The translations under genes were made by a program, and so were the position numbers. A DNA stretch of 47,562 bases, taken from Chlorobiota bacterium. Lineage in GTDB: Bacteria > Bacteroidota > Ignavibacteria > Tepidaquicellales > OLB5. The notes under the pieces are model-generated. The model worked only from the letters and a program-made list of their open reading frames with translations, ran no database searches and was not told the origin of the DNA. Location: positions 1-47,562 of the forward strand of contig JAKEEM010000001.1 of assembly GCA_022616535.1 (NCBI GenBank), written 5' to 3'. Each line of letters opens with the position of its first letter. Position 1 is the stretch's first letter. Of the stretch, positions 1 through 47,562 are shown one piece after another.

Positions 1-59
1 AACCAAGCGTGGCAAAATTACTATATCAATTTTAAAATGTCAAGTCAGTGGTGGCACAA

Positions 60-90
60 TTCACCTCATTAGGCATATATGAGGTGAAAG
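60..90. repeat. Palindrome TTCACCTCAT...ATGAGGTGAA, copy 1
   Basis: The arms at 60-69 and 79-88 are perfectly complementary with a 9-base loop. A near-identical sequence in the same orientation lies at 24729-24759; there the left arm is intact and the right arm is degraded. Its role is unknown. It could be a small mobile palindrome or a protein-binding site. Confidence 0.6.
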
Positions 91-289
91 TTGGTAAGTT
101 CGTTAAGTTCATTAGGTTAGTTGAGTAAAAAGCAAAAAAATAAAAAAACAGAAAATAAAAGAAAAACAGTAAAAGCGGAGAAAATGTTTTGATTGCACAC
201 CCGAAACGAGGAAAAAGTGTTAAGAGTGCGGAATCGCTCAAAAAGTAAAAAATTCAGCGATTCGAAAAATTCGCGGACAGGAAAAAGGC

Positions 290-410
290 AGACCTCCCCT
301 TAAATCCCCTCCTTGCTAAGGAGGGGACGTGAGACCGTCTCCCCCCTTAATAAGGGGGAAAACTAAAGAGGGGGTCTATTAAAAGCACCACCCCTCCGCC
401 GGCTGGCGGA
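290..410. repeat. GC-rich palindromic mosaic element, copy A
   Basis: Three hairpins sit in tandem. CCCCTCCTT (306-314) pairs with AAGGAGGGG (318-326), CCCCCTTA (342-349) pairs with TAAGGGGG (351-358), and TCCGCC (395-400) pairs with GGCGGA (405-410). The first block recurs almost unchanged at 38335-38372. Related blocks lie at 24376-24397 and 28947-29012. All are intergenic. This looks like a dispersed non-coding repeat family. Confidence 0.65.
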
Positions 411-484
411 TTCAATTTCCCGCATTCTGCAAATTTTTTCACGGGCTTATGTGTCAGGTGAAGAACACCTGACACAACTCGAAA

Positions 485-511
485 TAAAAAAAGCCCGCCT
501 CAGGCGGGCTT
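485..511 (-). terminator. Rho-independent terminator of the T9SS cargo gene
   Basis: On the minus strand a 9-bp GC-rich stem (491-499 with 503-511, loop of 3) is followed by a run of T residues. It lies just downstream of the stop codon of the gene at 538-2346. Confidence 0.8.
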
Positions 512-537
512 GATAAACCTGAAATATATCTTTTTAC

Positions 538-2346
538 TTACTTAATCAAAGCCATTTTCTTTGTATCGGTAAAATCACCTGACTTAATTGTGTATAAATA
601 TATTCCGCTTGCAAGACTGGATGCATTGAAATCAATTGAATGTGACCCTGCCTGTCTGACTTCATTAACAAGCACAGCCACTTCCCTTCCAAGAATATCA
701 TACACCCTCAGCTCAACAAAGCCGGATTTAGGCAATGAGAAGCTGATTATTGTTGCAGGATTGAACGGATTCGGGTAGTTCTGCTCAAGTCTGTAAACAC
801 TTGGAATCTCATTATTATTATTACCAATTCCGACAGGCATACCGTTCATCTTTGCAATATTTCCGCCTGACCCAACCGACCATCCAACAAAGCAGCCGTT
901 TCCGCCGAATGCAAGGGATAGGTCATTTTGAGTGCCTACGGCAGTATGCACCTGTGTCCAGTTTGTTCCGCCATTGGTGCTTCTGTATATCCCTGTTCCC
1001 CTGCAATACCAGAAATCATTTGCAGCGCCTTGAATACCTGTTATATTACCAGTTCCCAAAGCCGGAAGCAGTGCATAGTTTCCGCCCGCATTGGTTGATT
1101 TAACCATCGTTGCACCGCCGCCAAGTCCAAGCGTAAGCGAGTTAAAATGAACAGCTAAAACCTGCCCGGCTAGACCAGTTGTTGCTACACTTGTCCAGTT
1201 AACGCCTGCATTGGTAGAATGCCAAATGGTTCCCTGTCCTGAGCCGAACCATACATGAGGCAGCATTACCTGAAGACAGTTATTTCTGCCGTCACCAGTT
1301 CCCGGCGTTGTGGATATCGACGACCATGTTGAACCTCCGTCTGTTGTTCCGAGTATTACCCAGTTTCCTCCCACAGGGTCACCTGTTGCTATACCTACTG
1401 TAGGAGATGTCATCTTTATTGCATTTATAAACCCTGCCGCAGTGTATACCTGTACCCAGTTGGTACCGCCATTTGTGGTTTTATAAATAAATGTATTGCT
1501 TGGTGATGTTGTGCACCATGCAGTATTTGCATCAATTGCCTCTATGTTATAGATTGCACCGTTAATTACGCCGGGATTCGGATTGCCGTCCGTCCATGTT
1601 GTTCCGCCGTTGGTTGTCCTGCGGACTGTGGCTGCATTGCCTGCTGCCCAAGCTACCAAATCATTGACAGCTTTTACGCTGTATAACAGCTGAGTTGTGC
1701 CTGATGTTTGCGGGCCCCAGGTAAAACTACAGTTGGGAACTAAATCAAATCCAAAATTGAGTGTGGAACCGTCACCGCTTGTAGCAACGAACGGACATCC
1801 ACCGACAGACCAGACCCTCCTTGTGTTAGCGAGGACATTTTGACGGACATAAACTCCGCTGCCACTTGACCCGCACTGCCCAACAAAAATTACCAGACTT
1901 TGAGCCGGGTTATATTGATAAGGTCTGTCCAACGTAACACTCATCCATCCGTTTGTTGGACCAGTTAGGGAAACCGATGGATTGAAATATACTGTATCCC
2001 AAGGACCCGGATAAAATGTTCCTGTCGTTAATGTAGTAATACTGGACTGCGCCATTAAAATATGTAAATTTGTAAATGTTCGTGTTCCGCCCGTTGTTAT
2101 GAAGAAATACACCTTCGTAATATACCCTCCAGGTGCGGGAGAGGGCTGATTAAAATCATTGGCTAAAAAAAGCCAATTAACAGCTTTGCCCGCTGTCTGT
2201 CCAAACGGGAATGTGTTGCTCGAACTTCCTACGTTGTTGTAATTGTAATACTGAGGAAGCTGTGCCAGCGAACTGACTGTAAATGTAAGCATAAGTATCA
2301 AAAAAGCCGCACTTTTTTTGACACTGAAGCGATAAAATGTTTTCAT
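538..2346 (-). CDS. Secreted BNR/YCF48-like beta-propeller protein with T9SS sorting domain
   Basis: The product has 602 residues and begins with a signal peptide (about 1-28: basic start, hydrophobic core, SSLAQ). The middle contains repeated TTNGGTTW- and STNAGVNW-type motifs, typical of YCF48/BNR-like propellers that often sit in secreted proteins of this group. The last 80 or so residues form a type A T9SS sorting domain (LEQNYPNPFNPATIISF, then a DILGREVAVL-type strand and a KKMALIK end). It should cross the inner membrane by Sec and the outer membrane by T9SS, where the tail is normally removed. No catalytic residues are recognisable and the ligand is unknown. A terminator follows the gene. 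Confidence 0.85.
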   Translation of the reverse strand: MKTFYRFSVKKSAAFLILMLTFTVSSLAQLPQYYNYNNVGSSSNTFPFGQTAGKAVNWLFLANDFNQPSPAPGGYITKVYFFITTGGTRTFTNLHILMAQSSITTLTTGTFYPGPWDTVYFNPSVSLTGPTNGWMSVTLDRPYQYNPAQSLVIFVGQCGSSGSGVYVRQNVLANTRRVWSVGGCPFVATSGDGSTLNFGFDLVPNCSFTWGPQTSGTTQLLYSVKAVNDLVAWAAGNAATVRRTTNGGTTWTDGNPNPGVINGAIYNIEAIDANTAWCTTSPSNTFIYKTTNGGTNWVQVYTAAGFINAIKMTSPTVGIATGDPVGGNWVILGTTDGGSTWSSISTTPGTGDGRNNCLQVMLPHVWFGSGQGTIWHSTNAGVNWTSVATTGLAGQVLAVHFNSLTLGLGGGATMVKSTNAGGNYALLPALGTGNITGIQGAANDFWYCRGTGIYRSTNGGTNWTQVHTAVGTQNDLSLAFGGNGCFVGWSVGSGGNIAKMNGMPVGIGNNNNEIPSVYRLEQNYPNPFNPATIISFSLPKSGFVELRVYDILGREVAVLVNEVRQAGSHSIDFNASSLASGIYLYTIKSGDFTDTKKMALIK

Positions 2347-2675
2347 ACTGAGTTTTATTTTTAGTTTGAGGGTTTAGCCCGAAATATATTTGAATGTTAA
2401 TTAATTAGATTATGAGCCTAAATGGACTTGTAAGCAAATACGAGCCTTATAAAACTTAAATAATAATTTAATAATTTTTAAGATTGTCATTTGAACTAAA
2501 AAAATCAAGTGTTTTAGATAGTATACTATACCAGAGGGAAGTTAATACAAATGTATTAATTAAAAAGACAGAGAATAAGAGCATTTTTGGTTACCTAAAT
2601 CCGTTACGTATTGAGCCTATAAGTCAATACAGATACCGTTTCTTTTATTGGAACATTAGTGTAATTTTGCAGGTT
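2347..2675. other. Divergent intergenic region
   Basis: This 329-base, AT-rich stretch separates the T9SS cargo gene on the minus strand from the rhodanese/MBL gene on the plus strand. The plus-strand frame is open back to a TTG at 2484, but that segment does not resemble the protein family. A TAATTTTG box lies just before the ATG at 2676. No other structure is seen. Confidence 0.6.
2639..2669 (+). promoter_or_regulatory. Possible Bacteroidota-type promoter (TTTC-N19-TAATTTTG)
   Basis: TAATTTTG at 2662-2669 matches the TAnnTTTG -7 consensus, with a TTTC 19 bases upstream in place of the usual TTTG. The expected start site would fall at or next to the ATG at 2676, so the transcript may be almost leaderless. 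Short AT-rich boxes arise easily by chance. Confidence 0.35.
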
Positions 2676-3797
2676 ATGGATAATTTTTTAATTTCACCTA
2701 AAGAAGTAAAAGAACACCTCGTCTCAAAAAACGATGGATATCTTCTTGTCGATATCAGGGAAGAACACGAATACAAGGACTGGAACATTAAAGGCAGTAT
2801 GAATTTGCCTGTAAACTCGCTAATTGTTGCTGGAAATTTTCTTGAGCTAAGGGATATACTGAAATCACTGCCCAAGGATAAATTCATAGTAACAATCTGT
2901 CAGAGAGGGATAAATTCACAGGTTGCCGCATCAATTCTGCGGGAAATGGATTATAATGCCGTTGCATTGGAAAAAGGAATGAAGGGATGGAACGAAAATT
3001 TCGATTTATACAAAATCGAATTTACAGATTTCATTCTTGACCAGTTTGTAAGAATCGGCAAAGGATGTCTTTCTTATATAGTTTATGATAATAATGATAG
3101 CTCAGCCGCAATTTTTGAACCGTCCATCTTTGTCGGTGAATACGAAGACTATATTTCTTCCAACGGACTTAAGATTAAATATGTAATCGATACTCACGCG
3201 CATGCTGACCATTTTTCAGGAGCTATGGAGCTTGCAAGGAAATACCACACTGACTATCATATTAACGAAACGGATGTTGATAATGTTTTTGAGTTCAAGT
3301 CGTTAAAAGGAGTTAAAGAAATTACATTCGGCAAAGTTAAAATTGAAATCCTGCCGACACCGGGACATACAGACGGCAGTCTGTCGTTTTTAATCAACAA
3401 TGAAGCTTTAATTTGCGGTGATTTATTGCTGCTGGAAAGTCCCGGCAGACCCGACCTCGCCAGAACGAAGGAAGAAACCGTAAAAGGCGCGGAGATTTTA
3501 TTTAACACTTTGCAAAATGTAATATTTAAGTTAAACGACAACGTTAAGATTTTTCCCGCGCACTTTACTAAAACGGAATTAAGACCTGTCACAATGACTT
3601 TGAGCGAGCTTAAGCAAAAATCAGAAGGACTTGCAATAAGCGATAAAAATAAATTCATTGAATTTCTCACGTCAAATATACCAATGACTCCCCCGAACTA
3701 TGAATCGATTAAACGCTTTAACAAGGCGGGAGTAATGATACCGCTTGACTATGCCGAGGACTTGGAAATCGGCCCAAACAGGTGCGCAGCCAGATAG
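2676..3797 (+). CDS. Rhodanese / metallo-beta-lactamase fold protein (persulfide dioxygenase-like)
   Basis: The product has 373 residues from the ATG at 2676. The open frame runs 64 codons further back to a TTG at 2484, but homology-like sequence begins only at MDNFLISPKEV. Residues 1-110 form a rhodanese domain with active-site Cys75 in the CQRGINS loop. Residues 115-330 form a metallo-beta-lactamase domain with the THAHADH metal motif (H174, H176, D178, H179), GHTDGS and FPAH. This resembles ETHE1-type persulfide dioxygenases, which oxidise glutathione or other persulfides. Here the rhodanese domain is N-terminal, whereas many known fusions have it C-terminal. A role in cytoplasmic sulfide or persulfide handling is inferred. 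Confidence 0.8.
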   Translation: MDNFLISPKEVKEHLVSKNDGYLLVDIREEHEYKDWNIKGSMNLPVNSLIVAGNFLELRDILKSLPKDKFIVTICQRGINSQVAASILREMDYNAVALEKGMKGWNENFDLYKIEFTDFILDQFVRIGKGCLSYIVYDNNDSSAAIFEPSIFVGEYEDYISSNGLKIKYVIDTHAHADHFSGAMELARKYHTDYHINETDVDNVFEFKSLKGVKEITFGKVKIEILPTPGHTDGSLSFLINNEALICGDLLLLESPGRPDLARTKEETVKGAEILFNTLQNVIFKLNDNVKIFPAHFTKTELRPVTMTLSELKQKSEGLAISDKNKFIEFLTSNIPMTPPNYESIKRFNKAGVMIPLDYAEDLEIGPNRCAAR

Positions 3798-3803
3798 ATA
3801 AAA

Positions 3804-3830
3804 ATTGCGAACGTAAGTGAAGCAATCTCA
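3804..3830. repeat. Short dispersed hairpin repeat, copy 1
   Basis: ATTGC (3804-3808) pairs with GCAAT (3822-3826) around a GAACGTAAGTGAA loop, followed by CTCA. A second copy at 39492-39517 has ATTCC and GGAAT arms, a compensatory change that keeps the pairing. The copy covers the GTG start of the next gene. Confidence 0.6.
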
Positions 3831-4443
3831 TGAAAAATGGTTTGAAGAAAATAAACGAATTCTTGAAAAAGCATATTTAAAACACATCGAACCATGGAAA
3901 CAATCAGGTTTTTCAGGTCCGGTGGAGAGGTGGTCTGCCTGCAGAAAGCCCGTCGCAGAATGTGTTGATAAATCCGGAACATTTTTGGACGTGGGTTGCG
4001 CCAACGGATATTTAATCGAATGTTTGATTAAATGGTTAAAAGAAAAAAATGTTGAGATAATTCCGTTCGGACTTGATATAAGCGAAAAATTGATTGAACT
4101 TGCAAAACAAAGAGTTTCTGAATTTGAAAATAATTTTTATACAGGCAATGCGTTTAATTGGAAACCTCCCTTAAAGTTCGATTATGTGAGGGCTGAACTT
4201 GTTTATGTTCCTGAAGAGCTTAAAAAGGATTTTATTAATAAGTTAATGAATGATTACCTTAATGATACCGGAAAATTGCTAGTTTGCGAGTACAGGTCAG
4301 CAAATGATATGGATAACAAAGTCCGGATTAACGAGGAACTCCAAAACCTGGGTTTTAATGTTGAAAGCTGCTGTTCAGGATATTGGGAAGAGAAAGAGCT
4401 TACGAGAATTGCAGTTATACTAAAAAAGGAAAATCAAAGCTAA
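3817..4443 (+). CDS. Class I SAM-dependent methyltransferase
   Basis: The product has 208 residues. The SAM-binding motif I is FLDVGCANGYL (about 56-66), and an acidic residue in GLDISEKLIELA fits the end of strand 2. The substrate cannot be told; an N-terminal WKQSGFSGP segment is distinctive but unassigned. The only reasonable start is GTG at 3817, which lies inside a short dispersed palindrome (3804-3830), so the first few codons may be repeat-derived. It starts 19 bases after the rhodanese/MBL gene on the same strand and is probably co-transcribed with it. Confidence 0.75.
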   Translation: MKQSHEKWFEENKRILEKAYLKHIEPWKQSGFSGPVERWSACRKPVAECVDKSGTFLDVGCANGYLIECLIKWLKEKNVEIIPFGLDISEKLIELAKQRVSEFENNFYTGNAFNWKPPLKFDYVRAELVYVPEELKKDFINKLMNDYLNDTGKLLVCEYRSANDMDNKVRINEELQNLGFNVESCCSGYWEEKELTRIAVILKKENQS

Positions 4444-4453
4444 TAAATTATTG

Positions 4454-4496
4454 ATTCCCGCCGGAGTTTACCCCGCACTTGGTGCGGGGCGGGAAT
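4454..4496. repeat. Nested hairpin repeat at the aldehyde dehydrogenase start
   Basis: An outer stem ATTCCCGCC/GGCGGGAAT (4454-4462 with 4488-4496) encloses an inner stem CCCCGCAC/GTGCGGGG (4471-4478 with 4482-4489). A related hairpin with ATTCCCGC/GCGGGAAT arms lies at 39960-39979. The 3' arm overlaps the first in-frame ATG of the next gene (4495). In mRNA this structure could hide the translation start. Confidence 0.6.
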
Positions 4497-5877
4497 GGAG
4501 TCCATGAAACCAAAATACATAAACAACATCAACCCCGCAACCGGAAAGCTTATTACGAAGGTAAAATGCTCAACGGAGAGAGAAATAGACTCCGCCGTGA
4601 AGAAGGCAAAAAATGCTTTAAAAAAATGGAGTGAACTCCCTTTAAAAGAAAGAAGTTACAAGCTTGAATTAATCGCTAAGGACTTCGTTCGAAATAAGGA
4701 AAAAATAGGCAGGATTATAACCGATGAGATGGGCAAGCTTTATAAAAACGCTGTGGGCGAAACTAACTCTGTTGCGTATGGAATAAGGGAAACAATCCAG
4801 CAGGCAAAAGAGGCGCTTAAAAATGAAAAATTAAGGGAAAATGACCTTGTTACTGAGCTTCACCGCACGCCAATCGGCGTATGTGCTGTTATAACGCCGT
4901 GGAATTACCCCGTAAGCATGCCTGAATCACTGCTCTCCCCTGCCCTGATTGCAGGTAATACCGTTGTTTTCAAACCATCGGAAATGGTTCCGTTGACAGG
5001 TAAGGCAATTTATGAGATTTTCAGCAGGCACTTGCCTGAAGGCGTTATAAATCTGGTGCAGGGAGCCGATGAGGTTGGTAATTACTTAATACATTCGGAT
5101 ATCGATATGATTGCATTTGTCGGCTCACAGGCAGTCGGCAGGCATATAATGAAGGTCGCAGGCGATAAGCTGAAACGTATCGTGCTTGAGCTTGGCGGCA
5201 AAGACCCCATGATTGTCCTAAACGATGCCGACCTAGAGAAAGCCGCTAATTTTGCAGTCAGGGGTTCGCTTAGCAACACGGGACAGGTCTGTGTTTCAGT
5301 TGAAAGAATTTACGTGCAGGAAAAAGTTGCTGCTCAATTTACAAAGCTTGTCGAAGATGGAGTTAAGAACTTCAAATATGGAAACGGATACGATGACGGC
5401 GTTCAAATGGGTCCCTTAGTCAGCCAAAGCCAGCGTGAAAATGTACTTTCACAGGTTAAAGATGCAGTTAAAAACGGCGCAAAGCTTGTCACTGGAGGCG
5501 GTACACCGAAAAACAAAAAAGGGTATTTTATGGAGCCGACTTTGCTCACCAATCTAACACATAAACACCGGATAATGAATGAAGAAACCTTCGGTCCCGT
5601 TGTTGCTATACAGAAAGTTAAATCCGAAGATGACGCTGTTAAGCTTGCAAATGACTCCCCTTTTGGTTTGGGTGCTACAGTGTGGACAAAAAATAAAAAG
5701 AAAGGTCTTGAAATAGCGCGGAAGATTGAATCCGGTATGATTGGGGTTAACCAGGGTATCGGTTCCGTAAGCGGCACGCCGTGGGTGGGAGTGAAACAGA
5801 GCGGTTACGGCTTCATCGGCTCAGTTGAAGGCATTAGACAGTTTACTGTGCCGAGGAAGACTAGTTATAGGGTGTGA
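4495..5877 (+). CDS. NAD(P)-dependent aldehyde dehydrogenase (succinate-semialdehyde dehydrogenase-like)
   Basis: The product has 460 residues and belongs to the aldehyde dehydrogenase superfamily. It has the TPWNYPV cofactor motif, the general-base Glu232 in LELGGKDP, the nucleophile Cys266 in NTGQVCVS and the EETFGPV motif. Length and pattern fit short semialdehyde dehydrogenases such as GabD/Sad, which oxidise an aldehyde to the acid in the cytoplasm; the exact substrate is not visible. ATG codons occur at 4495 and 4504. The first lies in the arm of a hairpin repeat and the second follows a GGAG at only 3 bases, so the start is uncertain by three codons. It follows the methyltransferase gene by 51 bases. 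Confidence 0.85.
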   Translation: MESMKPKYINNINPATGKLITKVKCSTEREIDSAVKKAKNALKKWSELPLKERSYKLELIAKDFVRNKEKIGRIITDEMGKLYKNAVGETNSVAYGIRETIQQAKEALKNEKLRENDLVTELHRTPIGVCAVITPWNYPVSMPESLLSPALIAGNTVVFKPSEMVPLTGKAIYEIFSRHLPEGVINLVQGADEVGNYLIHSDIDMIAFVGSQAVGRHIMKVAGDKLKRIVLELGGKDPMIVLNDADLEKAANFAVRGSLSNTGQVCVSVERIYVQEKVAAQFTKLVEDGVKNFKYGNGYDDGVQMGPLVSQSQRENVLSQVKDAVKNGAKLVTGGGTPKNKKGYFMEPTLLTNLTHKHRIMNEETFGPVVAIQKVKSEDDAVKLANDSPFGLGATVWTKNKKKGLEIARKIESGMIGVNQGIGSVSGTPWVGVKQSGYGFIGSVEGIRQFTVPRKTSYRV

Positions 5878-5892
5878 TAAGATGTATTAATG

Positions 5893-6600
5893 TTAAATCC
5901 ATTCAGGGTCGATCAATTCCCTAAGTTTTTCATCTTCTACTTCTCCTTTTAAATCCGAAAACCAATCAGAACTATTTTTAGGAAAATTATTTTCTAATAC
6001 TAAATCCGATTTGCCTTTAAAACGATAACTTGCTTTGCAAAAACCTATTGTATAATCAGTTAAATTATGCTTAATAAACTTAAAGTTATTAATAAAATAT
6101 TTTTGTAAAACAGCTTCTATTTTCTGATAGGACTCAATATCTGAAATATTTTGAGTGCAACTAACGAGGATATTTGAACAGAACTCTTTACGAATCTCAA
6201 AATAATCTTCATCTAAAATATCGGGGGGCTGATGTCCATCTGGCAAAAAATAATATGTTATTTTTGCTTTTTTAAATTTTAAATTGTCAGTTTCTGCAAC
6301 TTGATATTCTTTTTTATCAAACCAGTTCTTAAAATTGAAATTTGTTATATAACTATACACATCTTTTTGAATTAAGTCTAAGTTAAATGCCATAAACTCT
6401 TTACTATTTTTTGAATTATAAGCCTCCCAATATTTTTTTTGTCTATAATAAATATTCCCACTCCCAATGTAAATAACTCTGCTTATGTTATCTTTAAGTT
6501 TTAAAAAGTGAAGATAAACACCAGTTTGATCGAAAAGTTTTTTGGTAACAATCTCCTGAACACTCTTTACTTCTGACCATTGCAATTTTTGTTTTGGCAT
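5893..6600 (-). CDS. Uncharacterised protein with a GIY-YIG-like N-terminus
   Basis: The product has 235 residues, no signal peptide and many Lys and Asn codons. Near the N-terminus GVY (27-29) and YIG (44-46) are spaced roughly as in GIY-YIG nucleases, with an Arg nearby (Arg53 in NIYYRQKKYWE). An IEAVLQKYFINNF segment further on could hold the metal-binding Glu. This suggests a divergent GIY-YIG fold but does not prove nuclease activity. It converges on the aldehyde dehydrogenase gene with only 15 bases between them. No partner gene is evident. Confidence 0.55.
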   Translation of the reverse strand: MPKQKLQWSEVKSVQEIVTKKLFDQTGVYLHFLKLKDNISRVIYIGSGNIYYRQKKYWEAYNSKNSKEFMAFNLDLIQKDVYSYITNFNFKNWFDKKEYQVAETDNLKFKKAKITYYFLPDGHQPPDILDEDYFEIRKEFCSNILVSCTQNISDIESYQKIEAVLQKYFINNFKFIKHNLTDYTIGFCKASYRFKGKSDLVLENNFPKNSSDWFSDLKGEVEDEKLRELIDPEWI

Positions 6601-6683
6601 ATCTGTTTGTGTTTAAAATTTTGAATTTTCCAATCGATTTTAAAATAAAAAAATACTGATCTTTTTTTTGTCCTATTGTAAAT

Positions 6684-7655
6684 TCATTTCATTGCGTTTT
6701 TCATAGCATCAATTAGTTCTGGATTAGGCAGAGCCGTTTCCTGATTCAGCATCATTACAAAATGGTCGGCTGAAAGCTCCTCAGCGTGCAGTATGTAATC
6801 GGAATTTTTCCCGATTTGCTCATAAAAATTTTTTACTTCTTTAACTTTCAGAATCAGCGGCTTTCCGTCTTTATAAAGGGGTGATTTATTCATCTCGCCT
6901 CCTTCAACTGCAAGCAATCCTATTTGCAGGTAAGAGAAAAAGCTCCCTCCGCTGTACGGCTTAGGGGAAAAAAGTATAATCATAACTTCAACAGGTTTTG
7001 AGTCATATTCAACCGTAATATAATAATTATTGTGCGGTGCGTCTGGATTGGAAATTCTTAAATCCGCAATTTCAGGAGGGTATGGAACATCTACGCATTT
7101 TTTAAATCCAAGTGAGTTATAAATTTTCTCCCTTAAATCAGGATTGTTCCTCGAAATTACATGAAAAAGCTCATGCATAAAAAGGTCTTCAAGACTTCTG
7201 CTTTTAGATGAAGCAAGCTTATCTTTAATAACAATATAATTTCCTCTTGTGTAGCCGGATGCGCCTCCCTCCTCTTTCATCGTTGATTTAATAATCTCAA
7301 TTTTTTCAGGCAGCTTTATATTCAGTCCTAAAGCTGAGATTTTTCCGCTAACCGATTCTACGATTTCGCCCATAATCTTTATTTCATCCTCATTCCAGCT
7401 TACAACTTGTTCTGAGGCAAAACGCTGGTAGTCATTTATTGTAACTGATTCTGTTCTTTGTGTTTTTGAAAGCAAATCAAATTTACTTAAAACTGCTGTG
7501 TATTCGTCTTCACTCATTAACAGCTCTTTTGCTCTATCACCTTCAAGAAGGGAGACAACTGTACCCTGCTGTAATGGAAATTCCGACTGAGCATTAATGC
7601 AAAGCGAAATAACAAATATCTGGAGTAAAACTGCATTAAATCGAACTCTGAACAT
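6684..7655 (-). CDS. Secreted putative zinc metallopeptidase (HELFH)
   Basis: The product has 323 residues. The N-terminus (about 1-22, hydrophobic core, then NAQ) looks like a Sec signal peptide. HELFH at 161-165 matches the HExxH zinc motif, and an HAEELSADHF segment near 290-299 offers the third Glu ligand about 130 residues later, as in gluzincin-type peptidases. A periplasmic or surface protease is a reasonable inference. The family is not recognised and the substrate is unknown. There is no T9SS tail. It is divergent from the frameshifted glyoxalase-like gene, with 75 bases between them. Confidence 0.6.
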   Translation of the reverse strand: MFRVRFNAVLLQIFVISLCINAQSEFPLQQGTVVSLLEGDRAKELLMSEDEYTAVLSKFDLLSKTQRTESVTINDYQRFASEQVVSWNEDEIKIMGEIVESVSGKISALGLNIKLPEKIEIIKSTMKEEGGASGYTRGNYIVIKDKLASSKSRSLEDLFMHELFHVISRNNPDLREKIYNSLGFKKCVDVPYPPEIADLRISNPDAPHNNYYITVEYDSKPVEVMIILFSPKPYSGGSFFSYLQIGLLAVEGGEMNKSPLYKDGKPLILKVKEVKNFYEQIGKNSDYILHAEELSADHFVMMLNQETALPNPELIDAMKNAMK

Positions 7656-7730
7656 ATTTTTTTATTTAATTAATTTGTAAATTTAAGTAAATAAATTTTA
7701 AAAAATTCGTTATTTTAAGGGCGCAAATAT

Positions 7731-8071
7731 ATGAAGTTTAAGTTCTCTCCATACATAGCTATTCAGGTTAAAGAGCACGAAAAAGCTGTTGATTTCTACA
7801 AACGTGTGCTGGGAATGGAATTTGTTGAATCAAAAGGAAATGACACGTATTTAAATAAAGACGGAATAAATTTTGTGTTTGAAGATAATCCGAACAGCAA
7901 TAAAGTATTTTTGAATTTAAGATAGATAACTTGAACGAAGCAAGGCAACTGCTTGAAAAAGAAGGATGTAAAGTCTTAACAGTTTATAATAAACATAGCA
8001 TGATGTTCAGCAACCCCTTTGGAATGAATTTCCACGTTTGGGAAGATGGCGCATTCCCCAACAACCCATAG
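7731..8071 (+). pseudogene. Glyoxalase/VOC-family protein, frameshifted
   Basis: The first frame (7731-7925) gives 64 residues matching the N-terminal half of a VOC/glyoxalase fold (YIAIQVKEHEKAVDFYKRVL, then FVFEDN). Near the T5 run at 7908-7912 the similarity moves to another frame. Reading there gives FEFKIDNLNEARQLLEKEG and then MMFSNPFGMNFHVWE, ending with the TAG at 8069-8071. Joined, the protein would be about 113 residues, the usual size of the family. One missing T explains the break. It could be a real inactivating mutation or an assembly or sequencing error in a homopolymer. Confidence 0.7.
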
Positions 8072-8182
8072 CACTAATTAAAATACTTTACAATAACCTT
8101 AAATTGGTAACTTGGACATCTAAAATGAATGGCTCTATGGAATACGGCACAAATATATTTGATTAATGAAGTAAAAAGGGTT

Positions 8183-8830
8183 TTAACGAAGGTCTTTGTT
8201 TGCTTTTCCCCAAAGAGATTCATTCCATAGAAGTTTATTAATTTTTCTATCTTCTTCAGACTTCGGAATTTCCTGGTAATCCTTTGGTACGGAGTTAACC
8301 GTATACATTTGATGAATAGTTACAGCTTTCTTCTTTATACAAGCTCTACTGTATTCATCTTTTAAATCAGGATGATAATTATTTATTACACTGTCTAATG
8401 AGTTTTTGAATATATAAGTTAAATTGCATTCAAAATCTTTAATTGATCTGCTCAAAAGCAAACTTATTGAGTCATTTAAATTTAATACAAGTTTTGCTCC
8501 AGATGATGGATTCAATATCAACATTTTGGGAACTTTTTTGTAAAGAAATGGGATGACTCCATCAACTATTAAATTATGAATATAAAAATTATTGTAAAAA
8601 AAACTAATAGGTCCCATAGCTATGCTAAAGGGAGTTTTTTGATAGTCAACAAATACAAGCGGCTCCGTGATTACTAGCAATGTATCTTTGCTTTTATTCT
8701 TAATTTTTATAATTATTTCATCAATTTCTGTTTCGGTACTATCGAATTCAAGATTAATTAAAATATCATCACTTTCCTGAGATAATATCCAGCAATTAAG
8801 AATTAATAATGCAAGAATTAACTTTACCAT
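8183..8830 (-). CDS. Secreted or membrane-anchored protein of unknown function
   Basis: The product has 215 residues. The N-terminus (MVKLILALLILNCWILSQ) is a signal peptide or lipid-anchor-like leader with a Cys at position 13 but no proper lipobox. The rest is predicted soluble, with alternating hydrophobic residues typical of beta sheet (DDILINLEFDS, then EIIIKIKNKSKDTLLVI). I do not recognise the family. It lies 73 bases upstream of nothing on the same strand except the terminator of the next minus-strand gene, so it is probably a single-gene unit. Confidence 0.6.
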   Translation of the reverse strand: MVKLILALLILNCWILSQESDDILINLEFDSTETEIDEIIIKIKNKSKDTLLVITEPLVFVDYQKTPFSIAMGPISFFYNNFYIHNLIVDGVIPFLYKKVPKMLILNPSSGAKLVLNLNDSISLLLSRSIKDFECNLTYIFKNSLDSVINNYHPDLKDEYSRACIKKKAVTIHQMYTVNSVPKDYQEIPKSEEDRKINKLLWNESLWGKANKDLR

Positions 8831-8856
8831 AATTTAAATATAATTAATTCCTCATG

Positions 8857-8883
8857 TAAAAAGCCCGCCGCTATTGACGGGCT
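8857..8883 (-). terminator. Rho-independent terminator
   Basis: On the minus strand AGCCCG and CGGGCT (ends at 8883 and 8862) form a GC stem followed by TTTTTAC. It lies 20 bases past the stop codon of the gene at 8904-10577. Confidence 0.7.
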
Positions 8884-8903
8884 AAATCATTTTTTTATAA
8901 AAA

Positions 8904-10577
8904 CTATTTTACCAGAATCATTTTCTTGACAGTCGAATAATCGCCCGCGTTTAATTTATAAAAATATACACCGCTTGAAAGACTACCCGCATTAAAGTTT
9001 ATGGTATGACTCCCCGCCGGGTATGAACCGCTTGCCAAAGTCTTTATAAACTGTCCGAGCGAATTAAAAACTTCAATTGTCACTAATGATTTCTCAGGCA
9101 GACTGAATCCTATGGTTGTTGAAGGATTAAACGGATTAGGATAGTTCTGCATAAGCTCAAATTTGCTTGGTATGCCGGTAACCGGCTCTGTTCCCAGCAG
9201 TTCGGAAATTTCAGCAGTATAAATATCCATATTAAATCCGCCCAATCTTTCGTCCGTCCATACAGGAACGATGTTTTGCCCGACATAATCGACATCTATG
9301 TAATCACCGAACCTTACGTTGCTTCCCGGGATATTAGTAGGCGATGGTTCCGCGCTGACAAGCTCGTTGGTAAATGTATTTCCGCCGTCAATTGAGCGGG
9401 CGACAAATGCCTCTATAATTGTGTTATTAGGTGTGTTTCTCGTATCCATAAACATAATGGCAATATTCCCAACTTCATTAACAGCAATAACGGGCCAGTA
9501 CTGAATTTTACCGTTGCTAAGTGGGTCATTATTCACTCTTGTTGGAGCTGACCAGTTAACTCCCCCGTTAGTCGACCGTGTAAAAAACACGTCGCAGTCA
9601 CTATTTCTGTTATCGGCAAATACGACGTATAAGTTTCCTGCATTTGGTCCTGTGCTGTTATCAACAGCAATATAGGGAAAAGTTGAAACACCGTTGGGCA
9701 ATCCGCTCGGAAAAGTACCTGAGGCAATCTGTATATCCGTTCCAAATGTTGCCCCTCCGTCAGTGGAGCGGTCAAACATTACGTTTGCGTTTCCTCCGAA
9801 CCCAAGCCATACAACATTGACTTGCCCGTTTCTGCTGACGCAAAGGTTTGAACCCTGAACTGAACCGCCGGAACTCACTGCAACCGGAGAAGCTGTCCAG
9901 TTCACGCCTCCGTTTGTTGATTTGACCAACCGAATGCCTCCGAGTGAAAAGCTTGTCCAGCTGATATATAATGTGTTTAGAAAAGGACTTACTGGAGATA
10001 AGTCTGTTGTAATCCATTCCTTGTCCTCTGTTCCTGACTGTGAGCAAATAAATGCCTGCGGGAATGTTACACCGTCATTGGTTGATTTGTAAACAGCAAG
10101 CGTAAGATTGCCGCTCGGAAAAGCTATAGAAATTACAGCAATGTAAAAATTTCCTGCCGTATCGACTGTAACAACAGGGTCGCTGTTTCTGGTTAGTCCG
10201 GGCAATAAAGTCGAGTCAAGTATCTGTGATACAGACCATGTCAATCCGCCGTTTGTTGAGTAACTGTATCCAACTCTCCTGTTTGCGGCAGGGTCGACTC
10301 CGTAACGGAAATCGCGCCACGCTGCAACAACACGGTTTGGATTTTTCCTGCTTATGCAGACCGATGGCTCGTTTTGCGGAGCGGAGTGCTGTGATATGTT
10401 TATGTTGAAAAATATGCTGGATGAAGGACTTTCAAACAGCGGTACTTTGTTAAATACAGGATTGCCCGGTTCTCTTTCTCTTTCCAGCGGATATTTGAAC
10501 CAGTCTTCAAATTTATCCTGTGTGAATGCCTGAATTGTCAGTAAAACCAGAGCTGATAAGGTAAATAGTGTTTTCAT
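8904..10577 (-). CDS. Secreted sialidase-fold (Asp-box) protein with T9SS sorting domain
   Basis: The product has 557 residues. A signal peptide (about 1-19, ending TIQAFTQ) is followed by a region with repeated Asp-box-like motifs such as STNGGLTWS, STNGGVNWT and STDGGATFG, which mark six-bladed sialidase-type propellers. The C-terminus is a T9SS type A sorting domain (LMQNYPNPFNPSTTIGF, then a KKMILVK end). Catalytic residues of true sialidases cannot be assigned, so enzymatic activity is not claimed. It should be exported by the SprA-dependent pathway encoded in this window. A hairpin terminator follows. Confidence 0.85.
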   Translation of the reverse strand: MKTLFTLSALVLLTIQAFTQDKFEDWFKYPLEREREPGNPVFNKVPLFESPSSSIFFNINISQHSAPQNEPSVCISRKNPNRVVAAWRDFRYGVDPAANRRVGYSYSTNGGLTWSVSQILDSTLLPGLTRNSDPVVTVDTAGNFYIAVISIAFPSGNLTLAVYKSTNDGVTFPQAFICSQSGTEDKEWITTDLSPVSPFLNTLYISWTSFSLGGIRLVKSTNGGVNWTASPVAVSSGGSVQGSNLCVSRNGQVNVVWLGFGGNANVMFDRSTDGGATFGTDIQIASGTFPSGLPNGVSTFPYIAVDNSTGPNAGNLYVVFADNRNSDCDVFFTRSTNGGVNWSAPTRVNNDPLSNGKIQYWPVIAVNEVGNIAIMFMDTRNTPNNTIIEAFVARSIDGGNTFTNELVSAEPSPTNIPGSNVRFGDYIDVDYVGQNIVPVWTDERLGGFNMDIYTAEISELLGTEPVTGIPSKFELMQNYPNPFNPSTTIGFSLPEKSLVTIEVFNSLGQFIKTLASGSYPAGSHTINFNAGSLSSGVYFYKLNAGDYSTVKKMILVK

Positions 10578-10662
10578 ATTCTTAATAAATTTGATTTATT
10601 ACAAAAGTAATATATAAATAAATTAAGTAAGTTTAAGGGCAAAATTTGAAATTATTATTTGA

Positions 10663-10887
10663 CTACTGTATTATATCCGAATTATACCTGTATTTTTCGA
10701 TTACTTCTTCATCCGTTGAGGTATCAACAATCTCACCGCACTGCTGGCACTGGAAAACGACTTCGGTCGGCTTGGCGCTGAATCCCATTGAAAGCCAGAA
10801 ATAACCGCCCTTAGTGTAACGGGTTTTGGCAGTAATCATCCTGTCGCCTTTTTTAAATCCGCACTTGCAGGTTTTTTCAGTTGTCAT
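10663..10887 (-). CDS. Small zinc-ribbon protein
   Basis: The product has 74 residues. A CKCG motif near the N-terminus and a CQQCG motif near residue 50 form a CxC/CxxC pair that could bind one zinc ion. No other domain is visible and the function is unknown. It lies 32 bases downstream of the antiporter-like gene on the same strand and may belong to that transcript. Confidence 0.6.
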   Translation of the reverse strand: MTTEKTCKCGFKKGDRMITAKTRYTKGGYFWLSMGFSAKPTEVVFQCQQCGEIVDTSTDEEVIEKYRYNSDIIQ

Positions 10888-10919
10888 TTTTCAAAAATAC
10901 CAATCACTATATATTTTAA

Positions 10920-12179
10920 CTACGCAATAAACAAAAGCCATTCAAGAATAAACAGAGGTATGAGAATCGGAATCGAGTATTTGAGCATATAGCCGAAAAA
11001 GCTTGGTGTATCAACCTTCTGGTGGGCAGCGATTGACTTGACCATAAAATTCGGTCCGTTGCCTATATATGTCATTGCACCAAAGAATACTGCAGAAATC
11101 GAAATTGCTACAACGTGCCTTTCATGCTGCGCTATGAAAAAAAGAACATCCGACAAATCGTTTATGTTAAGTCCATACACACCCATTGCAGCGGTTAAAA
11201 ATGTCAGATATGTGGGGGCGTTATCAAGAAAACCAGACAGAAATCCTGTGAACCAAAAATACTGAGAGGGGGAGGTTATCCCAAGCTCACTCGAGTGCAG
11301 CCGGAGAAGTTCTAATGCCGGAGTCATCGTAATAAAAATTCCAATAAACAGCCAGGCAACTTCCTTAATAGGGTGAAAATCGAAATGGTTTCTTTTGTGA
11401 ATTTCGTTATTTGTAAGCTTATAAGAAATAAAAGCAGTGGAAAGCATTATAGCTTCCCGTAAAAATAGCGGTTCAGTTATGAACACCGAGGCAATTACGA
11501 CTGCAAGCAGAAGAAAGTTATACCACCCTTTAAGCTCAATCTTTTCTTTAGCTTTAATCTCGCGTTCTTCAAGCTTCTCGGGCTGACGCTTGAAGTTAAT
11601 ATAATCAAAAATATAAAAGACTATAAGCAGTGCAAGTAGTGCGGTAAGCCATTTCCAGAACACTTTGTCAATCACCCAAAAGAAAGGAATGCCTTTCAAA
11701 AATCCTAGAAACAGGGGCGGGTCGCCTATCGGGGTGAGCGCTCCCCCGACATTTGAAACAATGAATATGAAAAATACAATATGGAAGCTTGTAATTCTTA
11801 ATTTATTTGTCTTAATGTAGGGACGAATTAAAAGCATTGAAGCGCCGGTTGTACCGATAAAATTAGCGATAAGCCCGCCGAGCGCAAGCAGCACAACATT
11901 TCTAAACGGTGTTGCTAGTCCTTTGATTTCAATTAAGATTCCGCCTGAAACAATATATAATGCTGTCAGAAGCGATATAAACATTGTATATTCTTCAATC
12001 GAGTGAAGTATATCCCATCCTTTAGTGATAAAGATGTAATAAATAGTTGTCATAAACCCAAGACCAAGCGAAACCCAGTGGTAATTATCATGCCAAAACT
12101 TCGGTAATATAAACGGAAGAACCGCAATCGAGAGCAGCAGAAATATGAACGGAAGGACGCTGAGTAAACTTGGCTCCAT
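10920..12179 (-). CDS. NhaD-type sodium:proton antiporter family protein
   Basis: The product has 419 residues and about ten to twelve hydrophobic segments, so it is an inner-membrane protein. The GGALTPIGDPPLFLGFLKG segment and the GTTGASMLLIRP segment are typical of the ion transporter superfamily members annotated as NhaD-like Na+/H+ antiporters in this phylum group. It would exchange Na+ for H+ across the inner membrane. It follows nuoM by 40 bases on the same strand. A related citrate or dicarboxylate substrate cannot be excluded from sequence alone. Confidence 0.75.
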   Translation of the reverse strand: MEPSLLSVLPFIFLLLSIAVLPFILPKFWHDNYHWVSLGLGFMTTIYYIFITKGWDILHSIEEYTMFISLLTALYIVSGGILIEIKGLATPFRNVVLLALGGLIANFIGTTGASMLLIRPYIKTNKLRITSFHIVFFIFIVSNVGGALTPIGDPPLFLGFLKGIPFFWVIDKVFWKWLTALLALLIVFYIFDYINFKRQPEKLEEREIKAKEKIELKGWYNFLLLAVVIASVFITEPLFLREAIMLSTAFISYKLTNNEIHKRNHFDFHPIKEVAWLFIGIFITMTPALELLRLHSSELGITSPSQYFWFTGFLSGFLDNAPTYLTFLTAAMGVYGLNINDLSDVLFFIAQHERHVVAISISAVFFGAMTYIGNGPNFMVKSIAAHQKVDTPSFFGYMLKYSIPILIPLFILEWLLFIA

Positions 12180-12219
12180 TAATTACCTTTCCCTTAGAGA
12201 TGAATATATTAAGGGTAAC

Positions 12220-13743
12220 TTACGGAATCCTAAGTAAGTTTCTTTTTGCGGTTTCAACATTTTCGATGACTTTCTTCATAGATGCTTCCGACTTGCTTAA
12301 AAATGTATTCGGATAAACACCGATCCAAACAATAAAAATAATAATTAATGCTGATGCTACAGTTTCTCTTAAATTCAAGTCAGGAATCGATTTATTTATA
12401 TCCTTATCAAGCGGTCCAAGCAGAACCCTCTGATACATCCACAGCAGATAAACTGCGCTCAAAACAACTCCAGTAGTTCCGAGTATTGTATAAGTATGGT
12501 TATTAAGCAAAGCTGAGTTAAACGAACCTATTAAAATCATAAATTCACCGATGAAACCGTTAAGTCCGGGCAAGCCAATTGAAGATAAGCAAATTACTAA
12601 TAATAAAGAACCGAAGATTGGGACAACTTTTAAGATTCCCCCGTAATCAGCGATCTCCCGTGTATACCTCCTATCATAAAGGAAACCGACAAACATAAAC
12701 AAAGCGCCAGTGGAAAGTCCGTGATTAACCATTTGTATAAGTGCTCCCTGCATAGCTTCGACATTTAATGCAGCCAAACCGAGCAGAATAAAACCCATAT
12801 GGCTCACCGAAGAATATGCGACAAGCTTTTTAACATCTTTTTGAGCAATACATACAAGTGCTCCGTAAATAATGCCGATAACTCCGAATACGGCAAGCAG
12901 CCACGCATATTTGATGAACATAATCGGGAAAAGCTCCATTGAGAAACGGATTATCCCGTAAGTTCCCATTTTAAGCAAAACTGCTGCAAGAATAATACTG
13001 CCCGCTGTCGGAGCTTCGGTGTGAGCGTCGGGCAGCCATGTATGAAAAGGAAACATGGGCACTTTTATAACGAAGCTTAAGCCAAAGAAAATAAAAAGCC
13101 ATAATTGAATCGTCTGCGGGGTGTAAGGAGAAACTTTTCTCAATTCCAGATAATCTGTTGTGAATTTCCCAAGCTGAGGCGTAACGTAATTCGACAGCCA
13201 GATTATTGCGACAAGCATTAACAGGCTTCCGAACATTGTGTACAGGAAGAATTTTAGGTTAGCGTAATATTTATTCTTCCCGCCCCAAAAACCGATAATA
13301 AAATACATTGGAATCAGTATCAGCTCCCAGAAAACGTAAAAGAGGATTAAATCAAGCGATAAGAAAACACCAAGCAGTGCTCCTTCAAGCAGCAGGAGCA
13401 GGAAATAAAATTCTTTTACTCTTGTTGCAACCGAACCCCACACACCCAGAATTGTTACCGGGAAGATAAATGCAGTAAGCAATACAAGAAGCAGTGAAAT
13501 TCCGTCAATCCCGAGCAGGTAAAAAATATTGAAATCCTTAACCCATTGATATCTTTCAACAAACTGAAAATCAGCATTTGCAGAATTAAATAAGGAAAGG
13601 ACGTAAAGAGAAAAACCGAAAACAGCTGCAGAAACAATAAACGAATATATTTTTATTAATTTTTCTTTATCTCTGAAAAATAATACGGGAATTGAAAGAA
13701 CTATCGGACTAAAGATCAGAACAGTAAGTATATTATTCACCAA
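12220..13743 (-). CDS. nuoM: NADH-quinone oxidoreductase subunit M
   Basis: The product has 507 residues and about fourteen membrane segments. It carries the complex I proton-channel signatures: the essential Glu in LFYVFWELILIPMYFIIGFW, the Lys in VIKVPMFPFHTWLPDAHTEA, and a discontinuous helix LLKMGTYGIIRF. In complex I, NuoM is one of three antiporter-like subunits that pump protons during NADH oxidation. The pattern fits NuoM better than MrpD. The start is TTG at 13743, with a GTG as the next codon. It lies alone between an aminotransferase and an antiporter gene rather than in a nuo operon. Confidence 0.85.
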   Translation of the reverse strand: MVNNILTVLIFSPIVLSIPVLFFRDKEKLIKIYSFIVSAAVFGFSLYVLSLFNSANADFQFVERYQWVKDFNIFYLLGIDGISLLLVLLTAFIFPVTILGVWGSVATRVKEFYFLLLLLEGALLGVFLSLDLILFYVFWELILIPMYFIIGFWGGKNKYYANLKFFLYTMFGSLLMLVAIIWLSNYVTPQLGKFTTDYLELRKVSPYTPQTIQLWLFIFFGLSFVIKVPMFPFHTWLPDAHTEAPTAGSIILAAVLLKMGTYGIIRFSMELFPIMFIKYAWLLAVFGVIGIIYGALVCIAQKDVKKLVAYSSVSHMGFILLGLAALNVEAMQGALIQMVNHGLSTGALFMFVGFLYDRRYTREIADYGGILKVVPIFGSLLLVICLSSIGLPGLNGFIGEFMILIGSFNSALLNNHTYTILGTTGVVLSAVYLLWMYQRVLLGPLDKDINKSIPDLNLRETVASALIIIFIVWIGVYPNTFLSKSEASMKKVIENVETAKRNLLRIP

Positions 13744-13770
13744 TATGTAGTTTAATTTTTATGATGCGAT

Positions 13771-15096
13771 TTAATTTTTATGATTTTCATTAAAAAGCCT
13801 GAGTCTTGTTTCAAGTTCTGGAAGCTGCTCGTCTGAAACGAGGGATACGCATACTCTGATACCCTCTTTTCTTAAGCTCCCCGTATTTGAAAGCGATATT
13901 GCGCTTATGCCGTAATACAAAAGCTTTTCTATTAATTCTTCACCTGTAAAAGAAGGATAAGAAACGGTAAAATAAAATCCGTCTGCAATAGGGTCTCCCT
14001 CGTCGTGTTCATAAACTATTTTAAATCCGTTTTCCGTGAACATCTTCTTCATAATCTTTGCTCTTTGGCCGTAGACTTTTACTTCATCGATAAAATTATA
14101 ATCACCGTCGTTCACTGCTTTAAGCATAGCTGCAAACGCAAACTGGGTTGAGTGAGTCACACCTGCAGAAACTGCGTAAGCCGCTCCGTAAACTAAGGAA
14201 TGCCCGAAATTGGGACTTGAGTAATTTCTAAGCAAATCGGGATAATCCCTGTCGTAAAGATTTTCCGAAACAACAATACACCCGATTCTCTGACCAGCAT
14301 AGCTGAAAATCTTTGAACTTGAAATAAGTATGATATAATTTTCATTGTGTCTTGCAACTGTCGGCTGGTGCGGCGGCAAGCCGGGTTTTGAGTAGTCCTT
14401 TCTGAAATCCATATTAAAATAAGCCAGGTCCTCTATTGGAATTACATCATATTTAGAACAGAGCTCGCCTATTATTTTTAATTCTTTTTCCGTGAAACAA
14501 ATCCAGGACGGATTATTAGGATTGGAATATAACAGGCAAGAGACATTGCCTTTACTTAAAATCGATTCAAGCTTATCTCGCAGTTTTTCCCCCCTGTATT
14601 TATAAACATCCAAGTTAGTTTGATTTATACCTATAACACTAAGCTGCTGTTTATGAACTGGAAAACCCGGGTCAAGAAATAAAACAGTATCTTTTCTTTT
14701 ATCTATTCTACCAAGTGTAAGGAAGCTAATAAAGCTGCCGTTGGTTGAGCCCGTGCACGGAAAACAGCATTTCTGGGGAACCTCGATATCGAGGAATAAA
14801 TTTACAAATCTTGAAATTTCCCGCTTTAATTCCGGAACACCCTCAATGTTAGGATATTTGCTTGCAATTCCCATTTTCAATGCATTTGCCTCGGCATTAA
14901 TCCCGATATCGCATGCTGGAAGTCCGGGCACACCCATCTCCATCCGTATGAACTTAATTCCGCTTTCATTTTCAATAGAATTAATAAGCGATAGAATTTC
15001 CCTTATAGAAGCTTTGCCTATATTTGTAAGCTTGCTTTCCTTAATTTTTTGCTTGACCAGATTATAGTCTATGGGGGTGTTTACTAATGTTTCCAT
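13771..15096 (-). CDS. PLP-dependent aminotransferase, class I/II
   Basis: The product has 441 residues with the fold-type I aminotransferase pattern. Visible features are SNPNNP (Asn195 contacts PLP), IEDLAY (Asp223 pairs with the pyridine nitrogen), SSSKIFSYAGQRIG (Lys262 forms the Schiff base) and the substrate-carboxylate Arg near the C-terminus. It transfers an amino group between an amino acid and a 2-oxo acid in the cytoplasm. The donor is not visible. It follows an aldehyde dehydrogenase gene by 11 bases, so the pair probably acts in one pathway, converting an amino acid or amine by transamination and oxidation. Confidence 0.8.
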   Translation of the reverse strand: METLVNTPIDYNLVKQKIKESKLTNIGKASIREILSLINSIENESGIKFIRMEMGVPGLPACDIGINAEANALKMGIASKYPNIEGVPELKREISRFVNLFLDIEVPQKCCFPCTGSTNGSFISFLTLGRIDKRKDTVLFLDPGFPVHKQQLSVIGINQTNLDVYKYRGEKLRDKLESILSKGNVSCLLYSNPNNPSWICFTEKELKIIGELCSKYDVIPIEDLAYFNMDFRKDYSKPGLPPHQPTVARHNENYIILISSSKIFSYAGQRIGCIVVSENLYDRDYPDLLRNYSSPNFGHSLVYGAAYAVSAGVTHSTQFAFAAMLKAVNDGDYNFIDEVKVYGQRAKIMKKMFTENGFKIVYEHDEGDPIADGFYFTVSYPSFTGEELIEKLLYYGISAISLSNTGSLRKEGIRVCVSLVSDEQLPELETRLRLFNENHKN

Positions 15097-15107
15097 TTTA
15101 AAGAATT

Positions 15108-16598
15108 TTAGTCATCCGGAACGGTAACGTTATACCAGAATTTCTTCTTCCTGTCGAGGATTTCATCAATATGAATATGTTTAAGCTCAGTATAGGATTT
15201 AAGCCCTTCAAGGCCGAGTTCCCTACCTATGCCGCTTTGTTTATAGCCGCCAAAGGGAGCGAAATCATTAAGCAAATGCCATTCGTTAATCCACACAGTG
15301 CCTGCACGGAGCTTTTTTGCAACCTCCATTGCCCTATCGTTATCTTTAGACCATATTCCCCCGGCTAATCCGTAACTCGAAGCATTTGCTATTCTCACCG
15401 CGTCATTTTCATCTTTTGCCTTAATCACAGCTAATACCGGACCAAAAATCTCCTCCTGAGCAATTCTCATCTCATTAGATACATCTGAAAACAAAGTCGG
15501 CTCTACAAAGCACCCATTTTCAAATCCTTTTGGAACACATCCGCCGTAAACAAGCTTCGCACCTTCGTTTTTACCTATTTCAATATAATCCAAAACTCTT
15601 TTCTGTTGTTTCTCCGAAACCAATGGACCTATATCGGTGTCTTTATCCATTGGATTGCCTATTTTCATTTTAGCAAGTTTTGATTTAAGTCTTTCGACAA
15701 CTTCATCGTGGTTCTTTGGTGTTAGAATTAACCTTGAGCCGGCTACACAGCACTGCCCGCTGTGAAAATAGCATGCATAGGCTGAGCCGTCAACAGCTAA
15801 ATCCAAATCTGCGTCATCAAGAATAATACTTGCTGATTTTCCCCCAAGCTCAAGAGTAACTTTTTTCATCGTTGCCGATGCAAGCTGCATAACCCTTTTG
15901 CCTACCTCCGTAGAACCTGTAAATGCTACTTTATCAACCAAAGGATTAGTAACCATTTCCTCACCAACCTCAGCATCTCCTGTTATAATGTTTACAATTC
16001 CTTTGGGCAAATCGGTTTGGTCGATAAGCTTAGCAAGCTCAAGGGCCGTAATTGAAGTTTCAGGAGCGGGCTTTAGAACAATCGTGCATCCGGCAGCTAA
16101 TGCAGGCGCAATTTTCCAAATTGCCATTTGCAGGGGGAAGTTCCACGGGATTATTGCCGATATAACACCAACCGGCTCACGAACAAGAATATTTTTGCTG
16201 ACACCTTCTTTGGATATGTTAAGCTCTTCGTTTAAATCAGCAAGGGCAAGCTTTGAAAAAGTGCTTGCTGCGCGATACGTTAAATACATATCGTCTTTTG
16301 ATTTCTTAAATGTTGAGCCGGATTCCTGTATTTCCAGCTCCTGCAGATGTGCGGAATTTTCTTTAATCTTATCGGCAATCTGTTTAAGGACGGCGCTGCG
16401 TTCATCCCTTGATTTAGAAGACCATACACTTGAATCAAAAGAGATACGGGCTGATTTTATTGCATTCTTCGCATCCTCAATGCTTGCTTTCGGTATCTTT
16501 GCAAATACACTTCTGTCATGTGGGTTTATTGCAAAAAAAGTTTCGCCCTTGGTTGCATCTTTGAACTCTCCATTAATGTATAATTTGTATTCGAGCAT
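15108..16598 (-). CDS. NAD(P)-dependent aldehyde dehydrogenase
   Basis: The product has 496 residues, the standard length of the family. It shows PWNFPL (Asn153 of the oxyanion site), KPAPET, FTGSTEVGK for cofactor binding, general-base Glu250 in TLELGGK, nucleophile Cys284 in SGQCCVAG, and EEIFGPV. It oxidises an aldehyde to a carboxylic acid with NAD(P)+ in the cytoplasm. It differs clearly from the 460-residue paralogue at 4495-5877. It is the first gene of a minus-strand run with the aminotransferase and nuoM. Confidence 0.85.
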   Translation of the reverse strand: MLEYKLYINGEFKDATKGETFFAINPHDRSVFAKIPKASIEDAKNAIKSARISFDSSVWSSKSRDERSAVLKQIADKIKENSAHLQELEIQESGSTFKKSKDDMYLTYRAASTFSKLALADLNEELNISKEGVSKNILVREPVGVISAIIPWNFPLQMAIWKIAPALAAGCTIVLKPAPETSITALELAKLIDQTDLPKGIVNIITGDAEVGEEMVTNPLVDKVAFTGSTEVGKRVMQLASATMKKVTLELGGKSASIILDDADLDLAVDGSAYACYFHSGQCCVAGSRLILTPKNHDEVVERLKSKLAKMKIGNPMDKDTDIGPLVSEKQQKRVLDYIEIGKNEGAKLVYGGCVPKGFENGCFVEPTLFSDVSNEMRIAQEEIFGPVLAVIKAKDENDAVRIANASSYGLAGGIWSKDNDRAMEVAKKLRAGTVWINEWHLLNDFAPFGGYKQSGIGRELGLEGLKSYTELKHIHIDEILDRKKKFWYNVTVPDD

Positions 16599-16639
16599 TG
16601 AGAAGCTAAAATGTAAATTTTAGTTGCAACGGCAGATTT

Positions 16640-17128
16640 TCAATTCATATACAGGTAAGGTTTCCATTCTTCATCAATTTTTCCCACAAAATGCTTCATA
16701 AAAGTGATGTGAGAAGGCTTTGTCGGTTTTTTGATTAAAGACATATTTGCATCGCCTGGGCTTCTGTCGCCCTTCTTATTATTGCATTTCACGCATGCAG
16801 CCGCTAAATTTTCCCACGTATCATCTCCACCCTTTGATTTCGGAATAATGTGGTCAATCGTCAAAGGAACATCCGACCTGTTGCAGTACTGGCATCTGTG
16901 GCTGTCTCTTCTTAGTATGTTTTTCCTTGAAAGAACTATTTTTTTATAAGGAACCTTGATATATACTCTCAGCCTGACAATCGTTGGGAAAGGCATTGAT
17001 ATGCGGACAGAGCTCACTTTTTTAGAATCCTTCGATGCAATTAACTCGGCTTTACCTAAAAACATTAAAACAACTGCTCTTTGGACATTACAAATACTCA
17101 TAGCTTCATAGTTTTGGTTCAAAACCAA
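16640..17128 (-). CDS. HNH endonuclease
   Basis: The product has about 162 residues from the TTG at 17128. The HNH domain at the C-terminal side has paired zinc cysteines (C79, C82, C112, C115), the catalytic DH pair (D92, H93) and Asn107 in WENL. The N-terminal VLNQNYEAMSI segment matches the usual start of this family. The frame is open further upstream with readable sequence (KLSGKVLVLNQ) and a GGAAGGAG stretch near 17205-17212, but no ATG, GTG or TTG follows that stretch, so the true start is uncertain. These small HNH proteins are common in Bacteroidota chromosomes and their cellular role is unclear. Confidence 0.75.
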   Translation of the reverse strand: MVLNQNYEAMSICNVQRAVVLMFLGKAELIASKDSKKVSSVRISMPFPTIVRLRVYIKVPYKKIVLSRKNILRRDSHRCQYCNRSDVPLTIDHIIPKSKGGDDTWENLAAACVKCNNKKGDRSPGDANMSLIKKPTKPSHITFMKHFVGKIDEEWKPYLYMN

Positions 17129-17427
17129 AACTTTCCCGCTTAATTTACCGTTTACTCTCCGGGAAACATCGTGAGAATTAAGAGCAATATGGGGTTCGAA
17201 GTCGTAACTCCTTCCTTTGTTTGTGTTTTTTAGTATTTAATTTATAAAAATAGCATTTTAATGAAAAATAAACAAGGAAACAGTTATATCTAAACGAAGG
17301 TTTGTCATAACAGATTTAACTTAAAAATTTTGGTATTGCATTAATTGAACCAAAAATATAAAATTACGTGAATAAAACAAAGAAAAATGCCTATGGAGCT
17401 ATAATACGGTTTTAAAAATTACCAGTT
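17129..17427. other. Divergent intergenic region between HNH gene and sprA
   Basis: This 299-base AT-rich stretch separates the HNH gene on the minus strand from sprA on the plus strand. Its left end (to about 17220) stays open in the HNH frame. No terminator, RNA gene or clear promoter box is seen. Confidence 0.5.
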
Positions 17428-20400
17428 TTGCTCAAAAATAAAACCAAATTTTTTAAATATATCTTTATGTTAGCAGCCGTTGGGCTGTTATTTTGCTCCA
17501 CTAAAGATACTCTTTCGCAAGGCAGAGACAGAAGCAAGTATTTAGGCATTATTGATACATCTCTCTCTTACAGCGATACCTCTCTAATTTCAGATACAAC
17601 TAGAATGAGGGAACCCGTCGATTCAACAGCCAGGATAAAAAACTTTAAGTATGAAAGGACCGACACTTACAATCCTCAATTCGGTGATTATAAATCTCCG
17701 CTATTGCTTTACGGCTCAAACAGGCTTGAATACCGCGTTACGATTGATTCTCTTAACAATGTTATTATAAAAGAAACTTTTGAAGGAGAATTGACAAAAG
17801 TCCCCTTAGTAATTCCGCTTGATAAATACATTGAGGTCAGAAGTAAGCTGGGGCTTCAGGAGCAATTATACAGAATTGTTGCCGAAAACTACCAGATTGA
17901 AACTGAAGACGACCTTGAAAAATTATTTAAAAACATTACTGAAATTACAATTCCCCTTCCTTTTACATCTGAAACAATATTCGGTCCCCCCACAATTAAT
18001 TTAAAAATAAACGGAATAATCGATATAACGGCTTCATACCAGAAAAGCACGAATGATTTACAAACGATATTACAGGAATCCCAGGACCAAAATAATATTA
18101 ACTTTAAGCAGGAAGTTCAGGTAACTACCAAAGGAACTGTAGGTGATAAGCTTACAATCGATGCAGACTGGAACTCACAGCGAACGTTTGAATTTGAAAA
18201 CCAGCTGAAATTAAAATACAAAGGATACCCGGATGAAGTAATTCAAAGCATAGAAGCAGGAAACGTTTCGCTTGAAACAAAATCAAACTTAATCGGAAGC
18301 ACGCAGGCGCTTTTTGGTGTTAAAGCGCAGTTTAAGCTGGGTCCGTTAACTTTAACAACCATTGCATCACAGAAGAAAAGCGAAAAAAAGGAAGTAAACA
18401 TTACTGGCGGCTCGGTTGAAACTCCGTTTGAGATTCCAATATGGGATTACTCCGAAAACAATTACCTGCTTGATGAAAAAGATTCAACTCTTTTTATTAA
18501 TTATTTGAGAAACGGAACAGTTGTAAATGATGTAACTGAAATTGAAGTGTGGGTGATTGCTGAAGCTAATAATCCCAGCAAGAGAGCCGTAATTGCATAT
18601 GATTCACTTGGAAACAGACCCGCAAACGGCTATAGCGGTCTTCCTCTAAACGATAGTGACGGCGTAAGGCTAAATGGGAATTTTATAAAACTCGATGAAA
18701 GTGAGTATACACTGAACCGATATGCAGGATATATAACACTGAACGGAAATCTGCAGCAGTATGGTAAGGATGCTATCGCAGTTGCATATAAAGTTAATAC
18801 TTCTCAGGGAACATTTCAATATGGTGATTTTGTTAGGGAGGTTGGTTCCACTCAGAGGTTAACTTTAAAATTAATAAGAACAAATTTTCTAAAATCCCCC
18901 GACCAAAATTCAAACCATGTAAAATTATGGAACAGACTTTTAAAGAATATATATCACCTTGGAGTAAGAAACGTTAAAAACGACCCCTCAAATTTAACAT
19001 TTAATATTTACTATAATGTAACCGGGCAGCCACCCAATCCAAACTATGACGGCGAAGGGCCGGTAAACGGCAGGTCTTATATGAATCTTGTCGGGCTTGA
19101 TTACCGTGTAAACGGAAATCCGACAGACAGTTTGCCCACGGGCGACGGGTATTTCGATTTTTTTGTCAATAACACTATAGATTTGACAAATGGAAACGTA
19201 ATTATTCCGCACATGAGACCATTTTCATATGCACTTCAGCAAGCCGGGGTCAGCAGTGACTATATTGGAAGGAATGATACAGTTTACAAATCTTCAAAAA
19301 ATACTGCTCAGCAGAGTGGCTTTCTTAAATTCATTTTAAAAGGTGTTGCAAAAGGCGATGCTTCTTCAAGGTACTCGCTTGGTTTTAATGTAGTTGAAGG
19401 AAGCGTGAAGGTATTTAACGGTTCTGTTGAGCTTGTTGCAGGAGTTGACTATACGGTCGATTATTCTATTGGCGAGCTTGTTATAAGAAATGCCAGCGCT
19501 TTGGTTTCGGGGGCAAACTTAAAAATTACATATGAAACAAACGATTTGTTCCAGCTTGCTTCAAAAACCCTAATTGGCACAAGAGCGGAACTATCTATTA
19601 ATAAAACAAGCTATCTCGGGTTTACTTTAATTAACCTGAAACAGCAGACACTTAATGATAAAATCAGGATCGGGGAAGAACCCACAAACAATACAATTAT
19701 AGGCTTCGATGCATCAACTGACATAAAAACCAACTTACTTACAAAGCTTGTAAACAAAATTCCCGGTTACAATACAAAAGAAGAATCAATTTTAAATTTA
19801 AAGGGCGAAATCGCATTTATGCTGCCCGACCCAAACACCAAGAAAAGCAGAATACCAAGCGATAACGGTGAAGCCGTTGCTTATATCGATGATTTTGAAG
19901 GTGTGAAAAAAATAATTCCCTTGGGTTTGAATCCTTTATCATGGACACTATCAAGCATTCCGGTTGACCCGACGCTTGTCCCGGTTTTTAATACTGATGA
20001 CGAACGCGACAGCTTAATGAGCCGGAAAAGGGCCCGCCTCAACTGGTATAATTTAATCAATAACGTATTAATAAGTGATGTTTATCCGAACAGGAGCATT
20101 GCAAGCAATCAAAACCAGTCTTTAACTCCGATGGTATTTGACATTAAACCCGATACAGTAGGGCCCTATAACTATATTACCCAGCAGGAATTCGTAGCCG
20201 ATGGCCTGGACGTAAATAAATGGTCAGGTGTATTTAAATTTTTGAATACTTCGCAGACAAATCTTTTGGATGAAAATATTAATTATATTGAAGTGTGGAT
20301 GCAGGTAAACGGGAACAATGTTTTACAGGACGATTCGGCAAAAATGATAATAGACCTTGGAACAATTTCAGAGAGAATAATAACTTCAAAGAGAATCCCG

Positions 20401-23400
20401 CCTAATTCTACCGACCAAAACGTAAATTACCATACTGAAGACAAAGACGGAAGCGGTCAGCTTGATGTCGGTGAGGATAACGGCATTGACGGAAGAACAG
20501 ATGCAGAGGAAGTTGCTATATTCGGTAATGGAATTAACGGCAATGACCCAAGTAGAGATAACTATGCGTGGACCCAGGGAAGTGCTGTTTACACTTCTTT
20601 TAACGGGACGCAAGGCAATGCCACAAATTTAACTGAAGCCAAAAGAATCGATACCGAAGATTTGAACAACAGCGGAACTCTTGATTTAACTAATAATTAT
20701 TTTGAGTATGTTGTTCCCTTAAAACTCGATTCGGTTTCAGTTGCAAATCACCCTTTCATAGCAGGCGGGGGTAACCAGGGTTGGTATCAGTTCATAATTC
20801 CGCTGGATGAATGGAGAAGCAAAATCGGTGCCAATGCTTCGTTCACTAATATTCAGTATGCAAGAGTATGGTTTAAAGGATTCAGTGGAAATACCCAAAT
20901 TAAAATCGTCGATTTCAGTCTTGTAGGCAACCAATGGGTAAAATCAAATAAAAATGACACTTCCTACAACGTATCGGTTGTAAACATAGAAGACAACTCA
21001 AACATATACCAGCCGCCGGTTCCGGGTGATGTGCTAAGGCAAAGGGATCAAACACAGGTTGACCAGAATGTATTATCTAATGAGCAGTCCATATCTCTTG
21101 ATGTAAGAAACCTGCTTCCGGGTCAAGGCAAATACCTGTTTAAATCATTTACAACAAGACCAATTGACTTAATAAATTACAAAATACTGAAATTATTTGT
21201 CAATGGCGACAGCTCATTCAGTTATACCAATCCAAACGATTATGACGCCGCGGTGATTGTAAGAATCGGTGCCGACACTGCAAATTATTACGAATACAGG
21301 GCTCCCGTTCACGCCGATATCAGGCCGGGTACTCCATGGAATCCGCTGAATGAAATCAATATCAACTTAAGCGAGATGACCTCGGTAAAGCAGTCAACAG
21401 ACACTTCAGGAAATATTGTATATATCGATGTTCAAAACGGTCCCCCCGGCTCAAAATACAGTGTTGTCGGAAATCCTTCAATCAGAGATGTAAGGCAAAT
21501 CGTTCTCGGTATATACAATAACAATAAAGACCCGATTGTTACAAAGGCACTTACAGGCTCGGTTTGGTTTAACGAGATGCGGGTTCTCAAGACTAATGAT
21601 GCAAGCGGCTACGCATTCACACTTAGTGCCGGGCTGAAAATTGCAGATTTGGCTGTGCTCAATTTGTCATTCAATAAAACTGACCCTAATTTTCACAATC
21701 TTGAAGGGAGATTCGGTACCCTGAATCTGGCAAACAGCTGGGAGATCTCAGGCACGGTAAATGCACATAAGGTTTTAAACTCCCTGCTCTCGCGTTATGT
21801 ATCGGTAAAATTCAAGGATTTCTTTACAATTCCAATATCATTTTCGCATACTGAAATACTTGACAAACCAAAATATCTCCCCAGCACTGACGTTGACCTT
21901 GAAACAGCTGCTAACAATGTATACAACAGAGTAAAAGATTCAACAGGTAATACCGAATTGGCCGAGTACATGTCCAATCAGGTCAGGGTTTCCGCACAAA
22001 CATTAAGAATTGCAAACAGATTTTCAATCAGCGGAATGAAATTTACTTTTCCGGGCGATAACTTTTTTGTCAAGCAAATATTAAATAAAATTGAAATAAA
22101 TTTTGTAAGGAATACATATGTTGAAAGAACACCGACTCTTGAGAGCAAATATGCATGGGATATGAACGGAAATATTGGCTTGGGCTCTGAGATAGATTTA
22201 ATGGAAAAATTAAATCTTAAAATCGGAAAATTCCTGCCTTTCGGAGATGAATTCAAAGAAGCTAAAATGTATTTCTTCTTCCCCTTTATGCCTCTTGCTC
22301 CGCTGTATACTTCAAGCATAAGCATGCAGGGTAGCTTTAACAGAAGGCGAGGTGACGAAAAGCTCAGAACACAGTTTTCACCAAATCCGACCTCAAGGCA
22401 GTTTGATGCACAAAGAAGCTTTAATCTCGACTGGAAGTTTATTGAGAATTGGGTTGTTGACATCACGGGCAATTACGGTTTCAGAACAGGAAGCGATTTA
22501 ACCTTTCTCGAAACTACGAATGACTCGCTCAGGCTGCAGCGTTCAGAGGGCGAAATCTGGGATGACATCTTCTTTAACAACGGTTTAATAAACTGGGGCA
22601 AAGACCTGGATTATGCTCAAACGGTTTCGATTAATCCCAAATTCAACATTCCCGGCTTAAGGGATTTTGTTGACCTCACATCATCATACAGGGTGCAGTA
22701 CGGGTGGAGAGCATCACAGTATAACGTCAGCCTCGGAAGCAACGTGGGATACAGCTCCGATTTCCAGTCAACTGCATTTCTGAAGCTCAACCAGATATTC
22801 AACATCTTCAAAGCCGGCGAAAATAAAATACTCGGCGGAGCAATCTCCTCAGCATATCAGGACGATAAACAGGACCCTGCGGATATACTTAAGCTTTTAA
22901 AGACATTTGTTCCGGAACAGCTTAACATAACTTTTTCCCAGTCAAAGCAGCTTACAAATCCGGCAATCAGCGGTATACCCGGATTCGGCAACTTCTGGAT
23001 GAAATTCAAGTGGGACGAAAGCCTCGGACCCTCAAGATTATACCAGCTTGGATGGGTTACTGAACCGGGAAGAAGGATTCCGGGAGTGCAGTTAACAGAC
23101 GGGCATAATCTAAATAATTCAGTAACTTTTAATACATTCATTAATCCGATATTTCCGAATAACCTTAAAATTAACTTTACATACAAAATTACAAATGCGT
23201 CAAATAAATCAATTACATACAACACTGATTCAGTAACAGGGGCTTTGAGCCCGCCTACTGCAAATACAGAAAGCAGAACCCTGACAAGACCAAGCTTTTT
23301 CATTTCAGGAGATATTGTTAGCAGCATGGGAGTGGGTTTTAATCCACAAAGCCAGGCTAAGGAAATTGCCGATAAATTCGAATCAAACGTTGTATCTTTC

Positions 23401-24051
23401 CCCTTCCCGAGCTGGACGCTTACCTTAAGCGGTGTTGAAAAGTTTGAAATGTTTTCCAACTTCGCACAGTCGGTAACAATAGAAAGCGGCTATTCATCCG
23501 AGTATAAGAAGGTTTTAAGTTACGACGGTGTCACCCCCGAACGTACAAGAGACCAGGGAATTACTGCGGGATTTTCACCGCTGATTGGAGTGAATTTCAC
23601 TTTCAAACCGATTTCCGAAGGAAATTTGACTGCATCGTTCAAGTTAAGCAAAACCGATAACTACATCCTTGAACCAAACAGCGCCAATATTACCAATACT
23701 GCAACCAATGATTTATCCATTAACGCAAGCTACACAAAGTCCGGATTCAAAGTTCCGCTGTTCGGCTTATCGCTTGAAAACAACCTGACAATTTCGTTTT
23801 CCTATACAAGAACAAAGAACGACCCTGTGGTTTACAGATACGACCCTTTGGGCGATATTTGGAACACTAATTCCCAGACGGGTTCCACTTCAACCACAGT
23901 TAGCCCGTCTATCCAATACAATTTGTCAAAGAGCGTAACGCTTCAGCTTTTCTATAAGTATACAAAGGTTGAGCCGACAGGCAATAATCTGCAAATAACA
24001 ACAAGAACATCCAATGAGGCGGGTTTAAACGTAAAGCTGCAAATCCAGTAA
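17428..24051 (+). CDS. sprA: SprA, outer-membrane translocon of the type IX secretion system
   Basis: The product has 2207 residues, close to the 2300-2500 typical of SprA/Sov. A leader (about 1-31, MLKNKTKFFKYIFMLAAVG then a hydrophobic core) targets it to Sec. The long body is rich in alternating beta strands that would form the very large outer-membrane barrel through which cargo with C-terminal sorting domains is exported. An internal DKDGSGQLDVGEDNG-type stretch looks like a calcium loop. The start is TTG at 17428; a later ATG at 17467 would cut into the leader. Three likely cargo proteins are encoded nearby. The gene ends two bases before the SemiSWEET start. Confidence 0.9.
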   Translation: MLKNKTKFFKYIFMLAAVGLLFCSTKDTLSQGRDRSKYLGIIDTSLSYSDTSLISDTTRMREPVDSTARIKNFKYERTDTYNPQFGDYKSPLLLYGSNRLEYRVTIDSLNNVIIKETFEGELTKVPLVIPLDKYIEVRSKLGLQEQLYRIVAENYQIETEDDLEKLFKNITEITIPLPFTSETIFGPPTINLKINGIIDITASYQKSTNDLQTILQESQDQNNINFKQEVQVTTKGTVGDKLTIDADWNSQRTFEFENQLKLKYKGYPDEVIQSIEAGNVSLETKSNLIGSTQALFGVKAQFKLGPLTLTTIASQKKSEKKEVNITGGSVETPFEIPIWDYSENNYLLDEKDSTLFINYLRNGTVVNDVTEIEVWVIAEANNPSKRAVIAYDSLGNRPANGYSGLPLNDSDGVRLNGNFIKLDESEYTLNRYAGYITLNGNLQQYGKDAIAVAYKVNTSQGTFQYGDFVREVGSTQRLTLKLIRTNFLKSPDQNSNHVKLWNRLLKNIYHLGVRNVKNDPSNLTFNIYYNVTGQPPNPNYDGEGPVNGRSYMNLVGLDYRVNGNPTDSLPTGDGYFDFFVNNTIDLTNGNVIIPHMRPFSYALQQAGVSSDYIGRNDTVYKSSKNTAQQSGFLKFILKGVAKGDASSRYSLGFNVVEGSVKVFNGSVELVAGVDYTVDYSIGELVIRNASALVSGANLKITYETNDLFQLASKTLIGTRAELSINKTSYLGFTLINLKQQTLNDKIRIGEEPTNNTIIGFDASTDIKTNLLTKLVNKIPGYNTKEESILNLKGEIAFMLPDPNTKKSRIPSDNGEAVAYIDDFEGVKKIIPLGLNPLSWTLSSIPVDPTLVPVFNTDDERDSLMSRKRARLNWYNLINNVLISDVYPNRSIASNQNQSLTPMVFDIKPDTVGPYNYITQQEFVADGLDVNKWSGVFKFLNTSQTNLLDENINYIEVWMQVNGNNVLQDDSAKMIIDLGTISERIITSKRIPPNSTDQNVNYHTEDKDGSGQLDVGEDNGIDGRTDAEEVAIFGNGINGNDPSRDNYAWTQGSAVYTSFNGTQGNATNLTEAKRIDTEDLNNSGTLDLTNNYFEYVVPLKLDSVSVANHPFIAGGGNQGWYQFIIPLDEWRSKIGANASFTNIQYARVWFKGFSGNTQIKIVDFSLVGNQWVKSNKNDTSYNVSVVNIEDNSNIYQPPVPGDVLRQRDQTQVDQNVLSNEQSISLDVRNLLPGQGKYLFKSFTTRPIDLINYKILKLFVNGDSSFSYTNPNDYDAAVIVRIGADTANYYEYRAPVHADIRPGTPWNPLNEININLSEMTSVKQSTDTSGNIVYIDVQNGPPGSKYSVVGNPSIRDVRQIVLGIYNNNKDPIVTKALTGSVWFNEMRVLKTNDASGYAFTLSAGLKIADLAVLNLSFNKTDPNFHNLEGRFGTLNLANSWEISGTVNAHKVLNSLLSRYVSVKFKDFFTIPISFSHTEILDKPKYLPSTDVDLETAANNVYNRVKDSTGNTELAEYMSNQVRVSAQTLRIANRFSISGMKFTFPGDNFFVKQILNKIEINFVRNTYVERTPTLESKYAWDMNGNIGLGSEIDLMEKLNLKIGKFLPFGDEFKEAKMYFFFPFMPLAPLYTSSISMQGSFNRRRGDEKLRTQFSPNPTSRQFDAQRSFNLDWKFIENWVVDITGNYGFRTGSDLTFLETTNDSLRLQRSEGEIWDDIFFNNGLINWGKDLDYAQTVSINPKFNIPGLRDFVDLTSSYRVQYGWRASQYNVSLGSNVGYSSDFQSTAFLKLNQIFNIFKAGENKILGGAISSAYQDDKQDPADILKLLKTFVPEQLNITFSQSKQLTNPAISGIPGFGNFWMKFKWDESLGPSRLYQLGWVTEPGRRIPGVQLTDGHNLNNSVTFNTFINPIFPNNLKINFTYKITNASNKSITYNTDSVTGALSPPTANTESRTLTRPSFFISGDIVSSMGVGFNPQSQAKEIADKFESNVVSFPFPSWTLTLSGVEKFEMFSNFAQSVTIESGYSSEYKKVLSYDGVTPERTRDQGITAGFSPLIGVNFTFKPISEGNLTASFKLSKTDNYILEPNSANITNTATNDLSINASYTKSGFKVPLFGLSLENNLTISFSYTRTKNDPVVYRYDPLGDIWNTNSQTGSTSTTVSPSIQYNLSKSVTLQLFYKYTKVEPTGNNLQITTRTSNEAGLNVKLQIQ

Positions 24052-24053
24052 GA

Positions 24054-24311
24054 TTGGAAACCGTTAGCTTAATAATCGGTTTAAGTGCAGCATTTTTAAC
24101 AACATTTGCATTTCTGCCGCAGGCGATTAAGACAATCAAAACCAAACACACAAAAGACCTCTCCCTGCCGATGCTTGTTATGGTTGAACTCGGCTTAATA
24201 TGCTGGCTTGCGTACGGACTGCTCATTAACAGCACTCCCGTTATTGCAGCAAATACAGTATCGATTGTTTTCATTAGCATCATTCTTTATATGAAGTTCA
24301 AGTATAAGTAA
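24054..24311 (+). CDS. SemiSWEET-type sugar transporter
   Basis: The product has 85 residues with three hydrophobic helices, the size of bacterial SemiSWEETs (MtN3/PQ-loop family). The PQ motif is in FLPQAIKTIKTKHTKDLSLPM, which marks the first helix. Such proteins form dimers and carry sugars down their gradient across the inner membrane. The start is TTG at 24054, two bases after the sprA stop, so it is probably translated from the sprA transcript. A link to secretion is not implied. Confidence 0.8.
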   Translation: METVSLIIGLSAAFLTTFAFLPQAIKTIKTKHTKDLSLPMLVMVELGLICWLAYGLLINSTPVIAANTVSIVFISIILYMKFKYK

Positions 24312-24375
24312 TGCATTTTCTGCTTTTCAGACACCCTCTGTATCTCCCCCTTATTAAGGTAAAGATGTTGGCTCG

Positions 24376-24397
24376 TCCCCTCCTTAGCAAGGAGGGG
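24376..24397. repeat. GC-rich palindromic mosaic element, copy C
   Basis: CCCCTCCTT (24377-24385) pairs with AAGGAGGGG (24389-24397), the same stem as at 306-326 with an inverted loop triplet. It lies between the SemiSWEET and restriction-modification genes. Confidence 0.6.
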
Positions 24398-24641
24398 TGG
24401 CAGGAAGTGACGGGGTGGTCTAAAATTTCGCCTGACTGCAGCAGGCAGGCTGTTTTGGGCAAAAAGATACAGGGCAAAATGGCAGTGCAAAATTTCGTTG
24501 TATTGAGCAGAAAAGTACACGCCACAAAAAAAACCGTGCCTCAAAACCGATATTATGTAAAGTTGGCTTTTCGGAAACCCCATTTTTTGCCCATTTTTGA
24601 CTTGATGATATTTTGACATTTTTACACTCATCATCCCTCAG

Positions 24642-24674
24642 TGTAGGGTGCGACCCGCCGGGTCGCCCCTTACA
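24642..24674. repeat. GC-rich palindrome with GCGACCC/GGGTCGC arms
   Basis: TGTAGGGTGCGACCC pairs with GGGTCGCCCCTTACA around a short GCC loop; two bases are unpaired or mismatched. Palindromes with this GCGACCC-GGGTCGC core are common as dispersed intergenic repeats in diverse bacteria. Confidence 0.6.
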
Positions 24675-24728
24675 GCACAAGGTAAATTTAACACATTTGG
24701 ATTTATTTGTCAAGGTAAGTTAACAACT

Positions 24729-24759
24729 TTCACCTCATTAGGCACATATAGAGTGAAAT
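24729..24759. repeat. Palindrome TTCACCTCAT, copy 2 (degraded)
   Basis: It aligns with 60-90 in the same orientation at about 27 of 31 positions. The left arm (24729-24738) is identical; the right arm (24748-24757) has two changes that weaken the hairpin. Confidence 0.55.
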
Positions 24760-24870
24760 CCGATTTTCGGTTAACTCAATCAATTACTAATTGGTAATTA
24801 TTAATTAATAATTGTATATCATAAATTGCTGAGATTATGTAAATTTGGGAAAATTTAAAACTTTACTATT

Positions 24871-27114
24871 ATGTCATTAATTGATAAAGGGTTACAGGAA
24901 GGTCTTATCAAATTTGATGAGACGAGAAAAAGTATTACTTATACTACAATTAATAAAAAATACAGATTTACTGACCCGGAAGAACAGGTACGGGCTGAAT
25001 TGTATTTACAGTTAATATTTACTTATGGCTATAAAAAAGAAAGAATTGATTTGGAAGTCCTTGTACCCAGGAGAACACCAACAGATAAAGCGGATATCGT
25101 TGTATTTACAGATGATGAACTTAAAAACCCTTATATAGTTACCGAATGTAAAAAGCCTGAAATAACGGACGCAGAATTCATTCAGGCAATTGAACAAGGA
25201 TTTGGAAATGCTAACTCATTACGTGGTAATTACCTGATTGTAACATCAGGTTTAAAAACGGCTTACTATAATGTAAAAGACTTCCCGGTTGCCGAAAGAA
25301 GTGAAAACATAATCGCAGATATACCAAAAGCTGGGGAAAAGAAAACACATAAATATAAATACACCAAAGGCGGAATAAACGGATTTGAATTGGAATTAGT
25401 CAGCGAAGCAGAATTAGTAAGAAGATTTAAACAGGCGCACGATACGTTATGGGGAGGAGGGGAACGAAATCCATCAGAAGCATTTGATGAGCTTGATAAA
25501 ATTATTTTCTGTAAAATATGGGATGAACTTGTCCCAAGGAAAAAAGGTGAACCATACGATTTCCAGCTTTTCACAGGTGAGCATCCTGAAAGGTTAATGT
25601 CAAGAATTAAAAAGCTCTATCATAAGGGGAGAGAAAAAGACCCTAATGTATTTAGCGATAATATCACTATTACGCCACAGGAAATGCAAACTATAGTTGG
25701 CTATCTTGCACCAATTAACTTAAGCAAAACCAATTTAGACAGTAAAGGCAGAGCATTTGAAACTTTCTTAGGTGCATTTTTCAGAGGAGATTTCGGACAA
25801 TATTTCACGCCAAGAACAATAGTTAAATTTATTACCGATACACTGCCTATTACAAACGAATCGCTTGTGCTTGACCCGGCGTGCGGAAGCGGAGGCTTTT
25901 TATTGTATGCACTAGATAAAGTTAGGCTACTTGCAAGAAATATGACTGAACAAGGCTACTTTGAAGATACAAATGAAGAAAAAAAATACTGGCATGAATT
26001 TGCACAAAACAATTTATATGGCATTGAGATAAACAAGGGCATTTCAAGAACAGCTAAAATGAATATGATTATCCATGATGACGGGCATACAAACGTAATA
26101 AATAATGACGCTCTTGAAGATATAGAAAATAAAATATTCCTTAACGCAGTCAAAAATGGAAGCAAAGGATATAAAAATTTTAAAAAAGATAACTTTGATT
26201 TCATAATAACAAATCCTCCCTTCGGCTCAACTTTAAAACAATCCGAAAAATCGTACTTTACATATTATGAGCTTGCAAAAAAGTCAACGGACTGGATTAA
26301 GCTGAGGCTTGGGAATATCCGGACGAACGAATACAGAGATATGCAAAACTCAGAAATACTATTTCTCGAACGATGTTATAATTTTCTTAAAGTCGGCGGA
26401 TATTTAGCTATGGTAGTGCCAGATGGAATGCTAACTAATTCTACACAACAATATGTAAGAAACTGGGTTGAAGAGCATTTCAGAATTGTTGGAGTTGTTT
26501 CGTTACCTCAAACTGCCTTTACTGCCACTGGGGCAGGAGTAAAAAGCTCTGTTATTTTTTTAAAAAAGTATGACCTTGCAACAACAAAGGCGCTTCAGGC
26601 AGTAAAAGCAAAAACGCAGGATGAGTTATTTGAAATGCCTGTTTACGGACCTGCAATTAAACAGCTTGAAGCAAAAGAGGCAAGAATAATCGCAAAGGGC
26701 GATAATGTAATACAAACAATAACCGAAGAACTTGAAAATCACTTAAAAGCTCTTAAAGAACAGGGCAAGCTAACAGAGAAGGAAAGAAAGGAACTTATAA
26801 TTGCTGCAAAGGATAGAATAAATAAACATAAGAAAACCGAGGAATATCAAAACTGGAAAAGAGATATAACTGATGAATATAACGAAAAGATTGAAAATAT
26901 AATTGAAACTTTAAATGATGAATATATTAAAAAGGTTAAGGAACGCCTGCAGTACTACCCGATATTTATGGCGATAGCCGAAGATATTGGCTATGATGCA
27001 ACCGGCAGGATAACTGGTAGAAACGAACTTGAAGATATTTCAAAAGAACTCGCAAGGTTTATTGAAAACATAGAGGATAGGAAAGAAAGTTTTTTTCAAT
27101 TAGCCCTGGCTTAG
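24871..27114 (+). CDS. Restriction-modification subunit: PD-(D/E)xK nuclease fused to N6-adenine methyltransferase
   Basis: The product has 747 residues. Residues about 20-150 match the HsdR N-terminal nuclease fold, with the catalytic set Asp75 (ADIVVF), Glu92 and Lys94 (ECK). A helical region follows at about 190-290. The methyltransferase domain has motif I DPACGSGGF (335-343) and motif IV NPPFG (448-452), the signature of N6-adenine enzymes of the HsdM type. A charged, probably coiled-coil tail runs from about 590 to 720. Plain HsdM proteins lack the nuclease domain. With the specificity gene 35 bases downstream, the layout resembles BcgI-like type IIB systems, in which one subunit both cuts and methylates. 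No helicase-type HsdR gene is present in the window. Confidence 0.85.
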   Translation: MSLIDKGLQEGLIKFDETRKSITYTTINKKYRFTDPEEQVRAELYLQLIFTYGYKKERIDLEVLVPRRTPTDKADIVVFTDDELKNPYIVTECKKPEITDAEFIQAIEQGFGNANSLRGNYLIVTSGLKTAYYNVKDFPVAERSENIIADIPKAGEKKTHKYKYTKGGINGFELELVSEAELVRRFKQAHDTLWGGGERNPSEAFDELDKIIFCKIWDELVPRKKGEPYDFQLFTGEHPERLMSRIKKLYHKGREKDPNVFSDNITITPQEMQTIVGYLAPINLSKTNLDSKGRAFETFLGAFFRGDFGQYFTPRTIVKFITDTLPITNESLVLDPACGSGGFLLYALDKVRLLARNMTEQGYFEDTNEEKKYWHEFAQNNLYGIEINKGISRTAKMNMIIHDDGHTNVINNDALEDIENKIFLNAVKNGSKGYKNFKKDNFDFIITNPPFGSTLKQSEKSYFTYYELAKKSTDWIKLRLGNIRTNEYRDMQNSEILFLERCYNFLKVGGYLAMVVPDGMLTNSTQQYVRNWVEEHFRIVGVVSLPQTAFTATGAGVKSSVIFLKKYDLATTKALQAVKAKTQDELFEMPVYGPAIKQLEAKEARIIAKGDNVIQTITEELENHLKALKEQGKLTEKERKELIIAAKDRINKHKKTEEYQNWKRDITDEYNEKIENIIETLNDEYIKKVKERLQYYPIFMAIAEDIGYDATGRITGRNELEDISKELARFIENIEDRKESFFQLALA

Positions 27115-27149
27115 ATAAAAATAAAATTTTTATTGTAAGCTGGGGCAAG

Positions 27150-28553
27150 TTGAGTGAAAGGTTTGACCCTCTTTATTTAAAATATATTCTTAGTTTAATT
27201 CATTCTAAATACCAAGCATTGCCCTTAAAGAGGTTACTATCCAAACCCCCACAGTATGGGGCAAATGAAGAAGGTGTACTTAGAACTGATTTATTGCAAC
27301 CACGGTATATACGGATAACAGATATAGATGAATTCGGAATTTTAAAAAAAGAACTGGGATTTACTGCAAAAGTAATTGATAAGAAATATATATTGAATGA
27401 GAACGACTTATTATTAGCTAGAAGTGGCAATACAGTAGGGAAATCTTATATTCACAAAAAAGAAAACATTGCAGAAGAATGTTTTTTTGCTGGTTATATG
27501 ATTAGGTTTGTTTTAAATCATGAGCTTATAATGCCCGATTTTGTTTTTTATTTTACTCAACTCAATCCTTACAAAAATTGGGTAAATGCAATAAAAAGAC
27601 CGACTGGACAGCCAAATATTAATGCCGAAGAATACAAAGAATTAAAAGTACCCATATTAAAATTAACAGAACAAAAAAAAATAGTTAGTATTTTAAATGA
27701 TGCTTATGAAGGATATAAGCAGTCTTTGAATAAAGCAATTTTACTTCTTAATTCAATTGACGATTACCTTCTTAAAGAACTTGGAATAAAGTTACCTAAA
27801 AACAAATGGAGTGTTTTAAAATATAGGGTTTTTCTATCAAATATTACAGAGGTTGCCCAACAACGTCTTGACCCCAAAGGTCATCACCCATACTACGATT
27901 TACTTAAAGAATCAATAAAAAAATGCAGATATTCAGTGAAACCATTAACCAATTTAATTTCACATTTTTGTAACGGTGATTGGGGTATTGATGAGGAAAA
28001 AATAGAAAATCCAAAACTGTTTGAAAGATGTTTAGTCATTCGTTCAACAGAAATAGACAATGAATTTAATATTAATTTTGAAAGCGGTAGAGAAAAATTC
28101 CGGTTCATAAGCAAAAGGAAACTGGAAACTTTTAATATAAAAAACAACGACATTTTAATTGAACGTTCGGGCGGAAGCCCTGACCAGCCTGTTGGCAGAG
28201 TTGCCTTTATCGAGAAACCTTATATAAATAATACAAGAATAAGTTTCGGAAATTTCCTATCAAAAATTAAAGTAAACCAAGAGGTAGATAGTTCATATTT
28301 ATTTAATTTTCTGAAAACAATTCATAATATCGGATTAACCGAAGTTATGCAGACTCAAACTCATGGAATAAGGAATCTACTTATAAGAGAATATTTATCA
28401 CAATTCATACCTATTCCGCAATTAAAAAAACAACACCAAATTGCTGAGCATATAGCCCAAATCCGTAGTGAAGCAAAACGTATGCGTGAAGAAGCAAACA
28501 AGCAGCTTGAAGAAGCAAAAAAAGAAGTAGAAAAGATGATATTAGGAAACTGA
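27150..28553 (+). CDS. hsdS: Restriction-modification specificity subunit
   Basis: The product has 467 residues, the usual HsdS size. It has two target-recognition halves (about 20-180 and 235-420), each followed by a conserved helix: QKKIVSILNDAYEGYKQSLN near 190 and HQIAEHIAQIRSEAKRMREE near 440. PPQYGANE and RSGNTVGKS fit the first recognition domain, and ERSGGSPDQPVG fits the second. It would set the two-part DNA target of the nuclease-methyltransferase encoded just upstream. The start is TTG at 27150. The two genes are on one strand 35 bases apart and are surely an operon. Confidence 0.85.
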   Translation: MSERFDPLYLKYILSLIHSKYQALPLKRLLSKPPQYGANEEGVLRTDLLQPRYIRITDIDEFGILKKELGFTAKVIDKKYILNENDLLLARSGNTVGKSYIHKKENIAEECFFAGYMIRFVLNHELIMPDFVFYFTQLNPYKNWVNAIKRPTGQPNINAEEYKELKVPILKLTEQKKIVSILNDAYEGYKQSLNKAILLLNSIDDYLLKELGIKLPKNKWSVLKYRVFLSNITEVAQQRLDPKGHHPYYDLLKESIKKCRYSVKPLTNLISHFCNGDWGIDEEKIENPKLFERCLVIRSTEIDNEFNINFESGREKFRFISKRKLETFNIKNNDILIERSGGSPDQPVGRVAFIEKPYINNTRISFGNFLSKIKVNQEVDSSYLFNFLKTIHNIGLTEVMQTQTHGIRNLLIREYLSQFIPIPQLKKQHQIAEHIAQIRSEAKRMREEANKQLEEAKKEVEKMILGN

Positions 28554-28620
28554 AATACCTTTGCTCCATTCACCCCAGAACAAAACCCATAAAACCAAAA
28601 ATTACCGCTTACTATTCACA

Positions 28621-28651
28621 TTTCATTATAAACCGCATTTAATTATATTTG
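28621..28651 (+). promoter_or_regulatory. Possible promoter of the tRNA genes (TTTC-N19-TATATTTG)
   Basis: TATATTTG at 28644-28651 fits the TAnnTTTG box of Bacteroidota-type promoters. A TTTC lies 19 bases upstream. The tRNA-Arg gene begins 57 bases downstream. Confidence 0.4.
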
Positions 28652-28708
28652 TAAGATTTTAGCGAAAAAATTGAAATTTGTCATTTGAAATTTGGAATTT
28701 TGCTTCTT

Positions 28709-28782
28709 GCGCCCATAGCTCAATCGGATAGAGCGGCAGCCTTCTAAGCTGCAGGTTACAGGTTCGATTCCTGTTGGGCGTG
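28709..28782 (+). tRNA. tRNA-Arg (anticodon TCT)
   Basis: The cloverleaf can be drawn by eye: acceptor GCGCCCA/TGGGCGT, D-arm GCTC/GAGC, anticodon stem GCAGC/GCTGC with loop CTTCTAA, and T-arm ACAGG/CCTGT with TTCGATT loop. The anticodon TCT reads AGA. The CCA end is not encoded. The outermost acceptor pair would be G-U. Confidence 0.9.
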
Positions 28783-28867
28783 CAGGGTTTAAAATTATCA
28801 ATGTTCAGTTATCAATTTTTCAATTATTGAACATTGTTCATTGATAATTGTTCATTGTTTTTATCAT

Positions 28868-28942
28868 GGTGAGCGTAGTTCAGTTGGTTAGAACACCAGA
28901 TTGTGGCTCTGGGGGTCGGGGGTTCGAATCCCCTCGCTCACC
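28868..28942 (+). tRNA. tRNA-His (anticodon GTG)
   Basis: The acceptor GTGAGCG (28869-28875) pairs with CGCTCAC (28935-28941). The anticodon stem CCAGA/TCTGG carries loop TTGTGGC with anticodon GTG. The T-arm is CGGGG/CCCCT-like with loop TTCGAAT. The extra 5' G at 28868 pairs with the C at 28942, the G-1:C73 identity element of histidine tRNA. A full CCA end is not encoded. Confidence 0.92.
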
Positions 28943-28946
28943 CAAA

Positions 28947-29012
28947 AACCTCACCCCCTTTCCCCCTCCTATTAGGAGAGGGGTGTCCGCCAGCTGGCGG
29001 ACGGGTGAGGTT
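28947..29012. repeat. GC-rich palindromic mosaic element, copy D
   Basis: Outer arms AACCTCACCC/GGGTGAGGTT bound the element. Inside lie a CCCCTCCT/AGGAGAGGGG hairpin and a perfect 18-base palindrome at 28985-29002 (core GCCAGCTGGC). It begins a few bases after tRNA-His and may double as its terminator structure. Confidence 0.65.
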
Positions 29013-29060
29013 AAACTACAATGAGACCCATCGTCCAATGCGGGGTTCAGGGTGAAATTC

Positions 29061-29092
29061 ATTGATTATTAAAGCCATTAAACCTATATTTG
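29061..29092 (+). promoter_or_regulatory. Probable promoter of secD-secF (ATTG-N20-TATATTTG)
   Basis: TATATTTG (29085-29092) fits TAnnTTTG, and ATTG (29061-29064) lies 20 bases upstream, close to the TTTG-N19-21-TAnnTTTG consensus of Bacteroidota. The secD start is 86 bases downstream. Confidence 0.5.
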
Positions 29093-29108
29093 TTTTCTGA
29101 TTTTCTTC

Positions 29109-29145
29109 TCCGAAGGAGTCTCCAAAGGAGTCTACGACCTTCGGA
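29109..29145. repeat. Inverted repeat TCCGAAGG/CCTTCGGA
   Basis: The 8-base arms (29109-29116 and 29138-29145) are perfect. The interval holds two GGAGTCT units. It lies in the presumed secD leader and could fold in the mRNA. No known riboswitch is recognised. Confidence 0.5.
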
Positions 29146-29178
29146 CAAAATTCACCAAAAAAATGACAGAGGAACAAA

Positions 29179-31179
29179 TTGAGAAAAAACCGATTTAGAA
29201 TTATATTGACCGTTTTGTTCTTAGCCCTATCCTTTTATTTCCTCTACCCTACTTATAAGGACAGCCAGCTTACCAATGACGCAAGCCAGCTTAAAACTGC
29301 CGAGGACAGCGCTGCATTTTTCGAAAAGTTCGGCTCCGATATACTAAAAGCCAGAGAAAACCGCCTCAAGCTGGGGCTTGACCTGCAGGGCGGGATGTAT
29401 GTAATTATGGAAGTCGATATTCCAAAGCTCTTAAGCGACTTAGCCAAAAAACAGGATGACGTATTAAAACAGGTCCTCGATGCTGCAAACGAGCAGGCTA
29501 AAGGTTCTGATGAGGACTTTGTTGATGTCTTTGAATCCAAGCTTAAGGAAAGAGGAACTTCGCTGAAATCATATTACGGCGAAATACGCGATGATGAAGC
29601 AAAAATTAACTCAGATTTAAAAACCGAAGTCGAAAACGCAATAGACAGGGCTGTTGAAGTCGTAAGAAACAGGATTGACCAGTACGGAGTATCCGAGCCG
29701 GTAATCCAGAAAAAGGGTTCAAGCCGCCTTGTCGTTGAGCTTCCCGGCGTCAGCAACGTTCAGGAAGTCAGAAAGCTCCTTCAGGGAACTGCCCTTCTTG
29801 AATTCAAGCTTGTAATCGACCCGCAGATTGCTGTTAAAGTGATGGAAAAAATCAACGTGTTCCTTGCGGGCGGAAATCTCGACTCGCTTATTAAATCGGA
29901 CTCGCTTCAGCAAATAACTCAGACCGATACTACGAAGAAAGATACAACCGGCATTACTTCAAAAGATACAACTAAGAAAGATATAACCAAAACCAATATA
30001 ACATCAGCTGACACATCCATTGAAACGGGTAACGATACTTCGCTTATTGACGAAGAGCTGACCGATACAAGTCTGCTTCAGGATACAAGCCAGCAGATGT
30101 CGGAGGAAGAGTTTAAGAAAAAAAATCCCTGGTTCTATCTCGTAAGACCGCAGCAGTATCAGGACGGAACCGTAGTTTGGTTTGCAAGGGAAACCGATAA
30201 GCCCCAGATACAAAGGATTTTGGAAAGAAAAGAAGTAAGAGATTTAATCCCCCCGGATATAAGCTTTTCGTTCAGCAACCAGTCAACATTTGTAGATGAG
30301 GGAGAGAAGATATATCAGTTCTACATTCTTAAAAAAGAACCCGAGCTCACAGGCGGAGTTGTTGTCAATGCAAGGTCTAATATAGACCCGACGAATAACA
30401 CACCCGTAGTTTATATGGAAATGAACAGCGAAGGGTCTGCTGACTGGGCGCGCATTACAGGGGCAAACATCAACAAGCAGATTGCAATAGTGCTGGATAA
30501 CGTTGTTTATTCCGCCCCGGTTGTAAGAAATAAAATCACCGGCGGCAGCTCGCAAATTGAAGGGATGTCAAGCATACAGGAGGCAAAGCTTCTTGAAATA
30601 GTTCTAAGAGCCGGCGCGCTTCCTGCACCGCTAACAATTATCGAAGAAAGGACCGTCGGTCCATCGCTCGGCGAGGACTCAATACAAAAAGGATTATATT
30701 CATCCGTCATTGCGCTGATTTTAGTAGCCCTGTTCATGGTTGTTTACTATCACTTTGCAGGCGGTGTTGCAGATATGGCTTTGGTGTTTAATATGCTGTT
30801 CGTAATGGGTGTAATGGCAAGCTTTCACGCAACATTAACCCTGCCCGGCATTGCGGGATTAATCTTAACAATCGGTATGGCCGTCGATTCGAACGTTTTG
30901 ATTTACGAAAGAATACGCGAGGAGCTCGGCACAGGCAAACCGCTCCGCACTTCGATTGAAATCGGCTACAAGAAAGCGTTTTCCGCTATTATGGATTCGC
31001 ACGTAACATCGATTATAACAGCAATCATACTTTACCAGTTCGGAACGGGACCGATACAGGGATTTGCATTGACCCTAATAATCGGTTTGGTTGCAAATTT
31101 ATTCACCGCTATAATTATTACCAGAATTGTTTTCGATATAATGACCGATAAGGGCAGAACACAAATTAATTTCGGATAA
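29179..31179 (+). CDS. secD: Protein translocase subunit SecD
   Basis: The product has 666 residues. It has an N-terminal membrane helix, the DLQGGMYVIMEVD segment, VVRNRIDQYGVSEP in the periplasmic part, the LDNVVYSAPVVRNKI motif, and five C-terminal membrane helices including GIAGLILTIGMAVDSNVLI. SecD with SecF uses the proton gradient to help pull exported proteins through SecYEG. The start is TTG at 29179 with AGAGGA about 6 bases ahead; a short frame from an ATG at 29163 overlaps it. A Thr/Asp/Lys-rich insert lies at about 247-311. secF follows after 30 bases. Confidence 0.92.
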   Translation: MRKNRFRIILTVLFLALSFYFLYPTYKDSQLTNDASQLKTAEDSAAFFEKFGSDILKARENRLKLGLDLQGGMYVIMEVDIPKLLSDLAKKQDDVLKQVLDAANEQAKGSDEDFVDVFESKLKERGTSLKSYYGEIRDDEAKINSDLKTEVENAIDRAVEVVRNRIDQYGVSEPVIQKKGSSRLVVELPGVSNVQEVRKLLQGTALLEFKLVIDPQIAVKVMEKINVFLAGGNLDSLIKSDSLQQITQTDTTKKDTTGITSKDTTKKDITKTNITSADTSIETGNDTSLIDEELTDTSLLQDTSQQMSEEEFKKKNPWFYLVRPQQYQDGTVVWFARETDKPQIQRILERKEVRDLIPPDISFSFSNQSTFVDEGEKIYQFYILKKEPELTGGVVVNARSNIDPTNNTPVVYMEMNSEGSADWARITGANINKQIAIVLDNVVYSAPVVRNKITGGSSQIEGMSSIQEAKLLEIVLRAGALPAPLTIIEERTVGPSLGEDSIQKGLYSSVIALILVALFMVVYYHFAGGVADMALVFNMLFVMGVMASFHATLTLPGIAGLILTIGMAVDSNVLIYERIREELGTGKPLRTSIEIGYKKAFSAIMDSHVTSIITAIILYQFGTGPIQGFALTLIIGLVANLFTAIIITRIVFDIMTDKGRTQINFG

Positions 31180-31209
31180 AAAATTGCTAAAAATTAACAG
31201 GGACTTTTA

Positions 31210-32157
31210 ATGAGATTTTTCCATGATTTACATATAGATTTCCTTTCAAAGAGAAGATATTTTTATATAATGTCCGTTGTTTTAATTGCAATCGGACTTG
31301 CAGTATTCTTTATTAAAGGAATAACTCTTGGTATAGATTTCTCGGGTGGAACGGAAATACTCGTTAGATTTGAAAATGAAGTTCCGATTAATGAAGTAAG
31401 AAGCTCAATGGATAATGCCGGAATGACCGGAGCCGAAATTAAAACAATGGGCAGCGAAAGAGATATTTTAATCAGAACGGCAGAGCAGGCAGAAGGAACA
31501 ATTGTAAGCGATAAGATAAGGGACGCACTGAAAAACAGCTTCCAGAACAATAATTTTGAAGTGCTAAGGATTGATAAAGTCGGACCCAAGATTGGCAAGG
31601 AGCTGAGAATTTCTGCCGTCTACGCAACAGTATTTTCACTGATTGCAATACTTATTTATCTCGCATTCAGGTTTGAGTTTACTTATGCCGTCGGAGCTGT
31701 TTTGGGGCTGTTCCACGATGTTTTGATTACTCTCGGAATGATTGCAATATTTCATACCCTGTTTCCCGCTCTTAATCTTGAACTTAACCAGGGAATGGTT
31801 GCGGCGTTTTTAACGCTGATTGGTTTTTCCGTAAACGATACGGTTATAGTGTTCGATAGAATAAGGGAAAATATTAAGCTTTACAAGAACGAAGATATAC
31901 TGACAGTTATGAACAGAAGCATTAATACAACGCTCAGCAGAACGGTTATCACAAGCGGAACGGTGTTTTTAACGGTATTAATTCTTCTGCTTTTCGGTGG
32001 CGAAGTTCTTAGAAGCTTTGCGTTTACATTCACTATAGGCGTTATCACAGGCACTTATTCATCGATTTACGTTGCAAGCGCATTTGTAGTTGATATAAAA
32101 TATTACCAGAAAAGAAGGAAACTGGGAGCTGCAGGTAAGGTAGCAGTGGTAAGGTAG
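31210..32157 (+). CDS. secF: Protein translocase subunit SecF
   Basis: The product has 315 residues. It has the TLGIDFSGGTEILVRFE motif, six membrane helices and the conserved FSVNDTVIVFDRIREN segment. It forms the inner-membrane SecDF complex with the gene just upstream. Having separate secD and secF is unlike the fused gene of most Bacteroidota. The C-terminus (GKVAVVR and stop) is written by a 14-base tandem repeat that continues beyond the gene, so the native end may have been slightly different. Confidence 0.92.
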   Translation: MRFFHDLHIDFLSKRRYFYIMSVVLIAIGLAVFFIKGITLGIDFSGGTEILVRFENEVPINEVRSSMDNAGMTGAEIKTMGSERDILIRTAEQAEGTIVSDKIRDALKNSFQNNNFEVLRIDKVGPKIGKELRISAVYATVFSLIAILIYLAFRFEFTYAVGAVLGLFHDVLITLGMIAIFHTLFPALNLELNQGMVAAFLTLIGFSVNDTVIVFDRIRENIKLYKNEDILTVMNRSINTTLSRTVITSGTVFLTVLILLLFGGEVLRSFAFTFTIGVITGTYSSIYVASAFVVDIKYYQKRRKLGAAGKVAVVR

Positions 32158-32189
32158 CAGTGGTAAGGTAGCTGTGGTAAGGTAGCTGT
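32134..32189. repeat. 14-bp tandem repeat, four copies, across the secF stop codon
   Basis: The unit GGTAAGGTAGCAGT occurs at 32134, 32148, 32162 and 32176. The first two copies are identical and the last two have GCTGT in place of GCAGT. Since 14 is not a multiple of 3, the frame shifts in each copy; the TAG inside copy 2 (32155-32157) is the secF stop. Confidence 0.9.
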
Positions 32190-32202
32190 AAACAAAGCAT
32201 AA

Positions 32203-33534
<1,332 letters not shown>

Positions 33535-33540
33535 AAAACG

Positions 33541-33610
33541 GTAGGATAGGCATTCCTGCCTGTCCGAAAAACGAAAGCTGATTATTGACAGACAAGAATG
33601 TCTGTCCTAC
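33541..33610. repeat. Long imperfect palindrome between convergent genes
   Basis: Arms of 24 bases (33541-33564 and 33587-33610) pair with about four mismatches; the outer ends are GTAGGA and TCCTAC. It begins 6 bases after the purA stop and lies before the stop of the oppositely oriented lipoprotein gene, so it could terminate transcription from both sides. No T-run follows on the plus strand, so it may instead be a dispersed repeat. Confidence 0.6.
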
Positions 33611-33633
33611 TTTACTTCTTTACGGAGAAAAAG

Positions 33634-34098
33634 CTATTTAATTTTATTTGCAGTAAATAACCCTGCTTCTTTTAGCCCGCTTCTGAATGTTGAAAAAGAC
33701 CAGCCGCCTTTCATTTCGTTTCCGTTTACCTTTGCATTAATGAACACGTTGGCATCGGCGATTTTGGGATTGGTGTTAATGCTGAGCATTTTAAGCGAGT
33801 CAATGTAAAAACCGCTGTACTCTCCACCGCGCATTGTGGAAAACCCTGTATATGATGTATCCTCGGTCATTTTAGTAATGGTGTATGTTCCTGAAATGCG
33901 GTAATTGACCGTAACTTCGTCTTTTTTAATCGCGTCGATTTTAATTACTCCTTCGACAAGTGATGTTCCTATGCTATCGGAAATCACGTAGCTGTAATCA
34001 CCCTTTTTCAAATCAACGGTTTTAACGTTATTTGAGCTTGAACAGGAATACAATAATACTAAAACCGGAAGCAATAAAAATCTTATGATTATCTTCAT
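33634..34098 (-). CDS. Lipoprotein of unknown function
   Basis: The product has 154 residues. The leader ends in a lipobox (VLLYSC, Cys19), so the mature protein should be lipid-anchored. The rest is predicted beta-rich, with no family recognised. Its ATG overlaps the stop codon of the metzincin gene by one base (TAATG), so the two are translationally coupled and probably act together. A role as chaperone, inhibitor or partner of the protease is only a guess. Confidence 0.7.
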   Translation of the reverse strand: MKIIIRFLLLPVLVLLYSCSSSNNVKTVDLKKGDYSYVISDSIGTSLVEGVIKIDAIKKDEVTVNYRISGTYTITKMTEDTSYTGFSTMRGGEYSGFYIDSLKMLSINTNPKIADANVFINAKVNGNEMKGGWSFSTFRSGLKEAGLFTANKIK

Positions 34099-35834
34099 TA
34101 TTTTACAAGCACCATTTTTTTAATTTGAGAATAAAGCAGTCTGCCAGACTTATTTACGTCAAGTTTGTACAAATAAACCCCCGATGCTAAGCTTAAATCT
34201 GAAGCATCTAACCTGCTTGTAAATATACCAATTGGATAGTAATTATTATCAATTAATCTAGTGACTTCCCTGCCGAGCAAATCGTAAACTCTTAACGTAA
34301 CATATCCATCCTCAGGAAGCGCAAAAGTAATATTTGTGGAGGGATTAAACGGATTGGGGTAATTCTGCAATAAATTAAAGGTAACGGGAGCTTCCGAGGA
34401 GTTTACAGCCGAATCCAAGCACGCCGCAAGCTCATAACCAAGTCTTACCGTATCCCCCGGCAATGAACCGAAACCGCGGGTAAAGTTAATACCGCCGTTT
34501 AAGTGACAGTAACTCATTATTGTCCCATTATTATTCTGTTGTGTAGTACCCACACAGCTTTCGCCATTAATATTAACGCACGAGTCAATTTGCCCGCTCA
34601 CAGTAGGCCAGACACAAGCATGGGTATGTTTTGAAGCAAAGTTGTGGCCCATTTCATGTGTTATAACCATTACTGTCCAAGAATAAACAGGAAAGGGGCT
34701 GTAATTATTTTCAATATTGCTGAAAGCAAACCTGCCGTAATGCGCATCATCCGGAGGAGGAAAATAAATATATGACTGGCATAATACATTTATCCAGGCA
34801 ATTCCTCCAAGCTGCTGTCCATGACCGGTTGAAAGTAAATGAGCCAAATCACCGTCAAAATCATCCTGTGTTCTTGAGCCAAATTCGTTAAGTATATCAT
34901 AAGAACCACTAAAGCCGACATACGGGTCAGGTGATGTATACACAAAAATTTCAGATGAAAGTACAACCGGAATTTGTTCATTTGCATACAAAGTTATAAC
35001 GTGCGCAAACGCTCCGGTAACAAATTGTCCGACAAGGTTAACATTGCTTCCGTTATCCAGATACATTTGGTGGTCACAGACAAAATATACCCTAACAGGT
35101 GAAGTGGTTCTTGATGAACTTTTATTTAAATTTCCTCTTTCCACCTTGGAAAATAAACCGGAGTAATCATCTGCCGCGCACTGAAAATCAGGTTTATTGA
35201 TAACATCTCTGTCATTATAAAAAATGTATTCATCCGTTGGGCGATTATCTATATCTTTCACCGGGCCAAGGATATAATTACCGTCATTGGTTGAGATAAT
35301 CCCCATAACATTATCATTAAATATGCTTACCGTGACCACAGATGTATTATCCCCTTTTAGTATTCCGCGGTAATACAGCCCCTCATCGAATTTGGTATAA
35401 CTTACCGAACCGTTTTCTCCCATTGCTTTAATTCTAAAATTCTCCGGCAGGAAATTAATTCTAACGAGTTCCAGCTCTATGCTTTCTTCATCCTTTGGAA
35501 TTATAAAATTAATTTCATTTGGTTTTGAAGAGTTAATGCTGCTTAATGAAGATTTATCTATGTTGAGTAAAGACACGCCCGCTGCAAAGCTATTCAATGC
35601 ATCTGAATTCACCTTGTTACTTTTTTTAAATAAATTTACATCATTGAAGATGCTGTATTGTTTTCTGCTGTTAACCAGTTCCGCAGCTTTTTTAACGTGG
35701 CCTAAATCTTTAAACTGCGGTAATGATTGAACTGTATTTTCGCTCACATTAAATGCAGTAAGAGAAAAAACCAAAGCGAATGTAACTAAAACAAATATTA
35801 TAATATTAATTCTGTATAGTTTTTTCATGTTCAA
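34098..35834 (-). CDS. Secreted metzincin metalloprotease with T9SS sorting domain
   Basis: The product has 578 residues. The N-terminus has a hydrophobic leader (about 8-28). A propeptide-like region of some 200 residues precedes the catalytic domain. The zinc motif HEMGHNFASKH has ligands H393, H397 and H403 and general base E394; the NGTIMSYCH segment gives the Met-turn that defines metzincins of the reprolysin type. The C-terminus is a T9SS type A tail (LLQNYPNPFNPSTNITF, ending KKMVLVK). It should act as a surface or secreted protease after export by SprA. It is the middle gene of a tight three-gene operon. Confidence 0.88.
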   Translation of the reverse strand: MNMKKLYRINIIIFVLVTFALVFSLTAFNVSENTVQSLPQFKDLGHVKKAAELVNSRKQYSIFNDVNLFKKSNKVNSDALNSFAAGVSLLNIDKSSLSSINSSKPNEINFIIPKDEESIELELVRINFLPENFRIKAMGENGSVSYTKFDEGLYYRGILKGDNTSVVTVSIFNDNVMGIISTNDGNYILGPVKDIDNRPTDEYIFYNDRDVINKPDFQCAADDYSGLFSKVERGNLNKSSSRTTSPVRVYFVCDHQMYLDNGSNVNLVGQFVTGAFAHVITLYANEQIPVVLSSEIFVYTSPDPYVGFSGSYDILNEFGSRTQDDFDGDLAHLLSTGHGQQLGGIAWINVLCQSYIYFPPPDDAHYGRFAFSNIENNYSPFPVYSWTVMVITHEMGHNFASKHTHACVWPTVSGQIDSCVNINGESCVGTTQQNNNGTIMSYCHLNGGINFTRGFGSLPGDTVRLGYELAACLDSAVNSSEAPVTFNLLQNYPNPFNPSTNITFALPEDGYVTLRVYDLLGREVTRLIDNNYYPIGIFTSRLDASDLSLASGVYLYKLDVNKSGRLLYSQIKKMVLVK

Positions 35835-35836
35835 AC

Positions 35837-36301
35837 TTATTTTGAGTTATCGGATGAGTTAATGTATTCGGTTTCCATAACAACATTACTGGTTGAAATT
35901 TTATCATCGGCGCTTAACTGCTGGTAATAAAGAATTCTGTTAACATTTAGTCCGCTTAAAACGAGCTCGTTTGCCTGAGTAAAGCTGATTTCATATTGGA
36001 CGCCGGAAGCAGTGTATGTTAAAGTAGTTCCTGAAACAGAGTAATTTCTGGAAATAGGTGACTGGTTCGGGCACTGGAGCGTTGCTACCCCTCCGCTTGT
36101 GCTTGGGAAGTTTACTGTCTCGCCGGGGCAAATGTCATGAAGCGAGCCCTCGTTGAAAATTAGTTTCCAATTACCTACAATGCTCTGGGTAGTGTTAATC
36201 TGATTTATAACATCCTCACAATCACTGCCCAGAAACGGAAGCGATAAAAGCATAAGCAAAATTGCCGAGCGGATTATTGAAAGTTTTAGAGGTTTTTTCA
36301 T
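35837..36301 (-). CDS. Secreted lipocalin-like protein of unknown function
   Basis: The product has 154 residues. The N-terminus (about 1-27) is a signal peptide; a Cys follows at GSDCED but the lipobox is poor. A SIVGNWKLIFNEG segment and the following strands resemble the start of lipocalin-like domains found in Bacteroidota. It ends two bases before the metalloprotease start, so it heads the three-gene operon. Function is unknown. Confidence 0.6.
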   Translation of the reverse strand: MKKPLKLSIIRSAILLMLLSLPFLGSDCEDVINQINTTQSIVGNWKLIFNEGSLHDICPGETVNFPSTSGGVATLQCPNQSPISRNYSVSGTTLTYTASGVQYEISFTQANELVLSGLNVNRILYYQQLSADDKISTSNVVMETEYINSSDNSK

Positions 36302-36380
36302 AAAATATTAAAATTAATTTTCGCTAATATAATTGTTGCAAGTGAAATTCACAAATATAATTCAGTGATTTTATAAATAT

Positions 36381-37082
36381 TTAAATTTTCTCAGCAAAAA
36401 CCGAGTGAACAAACCCAAGGAAGTTATTGCGGATTTTGATTATTTTGAAGCCGTTTTGTTCAAGGAGGGCTGAATATTCTTCTACTGTAAGAAAACTATC
36501 GACTGATTCAGAAAGGTAATCGTAGGCATAATCGCTTTTTGAAATTGCATTGCCGATTTTTGGCAGCACTTTTTCAAAATACAGCTTAAATGATTTATTT
36601 GTAATTGAATTTTTCTGCGGCTTAAACATTTCAATAGTCAAAAATTTTGCTTCAGGTTTTAATACCCTGTGGATTTGTCTGATACATCTCTCAAGCGACT
36701 CGAAATTACGCACGCCGAAAGCAATTCCGCATAAGTCAAAAAAATTATCATTAAACGGAAGCTCCTCCGCATCGGCTTGCAATGTTATGTTCACATCCTT
36801 TGGAAGCTTGTTCTGGCTTAGCTTAAGCATTTCGACGGATAAATCAACGGAGTAAATTTTCTGAGGATTTAATTTCAAAAATTCCAGCCCCAAATCACCC
36901 GAGCCGGCTGCTAAATCAAGTATGTAATTATATTCACAATTTAAGGAACCAAGAAACTTTACCGCTGAGCGCCTCCACTTTTTATCCTGAAAGCCGCTTA
37001 ATAAATGGTTAAGTCTGTCGTAAGTCGGCGAAATCTCATCGAACATCCTGCCAATGAATTTTTTATCTTTTGAATATTTCAT
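36381..37082 (-). CDS. menG: Demethylmenaquinone methyltransferase
   Basis: The product has 233 residues and belongs to the UbiE/MenG family. It starts with the typical MFDEISPTYDRLNHLLS segment, followed by the SAM motif ILDLAAGSGDL and GIAFGVRNFESL. It methylates demethylmenaquinone to menaquinone at the inner membrane, the last step of menaquinone synthesis. Ubiquinone synthesis is unlikely in this group. It follows the LolC/E-type permease gene by 9 bases. Confidence 0.92.
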   Translation of the reverse strand: MKYSKDKKFIGRMFDEISPTYDRLNHLLSGFQDKKWRRSAVKFLGSLNCEYNYILDLAAGSGDLGLEFLKLNPQKIYSVDLSVEMLKLSQNKLPKDVNITLQADAEELPFNDNFFDLCGIAFGVRNFESLERCIRQIHRVLKPEAKFLTIEMFKPQKNSITNKSFKLYFEKVLPKIGNAISKSDYAYDYLSESVDSFLTVEEYSALLEQNGFKIIKIRNNFLGFVHSVFAEKI

Positions 37083-37091
37083 TGATTAAGT

Positions 37092-38315
37092 TTACTTAAA
37101 CCTGAGCGAAGTGACGGGATTTAACCTTGACGCAAGGTAAGACGGTATTACCGTTACAATTATGCTGAGAATGACAGCAATTACGGTTATTGTTATTCCT
37201 ATGTTCCAGTCAATAACTATGGGTACTTTGGACATGTAATAAATTTCCGGGATTTTAATTATGTCATATTCAATCTGAAGAAGGCACAAGCCAAAGCCGA
37301 GAATGTTGCCAAGAATAATTCCTGCAATCGAAATAAACATTCCCTGAATAAAAAACAGCTTCACTATATCGAAGTTTCTCGCACCAAGTGATTTAAGTAT
37401 CCCTATGGTTTCTGTTTTTTCCAAAACAAGCATAAGCAGAAAGCCGATTATATTGATTGCAGCGACAATTACAATCAACCCAAGCACAATTGGAATCGGC
37501 TCTTTTTGAAGCTCAATCCATGTAAACAGTCCTTTATACAATTGAAAAACATTCCGTGCATTGTTGTTGGGATAATCGACCTTTGCCTTAATTTCAGAAG
37601 TAACCTTGCGGATTTTATTAATGTCGTTTAAGAAAACCTCAATACCCGTAACGTAGGGACCCATGCTAAAAAGCTTTTGCGCATCCTTTAAATCCGAATA
37701 TAACAAAACATCATCGTATTCCTTTAAGCCGGATTCATAAATGCCCGTTACTCTGAATGCCTTTATAGTTGGGGTATTGGCTACAGAAGGTATCCCCACT
37801 GTTGCAATTATAAAGACTTTGTCATCAAGCGTTATGTTCAGCTTTGAAGCCAGCTTGTTGCCGATAATGATTTTCGATGTTGTCGAGTCAATATTTCCAA
37901 GCTCGCCGCTTCCGGAAACAATCGTTCGCTGAGCATTAAAAATATTGTCTTCATTTCTCACTCCCTTAATAATAATACCCTCGGTTCTGTCCTTAAACTT
38001 TATAACAGCTTCCTTTTGAATATAAGGATGTGCAGCAGTTACTCCAAAATTGTTTTCGGTGCTTTTTAATAAGTTTATGACTTTATTGTAATCAGCAATC
38101 CCCTCTTTTTTGAATGACGTAACCTGTATGTGAGAGGAAAGTGATACGGCTTTTTCGGTGATTTCTTTCTCAAATCCGTTTAACACGGAAACAGCAATAA
38201 TCAGCGCGGCAACACCGATTGCAATTCCCGCAATTGATACAAATGTGATAAAGGAAATGAAGTTAGATTCCTTTCTTGAGCGTAAAAACCGTTTTGCGAG
38301 GAAGAAGTTTACCAT
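37092..38315 (-). CDS. LolC/LolE-family lipoprotein-releasing ABC transporter permease
   Basis: The product has 407 residues from the ATG at 38315; a TTG three codons upstream is also possible. The family start FFLAKRFLRSRKESNFISF is followed by an N-terminal membrane helix, a large periplasmic MacB-like domain (about 45-265) and three C-terminal helices with the FtsX-type ILKSLGARNFDIVKLF segment. Such permeases extract lipoproteins from the inner membrane with an ATPase (LolD) that is not in this window. It fits the lipoprotein-rich gene set here. menG follows after 9 bases. Confidence 0.85.
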   Translation of the reverse strand: MVNFFLAKRFLRSRKESNFISFITFVSIAGIAIGVAALIIAVSVLNGFEKEITEKAVSLSSHIQVTSFKKEGIADYNKVINLLKSTENNFGVTAAHPYIQKEAVIKFKDRTEGIIIKGVRNEDNIFNAQRTIVSGSGELGNIDSTTSKIIIGNKLASKLNITLDDKVFIIATVGIPSVANTPTIKAFRVTGIYESGLKEYDDVLLYSDLKDAQKLFSMGPYVTGIEVFLNDINKIRKVTSEIKAKVDYPNNNARNVFQLYKGLFTWIELQKEPIPIVLGLIVIVAAINIIGFLLMLVLEKTETIGILKSLGARNFDIVKLFFIQGMFISIAGIILGNILGFGLCLLQIEYDIIKIPEIYYMSKVPIVIDWNIGITITVIAVILSIIVTVIPSYLASRLNPVTSLRFK

Positions 38316-38334
38316 ATTTCTCAAAAATACAATC

Positions 38335-38372
38335 AGACCTCCCCTTAATCCCCTCCTTATTAAGGAGGGGAC
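38335..38372. repeat. GC-rich palindromic mosaic element, copy B
   Basis: CCCCTCCTTA (38350-38359) pairs with TAAGGAGGGG (38361-38370). With the preceding AGACCTCCCCTTAA it matches 290-328 almost exactly. It lies between prfB and the permease gene. Confidence 0.65.
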
Positions 38373-38389
38373 TATTGGGTGGCTATAAA

Positions 38390-39482
38390 TTAATGTGCCA
38401 TTAAATAGCTTTTTATAAACTCGTCGATATTGCCGTCCATTACGGCTTGAGTGTTGCTTGTTTCGTAATCCGTTCTGTGGTCTTTAACCATGTTGTACGG
38501 GTGAAAAACATATGAGCGTATCTGGCTGCCCCACTCGATTTTCTTCTTCGAGCTTTCAATCTTATTCAGCTTCTCCTGCTCTTTCTCCTTTTCCATTTGG
38601 TACAGCTTGGATTTCAGCATCTTCATTGCGTTTGCACGATTCTGATGCTGTGAACGTTCATTCTGGCACTGGACTACGGTTCCCGTCGGAATATGTGTAA
38701 TTCTAACTGCCGTTTCAACCTTGTTAACGTTCTGACCGCCCGCTCCCCCGCTGCGGTAAGTATCAATTTTCAAATCAGCGGGATTTATTTCAATTTCGAT
38801 ATTATCATCAACAATCGGGTATACAAACACAGCAGCAAATGAGGTGTGTCGTTTTTTATTCGCGTCAAAAGGTGAGATTCTAACAAGCCTGTGGACGCCG
38901 TTTTCCGCTTTCAGATAACCGTAAGCATATTTGCCGGTAATTTCGACCGCAGCGCTTTTAATCCCCGCCCCGTCGCCTTCGAGCAGGTCAATCACCTCGG
39001 CTTTGAATCCCTGCTTCTCGCAGTACCTTAAATACATCCTTAACAGCATTTGAGCCCAGTCCTGCGCCTCAGTCCCGCCTGCACCGGAGTTTATAGTTAA
39101 AATTGCATCCCTTTCGTCATCAGATTCGCTAAGCATATTCTTAAACTCAACGTCGCTTATTTCCTTTTCGAGCTTTTCTATATCCTTCTCAATGACTTCC
39201 TCTAAGGTTGAATCCTTCTCCTCTTCAGCCAGAGCAATAATTGACTCCAAATCATTGTACTTTTTATCCAGATTATGCCATAAATCAATCCATTCGTTAA
39301 GTCGGGTTATTTCCTGAAGTGTTTTTTGAGCGGAGGAATTATCGTTCCAAAAGTCAGGTTTTGAGGTTTCCTGCTGGAGTGCGGCTACTTTACTTTGTTT
39401 ATTGTCGACTTCAAAGATACCTCCGTAAATCGTCAATCCGTGTTTTAAGCTTTTTTAATTCTGATTTAGTGTATTCGAACAT
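38390..39482 (-). CDS. prfB: Peptide chain release factor 2, with programmed +1 frameshift
   Basis: The full product is about 363 residues when read through the frameshift. Translation starts at the ATG at 39482-39480 ([20 protein letters not shown]...), meets an in-frame TGA at 39413-39411 as codon 24, shifts +1 after CTT and continues as [15 protein letters not shown] to the stop at 38390. RF2 signatures follow: the SPF tripeptide in [11 protein letters not shown] that reads UGA/UAA, and the GGQ motif in [12 protein letters not shown] that drives peptide release. It ends translation on the ribosome. The frame after the TGA alone would give a protein missing the conserved N-terminal helix. 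Confidence 0.93.
39411..39424 (-). promoter_or_regulatory. prfB autoregulatory frameshift site
   Basis: Read on the minus strand: GGAGG (39424-39420), TAT, CTT (39416-39414), TGA (39413-39411). The internal Shine-Dalgarno lies three bases before the CTT, exactly as in the classic RF2 recoding site. When RF2 is low the ribosome slips +1 on CTT-T and makes more RF2. Confidence 0.92.
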
Positions 39483-39491
39483 TTTTCCCTA

Positions 39492-39517
39492 ATTCCGAAC
39501 GAAGTGAAGGAATCTCA
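39492..39517. repeat. Short dispersed hairpin repeat, copy 2
   Basis: ATTCC (39492-39496) pairs with GGAAT (39509-39513) around CGAACGAAGTGAA-like bases, followed by CTCA. Compared with 3804-3830 both arms changed together, keeping the pairing. Confidence 0.6.
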
Positions 39518-39632
39518 TTTCTTCACATTCATTGTTCATATAATTTACTTTAAAAATTTTATGTTAATTTATAATAGAATATGGCTATTAAAAGCAAATT
39601 CTACGTAGTTTCTATGCGGTTCATTTATTTTT

Positions 39633-39947
39633 CTAGTATTCTATCTCCATCATCAATAATGCCGATGCCAGAGTCTTTCCCTGTGCATCGTTTTTAAGTG
39701 AAACCGTTCCCCCGCCTCCGAGCGTATTATGCAGAACAAAGTTCAAAGCATTAATGTTCGGCATTTCGTAACGTTCGACTTTACCCTCGCAAATACCCTG
39801 AAAATACTTTTTAACTACCTCAGCAGTGACTTTTTCCTTAATCACCTCATAATCATCCTTTTTATATGCAATCAAACCAATATTGGCAGCATCTCCCTTA
39901 TCGCCGGAGCGTCCATGGCATATTTCCATCAGTTTGATTTTTGGCAT
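39633..39947 (-). CDS. AtuA-like ferredoxin-fold domain protein
   Basis: The product has 104 residues from the ATG at 39947. The ICHGRSGDKGDAANIGLIAY start and LNFVLHNTLGGGGTVSLKNDAQGK match the small C-terminal domain found attached to, or beside, AtuA/DUF1446 proteins of acyclic terpene or acyl-CoA metabolism. No AtuA partner is seen next to it. An ATG 12 codons upstream lies in a dispersed hairpin repeat and gives a repeat-derived MDSRLRGN leader, so the later start is preferred. Confidence 0.75.
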   Translation of the reverse strand: MPKIKLMEICHGRSGDKGDAANIGLIAYKKDDYEVIKEKVTAEVVKKYFQGICEGKVERYEMPNINALNFVLHNTLGGGGTVSLKNDAQGKTLASALLMMEIEY

Positions 39948-39959
39948 ATTTTCTTTGTT

Positions 39960-39982
39960 ATTCCCGCGTAGGCGGGAATCCA
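39960..39982. repeat. Hairpin repeat ATTCCCGC...GCGGGAAT
   Basis: Short complementary arms flank a GTAG loop, followed by CCAT. It is related to the outer stem at 4454-4496. It supplies a spurious upstream ATG in the frame of the AtuA-like gene. Confidence 0.6.
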
Positions 39983-40050
39983 TATTATTACTAAACTTTG
40001 CAAAATTAATAACAATTAAGGATTAATGAAATGGAAAGCAATAAGAACAG

Positions 40051-40278
40051 TTATAAAACCCTAACGTGGGCTATTTCTCTTTTTCGAATCTTACGGATAT
40101 CCGAGGATTTTAGTGTTTCAACGCTTACTGTATCGCCGTCCAGCGTCATGAACTCAACTTCATACCCTTCGCCGCCGTTATGTATCATCACCACGGTTCC
40201 AATGTCACCCTTTTTAAGGTTGTATTCAGGAATATCTTTGTTAAGAACTATTTTATCAAGTTCTTTTATCGTAAGCAA
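40051..40278 (-). CDS. DUF4926 domain protein
   Basis: The product has 75 residues. The pattern KELDKIVLNKDIPEYNLKKG, then GDIGTVVMIHNGGEGYEVEF, is typical of the small DUF4926 family, whose members have a KOW/SH3-like core and unknown function; they are often found near toxin-antitoxin or mobile genes. Here it lies 61 bases downstream of the Xer-type recombinase gene on the same strand. Confidence 0.75.
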   Translation of the reverse strand: MLTIKELDKIVLNKDIPEYNLKKGDIGTVVMIHNGGEGYEVEFMTLDGDTVSVETLKSSDIRKIRKREIAHVRVL

Positions 40279-40339
40279 AAACCATATTTCTTTTTCATAG
40301 GAAACTACGTTTCCATGTCAGGTAAATACCAGACATTAC

Positions 40340-41296
40340 TCAAACAACACTTTGTCTTTGCTTATCCAGTTTTTTTCGTGCCATAATATATACATCTTTC
40401 AATCTGTCAACCGAAACATGTGTATAAATCTGCGTTGTGGATAGACTCGAATGTCCGAGCAAATCCTTTACCGCCCTTATGTCGGCGCCGTGGTTGAGCA
40501 AATGAGTGGCAAATGAATGGCGCAAAACGTGGGGACTTTTCTTCTTTATCTCCGATATTTTCGAGATATAATCATTCGTTAAACGGTTCAATAGAGCGGG
40601 ATACAGCTTTTTCCCGTTTTTTGCGTTGAAAACTACACCGCTGTCTATTTCAACTCCCCTTTCCGTAAAATATTCATCACGTTTTTCAAGGTAAGCGGAT
40701 ATCGCACCAACTGCGATTAATCCAACCGGTATAATTCTCTCTTTCCTTCCCTTTCCCTTTACTCTGATTGTGCAGTTATCAAAATCGATTTTATCGATTG
40801 TAAGATTAATCAGCTCGCTTATTCTAATACCTGAGCTGTATAATAATTCCATTATTGCCCTGTCGCGCTGTCCCCAGATGTTATCGGAAAAGAGTTTCTT
40901 TGAGTCAAGCAGTTCTTTCAATGAAGTCTCATCCAGAACCTGCGGAAGGTTTTTAGGCAGCTTCGGAAATATCAAGTTCCTCGAAGGATTTTCGGCAAAT
41001 ATCTTTTTACGGTTAAGAAATTTGTAAAACGATTTAAGCGTTGAAATTTTTCTCGAAATAGTGCGCTTGGAGTATTTTATATCGGAATTCAATACAAAGC
41101 TTGCAAGAAAATTTTTTAAAGTATCCTCATCAATATACCTTAATTCTATTTTAGCGTTTTTATCTTCGATGTTTTTTGCAATAAACCTGTAAAGGTCATT
41201 TAAGTCCCTTACATAATTCATTAAAGTATGTTTGGAATAATTCTTCTCGTTAATAAGGTAATCCGAAAACTTACCGATTGCCGATATTAAGTTCAT
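40340..41296 (-). CDS. Tyrosine recombinase, XerC/XerD type
   Basis: The product has 318 residues, close to XerC/D. An N-terminal SAM-like DNA-binding domain (about 5-100) precedes the catalytic domain with Arg158 (SSGIRISEL), Lys182 (VKGKGRKER), His256 and Arg259 (SPHVLRHSFATHLL), His282 (LLGHSSLSTTQIY) and the nucleophile Tyr291. The complete active site points to chromosome dimer resolution at dif rather than to a decayed phage integrase. It starts directly at the tldE stop in a housekeeping gene run. Confidence 0.88.
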   Translation of the reverse strand: MNLISAIGKFSDYLINEKNYSKHTLMNYVRDLNDLYRFIAKNIEDKNAKIELRYIDEDTLKNFLASFVLNSDIKYSKRTISRKISTLKSFYKFLNRKKIFAENPSRNLIFPKLPKNLPQVLDETSLKELLDSKKLFSDNIWGQRDRAIMELLYSSGIRISELINLTIDKIDFDNCTIRVKGKGRKERIIPVGLIAVGAISAYLEKRDEYFTERGVEIDSGVVFNAKNGKKLYPALLNRLTNDYISKISEIKKKSPHVLRHSFATHLLNHGADIRAVKDLLGHSSLSTTQIYTHVSVDRLKDVYIMARKKLDKQRQSVV

Positions 41297-42631
41297 CTAA
41301 ATTGCATCCGATAAGCTTGAGAAGTTGAAGTCATTCACCTTCAGCGGAGGGACGAAAATCTGCAGTGTTTCGTTTTCGCTTCCGACGGCTTTTTCCGCTT
41401 TCCCGAAATCAATAAGGTTAGATAAAACACCTATGGGACTTTCATTAAAACGAAAATTCTTTACCGAGCGGTATATTTTGCCGTCTTTAATCTCAAAAAG
41501 ACCGTCGCGGGTAAGTCCCGTAAGCAGCATAGTTTTACGCTCAACGGTTCTTATGTACCAAAAACGAGTAATCAGAATTGCACTTTCGGTTTCCGATACA
41601 AGCTGTTTAAGTGATTTAGTCCCGCCCTGCATTATTAAATTCGAAGGATACGGCACGACTTGCGCGCCTTTTTCCTTCGCCCAGAAGCGGGGTCTGTGCA
41701 AATTAGCCAGCACTCCGTTTTCAAACCAAACGATTCTGGTTCTCGGGTAGCCCTCGCTTGTAAAGGGAATGCTCGGCGATTTGGGGTCAGACGGGTCGGA
41801 ATAAATCGTTACTTTATCACCCACAAGCTTTTCGCCAATCTTGTTGCCGCCTCCTTTCTTGGTAAAGAAGCTCCTGCCTTCGTCCGCAGCCCTGGCGCCC
41901 ATAAAGTTTAATGCAAGAGCAATCATATCAGCCGCAGCGGCTGGTTCAAGTATTACTGTATATCTGCCCGGTTTTAATTCAGCCGGTTTTGCGGAGACTT
42001 TGCATTTTTGTATCGCAATATCGGTAAGTCTTTTGGAATTGAGGTCTTTTACATTAACATAGCTTTTTTCAACCCTGCTTGAGCCTGTCCCGTCTTCTGA
42101 CCTTACAGTTGCGGAAAAGTTACAACCTGTATTTTTATTATAAGCAAAAAGACCGTTGGAGGTCATTACCGCCGTGAAAGATAGACCGTCCTCAAAGTAA
42201 CCGGCAGAGACGACACCCTTCTCCAATGACTTCTGTATAATGTAAGCTAAATGTGCTGCTCTGTTGGTATGATTTAATTTCTCGGTTTCCTGCGAGTAGT
42301 TAATTGCTTTGAGATACTCCTGCGCTCCAAGCGGAGGCATAAATTCCAGATTGTCGGGACAAAGCTTAGCAATTTCTTCGGATTTTTCTACAGCTTCCTT
42401 TATCGATTTATCGTCAAATTTATTTATAGAAACATTCCCTGATTTTTTGCCAATATCGCTTGTGACTGAAACGTTAAGTCCGTCTGAAAAGCCGTTTGTA
42501 GTTAATGAATTTAACGCAAATCTTAAATTAAAAGTATTTGAACCAGTAAGTGTGGCAGAAATCGAATCCGCTTTTGAATAGCTTAAAATCTTCGTCAGCA
42601 GGTTTTTGGCTTCGTTCTCATTTAATATCAT
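41297..42631 (-). CDS. tldE: TldE/PmbA-family protein
   Basis: The product has 444 residues with the TldD/PmbA fold, including the GCNFSATVRSEDGTGSSR and GLTRDGLFEIKDGKI segments. TldE lacks the HExxxH zinc site and acts as the partner of TldD in a heteromeric metalloprotease that degrades or matures peptides. No signal peptide is visible. Its start overlaps the tldD stop by four bases (ATGA), so the two are translationally coupled. Confidence 0.88.
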   Translation of the reverse strand: MILNENEAKNLLTKILSYSKADSISATLTGSNTFNLRFALNSLTTNGFSDGLNVSVTSDIGKKSGNVSINKFDDKSIKEAVEKSEEIAKLCPDNLEFMPPLGAQEYLKAINYSQETEKLNHTNRAAHLAYIIQKSLEKGVVSAGYFEDGLSFTAVMTSNGLFAYNKNTGCNFSATVRSEDGTGSSRVEKSYVNVKDLNSKRLTDIAIQKCKVSAKPAELKPGRYTVILEPAAAADMIALALNFMGARAADEGRSFFTKKGGGNKIGEKLVGDKVTIYSDPSDPKSPSIPFTSEGYPRTRIVWFENGVLANLHRPRFWAKEKGAQVVPYPSNLIMQGGTKSLKQLVSETESAILITRFWYIRTVERKTMLLTGLTRDGLFEIKDGKIYRSVKNFRFNESPIGVLSNLIDFGKAEKAVGSENETLQIFVPPLKVNDFNFSSLSDAI

Positions 42632-44220
42632 TCACCTGCCTCCTTGGATGTATTTAGTATATTAACTTTTCTGAACCTTGCCGGCGACGCGCCGTGGCTG
42701 ACGGGTGAAACTTGTCCGGGTTCACCTTTTCCGCAGAAAAACGAACCGCCAAGCTTGTATTCGCTTTCATCGCAGATGGCATCACAGGAATTCCAGAAAT
42801 CAACCGTGTTGCCCTGGTAAGCAACATCCCTGAGCATACCCGTAATTTTTCCATTTTTGATTTCCCAAAACTCCTGCCCCGTGAACTGGAAATTATATCT
42901 TTGCATATCTATGCTCCAGCTTCCGTCGCCTACAATATAAATACCGTCTTCGGTATCGGAAATTAAATCCTGAAGTGACAGCTTTTCTACACCCGGCTGA
43001 AGCGAAACATTCGGCATTCTCTGAATCGGGAAATGAGACCAGCTGTCTGCATAAGCGCACCCGTTTGAGGCGGATTCACCTATAAAGCGCGCCATTTCTC
43101 TTGTTGTCTGATAGCCGACAAATACACCCTGCTTAATTATGTCCCACTGGGTTGTCTTAACGCCGTCGTCATCATATCCCCTTGTTGCAAGCCCGTCCTT
43201 CTGTGTTCTATCACCCTTGATGTTTACAACATCACTGCCGTATTTAAGCTTGCCAAGCTTATCAGTTGTCATAAAGCTTGTGCCGGCATAGTTTGCCTCA
43301 TACCCCAGGGCTCTGTCAAGCTCCGTTGGATGTCCGCAGGACTCGTGAATTGTAAGCCACAAATGCGTCGGGTCCAAAATCAAATCCTTTTCCCCCGGTT
43401 CAACCGAAGGGGCTTTCTGTTTCATTTTTGCATGTTCGACTGCTTTTTCGACTTCTCCCATCCAGTCGAATTCTTCCACATACTCGTAGCTTTTGCCTAT
43501 TGGAACGGTCATCGATTCCCTTGAATCAAATAGTCCTGTCGATTTATCGATTACGGTAACTTCGAACTGCGGGTAGATTCTATGCAGATCCTGTTTTATA
43601 TAAGAGCCCTCCGAGGATGCAAAATATTTCCATTCATTAACAGCCCATATGAATGAAGAACAAAAATCACCGCCAAGCGCCTTGGCTTTTTCGTTAACTT
43701 TAAATAACAAGCTGACTTTATCGTCTATCGAAACATCGAAAGCGCTTTTCTTAATGGGCGTTTTCCAGAAGTCGTTATACGAAGCTGTTGGGACAAGCTC
43801 AACTTTGCTTCTCTGGATTTTCTTATTTGCTTTTGCAATTTCGCAGGCAAGCTTTGTAACTTTATCTACTTCCATTTCGGTAAAGGTGCTGCTTGAAGCA
43901 AATCCCCACGTGCCGTCGACTATCACTCTGACCGAAAAGCCGAAATTTTCGCTGTCGCTTATTGCCTGGATGACTTGTTCGCGTGCGGAGACGAACTGCG
44001 AGCGGAAATTGCTTAAGCGGAAATCCGAGTAAGAGGCGCCGTTTTGTTTGGCTAAAAACATAGCCGTATCGGCCATTTTCTTTATAAAATCGTCATCGTA
44101 CATTTTATGGCGCTCGTTTGGAATGAATGTTGAGCTGAATATACAGCTTCCAAGCGAACTGCCAATAGTAGCCGCCGGAACTGCAGCAGAGCAGAATTTA
44201 ATGAACTTCCTTCTATCCAT
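42628..44220 (-). CDS. tldD: TldD metalloprotease with Tat-type lipoprotein leader
   Basis: The product has 530 residues. The zinc site HESCGH (H292, E293, H297) is the HExxxH motif of TldD, and the GEPGQVSPVSHGASPARFR end is typical. Unlike the cytoplasmic E. coli enzyme, the N-terminus starts MDRRKFIKFCSAA, a twin-arginine motif with a hydrophobic stretch and a lipobox-like LGSC at Cys26. That predicts folded export and possibly a lipid anchor. A later ATG (residue 40) would give a leaderless protein. It lies 9 bases after topA. Confidence 0.87.
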   Translation of the reverse strand: MDRRKFIKFCSAAVPAATIGSSLGSCIFSSTFIPNERHKMYDDDFIKKMADTAMFLAKQNGASYSDFRLSNFRSQFVSAREQVIQAISDSENFGFSVRVIVDGTWGFASSSTFTEMEVDKVTKLACEIAKANKKIQRSKVELVPTASYNDFWKTPIKKSAFDVSIDDKVSLLFKVNEKAKALGGDFCSSFIWAVNEWKYFASSEGSYIKQDLHRIYPQFEVTVIDKSTGLFDSRESMTVPIGKSYEYVEEFDWMGEVEKAVEHAKMKQKAPSVEPGEKDLILDPTHLWLTIHESCGHPTELDRALGYEANYAGTSFMTTDKLGKLKYGSDVVNIKGDRTQKDGLATRGYDDDGVKTTQWDIIKQGVFVGYQTTREMARFIGESASNGCAYADSWSHFPIQRMPNVSLQPGVEKLSLQDLISDTEDGIYIVGDGSWSIDMQRYNFQFTGQEFWEIKNGKITGMLRDVAYQGNTVDFWNSCDAICDESEYKLGGSFFCGKGEPGQVSPVSHGASPARFRKVNILNTSKEAGE

Positions 44221-44229
44221 TTACTGTGA

Positions 44230-46572
44230 TTAAGCAGTCTGGACTGCTTCTTTAGTATCTTCCGTTTGAATCTCGTGTTTACACTGGGGACATTGCAGAT
44301 ACTCTCCTTTTTTCTTCGAGTACCTTTCAAGCATGTAATTATTCCCGCACATTTCGCACTTAATCTCGCGGGGTTTGCTGTTTGCAATGAAATCGCAATC
44401 AGGGTATCTTGTGCAGCCGTAAAATATTTTTCGGGATTTCTGTGCTCTGCGTTCGAGTATTTCGCCCTCACCGCATTTTGGGCATTTAATACCCAAGGTA
44501 ATCGGCTGGATGTTTTTGCACTCGGGGTAGCGCGAGCAGCCGAGGAATTTTCCGTATTTGCTTGACTTTACAACCATCTGCGCGCCGCACACATTGCAGA
44601 ATTTGCCTTCGGCAAGCTCGTCGTGCTCCTGCTGTTCGCCGGGAAGCGGCTTTGCATTCTTGCATTTGGGGTAATTTGAACAGGAAAGGAACCTTCCGTT
44701 TCTTCCCCATTTAATTATCATTTTCTTTCCGCACTTGTCGCAGTCAATATCGGTTTTTTCAATCAGCGACTGCTTGATTTCCTTCGTTTGTTTGTTTAAA
44801 AACTCAAGGTCTAAATTAAACGGCAGGTAAAAATCATTAAGCACATTCTTGTAAGTAAGCTCGCCTTCGGCAATTTTATCAAGCTCCTCTTCCATTTGTG
44901 CGGTGAATTTAACATTGATTACATCCTCAAAATATTTTGAAAGAAGCTTATTGACAGTTTCGCCAAGCTCCGTTGCATAGAGCTTTCTCTCTTTCAGCTC
45001 TACATATGTCCTGTTTATAATTGTAGAGACGATGAGTGCGTATGTCGATGGTCTCCCGATACCGAGATTATCCAGCTGTTTTATTAGACTGCTTTCGGTA
45101 TATCTCGGCGGCGGTGAGGTAAAATGCTGCTTCTTGAAAAGCTCCTGCAAATCTAAAATATCACCGACTTCAATTTCTTCGGGAATTGAATGTTCATCCT
45201 CGTTTTCTTCGACTTCCTCGAATATATCTTCGTACAGAGCTAAGAATCCCTTAAACTTGATTTTAGTATCCGTTGTTTTAAAACGGTATGAATTGATTTT
45301 CTTTCCGTTGTGCGATTCTTCGAACGAATCAATTAATAAAGTAACCTGGTCTGAAACGGAGCTCTCCATCTGTGAAGCAACAAAGCGCTTCCAGATTAAA
45401 TCATACAGCTTATACAAATCAGCCGTTAAATGCTTCTTTAAGCTTTCCGGCGTTCGCCATACTGAAGTAGGTCTGATTGCTTCGTGTGCATCCTGTGTGT
45501 TATTGCCCTTTTTTGTGTAAACTTTGGGCGATTCGGGCAAATACTCTTTGCCAAATTTCTCGGAAATATATCCCCTTGCCTCGGAAACCGAATCATTGCT
45601 AAGGCGCGTGGAGTCGGTTCGCATATAAGTAATCAAACCTGTTAAACCTTCCTCGCCGATATCAATTCCTTCGTAAAGCTTCTGGGCAAGCATCATTGTT
45701 TTCTTTGGAGCAAACCTTAATCTCACCGATGCGTCCTGCTGCATAGATGAAGTAATGAAAGGAGGATACGGGTTCCGTCGGACTTCTTTTTTGGAAATAT
45801 CCGATACTTTAAAATGCTTGGTCTTTAAATCGGTTAGAATTTCATCTGCCTGCTTTTCGTCTTCAATTCTGGGGTCCTCACCGTTGAACTTGAACGAAAC
45901 TTCGTTTTTTTCAATCAGCTTCGATTCAAATATTTTGTTTTTGTCCCTGTCTTTGAAATCGGCAAGAATGCTCCAGTATTCGGTCGGAATGAAGCTGCGT
46001 ATCTCCTCTTCCCTTTCGCAAATGAGCTTAAGCGCAACGGACTGAACTCTGCCGGCTGAAAGGCCGTAATAAATTACTTTCCATAAAAATGGACTTACTT
46101 TATAGCCGACAATCCTATCCAAAGCGCGCCTTGCCTGCTGTGAACTGACAAGCTTATTATCAATCTTAAGGGGATGGTTAATCCCCTCTTCAATCCCCTT
46201 CTTGGTTATTTCATTAAAAAGAACCCTGAATATTTTTGAGTTCTTGCCGTTTGTTCCGTTTTTTATGACATCGGCAATATCGTATGCGATTGCCTCGCCT
46301 TCGCGGTCAGGGTCAGTTGCTATGTAAATATTTTCGGCATCCTTGGAAAACGACTTCATTTCACTGATTACTTTTTCCTTGCCGGGGATTATCTCGTATG
46401 TAAGCTCATAATCGTTTTCAAAATCGACGCTGATTTTGCTCTTAGGCAGATTTTTAATATGACCCACCGAAGCAACGACTTTATAGGCTCTGCCGAGATA
46501 TTTATTTACCGTTTTTGCCTTTGAAGGCGACTCTACTATTACAAGTGATTTATTTCCAGTAGTTTTGCTCAT
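44230..46572 (-). CDS. topA: DNA topoisomerase I
   Basis: The product has 780 residues and is a type IA enzyme. The Toprim domain is at the start (IVESPSKAKT, then the DPDREGEA metal motif). The catalytic Tyr316 lies in LITYMRTDSTR. At the C-terminus are four zinc-ribbon units with paired CxxC motifs (CDKCG, CNVCG, CPKCG, CEMCG). It relaxes negative supercoils by cutting one strand. It is preceded by smg, the same pairing as in E. coli and other bacteria, and followed by tldD. Confidence 0.94.
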   Translation of the reverse strand: MSKTTGNKSLVIVESPSKAKTVNKYLGRAYKVVASVGHIKNLPKSKISVDFENDYELTYEIIPGKEKVISEMKSFSKDAENIYIATDPDREGEAIAYDIADVIKNGTNGKNSKIFRVLFNEITKKGIEEGINHPLKIDNKLVSSQQARRALDRIVGYKVSPFLWKVIYYGLSAGRVQSVALKLICEREEEIRSFIPTEYWSILADFKDRDKNKIFESKLIEKNEVSFKFNGEDPRIEDEKQADEILTDLKTKHFKVSDISKKEVRRNPYPPFITSSMQQDASVRLRFAPKKTMMLAQKLYEGIDIGEEGLTGLITYMRTDSTRLSNDSVSEARGYISEKFGKEYLPESPKVYTKKGNNTQDAHEAIRPTSVWRTPESLKKHLTADLYKLYDLIWKRFVASQMESSVSDQVTLLIDSFEESHNGKKINSYRFKTTDTKIKFKGFLALYEDIFEEVEENEDEHSIPEEIEVGDILDLQELFKKQHFTSPPPRYTESSLIKQLDNLGIGRPSTYALIVSTIINRTYVELKERKLYATELGETVNKLLSKYFEDVINVKFTAQMEEELDKIAEGELTYKNVLNDFYLPFNLDLEFLNKQTKEIKQSLIEKTDIDCDKCGKKMIIKWGRNGRFLSCSNYPKCKNAKPLPGEQQEHDELAEGKFCNVCGAQMVVKSSKYGKFLGCSRYPECKNIQPITLGIKCPKCGEGEILERRAQKSRKIFYGCTRYPDCDFIANSKPREIKCEMCGNNYMLERYSKKKGEYLQCPQCKHEIQTEDTKEAVQTA

Positions 46573-46595
46573 TTATCTATTTTATTACTGCAAAT

Positions 46596-47054
46596 TTAGT
46601 TTATTGTGTCTTTTGTGTTGAGCATCATACGGCTGTTGGTATCCGTCATATCTTCGATATCAAGTAAATACGAAGCAATCATTAATTTCATATCGCCAAG
46701 CTCAATTTTGCTGAAGCTTGAAACCATTGCCCTGTCTATAATAATGTCAATATCCAGATTGTTTAATAATCCAAGCTCTTTAAGCTGTATTAAATAGCCG
46801 TATGCTTCGGGAGAAATAACATTCTGCTCAACATCGTGTAAAAATCTTTGTGATTTTGTATCTTTCTGTGCCTCGGAGAATACTTTTTCACCTGAATAAA
46901 GCTTCGAATACACCCAGCTGAAAGCCGTGTTTATTTCATTTTGGGTATAACCTAGCTTGGAAAGCTTATCAACATCGATATCGCCTAACTGCTTGTTATT
47001 TTTAATCTCAGTTAACAAAAAAACAATAATTTCAATAATTTTTTCGTATAACAT
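46596..47054 (-). CDS. smg: Smg-family protein (DUF494)
   Basis: The product has 152 residues, the usual size of Smg. Characteristic segments are LSKLGYTQNEINTAFSWVY and AYGYLIQLKELGLLNN. The molecular function is not established; the gene is widely linked to topA and dprA. It lies 23 bases upstream of topA and 16 bases downstream of ybeY. Confidence 0.82.
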   Translation of the reverse strand: MLYEKIIEIIVFLLTEIKNNKQLGDIDVDKLSKLGYTQNEINTAFSWVYSKLYSGEKVFSEAQKDTKSQRFLHDVEQNVISPEAYGYLIQLKELGLLNNLDIDIIIDRAMVSSFSKIELGDMKLMIASYLLDIEDMTDTNSRMMLNTKDTIN

Positions 47055-47070
47055 TCAAATTTCCTTCTAA

Positions 47071-47523
47071 TTAACTCAAATAAGAATTTTCCTTATTATA
47101 AATCAATTCCTTTTGGTTTTTCGTTCCATCGCTGTATCCGGCCAAATGCAGGCATCCATGAATTATAACTCTTTTGAGTTCCCGTTTATATCCCGAACCG
47201 TAAAAAAGACCGTTTTTTTTGACGGTATCAAGTGATATAAAAAGCTCGCCTTCTATGCTTTTTTGCGTTGAGTTGTAGGGAAAAGTTATGATATCAGTGA
47301 AATAATTATGTTTTAAGTATTTTTTATTTAATTCTTTGATTTTACTATCCGCTACAAAGTTAACAATTACTTCATTTAATATGCAATCCTCTCCTTGCAT
47401 TACTTTGGAGATAAGGGATTTAACGGATTTATGTGATATTGGAAGCTTAAAAGTCGGGTGAAAATTATTTATCAATATGTTAGATTTAGTATGAAATTGC
47501 CTTCTTACAGCTTTTTTAGCCAC
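47071..47523 (-). CDS. ybeY: Endoribonuclease YbeY
   Basis: The product has 150 residues. The metal motif is HGCLHLAGYSD: His122 and His126 are present, but the third ligand position is Asp132 instead of the His of E. coli, a variant seen in this wider group. YbeY takes part in 16S rRNA 3' maturation and ribosome quality control in the cytoplasm. The start is taken as GTG at 47523. The window ends 39 bases further on, so a different start cannot be excluded. Confidence 0.88.
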   Translation of the reverse strand: MAKKAVRRQFHTKSNILINNFHPTFKLPISHKSVKSLISKVMQGEDCILNEVIVNFVADSKIKELNKKYLKHNYFTDIITFPYNSTQKSIEGELFISLDTVKKNGLFYGSGYKRELKRVIIHGCLHLAGYSDGTKNQKELIYNKENSYLS

Positions 47524-47562
47524 CTGCTACGAGCCCTAAATTCCGCAAAATTAAAGTTTAAC

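Follow-up and report, generated by a model that had tools for sequence, protein, structure and literature searches.

Which kind of restriction unit is formed when a nuclease and a DNA methyltransferase are encoded in one gene, followed by a gene for a specificity subunit and accompanied by no HsdR helicase gene? We analysed a locus of this composition in Chlorobiota bacterium (assembly GCA_022616535.1), within a window consisting of positions 1 to 47,562 of the forward strand of contig JAKEEM010000001.1; all positions given below are those of this 47,562-nucleotide stretch, and all features of the two genes lie on the + strand. The first gene, RM (24871..27114), encodes a 747-aa fusion of nuclease, connector, N6-adenine methyltransferase and helical knob, as recognized by Pfam, profile and structural model. 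The second gene, S (27150..28553), was recognized by Pfam as encoding an HsdS-like specificity subunit with two target recognition domains (TRDs), of 467 aa when counted from a TTG codon, the true start possibly lying up to about 36 bases upstream. The spacer between the RM stop codon, ending at 27114, and the S start at 27150 is 35 bases. Upon re-reading of the ORFs, the coordinates, spacer, ORF sizes and motif positions of a first-pass annotation all proved correct. The Pfam search that it had proposed, when run on RM, detected HSDR_N_2 at residues 36-152 (E 3e-16) and N6_Mtase at residues 290-585 (E 5e-34), in agreement with its claim of an HsdR-type nuclease and a complete HsdM-type methyltransferase in a single chain. 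Likewise, Methylase_S matched the downstream protein twice (E 1e-20), as claimed for a two-domain HsdS. Scans for promoters and terminators around the unit gave no clear signal above shuffles.

We then analysed the nuclease domain, which occupies residues 1-135 (24871..25275) and was assigned to the PD-(D/E)xK type based on the HSDR_N_2 match, AlphaFold and Foldseek. An AlphaFold model of residues 1-175, built from 74 family sequences, reached a mean pLDDT of 92 and showed the order helix, three strands, helix and strand, as in PD-(D/E)xK enzymes. The nuclease fold, the loss of which the first-pass annotation had named as an argument against its reading, is thus retained in the structural model. 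The active-site residues D75 (25093-25095), E92 (25144-25146) and K94 (25150-25152), spanning 25093..25152, correspond to those of the Type IIB enzyme BsaXI; in the model, D75 and E92 are located on core strands and K94 right after the second core strand. Together with C93 and Q109, these three residues were invariant in all 81 aligned proteins (the window protein and 80 relatives). In a Foldseek search of the PDB with the nuclease domain alone, BsaXI took ranks 1-3 (best E 4.9e-5), followed by the Type IIG enzyme BpuSI and then the HsdR fragment 3h1t. A profile of the nuclease domain alone gave no match among PDB sequences at E <=10, but matches were obtained with the full-length profile and by fold search. 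With respect to the QxxxY motif of the RecB-like nuclease of HsdR, Q109 was present in 81/81 proteins and the Tyr in 73/81, while the remaining 8/81, which form the clade of the window protein, carry Asn. Since BsaXI has Leu at this Tyr position in the profile alignment, the missing Tyr is weak evidence against a Type IIB system, and we set QxxxY aside as a defining test. Another acidic residue, E62, was placed opposite E73 of BsaXI by the pairwise alignment; however, this position is Phe in 48/81 proteins, and E62 is therefore not claimed as catalytic.

The remainder of the chain begins with a multi-helical connector (residues about 179-303, 25405..25779), which was identified from AlphaFold helices and matches the BsaXI connector. 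The N6-adenine methyltransferase of the gamma type, located by Pfam and conservation at 25738..26625, shares this chain with the nuclease according to Pfam, profile and model; it carries motif I, DPACGSGGF, at residue 335 (25873-25899) and motif IV, NPPFG, at residue 448 (26212-26226), and CGSGGF and NPPF were invariant in 81/81 aligned proteins. A helical knob (residues 569-692, 26575..26946), recognized by comparison of the AlphaFold secondary structure with BsaXI anatomy (PMC11997821), lies ahead of the last strands, and no paddle follows it. The C-terminal strand/helix (26959..27075) contains the segment YPIFMAIAEDIGYDATG, which the profile alignment identified as common to BsaXI. The full-length AlphaFold model (pLDDT 87.6) accordingly shows nuclease, multi-helical connector, methyltransferase, knob and a final strand–helix tail; the paddle of the BsaXI long branch was not found in this model, the chain ending at residue 747 after the knob. 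Based on this model, RM is assigned to a short branch in which the knob is present and the paddle absent.

Both the sequence profile and the predicted structure, the latter for the full chain as well as for the nuclease alone, indicated RM.BsaXI as the nearest solved protein. A profile of 63 family members matched RM.BsaXI with an E value of 1.2e-61 and was collinear with it over profile positions 12 to 685, the alignment spanning the nuclease, the connector, the methyltransferase and the post-knob segment YPIFMA.AE..GY. Three BsaXI entries led the Foldseek search of the PDB with the full model, at about 850 columns. Replacement of D90, E105 or K107 of BsaXI by Ala abolishes cleavage in each case (PMC11997821). 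In the pairwise alignment, E92 and K94 fall directly opposite E105 and K107, and D75 pairs with D90 once a gap is shifted by two residues. Furthermore, fragment 43-116 of BsaXI itself matches HSDR_N_2 (E 7e-10), so the contrast that the first-pass annotation drew with known Type IIB enzymes, whose nuclease it held not to be necessarily HsdR-like, does not set RM apart from BsaXI. Nor is the novelty that it implied supported: BsaXI has the same HSDR_N_2-type nuclease, and Type IIB systems have already been described as effectively 'motor-less' Type I systems (PMC6158711).

The host assembly (2.89 Mb, 98.3% complete) was searched for HsdR. RM gave the sole match to HSDR_N_2, and neither HSDR_N nor TIGR00348 hsdR matched in the assembly; as a control, the TIGR00348 model matched in 10/14 control genomes. 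Six of the seven ResIII-type helicases of the host match PriA, RecG, Mfd, UvrB, RNA helicase and PcrA/Rep models. The seventh (L139, C11 of the host genome; 551 aa) showed only a weak match to the BPTD_3080 restriction endonuclease model and none to hsdR models including TIGR00348. The absence of an HsdR helicase gene from the window, as first annotated, was upheld, and a separate hsdR elsewhere, which had been named as an argument against the reading, was not detected in the host assembly, a small unassembled fraction aside. Nor was HsdR found in the flanks, of up to 8 kb, of the 80 relatives; the two SF2-helicase-like proteins encoded there have DinG/XPD-type domains and are not HsdR. RM is also the only strong N6_Mtase of the host assembly, the second match being marginal (20.9 bits), and S is its only Methylase_S gene by profile search.

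In S, TRD1 (27150..27692) was 46-56% identical to TRDs of the related loci L115, L008, L077, L103 and L080, the other TRD of which gave no match or a weak match to S. TRD2 (27789..28433) was 40-46% identical to TRDs of a different set, including L109, L110, L065, L105 and others, and between the two lies a central conserved helix (27753..27788) containing SIDDYLLKELGI, with the motif SIDDYLL at residue 202. The TRD matching S occupies the swapped position in L080 and L105. Judging from these alignments, the sharing of TRDs with different relatives represents modular exchange of the sort seen in working S subunits and expected where selection favours new specificities. Upstream of the TTG (27114-27150), the S reading frame stays open and reads KNKIFIVSWGKLSERFDP, which resembles the N-termini of S proteins of relatives. 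No ATG, GTG or TTG was found in this open frame upstream of the TTG at 27150. Because the upstream frame reads like the N-termini of relatives, the annotated start is uncertain; S may start from a non-standard codon, or its first residues may have been lost.

The unit lies between the SemiSWEET gene, with SprA on the same side, and tRNA-Arg/tRNA-His ahead of secD, and no other gene is present at the locus. Five genomes of the same family contain SprA, SemiSWEET, tRNA-Arg, tRNA-His and SecD, and in all five no gene separates SemiSWEET from tRNA-Arg. This empty site defines an insertion specific to the lineage, about 4.3 kb long and of approximate extent 24312..28640, and the unit was acquired by insertion. 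The GC3 of RM (28.7%) and S (22.6%) is below that of the neighbouring genes (37-47%), indicating that the unit arrived from elsewhere. Separately, an intergenic repeat of approximately 80 bp was observed in inverted orientation with 79% identity, at 24321-24397 (before RM) and at 306-387 (contig start).

A single scan of GTDB genomes yielded the 80 relatives kept, at 46-57% identity, in hosts from Bacteroidota, Proteobacteria, Cyanobacteria, Nitrospirota, Spirochaetes and others, and a scan of viral contigs gave one more. An S gene was recognized in 74/81 loci; in three of these, RM and S form one chain of 1141-1206 aa, the AloI-like form (L056:8001-11513, L059:8001-11423 and L099:1506-5123). 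Public records name relatives 'N-6 DNA methylase' beside 'restriction endonuclease subunit S'. Upstream of L007, the closest in-phylum relative found, we observed a gene (L007:441-1361) for a DUF5655 protein of 307 aa, which matched HSDR_N_2/NucS-like nucleases weakly. Genes resembling BRO-N/DinD and RhuM in sequence were present between RM and S in L061, L102, L081, L113, L103 and L107; genes of both types are passengers of type I operons.

In 25 related loci, a third gene of about 490-570 aa was located either between RM and S or immediately downstream of S, often with only 0-13 bases from stop to start between it and its neighbour. These comprise 24 loci with a recognized S, among 63 judged to have enough downstream sequence, and the viral contig L116; examples are L037:11659-13146, L071:11630-13342, L062:10171-11649, L093:10181-11725 and L095:10157-11737, in addition to 20 other loci. 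Of the 25 copies, three have a reduced length or are broken off at a contig end. The protein combines a DGQHR-type N-terminus (TIGR03187, below cut-off) having an R-DGNHR motif with a nucleoside 2-deoxyribosyltransferase/TIR-like C-terminus. A search of the host genome of the window with one member found no third gene, and a literature search for the DGQHR–deoxyribosyltransferase pair found nothing usable. Given this gene neighbourhood, RM, S and the third gene possibly form a three-gene defence system. An extension of this idea, which we regard as improbable, is that the short paddle-less family is not plain Type IIB, many of its members instead serving as the core that recognizes and cuts DNA in a three-gene system in which the DGQHR and deoxyribosyltransferase/TIR-like protein responds to an unmethylated site; the window would then hold a minimal version, from which the third gene has been lost or was absent from the outset.

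Taken together, the unit is very probably an intact R~M plus S system of BcgI/BsaXI-like Type IIB organization, its placement relative to BcgI, NgoAVIII and other characterized Type IIB enzymes being made through BsaXI. In such a system, S would bind a bipartite sequence via its two TRDs, and two RM chains would dock on it, probably as (RM)2S. Using SAM, each RM chain would methylate one adenine, one per strand and one in each half of the site. At a wholly unmethylated site, the N-terminal PD-(D/E)xK domains would cut a short, fixed distance away, probably on both sides, with need for neither ATP nor translocation, and such cutting may serve in defence against phages. The reading proposed in the first-pass annotation, a motor-less relative of type I systems that cuts near its site and has BcgI-like subunit logic, is supported: it agrees with all tests made here, including the confident nuclease fold and the lack of a detectable HsdR, and the literature describes Type IIB likewise (PMC6158711).

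The cleavage geometry may differ from that of BsaXI, since RM is only about 25% identical to it and does not have the paddle needed by BsaXI. BsaXI cleavage requires the paddle residues D816 and E823 (PMC11997821), and RM ends after the knob, which would suit an enzyme that acts near its site in a non-classical manner, for example by one-sided cuts or nicks. On the other hand, other accepted Type IIB enzymes also have no paddle (PMC11997821), and a symmetric pair of RM chains on a bipartite S favours two-sided cuts, so that we consider such non-classical cutting unlikely. A decayed unit that only methylates is very unlikely: the low GC3, pointing to arrival from elsewhere, and the S start with no obvious upstream start codon are consistent with it, but both ORFs have their full length and RM retains all of its nuclease and methyltransferase residues.

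Two further explanations were weighed. RM and S could be a type I methyltransferase (M2S) served by an HsdR encoded elsewhere, the nuclease-like domain being only structural or cutting after recruitment of the motor; the best-matching PADLOC model, PDLC03030, does bear the name of a type I methyltransferase, and the public names of the relatives agree with this. We nevertheless regard it as highly improbable, as HSDR_N, TIGR00348 and a second HSDR_N_2 are missing from a 98% complete genome, six of the seven ResIII-type helicases match other models, L139 matches no hsdR model, and the flanks of the relatives contain no HsdR. Alternatively, the pair could provide the modification function within a larger defence system of the MADS sort, where an HSDR_N-bearing methyltransferase (MAD2) and an S subunit (MAD5) serve only to mark self DNA. 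The NCBIfam MAD2 model does align with residues 27-580 (E 1e-88) and MAD5 matches S (E 4e-23); however, the scores of 298 versus 720 bits for MAD2 and 82 versus 400 bits for MAD5 are far under the curated cut-offs, the locus contains no other gene and relatives have this site empty. Because of these low scores and the missing partners at the locus, MADS membership was rejected, and a role as a modification module of this type is highly improbable.

As a Type IIB system, the unit would add to the sparsely characterized Type IIB enzymes a widespread branch found in many phyla, the members of which databases label as type I methyltransferase or N-6 DNA methylase. If active, this branch would provide new both-side cutters, and the missing paddle would help decide the role of the BsaXI paddle. 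Nuclease–HsdM fusions are kept by nature in many lineages, whereas an engineered HsdR-nuclease~HsdM fusion methylated DNA and did not restore restriction (PMC6158711). Both follow the idea of a type I nuclease domain joined to HsdM for work with S, but that fusion was made in the laboratory, and RM is its natural, conserved counterpart.

Among known systems, type I enzymes (EcoKI, EcoR124I) share the M and S parts and the HsdR-type nuclease fold, whereas the unit described here has neither HsdR nor an SF2 motor. MAD2/MAD5 of MADS show a similar HSDR_N-methyltransferase plus S arrangement, from which the unit is separated by scores far under cut-off and by a locus with no candidate MADS partner gene. 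The single-chain Type IIB enzymes AloI, PpiI and TstI contain the same nuclease, methyltransferase and two TRDs, but in one chain instead of two genes. BcgI, the founding Type IIB enzyme, likewise has RM and a two-TRD S as separate subunits and no motor; in published models, its nuclease domain does not superpose on those of other RM plus S Type IIB enzymes (PMC11997821). RM.BsaXI/S.BsaXI (PDB 8w0p, 8w2p and 8w2q) shows the same domain order, a separate S and the catalytic D, E and K at matching places, although identity is about 25% and RM.BsaXI has 916 residues with a paddle, compared with 747 without one. The unit is of a kind already known from BcgI and BsaXI, and it differs from BsaXI in its low identity and absent paddle.
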